DNA of 64,000 bases from Magnolia sinica (Eukaryota > Streptophyta > Magnoliopsida > Magnoliales > Magnoliaceae). The stretch spans positions 76,226,862 through 76,290,861 of the forward strand of contig NC_080584.1 of assembly GCF_029962835.1 (NCBI RefSeq), in the 5' to 3' direction. The notes beneath the pieces are model-generated. The model was not told where the DNA came from. It made no database searches and worked only from the letters and a program-made list of their open reading frames with translations. Shown piece by piece: positions 1 through 64,000 of the stretch (within the stretch, counting starts at the first letter, position 1; each line of letters begins with the position of its first letter). The translations under genes were made by a program, and so were the position numbers.

Positions 1-3000
1 GTTTTGCAGCATTTAGCACGGCCAGAGCAAAAGAACTGCAGAACTTAGTAAGACTGCAGAATGACATTTACAAACCACAATGTTGAAAACAGCCATGCAT
101 AACCATGTGCCCATTTGTTTTGTTCTCTGCTCAAAATTTGCGTCTTACGCAAGAGGGTCTAAACTCCAAAGTCCAAGTTTCATAGCATGCTCATAGTCAG
201 TATGTTTAATGGTAAAAACTGATAAACCACACAAATGCCTACTTTTTCTCATTGTAACAAAAGTATGATTCCTTGAAATAGGAAACTCAAAATAAAACCA
301 AATTATTCCATGCAAGAAAATGAAAACAGATCATGCAACTGCATGAATAACCAATCTAGCTTGAAACATAAACTAAAACATTTTATGTTCTACAGCAGAC
401 ACATTGTCGAAGAATCAAAATACTCTTTACCAATATCGAATAATGTGCAAACCATCAAATCCATCAAATGCTAACCTGTGATTACTGCACTAGTGTGATC
501 TAAAGCCTGAAAAATCTTGCACATCATACTTGAATTTCATGTCCTGCATCATTGTGGTTCAACACTACTCAAAATTCCTAGTTCGTTTTTAATAAGCTCA
601 ATTCATAGTTCAAGTTCACCTAATCCAGCACACCAATACGATCTTCTAATTCAACATAGTTTCTTCCAATTCATATAGTACGTAACCAATTCATATACAA
701 ATATTTTATATAATAGGTTGCAAAATGCTTATTTAACACCAAGCTTTGTGGGGGCATTATGTTGCTTGTGTAACATCCATCCACTCTGCATCCATCAGGT
801 GACTCTTATCATGATCACCATACATGCCAAAAATCAGCTCAATCCAAAATTCAGATGGGCCACACAAGGAAAAATGTAAATCACACCTAAAACCTCTCAA
901 GTCCACATGTTGTGGCTCGCCTTATTTTTGGATCAAGCTGACTTTTGGATTGTCCCTTCAGCTTGATTAGTGATACGTGATGAACGTCTTTCATGAAATA
1001 TAAATACCATGGTGGATCCCACACAAACATATGGTTGGCATTCCCTACTCATTATTCCTGTAGTGTGGCCCACATGGGTTGTGGATGGGGATGATTTTAG
1101 GTCCCAGGGCCTAAATATGTGGGGCGCACCCGATGTATGGAAAGAATGTTACACAAACAATATGGTGGGCCACAAAGCTCAAGCACTTCTGCCTGCCGAA
1201 TACAATAGATGTTTTAAAGAATTATGGAATCCAGTCCTCCCATTCAAGACAAATAAAGTTTTAGTTCCTAGGAGATCATCACATACGACAAGCCTTTTTT
1301 TCTCCCCACCCACATCATGCGTAGAATATTGATATGAAAATCAGGCCAACCTACTGATCAATTGGAACAAACCATCGGAATCAATGGACAGCCATTAGTA
1401 TGACTAAAAGTAATGGTGTGAGGCTGGCCACAAAATGTGTACCTCATTGTTATTGCAACCCAGGCCAAGATCAGGTAAGCCCACTTAACTGATCAATGAG
1501 CCTGATTCAAATGGAAGAAAATTACAGTGTCACCATGCGATGGAGTTTTAGATTAGAATGGTAAAGTGTCTTCCAATTGCAATGATCGGAAATTGTATGG
1601 TCAAAATTTTCTGAGGGATGATCTGATGATCTGATTTATAGCCTCCCTATTAAATAACATTCCATGTAGAATATGGTTCTGTTTTGGAACTTTCCAAATT
1701 CGAACTAAATTAAAGGTTCAAGTACACTGTTTTTAAAGTTAATAAATCCAAAACAAACTAAAATTCCTTTTCCAAATTTATCGCTGACTTATTAGATACA
1801 ATTCTGGAACTTGTTTCAATCTTGTCCAGATTACGAACCAAACTATGTTGGCTTTATTTGTGAACTGCCCCTAAATTGACCAATATCAGAGATTTTTAGT
1901 GATTCGAACTGTGAATCAGGTCACTTGAACTGATTCACAGTTCAAGGACAGAAATACCGATTTAGTAACTATGGTTGTGGCCCTAGAAACTTAAAAACTT
2001 CTGTACAAAACTGATTCGTGAATCTAGGCACCATATTGCTCACAATGTCCTCAACCATTCCCCAATACTTTCACCACATTCTTGACAAAGAGTTCCACCT
2101 ACCTAAAGGATTGAAAAATAAGTTTTGGATTAGACAAGAAGGGCTATATATATCTGATCTGTTATTGTCTACCTCGTTAAACAATAAAGGGGGGAAAATA
2201 GGTCGCCTAAAACTGTTAGCCCTATCGGCTTATAAAAGCCAATACACCTATAAGAATCTATTTTCAATTTTCTTTCACATTTTTCTCACATTACAAGCAT
2301 ATAGAAAGGATGGGAACCCATTCTCAACTAGATTTGAGCCTATATAAGAGATCAAAAAACAAAATTTGAAAGTATATCAACAAAACGAAGCAGGGAGGAA
2401 ATTATTGACAGACATGTTTATGATGGCAATATATCATTTAGAACTGAGCATATCGTATAGGTCAATTGCAATTTTCACATAGTAAAATAGCATATATTTT
2501 GTTCATTACATGCACACAGAGGCGCGCGCACACACACCAAGGATTAGAAACAGTTTTAGGTGTAACACACGCACCAAAAAGTAGAAACAGTTTTATGTGT
2601 ACAATATCTGTCACAACAAAAAAACTGAAGAGTATCGGCAGTATTGGCCAATACAGGCAAAATGAGCTCTATACCTTCCAAATCAAATGGTTAGGCTTTC
2701 TTAATCACTGTGAACTTAGAGATATGCTCCATCCACAACGTGTCCCATAATTTGGATGATTCACGTGGCCCTATATGAGAGCCACATTGAAGAAGGATGA
2801 GACAAATACATCCAACATCCTATTTCAGCCAAAAAAGTACCCATGAATCAGAGGTTAGGATTGTTCAACCAATCTGATTTTGGGACTGTGACTCAATGAT
2901 AATGGGTTCCACAATTTAGTCAGTAAATATGAGTTATTGCAAGCAACATATACAATCTTAGCGCCTGTGTATGAATCTTGTGTACTCTGGTAGCATATCA

Positions 3001-4678
3001 AATAATTCTGAAACCATTCACTGACCACAAGTACCATTCTTATTCAATGTAATAGTGGGCCCAAAAACATTTACAAAGGTAGGTAAAAACTACTCGTTTA
3101 ACACTTATTTACCTCATAAATGAGAAAACAAACAATGCCTCCACGTTTAGAAAAGGCATGGAGGTAGTGTCCAAGGGATGAAGTTACAAAATGGCCTCAT
3201 TTATTTCTTCTTTAAAAAAGTAGTGAAACTGGGCCCACATGGTATGTGTATAACATCTAACAACATATGCACCACACCAACATGAACAAAACATCAGGTC
3301 AATCAAATCATCAAGTGGGCTTTGAGAAGTGGAGCTTTGAGAAATTCCATGCACAAACAAGAAAAGCGGAGCTTTGAGAAATTCCATACACAACAACATT
3401 TTCCATGAGAATTGACCACCTACAGCTGGCTCTATGCCAAGCATGCAACCCCATCTCTCACCAAAAAGTATCACTTCTGTGGGACATCCAAGCCATGTGA
3501 ATGGTGGGACCCACCATCAAAATCACGAACCGTGAAGCATGCCCATTTTGCAAATTTATATTACCATCTAATTCATTCAAAGGAGTCTTCACACCAAGAT
3601 GAACCTAGTATTATCTACTACATACTATTAACATACAACCAATATTGGGGCACCATACCATAAGCTACAAAATTTCACGTCCCCCTAAACAAGATATCCT
3701 CCATTGATAATATATATAAGTTCTTTATTTTTATTTACATTCGCAAATACATTCATCATCCATCCAACTATTAACAACATCTATAAAAAATAAAAGATAT
3801 CCAACTAACTCTTAATAATAATTTGCAACTTAACCTACTGGGAACCGTCATGCACCGTAATGTCTTACACCAGAGCGGATTCTGAGTTACAAGTTGACCC
3901 TGATGACAGCATATAAATGAAATGATAAAGATATAAATGATTCAAGATTAATTTAAGGTTTCGAAAACTTACATCCACCTCATTCTTATTGCCAAGTAGT
4001 CCTAATGAAAATGCATCCACACTACAAAAGGCAAAAAATTCACGGTAATTAACATATAGCCAGTAATTTAACATACTTAATCTGTAACCTCTTCAAACAA
4101 AGATAATATTAACTTAATAATAGGGGATATGTCATAGCCAACGATACAAAAATATTAACTTAATTAATATATTGGCTGATTTTGACTTAAACCAATGTTC
4201 TAAAAATCAAATTCAGATCATAAATGGTATTAGAGACCAAATTGAACAGAAAATCATATTGTAAATCATAATACTTGTTCAACATACTTCAGTCCAAACC
4301 CTCAATTATGAATTCTAATGAAAGAAAACACAGTTCAGATATTTACACTTTAGTAGGTCAGTGATTGCAGGTTTTTTTTTTTTTTTAATCGCCCTATAAC
4401 CTCTTTTATTTGAGGGTTTAGGTGGGCAGAGCTAGAATCAGGCTGATGTTGTCCCACCATGTTCTTTGATACTGCATTGAAATGCATCCTAAGGTCAGAG
4501 CCACATGACCTTGTGGTGTCGGGGATTGGAAGGCTGATAAAGAGACATGGGCTAATGAGCGGGCCCCAAACTCCCAAATAATGGGTGCTTCAAGGTACAG
4601 TTGGAGATGAGTAGGTCAGTTTAAGCACATATCTGTAGAACCAACTGTCAAGAGAAGCAGTGCTGATGGACCCTCCAT
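1..4678. other. AT-rich non-coding DNA, probably part of a long FRO intron
   Basis: No exon could be recognised on either strand. A FRO gene on the minus strand begins at 5889 and must continue leftwards, so this stretch is most likely intron of that gene. The piece at about 760-1140 contains phrases of the GTGG-CCCAC foldback repeat family seen throughout the window. A short direct duplication of a GGAGCTTTGAGAAATTCCAT phrase occurs at about 3331-3390. Open frames here are short and have no recognisable motif. Confidence 0.5.
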
Positions 4679-4860
4679 CATCATCATCATCATCATCATC
4701 TAAGCCCTATCCCAACTAATTGGGGTTGGCTACATGAATTCTGTTCCACCATTCAACTCTATAAAGGGCCAGAACTTCAGTTAGACCATAGGCCATCAAG
4801 TCTTTTCTTACTACCTCCACCCATGTCCATTTGGGAGCCTTCCAACTAGTAACAACTGAT
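4679..4860 (-). mobile_element. 3' end of an RTE-clade LINE, 5'-truncated
   Basis: Read on the minus strand, this stretch is open for about 45 codons. It encodes the C-terminal tail typical of plant RTE LINE proteins, with phrases KAPKWTWVEVVRKDLMAYGL, EWWNRIH and VANPN followed directly by a stop. The coding part is followed by the conserved GTTGGGATAGGGCTTA phrase and ends in an (ATG)n tract at 4679-4700. A short trinucleotide tail in place of poly(A) is characteristic of the RTE clade. Only the last ~180 bp are present, so the copy is dead. It sits inside the presumed FRO intron in the same orientation as the gene. Confidence 0.8.
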
Positions 4861-5056
4861 GGACCCTCCACTAGAATAGAAATCCTAGAATAGCCCCAAA
4901 ATCCACATTATTTTATCTCTTATGGCAGATGATCTGGGAAAGAAACACAAATTTATAGGACTATAAAAGCATCAGACTATAAGAAATAACATCTAAAATG
5001 CCATGTTTGTCTGACAAGCAAAATACATAACTGATTGACCAAGTTAAAGAAAACAC

Positions 5057-5889
5057 CTTTTCTCTTTGAAAGGCAGGGGAAATTTAGATATTCCTTGCTG
5101 AATTTGTATTGCATAAGCAGAAACTGCCCAGATAATGTATGCAGAAAACAGGAGTATCCCAATCAATTCTGCAGCAGAGACGACACCAAATGGTCCATCA
5201 ACAATGACAGGAAATGTCCATAATCGGAACCTTGGAAATTTCGGTTTCTTCATCCTGTAAGTGAAAGGATGCTCTGTGAGTAACCAGATTGTTTCTAGCA
5301 AAGCTTAAGCAAACATATTCATGTTGTATAAAGATGTGATTCTTCTCATCCTATTCATTCCTACAAATAAAAAAATAGAACTGATGCAACTTGGAGAATT
5401 TTATACTGCCAAGTGCCAACTAAATGATGGGAAACCATACTCTTCATTTTCACTTGGGAAAGCAGTTACATAGATGAACGCTGGAAATGCAACAATGTGA
5501 ATTGCAGCACCGAATATCAGGAATATACTTCCTACAGTGCAAACACAAACAAACATTACCAGTTTCACATAATTCTGTTCAAGGCTCGAAAAGAAAAAAG
5601 AAAAAAAAAAGAAAAAAAAAAAAAGAAAAAAAGATGAAGAACATCACTGGTGCCTACCTGTGACCCCAAAGACAGTTTCTCTGGTTGCTCCAAGCCATTT
5701 CTGGTACAATCCTCGCACAAACTCAATAGGGAAGAAAAACATAAGAGCAATCCATGCAATGAAGATCCCCCACATCAAAATTTTGAGTACCCATTTCGCT
5801 AAAGATGCTGAGAAGGGAGTCCTCTTGGTGATACCATGCTTGATATCTCCATTCAAAAGAAGAAGTTCATGGGATGAAAGTTCAGCCAT
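5057..5889 (-). CDS. FRO: Ferric reduction oxidase (FRO6/7/8-like), first three coding exons, partial
   Basis: FRO proteins are membrane flavocytochromes that move electrons from NAD(P)H through FAD and haem to ferric iron or copper; the FRO6/7 group acts at the plasma membrane or plastid. Exon 1 is 5658-5889 (start ATG at 5889), exon 2 is 5441-5531 and exon 3 is 5057-5254. All junctions are GT/AG and the phases agree. The 173 codons read here contain an N-terminal membrane segment (WVLKILMWGIFIAWIALMFF), the family phrase ETVFGVTGSIFLIFGA across exons 1-2, and the strongly conserved RLWTFPVIVDGPFGVVSAAE with a following membrane helix in exon 3. Frame phrase SKFPLPFKEK ends exon 3 at a GTGTTT donor. 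The haem-binding, FAD and NAD(P)H domains are not in the window. They must lie left of position 1, unless the gene is truncated. The exact FRO member is not resolved. Confidence 0.85.
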
Positions 5890-6773
5890 GGGAAGATCTC
5901 ACTACTCTAAATGTCAGAGTAGAATACACCAAACTTATCCTTCCCCTCCTAATCCTTTCACCAATTCCTGACCACCCACATCCCATTAAATACTTATAAG
6001 ACTAGAAAAAACAAATTCCTTGGATAAAATTACCATTTCAATCATGTAATTCTATATCACTAGCAGATGTATGTATTTTTTTAAAACCCAAGTGAAAGAT
6101 ACTTGAAACGTAGTAATGGGTGTTCATTAGTTCACAGAGAGGAGAATTAATAGGTAGAGATTTTCCTCTTTTTCTCCAGTTACTTTCAACCATCCATGAA
6201 TAAATTAACTTAAAAATCCAAAGCCCCAGTTCAAGAGAGAGAAATATCTCCTCTATTTGAGCCTTTACTGCCATTGAAAATGACAACTAAACAACCAGAA
6301 ACCTTGGAAAAGCAAATCTTTCACAAGAAATAGTTTCGTTCAGTACCCAAATTTTCTCAAGGCTCCTTCAATCTCTATCATTGGTGAGATTCCTTGTCCA
6401 AATAAATGCATAGCACTTGTCCTAAATTAATACCATAAATGCAAGAAAAAAGAAGAAGCACACAGCCACAGAAATTCCAACCAAACCAATAGGTACAGCT
6501 TAGTTGAAAACTACTTATTTCATAACCACCCAAAAAGAAAAAAAGGAAACACACAAAAAAAAAAAAAAAGAAAAAAAGAATCTAACTAGAGACAAAGAAG
6601 CTAACCAAATGTTCAAAACAAAAATCGACTGCACAAGAGCGTGGGTGGGTAGGGCTTCGGCAACAAGAGCGTGAGAGAGATTGAGATTGAGAGACAAATC
6701 CACCCCAAAATCCCCACATTCCTATTTTGGACAATCCACCCTAAAATCCCCAAATCCCTAAATCGTCATTGAG

Positions 6774-6776
<3 letters not shown>
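5890..6776 (-). promoter_or_regulatory. Upstream region of the FRO gene
   Basis: This AT-rich stretch lies directly upstream of the FRO start codon on the minus strand and should hold its 5' UTR and proximal promoter. I could not place a TATA box or transcription start with confidence. A phrase GTGGGTAGGGCTTCGGCAAC at about 6642-6662 recurs at about 6869-6889 on the far side of the first GA microsatellite, so there has been a local duplication. Confidence 0.35.

Positions 6777-6828
<52 letters not shown>
6777..6828. repeat. (GA)n microsatellite
   Basis: About 26 uninterrupted GA dinucleotides. It lies roughly 0.9 kb upstream of the FRO start codon. GA/CT tracts are common in plant promoters and 5' leaders, but no role is shown here. 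It creates a spurious Ser-Leu reading frame on the minus strand. Confidence 0.95.
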
Positions 6829-6830
<2 letters not shown>

Positions 6831-6901
6831 CCTCAACCGAGCTTCAGAGAGAGAGAGAGAGATGGCGTGCGTGGGTAGGGCTTCGGCAACAAGAGCGTAG
6901 G

Positions 6902-6903
<2 letters not shown>

Positions 6904-6947
<44 letters not shown>
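6904..6947. repeat. Second (GA)n microsatellite
   Basis: About 22 GA units, about 75 bp from the previous tract. The two tracts are separated by a duplicated phrase (GTGGGTAGGGCTTCGGCAAC), which suggests that the microsatellite and its flank were duplicated together. Confidence 0.95.
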
Positions 6948-6949
<2 letters not shown>

Positions 6950-7022
6950 TTTGGAGGGGGCCGAGACGTGGATCCGGTGTGTGGGTACGAGAGAGACAGA
7001 GAAAGGAGATAGGACGAAGATC

Positions 7023-7527
7023 TCCTGCGGAAGCCTTGCGCATGAAGTTCATGCGCTGGTATGCTAAGTGGGGCCCACCGTGATGTTTATGAGAAATCCA
7101 CACCGTTCGTCCGTTTCAATAGATAATTTCAAGACATACGACCAAAAATTAGGTGGATCCAAAACTCAAGTGTGGCGCACTGGATGAAACAGTGAGGATT
7201 CAGTGACCACCGTTTAAAACATTTGTATGGCCACAATGTTTCATAGCAGGCAACGTTTTTGGTGGTTTCACTTCATCCCAGTGGTAATGACCTTATAAAC
7301 GGTTTGGATGGCATATAAACGTCAAGCTGGAGACTAGGAAGATTTCAACGATAAGAAACTCTTTCCACGGTTTTCCCTCTCGTATGGTCCACTTAAATAT
7401 TGGATCCACCTCGTTTTTTGTCCAATGACCTAAAATTAGCTCTCAAAACGGATGGACGGTGTGGATATCTCACAAACATCACATTGGACCCCACCTAGCA
7501 TTTCAGTGCGTGAAGGCTTCGGCAGGA
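7023..7527. mobile_element. Foldback MITE-like element with long terminal inverted repeats
   Basis: The left end starts TCCTGCGGAAGCCTT and the right end is its near inverse (AAGGCTTCGGCAGGA). Further in, the arms pair again over TGCTAAGTGGGGCCCACC and the matching GGACCCCACCTAGCA, and over ATCCACACCGT with ACGGTGTGGAT. The arms therefore pair over roughly 50-100 bp with small mismatches. There is no coding capacity. I could not find a convincing target duplication. Confidence 0.7.
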
Positions 7528-7537
7528 AATCCGCGTC

Positions 7538-8080
7538 CGGAAATCGGATTGCATACTGTGTTACTCAGTATGGTCTTATCGTACTGAGTAACTTAGTTGG
7601 GCCCACTTTGAAAGTATGTGGTCTATCCATGCCGTCCATCCATTTTTCCATCTAATTTGAAGGGTTGAGCCCAAAATTGAAGCATATCCAATGATCAAGT
7701 GGATCATACCACAGGAAACAGTGGGGATAATGATTTCCACCGTTCAAACCTTGCTAGGCCCCACAGTGATGTTTATTTGTCATCCAACCTGTTCATAAGA
7801 TCATACAGAAATGGATGAAATGGATGAAGTTAAAACACAAAAGTAAGCTTGATCTAAAACTTCCGTGGCCCCCAAGAAATTTTAATAGTAATTAAACGTT
7901 CAATTCAACTGTTACCTGTGGTGTGGTCCATTTGAACATTGTATATGCTTTATTTTTGGGCTCAAGTGATAAAATTATCTGTAAAATGGATGGACGGAGC
8001 AGATAGAATACATAAATCATGGTGGACCTCACAAAGTTTACTCATTACCATAAGCATAGTGAGTAACTACGCAATTTGCT
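7538..8080. mobile_element. Foldback MITE-like element, GGATTGCRTACT-end subfamily
   Basis: It starts with CGGATTGCATACTG and a run of ACTGAGTAAC-type phrases and ends with the inverse (AGTGAGTAACTACGCAATTTG). The centre contains the family core: TTGGGCCCAC, a CCGTCCATCC arm, CAAGTGGATCATACCACAGG, AAACAGTGGGGATAATGATT and then the inverted counterparts. The element at 16575-17175 and the half-element at 60047-60246 share these ends, so this is a dispersed non-coding family. Confidence 0.65.
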
Positions 8081-8116
8081 GAGCATCTAGCATGCGTACC
8101 CAGCCAAGTATGCAGA

Positions 8117-8900
8117 GTGTATGAGTAAACTTTGTGGGGTCCACCATGTATACTTGGGGTTTATCCACTCCATCCATCTATTTTACCACAAAATTTTAGA
8201 GCATGAGCCAAAATATGAGGCTGATCCAAAGTTCGAGTGGACCCCACCATAGAAAACAGTGAAGATTGTAAGCCTACCATTAAAAACTTCTTTGGGCCAT
8301 GGACGTTTTCGATCACTATCCCACTCTTTTCTATGGTGGGGTCCACTTGAACTTTGGATCTGCCCCATCAATTAGATGTACCATTCCATGGTGTGCAATG
8401 AGCTTAAAAATAAAGTCAATCCAAGACTTGGGTGGGCCACACCACATACTATAGTTGAGAGGGGTTACCCTCCCATTAAAACATTCATAATCATATATTG
8501 GGCCCACCTAGATGTGATTCACAGATCCAACCAAATCATTATGTGTCCCACTTAGATGAGGGATCAAACCAAGTTTTGGTCACATCCAAAACTCATGTGG
8601 GCCCCACCAAGTGCCTTTATATGTTTTAGGATGTCTTTACATAGTTTCAGATGCTATGGCCCACTTGAGTTTTGCTTATGGCTGATTTTTGGGTCATCCC
8701 TTGACCTAAAGGGGACACATCAAATGCATGGTATTGATGTTCTACACACATCATGATGGGGCCCACTATAATGTTTATTTTAGATATGAACAGGTCATAG
8801 GTAAAAAAATACATGGATGAAGGGAAAACACAAATAAAACTTAAGCAGCCCATAAGAAATTTATAATGGTAGGTGTTCAATTTAGAAATACGATCCATTC
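8117..8900. repeat. Cluster of degenerate foldback repeats
   Basis: At least two further copies of the same style of repeat lie head to tail. One is at about 8117-8400, with arms TTGTGGGGTCCACCATG and CTATGGTGGGGTCCACTTGA. Another covers about 8400-8900, with phrases ATGTGGGCCCCACC and GATGGGGCCCACTAT. Both are non-coding. Confidence 0.55.
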
Positions 8901-9039
8901 ACTCTATTATACTAATCAGGAGCTTCGATTTGACTAGTTACTCGCCTCGATCAAGCTTCAGATGAGAAAGATATTCAGCGAAAGATATTAGGCAGATAAG
9001 ATTGATCAACAATATGATGGGCCATATATCTTGCGATCT

Positions 9040-11130
9040 GACATCAGATTTTAGTGAAATGTATTCTAAATATCTGAAGTTATATTTACTCTTTAATTTA
9101 GACCGATCAGATTGTCCAAAATCAGTCTAAATCTAGACAAACTGATCATGCCCATTTGAAGAGTGTTTTAGATGGATCTAATTCATTGAAGGTCATATTG
9201 AGCGGATTTTTGTTTTCTCTATCCTAATTAGCACATTTTGAACATATTTGACCGTTCCAATCAACCTTAGGATGACTCGATCATAGAATCCATCAATCTC
9301 ACCATTACAAGTTAATCTCGCAATTATACTTCATTATAATTGGGCTATCATTTTTTCACAAGTGAATGTTTCCATAAACTGTTAGAGGTTCAATTAGTGG
9401 ATGTCCCTAGTAATTTAGTAAAAAAATCTTATTTTTTCACAGATAAATATCATTTTCTTTTTTAAAAATCTCATTTTTTTTTTCTTCAAAATGTCCATCT
9501 TTTTATTTTGTTTTTTTTTTCTAAAACTTTTAACAAAATCTCATTTTTTTTTATCAAATTTTTCAATTTTTTTTTTTTTTCAAAATGCAAATTCTGAATT
9601 TTTTTTTTTCAAAATCTCAAAATTTACCAAAATCTATATTTTTTTTTAATCAAACTTTACAATTTATTCAAACTTCTCAAAATTTTCAAGATGCTATTTT
9701 TTTTTTTTTCTGAAAAGTACTATTTTATTTTCAACTTTTTAATTTTCTTTTTCAAAATGATAATTGTTTGTAAAAATCTCAATGTTTTTTTTTTTTTTTA
9801 ATATGTCAATATTTCTAGAACATTTTTTAATTTCTTTTTCAAATTCATAATATTTTTAACTTCTTAATGTTCCTTTTCAAAATGTCAGTTTTTTTTTTTT
9901 TATCAAAATCTCAAATTTTTAATCTCATTTTTTATCTTCAAAATTTCTATTCTTTCAGCTTCCCCATTTTCTTTTTAAAAATATATTTTTTTGGAATTTC
10001 TCAATTATTATTATTTTTTTTTTCAAAACACAATCTCAATTTCTTTTTCAAAATATTATATTTTTTCGAAGTTGTTAAAATTTTCACATTTTTTTAAAAA
10101 AAATCTTTTTGAGTGAAATTTGATTTAAATATCTGAAGTTATTTACTCTTCAATCTGGACTAATTAGATTGTCCAAAAATGGTTAAAGGTTCAATTAGTG
10201 GATGTGCCTAATAATTTGGTAAAAAAATGTTTTTTCTTTCACAGATAAATCTCAATTTCCATTTGAAAATCACAATTTTTCAAAATGTATGTTTTTTTAC
10301 TCTAAATTTTTCTTTGAAAACTTTTAACAAAATATCATTTTTATTATTAGATATTTCAAAAAATATATATATATACAAATTCTGAAATTTTATTTTCAAA
10401 ATCTCAAATATTTTCTTAAAATTTAATTAATTAATTTTTTTTTCATAAAAATTTCAAAATGCCGATTTTTTTTCTTCAAAAGCACCATTTTATTCTCAAC
10501 TTTTCAATTTTCTTTTTTAAAATGATATATAAATTTTTTTTTCAAAATCTCATTGTTTTTATAAATAAATTTTTCTTTTAATTTCAATTTTCGAACATTT
10601 TCAATTATTTTTCAATACATAAACATTTTCAACTTCTTTATTTTCCTTTTCAAAATGTTTGTTTTTTTTGTTAAAAGTATTGATTTTTTAATATCGTTGT
10701 ATCTTCAAATTTTCAATTCTTTCAAACTTCTCCATTTTTTTAAAGCATTTTTCTCAAACTTGTCAATTTTTATCGGACTTCTCAATTTTATTTTATTTTT
10801 CAATATACGATCTCTCGTTTTCTTTTTCAAAATATTTTTATTTTTCAAAGTTGTCAAAATTTTCACAAAATTTTTTAATCTTTTTAATTTTCTTTTTCAG
10901 GATATTATTTTTTTCTCGGAATCAAATTCTTTTTTTTTTTCAAAATTATAACTTCATTTAATATTTCCTTTTTTTTTTCCCCAAAAAAAATATATATATT
11001 TTTTAAATCACTGTTTTTCTTTTTCAAAATCTCAATTTTTCTCAAACATTGTTAAAATTTTTAAACTTCTCAATATTCTTTTTCATGTGATATTACAAAT
11101 CATTTAAATATTAGTTTAAAATTAAAAAAT
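9040..11130. repeat. T-rich low-complexity block with an internal ~1-kb duplication
   Basis: From about 9420 to 11100 the plus strand is overwhelmingly T with short TTTTCAAAATCTCA-type phrases repeated dozens of times. Two landmark segments recur. AAATATCTGAAGTTAT followed by GATTGTCCAAAA is at about 9070 and about 10126. TTCAATTAGTGGATGT followed by TTTCACAGATAAAT is at about 9390 and about 10190. The block is therefore two diverged copies of one T-rich unit, the second lacking ~230 bp between the landmarks. Phe-rich open frames here are composition artefacts. Confidence 0.75.
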
Positions 11131-11339
11131 TAATAATAATTTCCACTCATTTGATATAAAAACAAAATAAATATTATTTTTTTTATTTTTTGCATTCAAT
11201 CAATTGTTAAAAAATAATCTTAGATACAAATATGTACAATTAAACCATTGAAGTTCTATTAAAAAACAATTCTTAGGCTACAAAAAAAATATATGTAATT
11301 TTCCACCATATTTTAAAAACATAATTTTCCACCATATTC

Positions 11340-11650
11340 TTAGGCAAATGTCCTTGCATGCACCGTCGCAAAAGCAACTAAAAACCACCGCGAATTGCTA
11401 TTTCGGGAAGGAAAATGAAAATTTAAAATTAGCGACGGATTTAGTCCGTCGCAAGTTTACGACAGACCAATATCCCTTGCAAATCCGTCGTAAATTAGAT
11501 TTTAGTGACGGGTTTTGGTCCATCGCGAAATTCCACGACTTCTTTGGACTATAGATCGAGGAAAAGGGATTGGTGACAGACCTTTTCCATTAGCGACGGA
11601 TTCATTCCGTCGTTAAACCAAGCAATTCATTTGTTGCAAATTCGCAATTT
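11340..11650. mobile_element. CACTA-like subterminal repeat fragment (GCGACGG type)
   Basis: Short palindromic phrases such as TTAGCGACGGATTTAGTCCG with its partner CCGTCGC, and ATTAGCGACGGATTCATTCC with CCGTCGTTAA, recur every ~60-120 bp. Such spaced palindromes are the usual subterminal structure of plant CACTA (En/Spm) elements, where transposase-associated proteins bind. No terminal CACTA motif was found at either side, so this is a fragment. Confidence 0.5.
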
Positions 11651-13400
11651 TGGCATAGTATAGACTTCAAACAATCTTCATCTTAGCTACTTGGTTAAAG
11701 ATCTCCTCATAGTCAATGTTGTACTCGTATTTATATTACTATGCAACAAGACAAGTCTTGTACCATTCAAGAGTCTCATATGATTTAATCTCAGCTAGGT
11801 AGGCATGGAATGAGATCTCATATATGATTATTGAGTAGGCCCTGTACCTTATTTTCCATTGTGTCACTCCAACATTGTTGTGTAGAAGCCTAAGAATATG
11901 AGGGGGGTATAAAAATAGACTCAATATATATCATAAAACATAGAGCATGTGAGTCTGTTTAAAGGATACAATGGACGATTAGAACGGCGTACCTAAAACA
12001 TAATTGGATGGGCTACAAGTTGAGAAATAAGAGGGGGATGAGGAAAGGGAAGTGCTTTTTTCTGTCATTATGGAGAAATTTACAAAAGTAAGAGTTACAT
12101 GTGAAGTAGAAGATATATCTAGAAACTAAGTGAGGCCTATCAATCTAACAAAGGTATTTTGCAGAGTAGAAGAGAGTGAAATATGAAATGGAACATGTTA
12201 TAAGAAGACAACATTTCTTAAAACATGAGCACGATGTGCATTTGGGTCATAATAACAATATTCCTTTTAGGTGCATTCAAAATAGATATACATGAGCAGA
12301 CGAATTTTTAAGGAATCTTATTTCGTTCATGTATAGAAAGATGAACATAAAAAATATAAAATAATGAGTATGAAGGAAGATAACCAAGGAAAACATAGTA
12401 ATGACAAGTATTTTACAGAAATTTTATTGGCATACGCTTTATGAGATTGACAGAATGGAGCATTACCTAAGCCTAGAAGTCCTGCTCGAACTGTAATTCC
12501 TGTAAAAATTTTCTTCATCTATAATATAATTGAATCTTAATCCAAAAAAAAAGAAGCCTAGAAGGTACTTGGAACAAAGGAGTCATCTATCAAAGTGTTG
12601 GCTGTCTCGACAATATGACGAATTTTTATTTTTATTTTTTTAAATTTTTTATCAGTGACACCATTTTGCTGAGGAATATCTGGACAAATCTTCTGATGAA
12701 TGATCAAAGGATCCCATCAATATGCTTCAAATTGTAAAGAGACATTCTCCACCAAAATCTAATCGAAGAATCTTAATATTTTTTTCTTGAATTAAGTGAC
12801 CACCGTATGGTAGAATTATTTAAAAATATGAAAAACTTGTGACTTAAGTGCATGGAATATATTCAAGTATATCCGGTGAGATCATTTATGAATATCACAT
12901 AATACCTCATGCTAAACATGGATAAAACAAGGGATGCCCGCTAAACATTAGTTTATACTATCTCAAAATGTGCAGTAGAACGAGAAGTAGTTAGAGAAAA
13001 ATGCAAAGATTTACTTTTAGACAAACAACATGAAGAGCATGATAGATCAAGAAAAGAGTTATTTATACTTAATTGATCTAAAATACCAGAAGAAAACATG
13101 TGAAATAATCCATCGAAGTGTGGATGATGAAGGCGATAATGCCAAGATTTGAACACTTTATTTGCATGCATAATATCAACATAAGAAGGAAAGAAAATAA
13201 GTTGTTGGTAAATAGATGGATCAATGTGCAACATGAAGAGCTGCCCTTTCCTCCTACTCCTCTCAATTAGTTTTCTTGTTGCTAGATCTTGCATGAAACA
13301 AACATCAGGTAAAACAATTACTAGGCATTGATTTTGAATTAATTGACCCACATAGATAAGATTAGGGAATAATTTTGGTACATGAAAAATATTAAATTAG
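11640..13400 (-). mobile_element. Decayed Ty1-copia retrotransposon (pre-integrase, integrase and start of reverse transcriptase)
   Basis: Read on the minus strand from 13351 down, the translation shows the copia GAG-pre-integrase pattern: CFMQDLATRKLIERSRRKGQ, WHYRLHHPHFDGLFHMFS, then CSSC. Degenerate integrase phrases follow at about 12950-12590 (YVIFI, YLNIFHALKSQVFHIFK, and a frame matching the usual IPQQNGV region). At 11760-11650 come WYKTCLVA and YNIDYEEIFNQVAKM, the conserved start of copia reverse transcriptase. Many stops and frameshifts break it and about 800 bp in the middle are unrecognisable. No LTRs were paired with it. It is inactive. Confidence 0.65.
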
Positions 13401-13689
13401 GTAAATGTACGATGCTGAATGTTTGTACTTCTAAGTATATCCATGCAACTGTTCCTTTATTATTTATTGACAAAAAGAGGGAGAAAGAACAAGTCTCACC
13501 AAAACAAGTTGAATGTTGCTTTGTAAGTTCTATTTGTTGTAGGGAATTGATGAAGATTAAGGGAGCAATTTAATAGGAGCATTGCAAGTGTATTCATGTC
13601 ATTTCTACATATTTAAATTGTAAATCTTTATATTTGACATGTAATATTTTTAGTTCTTTTTTGTTTTTCATTACTATTAACTATGATAG

Positions 13690-15400
13690 GGTCTAATTTA
13701 TCTTTGTCACATAATTGACAAAGGGGGAGATTATTAGTACCTCATTTTTTCAATAACGTGTGCTACGTGTTCTGAGTTGGTTGAGCCTCCACAAGAAAAT
13801 ACTGAAGACCAAAAACTCGAAGACTTGAGGCATCAAGGCCGGAGACAATAGGTAAACATGAGGTACATTGATAATTATAACCCTAGACCCATTTACTTCC
13901 CAAACAACCTACCCTAAATGACTTGTTCTAAATAGGAAAATCCTTAGTCATCAGGTTTGTGCTGGCTAGTTCATGTGCAAAGTGCGTTGAAAGAAATATA
14001 AACAAAATGCACAAGTTTGATCGATCTTCGATCAATCGAGCAAACCTTTAATTGGTCTCGATCGATCGAAGGCCCTTCACTCAATTGATCAAAGGTGTGC
14101 AAAAACATCCACCAATATTTTGCTCTAAATTGAACCGAAGTTTGATCGATCAAAGTATCACTTGATTGATTGAGACTAGCCGTTAGCGATCTATTTGAGC
14201 TCTCTCTTGATAATTTGCAATTTGATCTTTGAGCAAATGATGGTTTTGAGTGAATTAGAAGCCCTAGTGTGTCCCAATACTTCTCACCATTCTTAGGCTA
14301 TCACCCAAAAAATATTCATACCTTCATCATTATATTTTATCACTCTAATGAGCATCTCAAGCTCCATTTGATGAATAATATGGTATCTTACATTCTGTAG
14401 AGTTTAAACTCTACATCCATGGATAAATCCTTATCTAAACATCATTTAGAATACCCATCTAGGTGAATCCTAATTTAAAATCAACTATCCCATAGTTATA
14501 GGAGATTAAACTTATTTTCCATTATTTTAGTATGCTTATTAGAGTATCAAGTGAAAGGTGGCCAGTTCAAAAAAGCAGAATAATATTGACTTCAAAGATC
14601 GGGGGATCACAAAAGAAGCAGATTTAAGAAGTAAAGATGCATCTCAAGCAAGTAGTTACAATGAGACTCAATCCGACAAGTAAGGTTATCATTTTAGAGT
14701 CCGTATACTCTTTCATTGTGTAAGATTGCGTATAGAGTTTGTAATCCAAACTCAAATAATTTCTTGTGTAAGAATGAATTCACCAGACACAGGTGCGTAC
14801 ATATTACTCTTCGTAAGAGCCTTCGACGAAAGTAAATTTGAGTCATTCGATTATGATTGGGGTTATTGGTTAGTCTATAGAAAACATTTGAAGTTTCCGA
14901 GTGAGCTTCCTACGAGACTGTACTCTTATAAAGGTTAGGGGTGAACCTCTTGAAAACTCATAAGATAATAAAATCCGATACACTCGAGGAGCGCGCATCC
15001 TCCGGGAGTGGAGTAGGCAATTAATTAAATCACTATACATTGTTATGTTTGTGATTATTGATGTTTGCAAATTTATTATGCTTATGATTGGATTTGTTTA
15101 ATTTATATTATGCATTAGTTGCTTGAGTACACACACAATTGAAATTTTCACAGTTAAACATACTTAATTGAGTACACATACAATCGATATTTTCATAGTT
15201 AAACATACTTGATTGAGTACACACACAATTGATATTTTCACATATCTCACATAGATTAGTTGTTCAATTAGTTGAATAGTTTGTAATTTATTTACTTTGA
15301 CCTACTTAGTGTGGAGGCCTAAGCATTAATTGTTTTTTAAGACATAATTTTTAAGTAGTCCTATTCACCCCCTATATAAGACTCAACCGTAATTCTAAGC
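13690..15400 (+). mobile_element. 3' end and LTR-like segment of a copia-type element, tentative
   Basis: A purine tract in the context GACAAAGGGGGAGATTATTAG (about 13716-13737) looks like the polypurine tract plus LTR start often seen at the 3' end of plant copia elements. The following ~1.6 kb has no coding signal. It contains clustered GATCGATC-type phrases at about 14015-14165, and ends near a CCTATTCACCCCCTAT phrase at about 15360 that I associate with copia elements. No second LTR or target duplication was found, so the boundaries are guesses. Confidence 0.35.
15121..15245. repeat. Short tandem repeat, about 2.5 units of ~50 bp
   Basis: The phrase TTGAGTACACACACAATTGA followed by ATTTTCACAGTTAAACATAC is repeated with a few substitutions at about 15123, 15170 and 15217. 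Non-coding. Confidence 0.7.
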
Positions 15401-15655
15401 TTTGCCAAACTTTTGCGTGCCATGTTAGACAATCAGCGCAATTTCAATAAACACTAAGGTGCGCCCTAAATAGTTTTTAATGGTATGAGATTTTATTACT
15501 ACTGTTGTTTATAGTATGGCTAACCTCATTATTAAATCTGATTTATTTTTGGGATTTTGTCATAAAATGATATGACAAAAGTGGATGGATGGCGTTGATA
15601 CAAAATACATACATTAGGGTGGGTCCCATCATAAGGGTCACACCATCTTGGGCCG

Positions 15656-15817
15656 AGGTTGTCATGTGTTAAGGGTTTAGGTTGTCGTGTATTAAGGGTC
15701 AAGGTTATCATGTGTAGGGGGTCAAAGTTGTCATGTGTTAGAGGTCTTGGTTGTGAACATGTGTCAGGTCCAGGTTGTTGTGTATTAGGGGTCTAGATTG
15801 TCATGTATTAAGGGTAT
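15656..15817. repeat. Minisatellite, seven units of about 23 bp
   Basis: Seven consecutive imperfect copies of a unit like AGGTTGTCATGTGTTAAGGG. They differ by scattered substitutions and single-base indels. The tract is open in places but encodes nothing recognisable. Confidence 0.85.
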
Positions 15818-16574
15818 AATGGTTGTGGGCCCACCATGAGTATGTCTTGAATCCACTCCATTGGATTCAAATTAATTTAATTTAAGGTCATGGGCTAAGA
15901 AGTACATAAGGTGGACCGCGACAGTATAAGATAAGTAAGGAGTAAATGGTCATCATTATCAGTTGGTGTGGGCTATCGAGAGCTTGTATTCAATTGAAAT
16001 TTGTCTTCTTCTTGAAATATCGGGCTAGGAAGAAAATAAATGAATGGGATCTACATCTAAGTGAGCCTCATCACTACGTGATGTCACATTATATATTGAA
16101 ATTGAGACTAAAAAGCTCTTGGCACATGTACAACTCAAACTCATAAAGTCAAAGAGTATTTTAATCCTTGAAAAACTAAAATAGCTCTAAATAGTTAAAA
16201 AGAAGAAGAAAAAAAATTATAAGGGAGAATATTCTTTTAAAATGACTATACCTTGGAGCACTTTTGATTAAAAATAATAATAAAATTAAAAAAAAAAAAA
16301 AAAAACTTTAAATTTGACTGAAAAGATGGCATTGATTTCGGACACCCCCGCATCTCCGGTATTACGTGTACCTGCCAGCACACGTGTTATGTTGCACAAG
16401 AGGCAACATTTGCCAATCCTGGTGCTTTTCGATATTCAAATCATTTATGCCTTGGTACATCCACATTTCCATAGACCGTTCATATGTCGCGCTGTACTCA
16501 CACGCGTTCATATGTCGCGCTGTAATCTGTGGGCCTATTCCGTCCCACCGTTGCTGGCCCTACAAAGCTTCCCA

Positions 16575-17175
<601 letters not shown>

Positions 17176-17276
17176 CCTGAGACACAGCAACTGATTTCCA
17201 CACACATGAGTGGATAACTTTCTTCAACGCTAGCATGATGCCATGTGTACAGGGAAATCCAAAATTCGGAGACCAA

Positions 17277-17690
17277 GCACTGTGGGGGCCCACCGTGATG
17301 TATGTGTTTTATCCATGCCCATCATCCAATTTTCCAGCTCATTTAAAGGCATGGGCCCAATAATGATGCAGATCCAAAACGTAACTGGACCACAACATAA
17401 GAAACAGTGGGTATTGAACGCCTACCCATGCATCGTTGTAATTTTCTTAAGAGAGTGGAAGTTTTGGATCAATACCTTCGTCTAAGGAATGCGTGACCTT
17501 TGGAACAGATTGAATGGCAAATAAACATCACAATAGCTCTAAGAAGCTTTCAACTGTGGAATGATCATTATCGATGATTGAGCTTTGAATTTACTTATTT
17601 TAGTGTTAATGACATATAATGAGCTGGCAAAACAGAAAAACGGTGTGGATAAAACATAGATATCATTGTGGCCCTGCTGTCAAAATCTTT
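17277..17690. mobile_element. Foldback MITE-like element
   Basis: The left arm GGGCCCACCGTGATGTATGT then GTTTTATCCATG pairs with the right arm GTGTGGATAAAACATAGATA then ATTGTGGCC. The core phrases of the family (AACTGGACCACAACATAAG, GAAACAGTGGG) are between them. No coding capacity. Confidence 0.6.
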
Positions 17691-17799
17691 AACAGTAATG
17701 GGTTGATCTGTATGTACTCTTATGTGTTTTTGCGTATTCCAGGAGCTAAGAGGAATCCCTGCTGCGTGCGTGAATGGTCAATCTTAAATAATAATAAAA

Positions 17800-18555
17800 T
17801 CATCATGGGAAACTTAATTAACAATGTTGAAATTTATTTTTTGAAAAATAAAAACATTTTAAAACGTTCATTTTGCCGCCAAAACAATTTTAGAAATTTT
17901 CAAATAAAAAAGTACAATTTTTACTTTTGTCCTACATCAGAAATGAGAAAAGAAATATTGTGGTTTCTATGTGGAGGTATGTAGTATTCTTACTTGGAGA
18001 TTGAGATACCCAGGTTGTGTGTTCCAGCGTGTAGCACGCATGGTCATAGGTGTGGGCAGTGTGGTTATAGTAGCGCGAGTTGACACACTTTGCACTTCGC
18101 ATGTGCATATCGTGTCGCAGAGTAGTCGCTCCCTCGCGAACCTTCCCGAGATGGTGCGAGTGATCTGATATGAGCCTGGGTGAGAGTAGTCTAATATGAC
18201 CTAGGTTTTATATACTATAGAAAATAGTTGGATTATTAATTTGAAACGGTCAGCCATTTTGAGAACGGATAACATTCTTAAAAGCCACAACGGTCCGAAA
18301 ACGGACAAGTTATAATGATCCAACGGTTAGATCTTTCAATCTAACTATTTAAAACGGCTCAAATTAATGATCAACAGTCAGAAACATTTTTCAAACATTC
18401 TAATCCATTGATGACCACCTAGCAATGGTTCACTCCCTAGTGCCTATATAAATTGGACCATTCTGGTCCAAAATTCTTTTCCTCCAACAAATCCCTCCAA
18501 AACCATTAGATCTTATAGATAGGAATTTCCTTCTAAGAATATTGCAAATAGGTCT
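17800..18555 (+). repeat. Left part of a possible LTR-like sequence interrupted by the solo LTR
   Basis: A GC-rich patch (17985-18170) is followed by phrases such as CCAACGGTTAGATC and a TATA-like CCTATATAAATTGG at about 18442-18455. Plant LTRs and promoters both look like this. After removal of the solo LTR the sequence continues at 20625. No coding signal and no ends found. Confidence 0.3.
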
Positions 18556-20619
18556 TGTAACAACCCTAAAATTTGGTACATTATAAAAAAAACTAAATTA
18601 AATATTTAAAGAATTTATTTTTAAATAAAAAATAAAAACAAGTCAATAGTTGAGTTGGTAGCGAAATTCTTAATTGAGAGAGAAGTTTAGGGATCAATTT
18701 TTGAAGTAGTAATAACAAATTTTTTTTATTAAATATCATAAAAAATTTCAAATTCAGGATAAGAGAGGATGTGCTCATCCTATCTTATGAGAAAATTCTT
18801 TAAAAAGGGATACGATAGGAAGCCCTAAAGTAAAAGGAAGAGGAAATTCTAAGAAGACTTAATCGGGTAAATTCTAATCGTTTGATCTTTTTAATTTTTT
18901 ACTATGTTATGAATTTCTTCCCAATCTATACAATAGATGGTGTGGATCATCCACACGATCATTGTATAGGTGTGTAGAGTTAATTTTAATAAAGTGATAT
19001 TTTTATGATCTTTCAGATCTGGTTAGTAATATTTTAGGATATATTGAATGGATGGAATCTGATTGTGCTAAGATATATCTGTAGGAATCATATGATCCCT
19101 AAGGCCAAAATATACAAGGGCCATAATTTTTAAATCAATCTGACCATCAGATAGGCTACATTAATCAGATCTAAAAGTGTTTAATAAAGAAATCTTAGAT
19201 TTTTGCACAAGTGTTGGTATCACTTGGCGTAGAAGGTCGAGATGGGCCATTGGTATTTGTGTGGTTAGATCCACACCATCCATCTAATGTGTAGAGGCAA
19301 AACATGATAATACCTCAAGAATCTGGATGATCCAATTATCCGGTGGGCCACCCCGATTAATTATTTGACATTCAATTTAAGGATTTTAAAAAAAAATTTA
19401 GATCTTGATAATTAAATTTACATAAACATGTAATTTTAATTATTTGATTATTTTAGATTTGGCCACTTAGAATGTTAATCAAAGGTGAACCCCACCATGT
19501 AATACAAATAAATGATATTATTACAAATAAATGAATAATAATATCGTTGATATAATCGATAGACTCCGGAATTCAAATCAACTTAATTACATTGCAGAGT
19601 CAATACTACCAAACTCAGGTGAGTAACCCAACTTGTCTCATAATTCATTAAAATTAAAATAAATCATTGTGATTGTTTGATTGATTTACTGGTTTGAATA
19701 TTTTGATATGATAATTGTACGATAAATTTATATGTGAATATTTTAAGCGAGACAACTATGCCAAATATGAAAAATATGCATTTACATATCATCCCTCATT
19801 CATTGCATTGCATAATGCATGGTCGATCCTACGGTCCCTCCCTGGAAGAAATGTTGATCCTGGTAGAGCGTTACCAGATGCGGGCTATGTACAAGCCTAC
19901 CGAAAGGTGGAAGCCTACCTAATGGGTGGATGCGGGTTGACGACCTCCAACCCGAACAGATGGACGATTATCTCATTTAATATATTCATACATCATTTTA
20001 CATTCATATCATTGTACATGTATTTATATATTATTTTAATTGCTATGATTATGAACAATGCTGGGTTATATCACTAAGCCTGGTCAGCTTACATTTTTAT
20101 TGATGGAAAAACCATATAGAGGAGCTATTAGCAGATGATGTGACGCAAGAACTGGAGGGATCTACTGTACCTGAACACGACCCACCTGAAACATGTGCAT
20201 ACTTATCTGAAGATGAAGTGACGGCATTAGACAATTTTTGATTATATGTTTTATTCTGTTAGCATAGTTTAATAATGCATACTAGTATTTATTTTGAGAC
20301 TTTAAGCAATTATTTAGATTTATTTCTTTGAAATAATGTTAGCATGGAATAAATATCATTATAGTATAATGGTATAATAAGTGAATGATTTTAAGGTTCA
20401 TTTTATTTTAAGGGTCATCAAGATTTATACATGTTTAGTTGATTGGTGCTAAGTATTATGTATGTGTGATTGAGATTATGGTGGACCTTATATTGAATAT
20501 AATTATTATCTCTGATTAAACCGATTAAGGAAATAAATTAGTACACTTTGTGTACGAGTTATGAACTGAAACTCGGGTCTGAGGGTGCACACTCTATACC
20601 CGAATTTTGGGGCGTGACA
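18556..20619 (+). mobile_element. Solo LTR (2064 bp) with 5-bp target-site duplication
   Basis: It starts TGTAACAACCCTAAAATTTG and ends CCGAATTTTGGGGCGTGACA, so it has TG...CA ends. The two ends are also imperfect inverted repeats of each other over ~20 bp. It is flanked on both sides by the direct repeat GGTCT (18551-18555 and 20620-20624), the 5-bp duplication expected from an LTR-element integrase. No second LTR, primer-binding site or gag-pol is present, so this is a solo LTR left by recombination between the two LTRs of a full element. It is probably Ty3-type judging from the GGGGCGTGACA end, but that is only an impression. An open frame at 19715-20077 has no recognisable motif. Confidence 0.85.
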
Positions 20620-20935
20620 GGTCTACTAATAGAATCTTCCAGAAGATCCACCGCATTGAAAAGTTCCTACGTGGACCTTGCGTGATTGTTGCACGCAGCT
20701 TGTCTTATCCTCGATGCAATTGACCTGTAACCCATCAACAATTCATAAGGGGGCGAATCACACTTTAAGGACAACATAATTTTTTATGTGATTCAATCTG
20801 GCGAAGCAAAGTAAATAATTTTACTTTTTTTTTTTGGTATTTCCAATTTAAGGAACAACAAACAACATGTGAATTTTGGATTCATATCTTAAAAGTGCCT
20901 TGACAAACGGACCGGTAGAGTGAATTTTTCAGAAG

Positions 20936-21271
20936 TTAGGTAGGGACCACCATTATTTATGAGAAATATATGGATCATATTAAAACATGAGCCTAAAAAT
21001 GAGGCAGATCAAAACTCAAGTGGACCACACGACAGGAAACAGTGAGGGTTAAATGTCCATCCTTGAAATATTCATGGGACCATAGAAGTTTTGATCAGGC
21101 TAATAGTTTTCAGTTTTCAGTTACATCATGATGGAGGGAGGTTTCAATTGTGGGCACTTTTTCCCTATCACGTAGCCCACTTAATTTTTGTATTAGCCAC
21201 GTACTAACATGATTTAGAAAATCAAATGAATAGAGGATTTTCTCATAAATATCAATGTGGGCCCACCTAGC
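20936..21271. mobile_element. Foldback MITE-like element, short copy
   Basis: The left arm TAGGGACCACCATTATTTAT then GAGAA pairs with the right arm TTCTCATAAATATCAATGTG then GGCCCACCTA. The family core CTCAAGTGGACCACACGACA and AAACAGTGAGGGTTAAATG is inside. Confidence 0.6.
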
Positions 21272-21277
21272 TTATTA

Positions 21278-21463
21278 GGGCTGTACACAAGTCGAGCTAG
21301 CTCGAAAAGCTTCCTCGACTCGGCTCAATTCAGCTCGGATTGACTCGGCTTGAAGGGTCGACTCGAGGTGAGTCAAGCTCACTTTTGAAAACTCGAGTTG
21401 AAATTGAACCGAGTTCAATCAGGATGTAGATTAACTCGACTCGAACCCGACTCGAAGCTCGAG

Positions 21464-21539
<76 letters not shown>

Positions 21540-22010
21540 TAAAAAATAGAAGTATCGACGCTACCTGAACCTCTCTTTCCCCCTTGCCCTGTCTTTCCCT
21601 TACCTAGCCCGCGGGTCGCCATCTCGCGCCTACTCGAGTTGAGCTCTTTGCCTCTCTCTCTCTCTCTCTCATTCTCCTCTCCCTGATCCACATCCAACCC
21701 GACTCGTCTCAGACCACTCGGTGACTACTCTCAGCCCATGCTCAACCCGACTCGTCTCAGTGCACTCGGTGACTCGGGTGTGGATTTGGGTTAGGTTGGA
21801 CGCTGGGTTGACATATGAACAAGCTTGACTCGACTCGAACCACTAGCTGAACTCGAGATCGGCTCGAAAGCTTTGACAAACAAGCCAAGCTTCAATGTTG
21901 AGTTCGAGGGTGAGCTTGAGCTCGAACTTGAGTATAACATGGATGAGTCAAGCTGAGTTTGGCCCAGCTCGACTCGACTCGACTCGGCTCGATGTACAAC
22001 TCTACTTCTG
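21278..22010. mobile_element. MITE-like element made of CTCGAG/CTCGACTCG phrases with inverted ends
   Basis: The left end TTAGGGCTGTACACAAGTCG and the right end CGATGTACAACTCTACTTCT are imperfect inverted repeats. The whole element is packed with GAGCTCGAG and CGACTCGAC phrases on both strands, making it strongly self-complementary. A (TA)n tract (about 21466-21535) and a (CT)n tract (about 21652-21670) lie in the middle. The end sequence looks hAT-like but I found no clear 8-bp target duplication. Confidence 0.6.
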
Positions 22011-22096
22011 ATCCCATTAACTCCCTGTAGATAGAATGCATATTGCGTACTACTCCACCAATCTCTAGCCACGAATGGACAGTTCGGTGGGTTAGT

Positions 22097-22932
22097 CAAA
22101 AGTGATGTATCTTTTTATCTATGTCGTCCATCTCTTTTCCTAGGTCATTTTAAGTTATGACCACAAAAATGAGGCAAATCCAATGCTCAAGTGGACCACA
22201 TCACAGATGACTATTTTAATGTAACTTACATTTCATGCCTTGTGTATTTAATGCAACAAAGGTTATTATTTGGCATGGTTCATCCATGCGTTGTATCTAT
22301 TTCATTTTTGTGCTTAAACCTTAAAATTATTTGAGAGATGGGATGGGCGGCGTCGATAAATAGTTAAATCAAAACTACACATTCGGTCGTGGCTAGAGAC
22401 GGGCGAGGGTAAGACGCAATCTGTGTCCTCGTAGACTTACCGACCTAACTTTTGCACACGATAACTTATGGCCCGAGTTCCATATATCCGAGTGGGTGGA
22501 TTCCGTGGGGCCCACCATACTGTATGTTCCTTACATCGATGCAATACATCCTTTTTGAAATCCCATTTTAGGGCATATTCCCAAAACCAACATAGATCCA
22601 AGTCGGGGGTGGAACACATCACAGGAAGCAATAGGGATCTAACATTACTAGCTTCTTATAAGGCATTAAAGTTTTGATTTAATCTGATATTTGTACATTT
22701 CCTTTCATCCTGATTTTTGTGACCTTATCAACAGGTTGGATGGAAAATAAAGAATATAGTGGCCCTTACGAAGTTTTAGACGGTGGATATTCAGTAATAA
22801 TTGCTTGTGCTGTGGTCCACTATAGATTTTGATCTACTCCCTTTTTAGCATCATGAGCTAAATATAAGCTGCCCAAATGAATGGAAGGCATGGAATTAAG
22901 TATATTACATCAAAGTGGACCCACAATTACGA
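22097..22932. repeat. Two degenerate foldback repeats in a row
   Basis: One copy runs from about 22097 to 22380, with arms GTGATGTATC and GATGGGCGGCG and core CTCAAGTGGACCACATCACA. The second runs from about 22502 to 22932, with left arm GTGGGGCCCACCATACTGTA and right arm TACATCAAAGTGGACCCAC. Non-coding. Confidence 0.5.
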
Positions 22933-23229
22933 ATGCACCAAACGAGCACCGGGTAACTTCATATTAGAGGAAGGAATTGCACAAAATCAAGTGAGGTACA
23001 TTTCACAAAATAGTGAGGATTGAACTCCCATTTCCTAAGGTCCATGTCCTACTCATTGATCCATAGCTAAAGTGGTAGGTTGAGTCAAAGATAACATCAT
23101 TTCCAACATTGAGGTCTTGGTATAGACTCCCAAGTGCGCTATGTACTAACAAGCTAATCGATCCCTACCTTCTTCTTTTTTTAGCTGAGATAAAGTAAAT
23201 CAATATATTTGTTTAGTTTGATTGGTGTG

Positions 23230-26200
23230 AGATTGTTCTATTTTTTCCTTTATATATATATATATTTTAAGAATAAAATTTTCATTAAAAGGGGCAAAAC
23301 TTTATAGCGCTGGATACATTCGGGCTTCCCCGGGAGAAAAAAATTACCTGGGCGAAGCCTATTGTGACTACACAGGAAAAATGACTTTACACCTAGGAAT
23401 ACCCTTTAGGAAATCTCTCTGAAAAAAAGGACCGAGAGGGGCCTACCAAGAGGAAAAGAAAAGCATCTAATGAAACTAAACAGGAGGGGCAGCGCCTACC
23501 TGCCCAACGAGGACTACGTAATAATGCCTAGCCCCACTTTGTCAAGCAAAACCAGACTTCGAATAAGAGGTGGGAGCTCAGAAGCATGCTCATAAATAGA
23601 GAGGGCCTGTTGATCGCTTCCCATTCGGGCCAGCCCATTCGCTGGGGAATTCCCTTCTCGTAGAACATGGCAGAAGGAAAATTGGCCTTTGCTTTTGATT
23701 TTCTCTATCCAGGACACCCAATACCTCCAGTGCCATGCTACCTGGGACTTCCCATTCATTAAGTCGATACCATCTTTGAGTCAAATTCAACCAACACCTT
23801 GATCAGGCCCCTATTCAAGCAGACAGTCAAGCCGTCCCAGATTGCTCTTAGCTTAGCAATGTTGTTTGAGCCCAACCCATTGCCAATCGAGAGAGCAAAA
23901 AGGAATTGGCCTTTCTTCCCTGTACAAATACCTCCACCCCCTACCGGCCTTGGATTCCGTTTGGATAACCGGTCGACATTCAGCTTGCACTAGCCTGCTA
24001 TCGGAGGAATCCACTTTACCATATTTGTTGCCATCCTTGGAGGGGATCTATCCCTAGCACCTGGAAGGTGAGCTCACTAACCATGGAATTGACCTTGGGC
24101 TTGGGGAGGTCGTGGCTCAAATTTTTAATCCACTAGATCACGCGATGGATGATCCTAGACGACTGGATTTCCATCCTGTCAAATCTAACTTCATTTATAC
24201 TTTTCCAGAACTCCCACAGAATGATGCTTGGGGCCAACCTGCGTAGGGTTGCAATGTCACCCCTAAGAGATGCAGCAAGCGACCAACTATGCAACTTATC
24301 CTCCACTGAAGGATTTTCCATAACCGCAATGTTGAAAATGGTCCTAAAGTGTTGCCAAACATCCCCTGCCAGGTTACCGAAAAGGAAAAGATGGGTGAGG
24401 GATTCCTCTGTTGGATGTTAATCCCCAGCCGCCTCACAAAAACACACTTCGAAGCTAGTGTGATCCATCTAGACTAGATTCTACTATTCGACGAGATTGC
24501 ACCTTGCAGAAGCCTTCGAATGAAGCATTTGATCTTGGGCGGCATTTTGGAATGCCACACCCAACCTACCTAACTTCTCCTCCGCCCACCGGCTCTGCAG
24601 GCTTGCCACGCCGATTTCACTAAGAACTCACCAGATGGTACAAGGGGCCAAAATATGAGTTAGCGCCCTCTGAGGTTCAGAATCCTCCTTGGAAGACGAA
24701 GTCAACAACATCATGGGGGGGATTGGAGAAGATCATGAAAGAGGGGGAAGGACCAATGGGGGCCAAGAAGTCCCTAACTTTTAAGCTCTGCAGGTGATGC
24801 TTCTCATGACAATACGGATAAGCATGGCCCTCCTCACTCGAGAGAGACATTGCGCCTTCCAACCCTTAATACGGGCCACTATCTTGTTCTGCAAATTTTG
24901 AAAATCTAACCTTTTAATCCTGCCTCTAGCAGATAGGTTTCCCCAGAAGATGACTTGGGGATACCCAGGCTGCACTCAATTGATTTAATCCCAGAGAAAA
25001 GGGACGGGCTTTTGCTATAGTTAACTAACTGTCCATAAGTCGATTGGAACGAGTCGAGGAAGATTTTCACCTCTCTGATGAATGAGAATCCTCCATTCAG
25101 GAATAGGAGTGTGTCGTCAACATAGAGAAGGTGGGAGATGAGGGGGCAACCCATCTTGAGTTTGAACGGGAGGTAGTCTCCCCTATCCATAAGTGACTTA
25201 AAAGTTCTACTGAGGACCTCCGCAGCTAGAATAAACAAACTAGTGGAGAGCGAGTCTCCCTGGTGGAGGCCCCGGGAGTATTTGAAGAATCCCGCTACTT
25301 CCCCATTAACTAGGATGGAGAACCACTTGTTTGCCCAACATTTCTCCACCAGCTCGACCCATTTGTCACCAAAATCGAAGCACTTGAGAGCTTGCTTAAG
25401 GAAGTCTCATTTCACTCTATCATATGCTTTTTTCAAATATAATTTCACCACAATATTACCTCATTGAACCTTTTTATTTATTTCTCTAAACATCTCCTGT
25501 GCTAGAGCGATATTTTCTATTATGAACCTTCCCTTAACGATGGCGCCTTGTTTATGGGGATATAAGGGATGGCAGCACTTAATTCAATCCTGCGGTTAAG
25601 ATCTTGGAGAAAATCTTATGACCATAGTTACAGTGGCTAATCGAGTAGAAGTCGGAGAAGGAGGCTGGGACTGCCTTTTTAGGAATCAAGCAAATAAGAG
25701 AAGAGGAGAAAGCACGGGGCATATCACCCCCTTGAAACAGATGATTCATCGCCTTATAGAGGTCCTTCCTACCATGTGCCAGCAAGAGGTAAAAAATGCC
25801 CCAGAAAAGCCGTTCAGGCTTAAGACCCCATCTTTTGGAAGAGCATTAACAACTCTTTGCACCTCTTGTAGGGATGGAAGGGCCAGAATGAAAAAATTTT
25901 CTTCATTGGATAGAAGCTTCGGAATATGTTGTAATTCATTGGGCGATGTAGCTGAACCTTCGGACTTAAAAGCTACCTTAAAGAATTTTACTGCTTTTAC
26001 TTTAATGTCATTAGGATCTTGGATTACTTGTCCAACTGCACTTTGATCGACCTGATTTTTGCTCTCCAATCCTTTTTGAAACTGAAGCATGAAAGTATTT
26101 TATGTTCCTATCTCCCTCATGCAACTAAGATTTCTCGATTTTCGCTTCCAGAAAATTTCTTCTATCAATTCCATACTAGCCAAGTACTATTTTGCATCAT

Positions 26201-26925
26201 TTACCTAACATTGGAGGCCCTTGTTAGAATCAGTTTGCATCTCTGCTCTATGATCATCAGAGCTTCTCCAGCTAGCTTCACCTGCGAGTGGACATTTTCA
26301 AAATTTTCTTTGTTCCAAGCCTTAAGAGCATGGTTGACCTTCTCCAGCTTTAATTGGATGTTTAAGATGGTTTGAGGGGCTTCCTCACCCTCCTAGATGA
26401 TCTGGACCACATTGAAGAAGGATTCATGGAGGGTCTACATCCTTTGGAACCTGAAAGGTCTGGCTAAAATGGGAATCGGGCGAGGGAAAGTTAGAAGAAT
26501 TGGTGCGTGATCTAAGCTGACCCTAGGGAGATGTTCCACTCTAAACCTCGGGAAGAAGCTAGCCCAACGGACGTTGATTAGAGCTGTATCAAGCCTAGCC
26601 CAGACCCTAGTATTGCCTTGTTGGTTATTGCTCCAGGTGAACCTATTGCCTGAAAAATCTACATCAAGAAGCTTGGAAGAATTTTTTGCTTCTGCGAATT
26701 CCCTTAAGCTGGCAGTGTCTGGGTTTCTACTGCCCCTTCTTTCTGAAGCATCTAAGACTGCGTTGAAGTCATCACATACTACCAACGGACCTTAGGACAA
26801 ACTAGATAAGGATGCCATATCCTCCCATAGAGATCTCCTTCGATATTTGTTGCATCGCGCGTAAAGTATAGATAGCTTGATGGGAATGAGGGAATTCTAC
26901 AAATTAATTTCAGAGATTAACATTT
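23230..26925 (-). mobile_element. LINE A (L1/BNR-type), distal part: endonuclease end, reverse transcriptase, zinc finger, RNase H
   Basis: Read on the minus strand from 26925 to 23230 the domains follow the order of plant L1 ORF2. The endonuclease core with DDFNAV, WSNN and SLDHAP lies at 26785-26435. The linker and start of reverse transcriptase (SSSLICLIPKK, ISHCNYG) are at 26090-25579. The reverse-transcriptase catalytic region with LHQGDSLS and YVDD (instead of YADD) is at 25349-24906, and its tail (IKGWKAQ) at 24975-24781. A zinc-binding RVT region is at about 24480-24195 and an RNase H domain with LREGNSPANGLARMGS near 23990-23514. Several stops and frameshifts separate the parts, so the copy is dead. 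The 3' end lies near 23230-23270. The 5' part continues at 27656-28009, beyond LINE B. Confidence 0.85.
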
Positions 26926-27655
26926 GGGTTTTTTTCTTCAAAAAAGTTCTCTATTACCATGAAAAGGCCTTTACATGACTTCGGGCGGGCTCGACTAAAA
27001 AAAGGGGAAGAGCCCGCCTATCGTGATAGAACACTAAATACAGAGAACAACATGGCCAAAGAGGAGTCAAAATTTCCTCAGGTTCCCTAGACCCACTTTG
27101 TTGAGGAAAATAAGCCCTTTAGTCATCCACGGCAAATCGACTGGGGAGTGGAAAAGGCTATTGGTTTGCACATTGCTACTCCTGCGCACTAAGTCATCAG
27201 CTACTCTATTAGCTTCCCTAGGATAATGCGTGAAAGTCACCTCAAGCTGACTCGCAAGACTATGGATGCGTGCCAACCAATAACACATGTTTTAGGAGGG
27301 AGAAGATTTCCTTAGAATTAAGTCAACCACGGCCTTGGAGTCGCTCTCGATCTCCACCATAGAGAACTCCCTATCCATGCAAATGGACAAGCCCTCCCAA
27401 ATCGCCCTAATTTCAGCTTGAGAATTGGATCCAAATCCATACCTCGGGGTAAAAGCAAAAAGGAACGAACATGAGCTATTTCTAGCCACAACGCCCCTAC
27501 CTAAAGGGTCAGGATTACCCTGAGCTGAGCCATCCACATTCATCTTGATCTAGCCCCGCTTCAAGTTTGTCCATCTCACCAATTGAATATTCTTCCTCAT
27601 CAGAGTGATGTTGGCCAAATGGAGACCTGCTAAGGAAATCAACATTGGAGAAAAG
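26926..27655 (-). mobile_element. LINE B, 5'-truncated copy (RNase H plus 3' UTR) inserted in LINE A
   Basis: Between two pieces of LINE A endonuclease lies a second, out-of-order RNase H domain. Phrases are KMNVDGSAQGNP, SQAEIRAIWEGL, VEIESDSKAVVD and TFTHYPREANRVADDLV (27543-27067). A 3' UTR follows that contains CCTATCGTGATAG, as in other LINE tails of the window, and ends in an A-rich tail at about 26926-26940. The upstream LINE A sequence at the junction (CCAATGTTGATTTC, near 27645) resembles the downstream one (CCAAATGTTAATCTC, near 26922), a possible decayed target duplication. About 25 codons of LINE A endonuclease seem to be missing at the site. Confidence 0.7.
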
Positions 27656-28009
27656 AAGAGTGGAAGCCCAACCTTAGGCCAATCCCCACTCTCTTCTCCT
27701 CCCTGAGTATTGGCTCAAGGATGGACACGATCCATGGATTATGCTCCCTAATGATCCTGGAGGCAGTCCTTAAAGTGGATACATTACCCACTCCATGAGC
27801 ATTCTGGATCGGGATGTTATCCATCCGTTACACAGCCCTCCTCTTTAGCCTTCGAAGCCTTTGGCACTAATCTCCTATCTCAGAGAATCCTGCCTCCTTG
27901 TGGATGATTCGATTCCATCTAATAACTGCTTTTCCTTCAGTTGCTGCCTCCTTTTGCATTTTAGGTTTCCCTTTTATGTTTCAGAAGGGCTGCTTACTTG
28001 GATGATTAG
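27656..28009 (-). mobile_element. LINE A, proximal part: end of ORF1 and start of the ORF2 endonuclease
   Basis: On the minus strand, 28009 to about 27830 gives the basic C-terminus of a LINE ORF1 (phrase RLRRLKRRAV, resembling the ORF1 end of LINE C). It is followed by an ORF2 start at 27824 with MDNIPIQNAHGVGNVSTLRT and ILEP, the first two active-site blocks of an L1 endonuclease (usual WNxRG and xxEP). The sequence is then interrupted by LINE B. Upstream it abuts the poly(A) end of LINE C at 28010, so ORF1 of LINE A is incomplete. Confidence 0.75.
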
Positions 28010-31000
28010 TTTTTTTTTTTTTGAACACAATGGGTACTAAAAAAAAAGCAATTTTCATTGAAACGGGGGAGAAATTACAATAATTCGAGCAGCCCTGGAA
28101 AAGAAAAAGATCCATAGAGCGCCTATCATATCCATATATAAAACCCACCCCTGAAGATCTACCTAAATGGATTCCCTAATATCACCTAGAGCCACCTTAT
28201 CTAACAGGAATAATCCCCTAATATTAATGGAAAGATCCTTCACCTGGTTAAAGAGACTCCTGGATTGATTTTTTGAACCTAATCTGACAAGCTCGTCCGC
28301 TTGCCCATTCCCTTCTCTCTGAATGAGGGAGATGATAAAATTACCCTTTTTCTTAATCTCCTCAATCCTCGCTAACCAATACCTCCATTTCCAAGTCGGA
28401 TTGGAGGATCCCATAAAAGAATCCACAACAAATTTGGAATCAGATTCGAGAATAACATGATTGAGACCATAGGAAATGTTGAAGACCATATCATCATAGA
28501 TAGCTCTCAACTCAGCCCTATTATTCGAACCATGACCATATCCTAAAGAGAAGGTGAAAATAAAATTGTCGGACGAGTTTCTGCAAATGCCGCCCCCTCT
28601 AGCCAACCCAGGATTGCCAGACGCTGAACCATCGATGTTAATTTTAACCCAGCCCGGGCCAGGGTTAACCCATTTGACAATTTTGAAGGATTTGGCAGGG
28701 GATGGCTGGACAGGGATCCCCAGGCTTTGGGAAATCAGAACATGAACCATTTTCTTTGGGTTTGGGTTAGGAAGATCGCCGCCGATTCTCACTAGATGCC
28801 ATCTGCTTTTGCTAACAATAGTGCTAACTAACGGTTGCGTTACGGGCTTTCCAGATTTCCCAGAAAATCAAGCATAGGGTTATACGACTTAGGTTTGAAG
28901 AGTAGCCTCCCCAAAGATAGGAATGCCACTACATTAGCAGCCTGCCTACAATCGATGAAGAAGCAAAGCAGGAAATGGAGAAAATACCTGAAAAGATTCC
29001 CCAAACCGAGGTGGCCAGCGCTCCAAAGATGAATAGGTGGGACAAAGATTCTGATTTCGGGAAATTTTTTTGCTGATTAATGCAACAAACACATCTGGAA
29101 GCAATGTTGATTCCTTTGTTTTTGATTCTATCGTCAACTGGGATCGCCCCTGGATCAATTTTCACATGAAAACAGAGATCTTAGGAGGCAGCTTTGAGTC
29201 CCAAATCCACTTGGCTTAGAGATACTCCTGACCTCTAGTCCTGCACACATTCCATTTGGATTTAATAGAGAATTGCCCCAAGTGGTCATGCCGCCAGACA
29301 CGCTGGTCTGGCTCATCGGTTGTGCAAAAACCTCCCTTGATGATTTGATGCATCACGTCATCAGGAAGTAGCGCCTCCATAGGGGAGTGAGGAATGGGCC
29401 CATTGGAGTTTTTAATGTCGTTAATGTTCAACTAAATAGGATTAGCTGGGATTGGATGAGGAATCTTATCAGCCAGCGGGCCTAGACCAGTCCAATTACT
29501 TTGCCAGATATTTATCGAGCCTTAAGCCACCTTCCATTGGAAATTGTTTTCTAGGAAAGGGAAGAGATTGGCAATGCTCTTCCAGAGGGAGGAAGAATTA
29601 GCTAGAGGGGTGTAAATAGTTGACAAAGGGGAGTTCTAGCCATATTTTGAAGATGCGAAATCGGCCCACAAGCTGCTGCCAGTGCTGGAGAAAACGGACT
29701 AGGCCATCTTCATTTTGAAGGCTATCATTACGTCTTTTAATTTCCTTATACTAAGCCCTCCTTCTTCTTTAGGCCGAGAAATCTTGCTCCAGTTAAGCCA
29801 GTGAAGTTTTCTCTTACCTTCGTGCCAGCCCCAGAAAAAATTGGCGAAAGATGCTTCCATCTTAACCAGAGTTTGGGAAAGATAATGGCAGCAACCATTG
29901 TATGAACTGGGATTCCGCTGAGCACATGATTAATCAGCATGCTTCTGTCAGCCTGAGAGGGATATCTGGCCTTCCAACCTTGGATTTTGGACTCGATTTT
30001 GTCGATCAAGGGCTGATACACCGTACTTATAACATTACCTTTAATCAAAGGGACCCCCAGGTAGTTGAATGCAGAGGTTGATTTGGGGATCCCAAGGATC
30101 TTCTTAATGTCACACACCCTCCCCACCGGAATGTTGGATGAGCAGTGGAAACAACTTTTTCAACGATTGATTTTTTAGCTGGATGCTTCTTGATATTCGG
30201 TGAAGAAATCTGCTGCCGCTATGAGAGAGCTGCGCCCACCATTGAGGAAGACAACCGTGTTGTCAGCATAAAGAAGGTGCGAGATTTGTTTGCAGCTTTG
30301 CTTAAGTTTGAAAGGCTTATAGGAACCAGCTAAGACCAGGGCCAAGAAGCCTTTGCTTGACACCTCTGCAGTTAGGATGAAGAGGCTTGGGGATAACGGG
30401 TCCCCTTGCCTCAAACCTCTAGAAGATTTGAAGAAGCGTGCGCCTTCCCCGTTGATTGAAACCGTGAACCAATTATTACACCAACACTTTTCAACCATAT
30501 TTATCTAGTTTGAGCCAAAGCTGAATTGGGATAAAAGCTGCTTGAGAAAATCCCATTCTAGTCTGTCATATGCTTTTTCTATGTCTAATTTAAGGACAAC
30601 ATTTTTGCCTTGGACTTTTCTATCAACTTCTCGAAACAACTCTTGCCCCAACGCAATACTTTTAGCAATTGAGCGACCTCTAACAAAGGTGCCTTGTTCC
30701 AGCGAAATCAACTTGGGGAGTAGCGTGGCCAGCCTGATAACAATGACTTTTGCGAAAATTCTATATACAAAGTTGCACAAGCTAATAGGCCTGAAATCGG
30801 AGAATTTCTTGGAGGCTTCCGTCTTTGGGATCAAGCAAATAAGTATAGAAGTAAATGCTTTAGGCATCGCATCACCTTGGAAAAGATCGACAACCGCTTT
30901 GTGAATGTCAACTCCCACAATTTCCTAGCTGCTTGAATAGAATGCACTAAAGAAGCCATCCAATCTAGGCGCTCCATCTTTGGGGAGGGACGAGACACCC

Positions 31001-31772
31001 GTCTTCACTTCCTCTAACGAAGGAATGTTCATCAGCCAACTATTATCTGATTTTATGATGAGCTGCGGGATAGCCTCCATAGAAAAGCTGGCCTAAGACT
31101 GTCTTTCTGAACAAAAAAGCTTGGAAAAGTGGGAGACTGCTTCCTCCTTAATCTGTGTTGGGTCAGAAGATTGCTAGACTCTAGAAGAATTTCCCCAATC
31201 CTGGCCCTTCTGGTTCTCTCCGAGGCTGAAAGATGGAAGAATTTAGTGTTGTGATCACCTTCTTCAAGCCAGTTGCTGCGGGCTTTCTGCTTCCAAAAAA
31301 TCTTCGTAGCTAGCTCCTTTTGAGCCACATGATTCTTTGCTTCTGTTAATAAAGTCTGATTTATATCGACAGAGCCCTGATGTATTTGATTTTCCAACTA
31401 TTCAAGCTTCATTTATGCTGTTTTGAGTTGTTGGAAAATATTACCAAACACATTTCTTTTCCATTCTCTAAGATGACTTTTCACTTTTCTAATTTTTAAC
31501 ATAAGGTTGACCATAGGTCGGTCAAAAAGATCTGCTTCCTAGGCTGATTTGATGATATGGGTGTATCCCTGGTGCAGAAGCTACATATATTGAAATTGAA
31601 ATGGCCTTGCAGAAGAGGGAGGGCCCATGGGGAAGTTCAGAAGAAGTGGGGCATGATCTGAGTTTGTACGAGGCAAGTGTTTGACGTAAAAAAGAGGAAA
31701 TTTACTGACCCAATCGCCGTTGCATAAAACTCTGTCAAGCCCAGCCCAAAAATGAGAATTCCCAGCATGATT
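28010..31772 (-). mobile_element. LINE C, distal part: endonuclease end, reverse transcriptase, RNase H, 3' UTR and poly(A)
   Basis: Read on the minus strand from 31772: the end of the endonuclease (NHAGNSHFWAGLDRVLCNGD, NSDHAPLLLNFP); a linker at 31397-31053; reverse transcriptase with LICLIPK, RPISLCNF and KLDIEKAYDRLEW at 30918-30505, LRQGDPLSPSLFIL and YADN at 30498-30175, and its tail (IQGWKARYPSQ) at 30126-29746; a zinc-binding RVT region (CVCC ... HLF) at 29165-28929; and a long, almost intact RNase H frame at 28792-28163 (KINIDGSASGNP, GSNNRAELRAIYDD, ILESDSKFVVDS, REGNGQADELVRLGS). The second catalytic Asp of the YADD box is Asn, so the copy would be inactive even without its stops. 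The 3' UTR ends in poly(A), seen as poly(T) at 28010-28022. Confidence 0.9.
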
Positions 31773-31779
31773 CACTACC

Positions 31780-31890
31780 AAAAAAACGATCAAAGGCTAC
31801 GGAGTACGCTAGTTTTTAGCTACGAATATAGACTATAGCTATATTGCTACGGCTTAAAACCGTAGCTAAAAATTCCCAAACCATAGCTAA
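31780..31890. repeat. Left subterminal palindromes of the CACTA element
   Basis: GGCTACGG, TTTTTAGCTACGAATAT, TTGCTACGGCTTAAAACCGT then AGCTAAAAA are spaced copies of a GCTACGG/CCGTAGC palindrome within 110 bp of the left terminus. Confidence 0.75.
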
Positions 31891-32339
31891 AAGCTACATC
31901 CTCCACACGTTCATAAAACCTTGGATAGCCCTATAAGGGACTCTATGAGGCCCATTAAAATGTGTGTACTCCATCTAAAACATCTATTCATTTTTAAAGA
32001 GCATGTTAGGGCAAGTGCCTAAAAAAGGAAGTAGATCGAAAGCTCAAGTGGACCACATGGTAGGAAACAGTGAAGATTAATACGTACCATTAATCAATGG
32101 TGTAGTTTAATTAGACTTTCGATTTACCTAGATGTTGGGGTCATTCCCTATAAAGAATTTACAAAATTAATGGACGGATTGGATATATCGATTGCATCAT
32201 GATGGACACCACAAAGCCCTTGACAAGGCCATCCATCTAGAACCTGTCAAATGTGCATACACGGAGGGCCAGTTATGGATGGTACAATGGCTACGGTCAA
32301 CTGGGCTTTTAGCTACGGTTTAAAACCATAGTAGGACCG

Positions 32340-33330
32340 TAGCAGGTGAAAATGCGAAAAACCGCGGGGCCTTTTTCTTTTTGCCCTCTCACGAGACGTT
32401 TCATTTCTCACCTCCATCCCTTTCTCTCTCATGAAACCTTCATACACCTCGAAAAAAAACCCATTCTCTCACGTCCGTCCCTTTCTCTCTCTCTCTCTCT
32501 CTCGATCTCCCATGCTCCTTTTCTCTCACTCGATCGATCTCCCCTCTCATGAACTCCTCTTCTCTCCCTAACCATCCCCTCTCACTCGATCTCAAGAAGA
32601 GTTGCCTCTCTCACGCCATAACCCACGTCCATTTTAGGTATGCAAGACCGACTTTCTTTTTTTCTCTTTTGAATATTCATATTTATGTCTTCTTCTTCTT
32701 GATTTTTTTATTTTTTATTTTTTTACGAAATTAGATTGGAGGTTTCTCATGCAATGTGGTGTCCAATGAATCAATGAGCTTAATTTCATTAACAAAAAAT
32801 GGTTAGGCATCCAATGGATAGGCTTATTCTGTGCAACAATGCCAGTTAGGACCATTGATCAGTGGATCATTGCTATTGAATGGCCAAGTCCCACCAATCA
32901 AACATATTAGAGACATTGCTCCAAGCTATTGGTGTCTCAGAACTAATGGTGGACTTAAAATGTTTGATTTTCTACATTTAGTGGAGAAATATGATGTATT
33001 TGGGTTATTTTTACTCTGTTTTTTGGCTATTGCTATTAAACTTCTCTAGGTGAACAAGGACCATTGCAGATTTTCATTTTTTCTGTATGTCATCATCTAA
33101 CCATGATCAGATGATGAGAGAGTCTTCCAGCTATTTTTTTTTTTTAAAAAAAAATTTTAATTTTTTTTTTTTTGTGGTGAAAGATGAAAAGAACGTTAGG
33201 ACTGAAAAATGAAAAGAAATGGTGTTTGGTTAGGGGAACTGCTAGATTGTATGGGTGAATGTAATGGTGTTCAAGTGTCCCAATTAGTGTTGCAAATACC
33301 TAAAACCTTACTTCCTTGAGACCATGATTT
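32340..33330 (+). other. Interior of the CACTA element without a recognised gene
   Basis: A pyrimidine-rich stretch (CTCTCTCT runs, CTCGATCGATCTCCC) at 32390-32640 looks like a plant 5' leader and is followed by short open frames (to 33049). It might be a captured host-gene fragment, as CACTA elements often carry, but I recognise no protein motif. A run of T and A at 33130-33175 follows. Confidence 0.35.
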
Positions 33331-33339
33331 CAACCATGT

Positions 33340-35500
33340 GAAAACAAAAATCTATTTTTATTTTTTATGCAACGGCCCCAGATCTATTCAATTCCAAAAT
33401 GGAGGATTTACAATTCGGGGAGGCCCAGAAAAAAGGATTGGGCCCGCCTATCATGAAGAACTGAACAGAAAGAAAACAAGTAAACTAACAGACTTGGCGG
33501 GCCCAACATGCAAGCTGCTAACGGCTGTGATGACGCCCCCTAGTCGCGCCTAACCCCACCTTAACGAGGAAAATCAGCCCTCTAATTGCGGGCGGGATAT
33601 CATCCTGGGAAGAAAAAAAATCATGGTTTTGTAACTCACTGCCGCACAGCGCCAGCGCATCAGCCAAAAATTTAGCTTCATGAAAAATATGTACAACACT
33701 AGTGTTATCCCGGCCCATGAGGGATTTTATCCTGCAAAGCTAGAAACTCCATTTCCAGCCTGGTTTCGCCTCTCCCCTGAGAACATCCACCACCAATTTC
33801 AAATAAGATTCTAGGATGGCTTTAACAACACCCGGTCGGCGGCACAAAGCTAGGCCATCATGGATTGCCCGAAGCTCAGCACCGGTGTTGGTACCCTGAC
33901 CATATGCTGCTGAAAATGTGAACACCACGTCGCCCTTCTCATCTCTACAAATCCCGCCCCCACTTGATGGTCCCGGATTCCTGAGAGACGACCCATCCAC
34001 ATTTAACTTGAACCAAGAGCTGGGTGGCCTGTTCCAACGGATGACCCAGGATGGCGCAGGAGATGAAGTTGCCGATCCCGTTGACCCTGCCACAGATACC
34101 CTGGCAGTCTGCTGATCAAAACTAGCACCCATCGGTTGGACAAGAAGATAGAACCACCTAGAGATGTTGAAAATCAGCTCCGCACTGGAGCAGCGACGAT
34201 CATCATGGACTGCGCTGTTTCTGGCCTTCCAAAGCTCCCAGCAAATGATCAAAGGGGCGAGCCTCATCTCAATCGACTGGCGACCACAACTAGTGAGGGC
34301 ACTGCACCATTGGCGCAGCCGAGATTCTACAGACTGGGCCGACATCACGTTAATGCTTAACCTTCTCCCTATCTGGTGCCAAGTGTCTGACACCCACTTG
34401 CTGTCTAGAAACAAGTGAAATCTAGATTCCGTATTTCGTGGCCCATCTCCGTAGCACACGTAGGCCGACACCATCAGGATACCCTTTGATTGAATTGCCT
34501 CATCAACTGGGATCGCATTTTGCAAGAGTCTTCACATAAAGAGTGAAATTTTAGGTGGCAGCTTTGCATTCCAGATCCATTTCGTCCACTGTTGGGGCTG
34601 GTTATGAGCTCTGCAGACCTCCCAGCTAACCGTGAATCTACTTAAAGCAGTTTGGGGCCATATGAAGGAGTCTGGACCCTATGATGTGCAAAATCCTGAC
34701 TGAAAAATGTAGTCTACCACCTGTTGTGGCAGGAAACCGAAAACAGAGGATGGTGGGTGAGGACCAAAAGGCCCCAAAAACTCCATAACGGTCATACCTT
34801 CCAGCTGGACAGGAATCTGCGGCAGAACAAGGTCCGCGAGGGGTCCTAAACCTATCCAGTTTTTAAACCATAAGCTGCAGTTTCCTACCCCAATCATTGT
34901 TTGCACCTGCGGTAACGTAATCGGCAATTGGGCCACAATCCTCCTCCACAACGGAGATGCATAAACTGCAGGCTGGTTTGCGCCAGTCTCCCTACCATTA
35001 CACCTGTATTTCGCTGACATAAAGGATGCCCATAAGCTGCCCTTTTTGGCAAAAAAATGCCGACTAGGCCATCTTGAGTCAGAAACATCGCATTAAGTCC
35101 TTCAATCGACGAATGTCCAGCCCACCTTCCTCTCTAGGCGTTGCGATCGATTTCTAGTTCTTCCAATGGAATTTTCTCTTGCCCTCCGTCCACCCCTAGA
35201 AGAAGTTAGCAAAAATGCCTTCTAATGCAGAAAGAACTTTGATAGGGATGTGTGTAGCTGCAAGGGAATGCACCGGAATGCTTCCCAGAACGTGCTTAAT
35301 CAAAACCATTCTCCCTGCCTGAGAAAGCACCCGAGCCTGCCAACCTACAATACGGCCTGCAATCTTATTCACTAGCGGTTGAAAATTGCTTGACACCGCT
35401 CTCCCTGTCGTCATCGGAACCCCTAGATACGAAAAGGAAGAGGAGGCCTTAGAAATGCCAATAAGTCTCACTTTACAGGTATGTTTGCATGACACAGTAC
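33340..35500 (-). mobile_element. LINE D fragment inside the CACTA element (end of reverse transcriptase, zinc finger, RNase H, 3' UTR)
   Basis: On the minus strand from 35495: the reverse-transcriptase tail (FSYLGVPMTTGRAV, IVGWQARVLSQAGRMVLIKH), a middle region (35020-34679), then a long frame 34525-33740 that covers the zinc-binding/linker region (RLAPLIICWELWKARN) and most of RNase H (WFKLNVDGSSLRNPGP, NTGAELRAIHDGLALC). The RNase H end is at 33718-33518. The 3' UTR contains CCTATCATGAAG like the other LINE tails and ends in an A-rich tract near 33345. The copy is 5'-truncated and a different subfamily member from A-C. No target duplication was found. Confidence 0.85.
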
Positions 35501-35528
35501 TTAATGGTCTGACTCAATTACATCGGAC

Positions 35529-35581
35529 CACTATTTTGTATAGATTTTTTTTTTTTTGAAAGATCACTATTTTGTATAGAT
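35529..35581. mobile_element. Micro-insertion: T-tract flanked by a 17-bp direct repeat
   Basis: CACTATTTTGTATAGAT is present at 35529-35545 and again, identical, at 35565-35581. Between them are 19 bases: a T12 tract followed by GAAAGAT. On the minus strand this reads as a few bases plus a poly(A) tail between perfect target duplications. That is what an extremely 5'-truncated LINE insertion would leave. Confidence 0.7.
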
Positions 35582-36119
35582 AGGTTGCTCCTTTCAGCAA
35601 TATAGACTTTTCATCAAGTGGGCCTCAGAGAAACTCTCCATTGGACAATTCTGGGCCTCTGGTAGATGGCCTGTAAATGGAAAAATAAAAATATATCCAG
35701 TAGTTTGAATGCAATGGGGAAAAGGCCAATTTATTGAATGGATTGAATGCAATGGGGAAAAGTCTGTCAAATGGATAATTGTGATTGTCTGGTGAAGGAG
35801 ATTTTCCTCTCATCACACATCTAGTAAAGCCCAATAGATGAATGGTTTGAATTGTTGAAATTTCATCAATGGACTCGAATTAAGGTTGGAATTGGAATTA
35901 CATTACTGTCAAGCATAATTCAAAAGCCTGTAAGCTCAGCTTGACTTCATGATTTAATATTTAAGTTAGATAATTGGAAAAGTTTGGGGTAACACGTGTA
36001 GATCCCAGTTGAAGGCATTACTCTCCCCACTAGAGGAGGGTGTTTTGAAGCACCCTAACTTTTACTAATGGACACCTTGATCACGTGAATGACTCTACCC
36101 AATTGATTGACTGAGTTTA

Positions 36120-36240
36120 GCTGAATGGATTTTATTTGATTGAATGAATGATTGTATATGATTGAATGAATGATTGTATATGATTGTATATGATTGAATG
36201 AATAAATGATTGTGTTTGATTGATTGAATGAATGATTTAG
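36120..36240. repeat. Minisatellite of TGATTGAATGAATGATTGTA-type units
   Basis: Several imperfect copies of a GATTGAATGAATGATTGTAT phrase in tandem within the CACTA element. Confidence 0.75.
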
Positions 36241-36349
36241 CCATGAAGTATTTATCTATATTAGCTTATATGACTTGATATATCAGGGCATGTACTACAA
36301 TGGTAAGAGATGCCATTATTATATTTTATTTAATTTTTTTTTTTTAAAA

Positions 36350-36870
36350 TAGGCGTTAGCTATGGCTATTAATCGTAGCCCTTTATCTGAAAACCAGCAT
36401 TAGCTATGGGTATTAACTGTAGCCCTTTATCTGAAAACCGTAGCTATTGCTAATTTCAGCCAATTGCTACGGTTCTTGTTTCACTTTTAGTTACAGATAT
36501 AATCCATAGTTGTATATTCTAGAGCTACAGACAATATTGCTACGGATCTAATCCGTACCTCTTATTTATATGGCTACGGCAATAAACCCTAACCATTTAT
36601 CTGGAAACCATAGCTGTTGCTGATTTCAGCTTATTGCTATGGTTCTCGCTATACTTTTAATTACAGATATAATTAATCTGTAGCTGTAGATACTTTAGAG
36701 CTACAGAAGCTATTGCTACGGATATAATCTGTACCTATTGTTTCTATTGCCACGGATTGAATCTGTACCCATAACTTAAAAACCTATGGCTACGGTCGTG
36801 CTACGGATCTTAATCGTAGCCATAGGCTTTTCGCTACGGCTTTTTATCCGTAGCCTTTTCCCAGTTTTCT
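36350..36870. repeat. Right subterminal palindromes of the CACTA element
   Basis: Many copies of GCTACGG, GCTATGG, CCGTAGC and ATCGTAGCC alternate in both orientations, with ~180-bp internal periodicity (the phrase AATTTCAGC..ATTGCTA..GTTC recurs at about 36452 and 36622). This mirrors the left subterminal region but is longer. Confidence 0.8.
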
Positions 36871-36877
36871 GGTAGTG

Positions 36878-37381
36878 ATTGTTGCTCCACGTGAATATGC
36901 GGAGAGAATCCAGTGTCCATCAGCCCTGCATTCTCGATAGCTTCCACAAAGTCTGCGTAACTACCCAGGTCATGGTTCTGCTGCTCCTTTCTTCGCTGGG
37001 TAGGACGGCATTGAAATCACCGCCAATAGCCCAATGCCCCGACGTGCTTCTAGCCATCGAGGCAAGCTCATCCCTCAACATTCTTCTTTGAATCTCGGAA
37101 CATTTTGCATACACAATAGACAGATGAAACATGAGCTGAGAGTTAGGAATTACAATCTTGAATGATATCATCTGATTGGATTGTTAAACAACTAATACTG
37201 AAAGGTTGGTATTGCAAAAGAATCAGATTTTGCCACCAGCCAAAACATTTGAGAGAGAGGAGTGGAAGCGTAGTTTTAGACCCATTTCCACTCTTCTCTC
37301 CTCTCTAGCCATTGGCTCTAAAATGGCAAGACACTAGGGATTATGATTACGAATCATCCTGCGGGCTGTCTTGAGGGTATC
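36878..37381 (-). mobile_element. LINE C, middle piece of the endonuclease
   Basis: On the minus strand from 37381: LKTARRMIRNHNP, LEPMAREERRVEMGL, LHL-type region with FHLSIVYAKCSEIQRRML, then HWAIGGDFNAVLPSEERSS, ending at the CACTA insertion. These are the central active-site blocks (Glu of LEP, Asp of GDFNAV) of the LINE endonuclease. It has in-frame stops and a one-base frameshift just before the WSNN block. It is bounded on one side by the CACTA element and on the other by the LTR element. Confidence 0.85.
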
Positions 37382-39501
37382 TGTTGAGGGTCAAATATTG
37401 CATATCAGACCCAGTTATTGCATGGATTTACAAGCATGATACCGTTTAATAGCCTGATTTAATCGTGTTTGTGATGCAGAGTGTATTTACAAGCATGAAC
37501 TGAAAAAGGGTGCTTAAACCATGGATTTAACGCTCTGATGACACCCAAGGCAAGGGACGGACTCCAGGGGACCAAGATCGATGGAATTACACACCAGGGA
37601 TCCGAGGAAATCAAGCCATCCACGTTAAAGAGGCCCGAAATTGGTGAAAAATGCAAGATCACATAGTTCCCGCCATCTGATTGGCCCAAAACTTTATACA
37701 TGGCCTGAGGGCCATAAATTAACCGTACATATCAAATTTTAGCCCTCAGATCACTATGGAAGTGCCCCAACTGACAGATCAGCCCATAAACCATTGATTC
37801 TGGGCCCACCTGATATCTGGAACTGTCTCAACTTTGGTCTCGGCGGTTTAAATAAGATGAGGAAACAAATGGATGGTTTGGATTTTGATAGACTATCACA
37901 ATGGGCCCCGTATATACAGCGCGTGTACAATGAGGTTACACGTGCAGCTGCGTACCGTGTAAGGCGGGTCAGCAGCGCTGACCCGCATCTCCTTCCCAAA
38001 TACGGCAGTAGCCGTTTCACGCGGCGAGATGGACGGACGGTGTCCGTTTTTGCGGACGCTAGTGGGCCCCACACATTGTTCCAGTAGGAAATCCAAACCA
38101 TCCATCGTGTAGAGGGCCTCAACTACTACAAAACCTTACTGAGATTCTACACCCATGCATGCACATGTGCGCGATACAAAGGCCATAAACAGGCGGTCCT
38201 GCGACGTTCAAAATGATTTTTGGGGTGATTTCTTCTCTGGGCCGCGTCAATGGACGTTCAAAACCACCCATTCTTGACCGAAATTTCGTTCTGAATCCAA
38301 TGGACGGGGTGGATTTTCCAGAAAATACCTCTATGGGGCCCACCGATCATGTCAGTGCCGGACGTGCGAAAGGCTACGCACGTCCGCGAAATCGGACTTT
38401 CCAGGCAGTTGTGGCCCACCATCTTTGATCATATGGTAGATCTGAACCGTCCATCGTGTAGGCCAGCCAAAACACTTCCAAGAGACGTTGATTTTACAGA
38501 AATAATGCAAGGAACGCGAGAGTTATGAAGCCCCGAACTTAGCTGCGAAAAGGCTTTCGCTGCGCGTGCGATAGCTTCCCAAATCCGATTTTCACTACTC
38601 CAAAAGCTATAAAAAGAGTTCCAAACGTGGAGAAGAGGTCATGCTTGAATAGGGGACGTCAGATAGAGAGAGAGAGAGGCAACAGGAGGGCTCGTTTTGG
38701 AAGGCTTCAACGTGGGATGTTCGACAGGGAGCTAGGAAAGTAATTTTTATTTTTTTTCTTTTTTCTATTCTTTTCTTTCTATTGTATTTGTTTTAGATCC
38801 AGCCCATTCATGTTGGGCTGAACCTCTTAGCTAGGGCTAAGAGGTGAAGCTTGCAGCGTGATGGGGGACCTTTTTGCTTGTGCCTTTTGTTTAGACTGAA
38901 CTGATGTTGATTTTAGTTGATTATTAAAGGAATATTTTTCTTAGTCTTTAATGGTCTGTTGTGACTGAAATTACAATGGGTCTGCAATGGCTTTGAATAT
39001 TTCTTTTCCCCTTTTAATGTTTATGACGTCAGGAAGCCCTGTTGTTCACCATCGTCTCATGGGCATGGTCGGATGGCGATACCCTTCCTAATCTTCATAC
39101 ATTATTGATTGGTTGGTAATTAGTTTAATCCTGTTGTTTGCTTTGTCTCCTGGGCATGGTTAGATGATGGAATCCATTCTAATTCATATACCTTTCATCT
39201 TGTGAAGACTAGATCAAGTAGGTTCAGTTTGATTTCCATGATTCTTGATGCAGGCAAAAGATCTCCCTGATCCCTACAAGTGGATCCTCTGAATCCCTAG
39301 TTTCTTTCCTTTAAATTCCTTAAAGTTTTAGATAATTATTCCATAATTATTCCTTAACCTCTGTTTGGTTTAGAACACATCTTAGTCTAGTTCTAGTTCT
39401 ACTTGGTTTCAGATAACGTATAGGTATCAGTCCCTGTGGATTCGACCTCGATCTTACCGAGTTTATTACTACATCACAACCCTATACTTGGGGAGTGAAC
39501 A
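37382..39501 (+). repeat. 5' LTR of the non-autonomous element
   Basis: 2120 bp, TG...CA. It matches the 3' LTR along its whole length with roughly fifty single-base differences and a few small indels counted by eye, about 97-98% identity. Many differences are C/T or G/A. A TATA box TATAAAAAG is at 38609-38617, about 1.2 kb from the LTR start, so U3 is unusually long. A (GA)n tract follows at about 38660-38676. Confidence 0.95.
38609..38617 (+). promoter_or_regulatory. TATA box of the 5' LTR
   Basis: TATAAAAAG in the context CCAAAAGCTATAAAAAGAGT, conserved in the 3' LTR at 44463-44471. Transcription of the element would start shortly downstream. Confidence 0.65.
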
Positions 39502-39507
39502 AGTTTT

Positions 39508-39525
39508 TGGCGCCATTGCTGGGGA
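39508..39525 (+). promoter_or_regulatory. Primer-binding site
   Basis: TGGCGCCATTGCTGGGGA begins six bases after the 5' LTR end. Athila-type elements have TGGCGCCGTTGCCGGGGA here, complementary to the 3' end of aspartate tRNA. The two differ at two positions, both transitions. Confidence 0.8.
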
Positions 39526-40090
39526 CTGATGGTTACGATTCTTTGAAATTAATTAGTTTTAGAATTAGTTTGAGATTAGGATTTTACTAACTTTAGTTTT
39601 AGATTTTTATTTCTATTTGATTTTTAGAATTAACTTGTTTCCTGTTTTGTAGGATCCTGACATAAACTTCTAAATTGGTAATCCTTTTCTAATTCCTCTA
39701 CTTTTTCTTCTTCTTCTCTCTCTTTTTTTTTTTTTTTTTTAGGATTTGAGTTTTGAAAATTTTCTAGTATTTTTATTTTATTTTATTTTTAGGAACTAGT
39801 TTATTTTTAAACTTTCATCTTTTGTTTTTAGAAACTAGGTTAATTATTGCCCTTTTTAGAAATTCTTTCTAATTTTAGAAACTAACTCATCTTCCATTTA
39901 TTTTATTTTTAGGCTTCGATTTTCTATTTTAGAAACTTTCTAATTCTATTGTTTTCTTTTACAGGATCTTAACATAGGAACCTCTCATTTGGTACCTTCT
40001 TTCTAACTTCTCCTCCTCTTACTTTCCATACTTCTGTAGGATCTTTTCTTCTATTTTTCTTAGAATTAGACTCAGAGTTAGGGTTCTACC

Positions 40091-41878
40091 ATGGAAGCGT
40101 GGGTACATGCATATGCCGAGATGGATAAGAGATATTGGGGAATGCCTGAGGATTGTGGAATTCAACGTATACCTCAAGATTTTTCTCCATCAAGAACAGA
40201 CATTGAGAACCGACTAAAACGTTATGTTCCATCTGTTAATAGGGCTGTATATGATCGTAATTATGGAAACGAGGATTATTATCAACCATCATATTCTCCC
40301 ATGTATGATCAGTATGACTATTACCAGGGGAAACATCAAAATTTGGAAGATGAACCAACTATATGTTATAATGATTATCCTCTTGGATACCCTACCATTG
40401 ATATCCAACCAGAAACAATCCAAGAGGATTCAGTTCAGCGTAACCTGGCCTATCTCACGGAAATGAGAAAATCGTTAGAAGCGCTTAATTCGCGCCTTGA
40501 TAAGATAGAGGAGGCTCGGTTATCTCAATCACAATTCATTCCTGAAATACAATGCGAGAAAAGTGATCCTAACTCGCTTTGGAAGAACTCTGGAATTACA
40601 AATGAGGAATTGGATTCTATCAATGAGCATATGGTTCAATTTCCCGATGCGTTGATCTCTATGACTGTTCAAAGGAATGGTCAAGATGTGTGAGTATCTT
40701 TCAAATACAGTGATGATGACACACTTTCCTCACATGACACACAGGATCTCAATGATGACGTAGAGGTTAGTTTTTTCAAACCTCAACCGAACTTAGGCAT
40801 AGAATGTGAGGAGAGCAACCCCATCCCAAGTGTGTACTGCACGGAATTAGACAATGATGCTTATTTGGATGATGATCATGAATATACAGCCCAAAGTCCC
40901 CTAGAATCAATCTCAAGTTTGGTCCAGGTCAATGATCAAGACATACATGAAGTGGTCGGTCATAATGAGCCACTCCCCTCACCTGACATGTCTGATTTTA
41001 AGGTGGAGGATGAGCCCCTTACAATCGACCCTTCTAACTCTTGTGAAACATGTTTGGACCACTCCTCTAAATTAAATGATGATGTGATTCCGGAGAAGGA
41101 CGAGTTGCTCGCTACGACCTTGGAAATTGAAACCACTAAGTTGAGGCCACCATCTGAGCTGTACACGTTTGACAATTCAACACCTCGATTGAGTAGTTTC
41201 AATGAACAAAGTGATCACATCGATGCTTCCCCTATTGATTTTCAATCTATCTGTGTAGGGCTGGAGCAAGAGAGCACACCTCTGTTTACCTTTAAAGACA
41301 ATGGATTCCTTGGGCAGATCATCGCAAGTTTTAATGTGGAAAATGAGTCACCCTCAGCTGAATGTCCCAACTCTTTTAATGATTGTTTGGCACACTTTGC
41401 AGATTCAAATGATCCCATGATAAGAGACATAGTGAATGCCTTACAAGACAACATCTCGGTAGTCATCACTGACCGAGAGAACCCTTACTTTGAAGCCCCT
41501 TCTTCCACAGATCCTGAATATTTTCCATTAAGGGAGGAGGAGCTGAAAATTGAACCGAAATCTGACACTTCGGAATGTGTTGAGACTACATTACTTCTTG
41601 TGAAGTTTTCTAAACTTTATCTACCTGTAGTTTCTGATTCACTATGGGATACTAACGAAGAAACTTCTTCTGTCATAGGTGAATCGTATATGCTATGGAT
41701 ACCTCAAGCACTTCAACAGAAAATCTCTTATGAGGTACATAAGTTTCTCTGGAAGGTCATGCTTCAAGGCGTCCAAGCCTATTGCAAAAAGGGTTTTTGG
41801 ATGATCCTGTTGAGGAACTTACTGAGAAACTTATCAAGATATTGGCCGAAAGAGGAACCTTGCGGCTTGACTCAGTAG
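40091..41878 (+). pseudogene. Unknown 595-codon reading frame of the LTR element, broken by one TGA
   Basis: I do not recognise this protein. The frame starts at an ATG in good context (CTACCATGGAAGC) and runs to TAG at 41878. It is interrupted only by TGA at codon 201 (40691-40693). Both halves are in the same frame with no other stop, so they were probably one protein. The N-terminal half has a Tyr/Asp-rich stretch (YYQPSYSPMYDQYDYYQ) and a short heptad-like helix (LTEMRKSLEALNSRLDKIEE). The rest is acidic and low in hydrophobic segments, with no zinc knuckle, protease, polymerase or integrase motif and no clear membrane helix. It could be a diverged gag-like or element-specific protein. 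Long survival of the frame suggests past selection. GTG-TGA-GTA could derive from a CGA codon by C-to-T change. Confidence 0.7.
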
Positions 41879-43231
41879 TTTTTCTTGCTTTCTTAGGACT
41901 AGGGTAGTTGCTTTATTTGTCTGGCTGAAGACGGTAAACTTAGCACTCCTGGGAGGCAACCCAGCTCTTCATTTCATTTCGTTTTTATCATTAGTTAGTT
42001 CAATGTTTGTGGGTAACATTACTGCAAACCCTCACGAGACTACAACTCGTCCACTAGGGGCAACCTAGGGGTTTAAAGGCTTGTTGCATATGCTAAATGC
42101 AATCGAGAGCACCTGCGAAAGTGGTGTAGGTAGGATTTCATTTTTGTTATTTTTATTTTACTTTTGTTGGTTTCTCTCTTGTGCTGACCCGATCTTACGT
42201 AGATATCTTTGGAAAGCCTTTTGATTCTTTCGTCCAGGTATTATCTTTCCATCACTTCTCTTATATTTTTGTTGTCTCATGTGCATTGCATGCTTATTTC
42301 TTTTACATTAAGGACAATGTAGATTTTAGGTTGGGGGTGGGAGATTAGGTTTCCTAATCAGCATTTTCTTGGTCTTGAGCAAAAATTGTGAAATTTTTTT
42401 TAATTTTTCTGGACTTTCTTGTGAATTCGAAGGGATTTTGACGGCTATCTAGGGCAGTTGGAATTTCAAGATACGTGATGTTGGTAATTTAAGATGCTTG
42501 GATTCAGTATCTGGTGGATTTCATAGTTAAGTTTGAATTGTTAATCCAAAATTAGAAGTTATAAATATTGATTGAGTTATGATCTCACATGTCACATCTC
42601 GCTTTCACATTAAGGTTTCAGTTTGATATTGAAGGATTTATTTGGTACTCACTAAGATTGAAAGGAACCAACTTGAGAAATTGAAAGGATTGGGCGAATG
42701 GTCGACACCATAGGTTTGCTCCCTATAGGTGTAGATTTAATTCCCTATGAATGATATGTGAAAAAAAATTTGGGTGTACAGTCTTCATCATAGGTTTACT
42801 CCCTGTAGGTGAGGAATTGATTCTCCTCATTGGCGTTACTTTTAATGGAAAAATCAAAAACTGAAGGAATGAAAAGATGATCTATGAGGCAAGTTTTGGT
42901 TATCATGAATCTTCTTATTGGTTACCAGTGATATCCTGCAATAGAGAAGTGAATTTTAATGATGATAAGCTGAGATTACACTGTACGCTCATAGATCTCA
43001 ATGATTAGAATTTTTCTAATTAATGGAATAATACTTTGAACTTGATTATAAAGTTTACCGTGCGCTTGAGTTTAGGAGAGAGTAATATCCAACATTCATG
43101 AATCTGGAAATTCTCATATCTGGATTATTCTACAAAAAAAAATCACTCGAGTTTATAGAAAGTGTTTTGTAATTCTCAACTTACTTTTCGCATATTTTGC
43201 TCGGGACTAGCAAAATGCTGGTCGGGGGTTG
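41879..43231 (+). other. 3' non-coding interior of the LTR element with polypurine tract
   Basis: No open frame of note. It contains GGGAGGCAACCCAG at 41964-41977 and a purine-rich GGTTGGGGGTGGGAGA at 42329-42344, a possible second polypurine tract. The tract next to the 3' LTR is GCTGGTCGGGGGTTG at 43217-43231. A diverged pair of phrases (CATAGGTTTGCTCCCTATAG at 42711 and ATAGGTTTACTCCCTGTAGG at 42791) shows a local duplication. Confidence 0.6.
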
Positions 43232-45353
43232 TGTTGAGGGTCAAATATTGCATATCAGACCCAGTTATTGCATGGATTTACAAGCATGATACCGTTTAAT
43301 AGCCTGATTTAATCGTGTTTGTGATGCAGAGTGTATTTACAAGCATGAACTGAAAAAGGGTGCTTAAACCATGGATTTAACGCTCTGATGACACCCAAGG
43401 CAAGGGACGGACTCCAGAGGACCAAGATCGATGAAATTACACACCAGGGATCCGAGGAAATCAAGCCATCCACGTTAAAGAGGCCCGAAATTGGTGAAAA
43501 ATGCAAGATCACATAGTTCCCGCCATCTGATTGGCTCAAAACTTTATACATGGCCTGAGGGCCATAAATTAACCGTACATATCAAATTTCAGCCCTCAGA
43601 TCACTATGGAAGTGCCCCAACTGACAGATCATCCCATAAACCATTGATTCTGGGCCCACCTGATATCTGGAACTGTCTCAACTTTGGTCTCGGCGGTTTA
43701 AATTAGATGAGGAAACAAATGGATGGTTTGGATTTTGATAGACTATCACAATGGGCCCCGTATATTCAGCGCGTGTACAATGAGGTTACACGTGCAGCTG
43801 CGCACCGTACCGTGTAAGGCGGGTCAGCAGCGCTGACCCGCATCTCCTTCCCAAATACGGCAGTAGCCGTTTCACGCGGCGAGATGGACGGACGGTGTCC
43901 GTTTTTGCGGACGCTAGTGGGCCCCACACATTGTCCCAGTAGGAAATCCAAACCATCCATCGTGTAGAGGGCCTCGACTACTACAAAACCTTGCTGAGAT
44001 TTTACACCCATGCATGCACATGTGTGCGATACAAAGGCCACAAACAGGCAGTCCCGCGACGTTCAAAACGATTTTTGGGGTGATTTCTTCTCTGGGCCGC
44101 GTCAATGGACGTTCAAAATCACCCATTCTTGACCGAAATTTCGTTCTGAATCCAATGGACGGGGTGGATTTTCCAGAAAATACCTCTGTGGGGCCCACCA
44201 ATCACGTCAGCGCCGGACGTGCGAAAGGCTACGCACATCCGTGAAATCGGACTTTCCAGGCAATTGTGGCCCACCATCTTTGATCATATGGTAGATCTGA
44301 ACCATCCATTGTGTAGGCCAGCCAAAACACTTCTAAGAAACGCTGATTTTACAGAAATAATGCTAGGAACGCGAGAGTTATGAAGCCCTGAACTTAGCTG
44401 CGAAAAGGCTTTCGCTGCGCGCGCGATAGCTTCCCAAATCCGATTTCCACTACTCCAAAAGCTATAAAAAGAGTTCCAAACGTGGAGAAGAGGTCATGCT
44501 TGAATAGGGAACGTCAGATAGAGAGAGAGAGGCAACAGGAGGGCTCGTTTTGGAAGGCTTCAACGTGGGATGTTCGACAGGGAGCTAGGAAAGTAATTTT
44601 TATTTTTTTCTTTTTTCTATTCTTTTCTTTCTATTGTATTTGTTTTGGATTCAGCCCATTCATGTTGGGCTGAACCTCTTAGCTAGGGCTAAGAGGTGAA
44701 GCTTGCAGCATGATGGGGGACCTTTTTGCTTGTGCCTTTTGTTTAGACTGAACTGATGTTGATTTTAGTTGATTATTAAAGGAATATTTTTCTTAGTCTT
44801 TAATGGTCTGTTGTGACTGAAATTACAATGGGTCTGCAATGGCTTTGAATATTTCTTTTCCCCTTTTAATGTTTATGACGTCAGGAAGCCCTGTTGTTTA
44901 CCATCGTCTCATGGGCATGGTCGGATGGCGATACCCTTCCTAATCTTCATACATTATTGATTAGTTGGTAATTAGTTTAATCCTGTTGTTTTCTTTGTCT
45001 CCTGGGCATGGTTAGATGATGGAATCCATTCTAATTCATATACCTTTCATCTTGTGAAGACTAGATCAAGTAGGTTCAGTTTGATTACCATGATTCTTGA
45101 TGCAGGCAAAAGATCTCCCTGATCCCTACAAGTGGATCCTCTGAATCCCTAGTTTCTTTTCTTTAAATTCCTTAAAGTTTTAGATAATTATTCCACAATT
45201 ATTCCTTAAACTCTATTTGGTTTAGAACACATCTTAGTCTAGCTCTAGTTCTACTTGGTTTCAGATAACGTATAGGTATCAGTCCCTGTGGATTCGACCT
45301 CGGTCTTACCGAGTTTATTACTACATCACAACCCTATACTTGGGGAGTGAACA
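43232..45353 (+). repeat. 3' LTR of the non-autonomous element
   Basis: 2122 bp, starts TGTTGAGGGTC, ends GAGTGAACA. Its main indels against the 5' LTR are five extra bases (CCGTA duplication near 43806) and four fewer in the GA tract. The TATA box is at 44463-44471. Confidence 0.95.
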
Positions 45354-47990
45354 GTATCCAGATTGGCTACCCCTCGGGCATTCCAAATAATGACACTATC
45401 CATAAGTAATGTTCCCTGAGTTAATAGCCCTCCTCATTAGTCTTCTTATCCGACCGAACCATTCTACTGTAGTCATTCTAGCCTTAGACTTCAAAGCTTT
45501 CCTTCTTCCTGTTCTCTTTTTTCCTATTTTTTGAGATTTCCCAATCTGAGGAATCGCATTGGGTTCCTTGAAACAAACAATCTGTAGATGGTTTTCAATA
45601 GACTGGGTATCTGAATCAACCTCACTATTCTGAAAATCACTGTCTTGATCTTGCATCAGCGGATCAGAGTCTGGATCTGGCAGATCATCTCCATTGCTAC
45701 TGCCGTTCCTACTATTGGGGATGTGGTCCTCGCCTTGGGACAGGGCACATCCTACATCCAAAGTTCTATCATGGTATGAAGATAGATCAACTGTTAGGTT
45801 GAGAAGCTGTGTCTTCTATTGAGTCCAAATGGTGAGGATGAACAATCTTCCGTCTGTTTAGACTAGAGCAGTGGGGAAAATCTCTTTCCAATACTTGAAA
45901 AGAGGGCGATTTTAGCGATTTTTTGCTATCTTCTGCATGGTGCATAGGACTATTGGACAGCTCGTCATTTAGATCAAAAAAAATTGTTGGAGGATCTCTT
46001 GTTGGATGTCTCTTTGGACTCTGTCCTGTTGGATGCTGGGGGAGATGCTGGGCTACTGATGGGATAATACCAATTCCTTCCTGGCTATTAACAGTCATAG
46101 AGTTATATGCCTGATAGGAGATGGTAGCGAAGAGGGGACTTGGCTGACGTTCCTGGTATATAAACATTCCTCATCCAATCTGGGTAAAGTGCTATTGATA
46201 TCAACCGCAAGACTAATCGATGTGGACTGGAGGACCTTAGGCAAAAAGGCTGTTTGGTTGTCCTGACATCACCTAGAAGGTAGCAATGTGAATTGTTGGG
46301 CTGATATGGGGTTAAAATCTAACCCTGCTTGTCTTTGCACTTCCTCATTACCTAGACTGGTTGGAGTTGGCATGGGGGATGGAATCTGGCTCGTATTTCT
46401 GATATCCGGTCCTATGACATTCCTCTTTTGGATCATTCCACTAATCTCTTCTCATGGGATTCTGGTTGGGGACTGCCTATTACTAAGCACACTAGATGTA
46501 GGGTCTGCCTACGGTTTCGTTGATGGGTCCCTATTCCCATTCAATGTGACTGCTGCATTTCGTCGAGCATATGGAGTATGCGTAGGGCTAGCATGTATCT
46601 GATCGATGATAGAGATTATCTTAGAAATCTGAGGAGTCCCATCAATGTTCTCCTGACTTCTGTTGGTTAGAGACAATCAATTTTTGTTTAGAGGACTTCT
46701 CTGTATTTCTTGAATTTCGGAATGGGGGTCCTGATTGTGGGAACCATACTCTTTTACAATTCGTTGAACACCTAGTGAGTGCATTATGTTTATCAGCCCT
46801 TGCTCTTCTTCTGATGGAAGCACTACCGTCTGAACTTCAGTAGATTTGTTGCTAGTTGTGACAGCTTCTTTGGGCACGGTCCTATTATGCATAACATATT
46901 GCTCCCCTTCTTGGGACATCTGAATCGGTTCCAGCTTAGCCGAAGTAAAATATTCTTTATCAACAACAATGAGGTTAATTGGTTTGTTGGTTTCTATCCC
47001 CAAATGCTATTTGATTTTAACCCTAGCAAACATTTGAAATATTCCATACCTCGTGCAAGTGTCAATTTGAATCACATTCCTGAAAACATTGCCAAGGTCA
47101 ACAATAACTGACTCCATCCATGCATGTGCCGATCTGCCAGACAAACGGATCCAGATCCCTTCCTCAAATGGGTTGAAATTTGGAGACCAGGGTACCAGAT
47201 CTACTAGACCCATAGCTTGAATCAAAGTGGAATCAGAAAGGAAATCTGTTAGCTCATCTCTAGTTTTGAAGACTATTAGGAAATGGGTGTACGACAGACG
47301 GGCAATGTGGACATTGGAGGCTGCAAATCTGGAATCCTTGAGCCCCTCCACCAGATGCAGAATCGAAATTGATTTGTGTGACACCGTTCCTAGCAGTCCC
47401 AGTTCTAGATCTTGTAGTTTCTCTCCACCGATTTGGGGTTTGCCACCGTAGTTGCTGTTGTGTTGTGTATCTTTGGAGCTGTAGTGGAGATCTTTTCCCA
47501 ATCTCTGCGATGAATTAGTGTTGGGGTAACTATTTTTCTACCCTCCACTTCACTTTGGACTTGTGGACCCTCTGATTTTCCTTTAGGAGTCCAAAGCCTA
47601 GGGTTCGCGTCCTTAACCGAGACAATCCTGCCGTTGATTCAGTGACCATCCAGCACCCCTTTGGCTGCCCTCGCGTCATCTTCATACCAGAAACGAACGA
47701 TAGTGAATCCTCTGGATTGCATTGTTCCTGGGAATTGGGGGATATACACCTCAGCTACCCTCCCATATCTCTCGAAAATCTTTATCATGTCTTCTCAAGG
47801 GCAGTCGAAAGGAATATTCCCAGCAAACAGAGTGAATCCTCTTCCCCGTCGTACGTCCTTCATTCTTTGAAGAGTTTCCAGAGCGCGATTCCTCCTGCAG
47901 ATTCTGTTTTCCTTTGACCATAGGAGACAGGTGCCCCCTAGAAGGAGCACTCTCATGAGGGCGACCCCTCATTCACCCCTCATGCGTTCG
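45354..47990 (-). mobile_element. LINE C, proximal part: ORF1 with RRM domain and start of ORF2
   Basis: On the minus strand ORF1 starts near 47972 (MRGRPHESAPSR). It contains an RNA-recognition motif at about 47860-47625 with RNP2-like TLFAGNIPF and RNP1-like RGFTIVRFW, then a DUF4283-like region at 47501-47007 (SYTHFLIVFKTRDEL, GIWIRLSGRSAHAW). A long polar tail ends in a basic stretch (KKRTGRRKALKSKAR) at 45761-45396. ORF1 is broken by frameshifts and at least two TGA codons within the RRM. Its last codons overlap the start of ORF2: ATGGATAG at 45396-45403 holds both the ORF2 start ATG and the ORF1 stop TAG. ORF2 begins MDSVIIWNARGVANLDT and is then split by the LTR element. An RRM in ORF1 is the mark of the BNR subclade of plant L1 elements. 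Confidence 0.88.
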
Positions 47991-49716
47991 AAGCTATGCC
48001 AGACATTAACAAAGCCGTCCTGACCGGTGCTGGCCATGCATTGCTCTGTCATAATGCATTGATGCTTGCGTTATGTTGAATCCATGGCCATTTGTCTAGC
48101 CAGCTTGTTTTTGGTGATAAGCCCAAATATGAGGGAGATCATTTTCCTCCTCCAACTGATCCCGCTGTACTGAAGTTGGTGGAATCATTTTCCTTTGTCC
48201 CTCTGGCTCTGCCTGGGTGGTTTTCAACACTCACGTGGTGTGTGGGTGTGTGCATAGAAAATTTGAAAATAAAAGATGGAAATCTCCCATCCTCTTGTTT
48301 TTTTTCCACATATACTCACGTTGTAATGGAATTTCACCACCTATGGGTACTTGTCAGTTTACCACCGCCGGTGCAAAAGTAAGGACCTATCATTGAAGCC
48401 ATCATGGGGCCATGGAAATTTTGGGTCCTCGAGAAGGTTTCAATGGTAGGCATTTCCAATACCACTGGTTTCAATTTTGTGCCCTACTTGAGTTTTGGAT
48501 CTGCTTGAATTTTGGATTCGTCCTAAAAGGAGCCCGAAAAATGGAAGGAGGGAGTCGATTTAATTTCCAGGGACATCCTGATGGACCACAAAACTTCTAC
48601 CAACCGTAACTTCCTGATTTTGAAAATGGATTACCAGCTCTTGAAAGACATGATTGACCGATCAATAGGTTCCTGGGGACACATAAGAGCCCCACAAGGA
48701 TTCATCGTTCCACGTCACATGCCATATATGACTGGCATAATTATTGACCCACCAGCTCTTTTTGCTTTAACTTCCTTTTCGTAGCCTCGATGCCTTGACA
48801 GAAGCTAAAATCCCCATCTTTACCATGGGAAATTCAAATTCCATGAGTGCTTGAGAAACAAGATGACGTGCAAGCACTAATAGGGCCATCGATGAGCTGA
48901 GCTGTTGATCTGTGTGTGAGAGTAGTCACATATATATTGCATGTACATATTATTTATCTTATATGGTATATATTGTTGATGGGTCATATAAGTGAGCTAG
49001 TTCCCATACTTACATTAAAATGAACCCTCAAGGTAGAGGCATAGAGGGGATAGGAGGGTCTGAATCTCCCAAAATGAGATTATAGGATTTTGACTCGTGT
49101 ATACTAATGTTTAGGGGTGATATGAGATTTATATGTGTTATATAAGATGCTTGATTGACTTAAATTCGAGTTGCAATTTTTATTTTTCAATTAACTTAGA
49201 CCGAAATAGCTTGACATTTCTGTTTTATTTTATGCAATGTCTCCACTTTATTTTTACACATTTTAATTTGTAGGTGTAAGTGGTCATGGGAAAGTTGTGC
49301 TCGTCATGGGCACATTAATTATCATATTGGTTGGGCAATAGGAACTTTTCGGATATTTTTATGAACATGGCCGGGCTTGAGCTAGCCTAGAGGATCTTGT
49401 GCTGGGATTTGGCAGAATGAAGTCCCGCCCAGCCTGGCACCTTGACGGTCTAACCAATAGAAGCCATACCCACCATGAATAGACAGGAGGGAGCAGTCAT
49501 TCTGTAATTTTCTTTGCAGCAATGGGATACACCCATCTCACTTTTCTATTAAAAAGAAAAAAGAAAAAACTACATTGAAGGAGCCAATCTCCCAAAGTAG
49601 AAAATGGTGCTAAAGTTATATAGGCTCAAATGTAATTTACATATGAAATGAAAGATCCAAACCTCATTCTACCAACAAACAGACGGCCTCTGATCTTCCT
49701 TTGCGAGTAGCAAGAA
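47991..49716. other. Intergenic DNA between the LINE C 5' end and the receptor-kinase gene
   Basis: An open frame at 48092-48382 (plus) starts like coding sequence (VFGDKPKYEGDHFPPPTDPA) but I cannot assign it to a family, and no start or splice context supports a gene. About 48395-48610 resembles a decayed foldback repeat (GGGCCATGGAAATTTTGGGT ... GATGGACCACAAAAC). The remainder is AT-rich with no signal. The receptor-kinase 3' UTR and poly(A) site should fall in the last few hundred bases. Confidence 0.45.
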
Positions 49717-58785
<9,069 letters not shown>

Positions 58786-58870
58786 TGAAGCGAGTGGTAC
58801 AGATTGTTTGCTAAACTGGCGGGTCGATGAATGATATGGAAGGAACCTTTAGAATCATTTCTTCACAGCA

Positions 58871-58880
58871 CCTTTATATC
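58871..58880 (-). promoter_or_regulatory. TATA box of the receptor-kinase gene
   Basis: GATATAAAGG on the minus strand, about 86 bp upstream of the ATG at 58785, a fitting position for a short 5' leader. Confidence 0.5.
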
Positions 58881-59157
58881 TTGTTGGGCCCTCATCAGAG
58901 GACCAGAAATTTCTGGTAGAAGCCAAAGCAGAAAAGTCAGTTTGCATAATTGATTCGAGGCCGCATATCCTTGTTGGATTTAAATTATTCTACGAGTGCT
59001 GCATGTGGGACCAAACAGAGCGTGTCTAAGGTGTTATATTAAAAATCAACGATCAAAGACCAAAAAACAAAAAATGCACACAGAAATAATAAGAACTAAA
59101 GCACAAAATTAGATTGTGGAGATGCACAGCCCAAAAGAAGTACAGACTATAAGACTT

Positions 59158-59375
59158 CTTTTTTTTTTTTGGTAAATAACTGCGGATTCCATTACAAATA
59201 TTGAGACTTTACAACAGGTTACTTCGGGCAGACCTTCGACAAAGCAGGCTCGCCTACAGTAAAGTAGCTAAGGAAGGAAGGAAAAGTGTATTATGCTTTA
59301 CTGCGGATCCTCTGTTTCTTCGAAACAGCGAGCAGCTGAATCCAATAATATCATTACTAGTCCATGTCACTGTAA
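59158..59375 (-). mobile_element. LINE 3' UTR fragment
   Basis: Begins on the plus strand with a T-tract (59159-59171), then GCGGATTCCATTACAAAT, CGGGCAGACC and CTCGCCTACAG. The order is the same as in the 3' ends of LINEs B, C and D of this window (poly(T), ...TTTCATT/CCATTAC..., ...GGGC...CGCCTA). Only the tail is present, lying ~370 bp upstream of the receptor-kinase start codon. Confidence 0.5.
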
Positions 59376-59385
59376 GTGCTGCATC

Positions 59386-59452
59386 ACCGGCTTTTTTTAA
59401 TATATTAAAAAACATCACCGGCTTTTTTAAATATATTAAAAAAATTACATTT
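59386..59452. repeat. Short tandem duplication
   Basis: CATCACCGGCTTTTTTTAAT then ATATTAAAAAA is present twice in a row with one-base length differences. Confidence 0.85.
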
Positions 59453-59478
59453 CAGGGAAATTCTAAAACTGCCAGGCT

Positions 59479-60022
59479 CGCGGATTAGGTGCTACCCCTG
59501 CCTGTTCCAAGCTCGGGACACACAGAGGCTCCAAGGGTCATTGAGGGGCCACTGTGATATATGAACTTTATCCACACTGTCTATCTGTTTTTTCATATCG
59601 TTTTAAAATATTATATATAAAAAATTAAAATATCCAAGTCTCAAAAGGGCCACAAGGTGGGGGTTAAATTACTACCGTTGAAAAATTCTTAGGGACCATA
59701 GAAGTTTTAGATCAAGATGATATCTGTTTTTTTCACTTCATCCAGGTGTATATGATCATATCAAGGGGTTAGATGGAAAATAAAGGACAAAATGGGCCCC
59801 AAAAATGTTTCAACGGTGGGCGTCCTTAGCAACGCTTCTTCATATGGTGTGGTCCACTTGAGCATTGGATCTGCCTTTATTCTGACTCAAATATTTAGAA
59901 TGATATGAAAAGAGATATGGACAGTGTGGATAAGCATCATACATCACGGTGGCCCATCAATGGCCCTCCGAGCCTCCGCCTGTCCGGAGCTCGGAACAGG
60001 TGGAGGTAGTACCTAATCTGCG
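59479..60022. mobile_element. MITE of 544 bp with ~50-bp terminal inverted repeats
   Basis: The left end CGCGGATTAGGTGCTACC continues CTGCCTGTTCCAAGCTC. On the opposite strand the right end reads CGCAGATTAGGTACTACC and continues TCCACCTGTTCCGAGCTC. Arms pair over ~50 bp and again further in (GGGCCACTGTGATATATGAA with CATACATCACGGTGGCCC). The core carries the foldback-family phrases (GTGGTCCACTTGAGCATTGG). No coding capacity. The target duplication is not clear. Confidence 0.75.
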
Positions 60023-60046
60023 CCCCGCCGTTGACGGTTTCGTTTG

Positions 60047-60246
60047 GAAATCGGATTACATGCTGTTTACGGTACACTCTTGCACTTACCGTACGGAGTA
60101 AACTCAGTTGGGGAATGTATGTGACCTATCTAGGCCGTCTATCCATTTTTCCATCTAAATTAAGGAGTTGAGACCAAAATTGAAGTATATCCAAATATCA
60201 AGTGGATCATACCACTATAAACAGTGGGGTTAATGATTTCCACCGT
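60047..60246. mobile_element. Left half of a foldback element cut by a CACTA end
   Basis: GGAAATCGGATTACATGCTG through AATGATTTCCACCGTT follows the first half of the element at 7538-8080 closely (TCAAGTGGATCATACCAC, AAACAGTGGGGTTAATGATT). It stops exactly where the CACTA terminus begins. Confidence 0.7.
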
Positions 60247-61190
60247 TACTACAAGAAAGATGGTTTTTAGCGACGAAATTTTTAGCGACGAAACACATTT
60301 TCGTTGCCAAAAGTACACTTTTAGCGATGAAATAGTTTTTCGTCGCCAAAAGTGTACTTTTAGCGACGAAAATTTTCGCAGCTAAAAATCACGGATGAGA
60401 CTTTTAGCGGTGAAAATTTTCGTCGCTAAAAGACGCAACCACCTTTTCCACTGAAAATTTTCATAGCTAAAAATCATCGGTGAGACTTTTAGCGGCGAAA
60501 ATTTTCGTCGCTAAAGGCCGCAGCCAACTTCTCCACGAAAAACGAGGGGATTACTTTTAGCTACGAAGATTTTCGTAGCTAAAAAATGTGGATGAGACGT
60601 TTAGCGACGAAACTTTTCGCCGCTAAACGGTGCAAACGTTTTACTTGTAGCTACGAAACTTTTCGTAACTAAATATCGTAGATGAGCTTTTTAGCCACGA
60701 AAATATTCGTCGCTAAAGGCTGCAACAAACTTTTCCACGCAATCGTATGGATTACTTTTAGCTATGAAAATTTTCGTAGCTACAAATCGTGGATGAGACT
60801 TTTGGCGACGAAAAGTTTCGCCGCGAAAGGGTGCAAACGATTTACTTTTAGCTACGAAAAATTTCGTAGCTAAATATCGTAGATGAGATTTTTAGCCACG
60901 AAAATTTTCGTCGCCAAAGGCTGCAAACAATTTCTCACCTTATTATGAGAATTTTAGTGACGAAAATTTTCGTTGCCAAAGGCTACAAACAATTTTTCAA
61001 AAAATTACTTTTAGCTACGAACCGTTTCGTAGCTAAAAAACCTGGATGTTACTTTGATCGACGAAAAGTTTCGTCGCTAAAGGCCACAACAATTTTAAAA
61101 ACAAGGATAACACTTTTAGCAAGGAAAATATTCGTCGCTAAATACTTTTACCTACGAAATATTATATAACAGGTGTTATATAATATATTT
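60247..61190 (+). mobile_element. Left end of a CACTA element with an array of palindromes
   Basis: The terminus reads TACTACAAGAAA; CACTACAAGAAA is the standard terminal inverted repeat of plant CACTA elements, with the first C changed to T here. The next 900 bp hold some fourteen palindromes of the form AGCGACGAAAATTTTCGTCG and AGCTACGAAAATTTTCGTAG, one about every 50-100 bp. A longer perfect palindrome (ATATTATATAACA and its inverse) lies at about 61158-61186. Open frames here only translate the palindromes. The right end and any transposase lie beyond the window, unless the element is truncated. Confidence 0.75.
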
Positions 61191-61205
61191 CATCATATTC
61201 ACATT

Positions 61206-61300
61206 CACATCCATCTAAACCCAAACTATGTAAATTCATCCAAACATAAACTACATTCATCCAAACATAAACTGCATCCATCCAAACACAAACAATCTTA
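61206..61300. repeat. Minisatellite of about 21-bp units
   Basis: TTCATCCAAACATAAACTAC is repeated about four times with small changes (TCATCCAAACATAAACTGCA, CCATCCAAACACAAACAATC). Confidence 0.8.
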
Positions 61301-61369
61301 TGGAAAAAAACAAATGAAAAGAGAAAGAACATATAAGAGGTGATCCAGACAAATGAAAAGAAATTAGGT

Positions 61370-64000
61370 TTAGGTTATAGGTTAGGTTATAGCTTTAGGG
61401 AATTGAGAATAGGTTAAGGTTTAGGTTTAAGAAATCAGGTTCTGGTTCAGGTTCGGTATCGGGTTTAGGTTTGGGTTTTCAAGTTTAGGTTTAGGTTTAG
61501 GTTAAGGAGTTGAGATTAGGATTAAGTGTAGGTTTAGGTTTAAGGATTTGAGATTACATTTAGGTTTTAGGTTTAGGTTATATGTTTAGGTTTAGGTTAT
61601 AAGTATAGGTTACAGGTTTAAGTTTAAGTTACGTTATAGGTTAAGGTTTAGGGAATTGAGAATAGGTTAAGGTTTAGGTTTAAATTAGGTTATAGGTTAA
61701 AGTTTAGGGAATTGAGAATAGGTTAAGGTTTAGGTTTAGGAAAATCGGGTTCGGGTTTAGGTTTGGGGTTTCAAGTTTAGGTTTAGGTTAAGGAGTTGAG
61801 ATTGGGATTAGGTGTAGGTGTAGGTTTAGGAATTTGAGAATACATTTAGGTTATAGGTTTAGGTTATAAGTGTCAGTTATAGGTTTAGGTTATAAGTGTC
61901 GGTTATAGGTTACACCTTTAGGGATTTGAGAATAGGTTAAGGTCTAGGTTTAGGAAATCGGGTTCGGGTTCAGGATCGGGTTTAGGTTTGGGTTTTCAAG
62001 TTTAGGTTTAGGTTTAGGTTAGGGAGTTGAGATTAGGATTAGGTATAGGTTCAGGTTTGGGGATTTAAGAATACATTTAGGTTTTAGGTTTAGGTTTAGG
62101 TTTTAGGTTTTAGGTTTTAAGTTTAGGTTAAGGTTATAGGTTAAGGTTAGGTTTAGGTTATAGGTTATAGGTTATAGGTTATAGCTTTAGGGAATTGAGA
62201 ATAGGTTAAGGTTTATGTTTAGTTTTGGGAAATCGAGTTCGGGATTGGGTTTAGGTTTGGGTTTTCAAGTCTAAGTTTATGTTTAGGTTAGGGAGTTGAG
62301 ATTAGGATTAGGTGTAGGTTTAGGTTTAGGGATTTGAGAATACATTTAGGTTTTAAGTTTAGGTTTTAGGATTTGAGAATAGGTTTAGGTTAAGGTTGTA
62401 AGTATAAGTTATAGGTTAAGGTTAAGGTTTAGGTTTCGGCTATAAGTATAAGTTTTGGGATTTGAGAATAGGTTTAAGTTAAGGTTATAAGTCTAGGTTT
62501 AGGTTATAGGTTATAGGTTAAAGTTTAGGTTTAGGAAATCGGGTTCGGGTTCGGGATCGGGATCGGGTTTAGGTTTAGGTTATAGGTATAGGTTTTGGGA
62601 TTTGAGAATAAGTTTAGGTTAAGGTTACGAGTCTAGGTTTAAGTTATAGGTTAAGGTTTAGGTTTAGGCTATAAGTATAGGTATAGGTTATAGGTTAAGG
62701 TTAAGGTTTAGGAAATCGGGTTTGGGTTCGGGATCGTGTTTAGGTTTGGGTTATAGGCATAGGTTTTGGAATTTGAGAATAGGTTTAGGTTAAGGTTGTA
62801 AGTATAGGTTATAGGTTAAGGTTAAGGATTAGGTTTCAGCTATAAGTATAGGTTTTGGGATTTGAGAATAGGTTTAGGTTAAGGTTATAAGTCTAGGTTT
62901 AGGTTATAGGTTAAGGTATAGGTTTAGGTTATAGGTATAGGTTTAGGTTATACGTTAAGGTTTAGGTTTAGGAAATCGGGTTCGGGATCACGTTTAGGTT
63001 TGGGTTATAGGCATAGGTTTTGGGATTTGAGAATAGGTTTAGGTTAAGGTTGTAAATATAGGTTATAAGTTAAGGTTAAGGTTTAGGTTTCGGCTATAAG
63101 TATAGGTTTTGGGATTTGAGAATAGGTTTAGGTTAAGGTTATAAGTCTAAGTTTAGGTTATAGGTTAAGGTTTAGGTTTAGGTTATAGGTTAAGGTTTAG
63201 GTTTAGGTTATAGGTATAGGTTTAGGTTATACATTAAGGTTTAGGTTTAGAAAATCGGGTTCGGGTTCGGGACCGGGTTTAGGTTTGGGTTATAGGTATA
63301 GGTATTGGGATTTGAGAATAGGTTTAGGTTAAGGTTATGAGTCTAGGTTTAGGTTATAGTTTATGGTTTAGGTTTAGACTATAGGTATAAGTTTCGGTTA
63401 TAGGTTATGGTTTAGTTTTAGGAAATCGGGTTCGGGTTCAGGATCGGGTTTAGGTTTGGGTTATAAGTATAGGTTATAGATTATGAGAATAGGTTTAGTT
63501 AAGGTTATGAGTCTAGGTTTAGGTTATAGGTTTTGTTTTAGGTTTAGGTTATAGGTATAGGTTTAGGTTATAGGTTTAGGGAATGGTTTAGGAAATCGGG
63601 TTCGGGTTTGAGATTGGGTTTAGGTTTGGGTTATAGGTATAGGTTTTGGGATTTGAGAATAGGTTTAGGTTAAGGCTGTAAGCATAGGTTATAGGTTAAG
63701 GTTAAGGTTTAGGTTTAGGTTTTGGCTATAAGTATATGTTTTAGGATTTGAGAATAGGTTTAGGTTAAGGTTATAAGTCTAGGTTTAAGTTACAGGTTAA
63801 GGTTTAGGTTTAGGTTATAGTTATAGGTTTAGGTTAAGGTTATATGTTAAGTTTAAGGTTATAGGTTTAGGTTTAGGTTTAGGTTTAGGTTAAGTTTATA
63901 GGTTTAGGTTTAGGTTAGGTTATAGGTTATAGGTTTAGGTTTAGGTTATAGTTATAGGTTTTGGGATTTGAGAATAGGTTTAGGTTAGGTTATAGGTTAT
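61370..64000 (+). repeat. Degenerate telomere-like satellite with higher-order units, runs off the right edge
   Basis: The plus strand is almost entirely GGTTTA, GGTTATA and GGTTAA words, a degenerate version of the plant telomere repeat TTTAGGG with one G usually replaced by T, so the main word is the hexamer TTTAGG. Larger landmarks recur: AAATCGGGTTCGGG at about 61432 (diverged), 61742, 61955, 62230, 62536, 62713, 62973, 63252, 63423 and 63593, and GGGATTTGAGAATAGGTTTA near each of them. Landmark spacing is about 170-310 bp, so the array has a variable higher-order unit. There is strong strand asymmetry (G/T-rich plus strand). Confidence 0.9.

What the first reader, a model, noticed from the sequence alone, without database searches (positions are those of the whole stretch)
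40091..41878. Long reading frame of unknown function in a retroelement that has no gag-pol
The 7972-bp LTR element has no polymerase, protease or integrase, yet keeps a 595-codon frame broken by a single TGA (codon 201). Non-autonomous plant LTR elements usually lose coding capacity quickly. A retained element-specific protein with a Tyr/Asp-rich N-terminal part, a short coiled-coil-like helix and an acidic remainder may be a new trans-mobilisation or packaging factor. I recognise no family.
Basis: partly seen in the sequence, partly recalled or inferred. Interest (0 to 1): 0.72.

Follow-up and report, generated by a model that had tools for sequence, protein, structure and literature searches.

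The report
Collapsed gag-pol frame in defective retrotransposon
A defective plant jumping gene, which must borrow its relatives' enzymes, still carries a long open reading frame; the frame looks like joined leftovers of the relatives' own gene, and it seems to be kept in frame while the amino acids it spells drift almost freely.

Summary
In detail: element 37382-45353 (7972 bp, LTRs 97.4% identical, duplication GTATC), no enzymes found, and a 595-codon frame with one TGA at codon 201. Copies open to the end exist. At 17 of 100 listed primer sites (2,491 in the genome), 7 carry relatives of the frame and 10 a Gag. The main Gag family also has RT/RNase H (integrase by eye) and shares this element's LTR ends, leader and 3' region: the likely helper. 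The frame is not a captured gene. Codons 299-357 are homologous to the helper's acidic protease-RT linker; codons 46-163 weakly resemble its Gag tail, in the same order. It looks like a gag-pol collapsed by in-frame deletions. In seven unbiased relatives every aligned indel is a multiple of three (0 frameshifts per 588 differences; 24 per 1,342 in helper copies), but amino-acid constraint is weak or absent (omega 0.83-1.10, once 1.69), where helper gag-pol gives 0.23-0.61. Stops are not significantly depleted on a fair count. I prefer a requirement for translation in cis; a loosely constrained disordered protein or a relic frame remain possible.

The parts
37377..37381 (+). target site duplication, left copy (GTATC); right copy 45354-45358
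37382..39501 (+). 5' LTR, TGTTGAGGGT...GTGAACA
   Evidence: 97.4% to the 3' LTR; its last 270 bp are 90% identical to the LTR end of a Gag-bearing relative (L057)
39508..39525 (+). primer binding site TGGCGCCATTGCTGGGGA (tRNA-Asp type, recalled)
   Evidence: 1 match in window, 0.01 expected; 2491 sites of the wider pattern in the genome, 0 for the reversed control
39502..40090 (+). leader; ATG-poor (1 ATG in 583 nt, 8 in shuffles), ends in ACCATGG context
   Evidence: 387 bp shared with a helper at 76% (L057)
40091..41878 (+). 595-codon frame with TGA at codon 201
   Evidence: relatives
40226..40579 (+). codons 46-163: Tyr-rich stretch and coiled-coil-like helix resembling the helper's Gag C-terminal region (suggestive only)
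   Evidence: 4.6 and 6.5 bits; score 32.6, probability 20.5%, reached by 4 of 100 column shuffles
40985..41161 (+). codons 299-357: homologous to the acidic linker between protease and reverse transcriptase of the helper
   Evidence: 14-25 bits in 5 of 7 helper loci scanned; hhalign E 1.6e-6, score 49.7 against a shuffle maximum of 24.9
41321..41470 (+). codons 411-460: second, diverged copy of the same linker motif
   Evidence: (in copy L009): codons 300-349 against 411-460, 30% over 50, E 4.6e-5
41879..43231 (+). 3' region up to a G-rich tract before the 3' LTR
   Evidence: 77.6% over 1377 bp to the stretch after the integrase-like part of a helper (L063)
43232..45353 (+). 3' LTR
   Evidence: first 565 bp 76.5% to the helper 3' LTR

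Best explanation
A defective, helper-dependent Ty3/gypsy element (Athila type, by recall). Shown: it shares LTR ends, primer site, leader and 3' region with a pol-bearing family of the same genome; the space held there by gag-pol is held here by one 595-codon frame; part of that frame is homologous to a linker of the helper polyprotein. Inferred: the frame arose by in-frame deletion of the folded domains (capsid, zinc knuckle, protease, RT, RNase H, integrase), which left and partly duplicated the disordered linkers. Shown within limits: lineages keep the frame (indels in threes) although the amino acids drift. Inferred mechanism: the LTR transcript must be translated over a long distance in cis (ATG-poor leader, ATG in good context, ribosomes clearing the RNA and sparing it from nonsense-mediated decay) before helper Gag packages it and helper RT and integrase copy and insert it. 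[quoted passage not shown] Copies recombine, so frames are mosaics.
For: Helper: (7 frame and 10 Gag sites among 17 sampled). Origin. Frame kept: in unbiased relatives 5 distinct indels, all multiples of three (3, 9, 3, 3, 3), against 53 of 209 in the flanks of the close group (Fisher 0.0013); 0 frameshift gaps in 588 differences against 24 in 1342 for helper copies measured the same way with an open reference (Fisher 3.6e-4 without L049; 0.008 if the RT pair and L069 are left out too); in L056, 3 gaps per 212 differences in the frame against 5 per 49 in its 3' region (Fisher 0.009). Sequence not kept: omega 0.83-1.10 without third-position excess in the five relatives re-tested (L042, L044, L047, L049, L056), while 13 helper comparisons give 0.23-0.61. 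Translation set-up: 0-1 upstream ATG against 8-9 in shuffles in two leaders.
Against: No expression or translation data. Stops are a weak witness: 10 against 27.3 expected, but the reference L009 was chosen open, so about half of the differences cannot show a stop; against half the expectation 10 is not low (P 0.20, or 0.36 without L049), and for the older blocks 0 against 3.35 gives 0.035. Observed over expected stops is 0.42 here and 0.70 in helper copies, so the frame is no worse kept than gag-pol, no more. Weak constraint is not excluded: older blocks give 0.74, 1.09, 0.71 (together 0.78, P 0.10) and the L037 block, left out of the sum because it shares its old stretch with L034, gives 0.59 (P 0.09). 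The ATG-poor leader is inherited from the helper. The Gag-tail likeness is weak. The origin of codons 164-298 and 461-595 is not shown. The last 30 codons give a lower NG86 ratio (0.24 against 0.50 overall between groups). Two of 31 copies do carry a private 1-bp deletion (L028, L030).
Confidence: 0.43

Rival explanations
1. A disordered acidic protein works in trans or in cis (for example by binding Gag or RNA in the particle), and only its length, charge and Tyr-rich start matter, so the sequence drifts while frame and composition stay.
For: Net charge -61, -68 and -75 in L056, L009 and L035, and 12-16 Tyr in the first 170 residues; charge-class changes 0.265 against 0.364 expected, p 5e-5, with helper gag-pol at expectation; omega somewhat below 1 in older blocks; first 40 codons little changed in the diverged copies; low NG86 ratio in the last 30 codons.
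Against: The best neutral control, private changes, also lies below the model (0.304 against 0.357; against the old changes Fisher p 0.26). Mean BLOSUM62 score of replacements equals the neutral expectation (z 0.3). The helper's protease-RT linker is acidic too, so composition could be inherited.
Confidence: 0.29
2. No selection at all: the frame is a relic of gag-pol that happens still to be largely open.
For: Amino-acid changes near neutral; private changes in the close group fully neutral (148 non-synonymous, 77 synonymous, 18 stops); stops in unbiased relatives not significantly below a fair expectation.
Against: No frameshift in the aligned parts of unbiased relatives at 5-23% divergence and all indels in threes, against common and mostly out-of-frame gaps in flanks and in helper copies; two old lineages without shared stops.
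Confidence: 0.19
3. A sequence-specific element protein (packaging or mobilisation factor), evolving fast.
For: Long open frame in many copies; some segments change little; in the close group the frame is far more alike than its flanks.
Against: The close group was picked by its match to the frame, and in it synonymous sites are conserved as well. In unbiased L056 the frame is 86.8% identical and its 3' region 91.3%. Omega 0.83-1.10 and no third-position excess in five relatives. No family match.
Confidence: 0.07

Closest known systems
RLG_Quinta / RLG_Cereba pair of Triticeae (PMC11302176, passages seen)
   Same: A non-autonomous gypsy element shares primer site and LTR ends with a full-length partner, keeps one long frame that includes a part of unknown function (DUF1), and recombines.
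   Different: Quinta's frame still encodes a recognisable GAG; this frame shows no capsid or zinc knuckle, and part of it matches the protease-RT linker.
RLG_Sabrina / RLG_WHAM of wheat (PMC9744471, passages seen)
   Same: High-copy elements lacking RT and integrase, dependent on a partner.
   Different: Semi-autonomous Sabrina keeps GAG-Pro; in shorter variants that gene is replaced. The passages seen report no frame kept open without its protein being conserved.
TR-GAG elements (PMC8704663, passages seen)
   Same: LTR element with a single frame and a presumed helper.
   Different: The TR-GAG frame is a full GAG, which is not found here.
Retrosat2 ORF0 (PMC3485330, abstract and sections 9, 10, 14 read)
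   Same: Long element-encoded frame of unknown function and fast amino-acid change in a gypsy element.
   Different: ORF0 sits beside a complete ORF1 in an autonomous element, with mean Ka 0.26 and Ks 1.65, i.e. clear constraint.
Coronavirus defective interfering RNAs (van der Most et al. 1995; only the title seen, in the reference list of PMC8255065)
   Different: RNA virus; no evolutionary relation. The likeness is in how it may work.

Membership tests
Non-autonomous partner of an Athila-like Ty3/gypsy family | LTRs, primer site and target duplication present, no RT/integrase | tested here: met
   frame halves scanned with Pfam, the whole internal region only by motif scan and by DNA against helper pieces
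Non-autonomous partner of an Athila-like Ty3/gypsy family | same primer site, LTR ends, leader and 3' region as a pol-bearing family in the same genome | tested here: met
   (pieces from several loci; no whole helper was read)
Non-autonomous partner of an Athila-like Ty3/gypsy family | placement in the Athila lineage by RT phylogeny | not tested
   the name rests on recall of Gag, primer site and 3' motifs; Pfam shows only Retrotrans_gag, RVT_1 and RNase H
TR-GAG | single frame encoding a complete GAG (capsid PF03732) | tested here: not met
   no PF03732 in the window halves or 10 open copies; 2 of 4 helper Gag stretches scanned do match
RLG_Quinta-like semi-autonomous element | non-autonomous frame contributes GAG | tested here: not met
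Athila env-like protein | frame downstream of pol coding for an env-like protein | tested here: inconclusive
   the frame lies between leader and 3' region where the helper has gag-pol, and its best match is a pol linker; no env profile was on hand
DI-RNA-like frame (works like, no kinship) | translation needed, sequence not | not testable with these tools
   indel and omega patterns agree; no functional data

The most novel reading that the evidence does not exclude
Selection acts on the readability of the element RNA and not on the protein: a high-copy plant retrotransposon follows the rule reported for coronavirus defective interfering RNAs, keeping a gag-pol-derived frame through some 20% divergence while its amino acids evolve at about the neutral rate.
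Probability: 0.35. Interest if true: 0.75.

Novelty: new variant of a known kind. Interest (0 to 1): 0.5.

Why it matters
Plant genomes hold many defective LTR elements that move with borrowed proteins, and what such an element must still keep is poorly known. Here one genome gives element, likely helper and matched control: at similar divergence the helper's gag-pol shows normal protein constraint, while the defective element keeps little more than its frame. That makes a cis requirement for translation testable, and it shows how a frame of unknown function can look conserved without encoding a conserved protein. It also warns that dN/dS from simple counts (0.43-0.52 here), or from copies picked by their match to the frame, can pass for purifying selection.

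Tried and rejected
A conserved protein from the identity cliff: in 21 copies (the window plus the 20 best frame matches) mean pairwise identity per 100 bp is 0.96-0.99 inside the frame and 0.73-0.95 in the rest of the internal region. Rejected as proof: these copies were picked by the frame, synonymous sites are conserved as well, and unbiased L056 shows the reverse. Purifying selection from NG86 dN/dS 0.43-0.52: rejected, because neutral private changes give the same ratio and transitions dominate.

A -1 frameshift site near 41795-41801, with the -1 frame running to 41907: rejected, because most of the 21 copies lack the slippery heptamer and their -1 frame runs on differently.

Selection on charge: significant against a codon model, not against private changes. 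The frame's N-terminus as Gag N-terminus: direct comparison fails (155 of 500 shuffles reach it); through relative L046 it is suggestive (1 of 500). RT or integrase pieces in the frame: nothing above 4.1 bits. Known families: none (weak names ignored). Structure prediction was never accepted. Paper searches listed no description of this element; most subscription journals are missing from that library.

Full report
WHAT IS THERE. The element runs from 37382 to 45353 (7972 bp), with LTRs 97.4% identical and the duplication GTATC on both sides. It lies in a 1.84-Gb genome with no name given. Its primer site TGGCGCCATTGCTGGGGA is at 39508-39525. The frame at 40091-41878 has 595 codons, with TGA at codon 201. 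In copy L009 the protein is strongly acidic (net -68) and Tyr-rich at the start, and no family match of note was found.

COPIES. Only the best 40 of 3332 candidates were scored: the window and 39 others at 96-97% DNA identity over at least 1771 of 1788 bases. Among 150 scored N-half matches 116 have no stop there, and 55 of these are open for at least 587 codons; among 105 C-half matches 75 have none and 55 are open that far. Of the window and 20 fetched close copies, 4 of 21 are open to the final stop; of 10 more diverged copies (L029-L038, taken from the two lists) 6 are open, counting L037 whose last codons lie outside its aligned stretch. Intact copies therefore exist.

A TRAP. In the 21 close copies mean identity is 0.96-0.99 inside the frame and 0.73-0.95 in the rest of the internal region, with steps within about 30 bp of the start and stop codons, and gap openings per kb per pair are 0.05 inside against 14-16 outside. 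This does not by itself prove a conserved protein. The copies were chosen by the frame. Changes private to one copy are neutral (148 non-synonymous, 77 synonymous, 18 stops), and synonymous sites are conserved too. Diverged copies are mosaics: L034 and L035 differ from the close group by 5-25% in codons 41-260 but by 0-8% elsewhere. In L056, found without using the frame, the frame is 86.8% identical to the window and its 3' region 91.3%. Recombination plus the choice of copies by the frame explains much of the step.

AN UNBIASED SAMPLE. The pattern TTTTTGGCGCCNTTGCNGGGGA occurs 2,491 times in the genome and never in reversed control form; 100 sites on one contig were listed. I read 501 bp, about 700-1200 bp downstream, at 17 of these 100 (about every sixth). 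Seven hold relatives of the frame (L042-L047, L049; matched DNA 79-95% identical) and ten hold Gag, eight linked by DNA likeness into one family and two into another. Of four Gag stretches scanned, L051 and L053 match PF03732, L039 and L040 do not; the rest rest on DNA likeness.

THE HELPER. Upstream of one Gag site (L057) the LTR end is 90% identical to the window element over 270 bp and the leader 76% over 387 bp; the second Gag type (L058) shares the leader at 68% and not the LTR. At 3.5-5.0 kb downstream of three Gag sites, two hold RT and RNase H (L060 with a 446-codon open stretch, Pfam; L059 broken, similar to L060) and one, by eye, another element (L061). Further downstream of the L060 site (L063) an integrase-like stretch (by eye, not scanned) is followed by the window's 3' region (77.6% over 1377 bp) and its LTR (76.5% over 567 bp). 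The family with Gag and pol thus has the same ends, leader and 3' region: the likely helper. The pieces come from different loci. The lineage name Athila is recalled, not tested.

ORIGIN OF THE FRAME. A profile of 10 natural open copies matches the helper linker between protease and RT in five of seven helper loci scanned (14-25 bits; no match listed for L068 and L069). Profile against profile gives E 1.6e-6 and score 49.7, against a maximum of 24.9 in 100 shuffles, for codons 299-357. Codons 46-163 match the Gag tail with score 32.6 and probability 20.5%; 4 of 100 shuffles reach that score (one reaches 137), so this is suggestive only. The first 110 residues of relative L046 resemble the Gag start (1 of 500 shuffles), and the start of the frame is clearly related to L046 (0 of 500), though not directly to Gag (155 of 500). 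The three anchors, two of them weak, are in the order of the helper polyprotein. The linker motif occurs twice in the frame (codons 300-349 and 411-460, E 4.6e-5). I infer a gag-pol reduced by in-frame deletions to its disordered linkers. Codons 164-298 and 461-595 are unassigned.

WHAT SELECTION SEES. The seven unbiased relatives were compared with L009 over eight aligned stretches: 412 non-synonymous and 166 synonymous differences and 10 stops. Indels are 3; 9 (shared by L044 and L049, which are 97% identical); 3, 3, 3: five distinct events, all multiples of three, against 53 of 209 in the flanks of the close group (Fisher 0.0013). There is no frameshift gap in 588 differences; helper copies, measured the same way against open references, have 24 in 1342 (Fisher 3.6e-4 with L049 left out; 0.008 if the RT pair and L069 are also left out). 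Within L056 the frame has 3 gaps per 212 differences and its 3' region 5 per 49 (Fisher 0.009). Parts of L045, L046 and L047 did not align and were not counted; L045 and L047 are broken by stops. Two other copies, L028 and L030, carry private 1-bp deletions.

STOPS, WITH A CAVEAT. A plain expectation is 27.3 stops for the 10 seen. But L009 was chosen open, so differences that arose on its side cannot show a stop. Against half the expectation, 10 is not low (P 0.20; without L049 0.36), and 0 stops in the older blocks against 3.35 gives 0.035. Observed over expected is 0.42 for the frame without L049 and 0.70 for helper copies (29 of 41.6), again with open references. So stops agree with a kept frame but do not prove it; the indels carry the case.

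AMINO ACIDS. Omega per unbiased stretch is 0.83-1.10, and 1.69 for L043 with 23 differences. Older blocks give 0.74, 1.09 and 0.71, together 96 non-synonymous to 46 synonymous, 0.78 (P 0.10); the L037 block, not independent, gives 0.59 (P 0.09). Weak constraint is therefore possible. As a control, the same count on 13 helper comparisons gives 0.28-0.60 for gag-protease, 0.23-0.61 for the Gag start and 0.30 for RT, with P below 0.02 in 12 of 13 and more third-position changes in most. The method sees protein constraint where it exists; in this frame it sees little.

MECHANISM. The two leaders examined have 0 and 1 ATG where 8-9 are expected, and the frame starts in the context ACCATGG; the leader is shared with the helper, so this is permissive only. 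I prefer a cis effect: element RNA that is translated over a long frame survives and is packaged by helper proteins. The first rival is a disordered acidic protein with loose sequence needs; charge-changing replacements are rarer than a codon model predicts but not rarer than among neutral private changes. The second is a relic frame, against which the indels speak. None is demonstrated.

KNOWN KINDS. Closest are the Quinta/Cereba and Sabrina/WHAM systems, TR-GAG and Retrosat2 ORF0. In what I read of these, the element keeps a Gag or a constrained protein, or the gene is replaced; this one keeps a frame in which no Gag capsid is found. As a way of working it is nearest to coronavirus defective interfering RNAs, for which I saw only a title.

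Noticed in passing
G000 C2:56277607/56283800, C4:77860587/77866621, C6:100291097/100297123, C14:66523025/66529123, C2:136053868/136059896, C18:41020200/41026359: Pairs of frame copies on one strand about 6.0-6.2 kb apart, the size of one LTR plus one internal region: possibly tandem arrays LTR-internal-LTR-internal-LTR (not read).
   Followed up: no
L034, L035, L037 codons 41-262; L029, L030, L033, L036, L038 C-terminal third: Mosaic frames with sharp changes between low and 15-25% divergence, pointing to recombination (template switching) between subfamilies.
   Followed up: partly
window 41795-41907: A -1 frame over the last codons spells a natural-looking helix and runs past the stop in many copies; possibly an older C-terminus.
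   Followed up: partly
window 24906-25406, 28163-28867, 33740-34531 (minus strand): Open stretches that look like LINE reverse transcriptase and RNase H in the same window (by eye, not searched).
   Followed up: no
window 57466-58848 (minus strand): A 460-codon open stretch that looks like an S-domain receptor kinase ectodomain (by eye, not searched).
   Followed up: no
window 61436-63858: Family of degenerate direct repeats with extreme GC skew (0.84 in 62001-64000).
   Followed up: no
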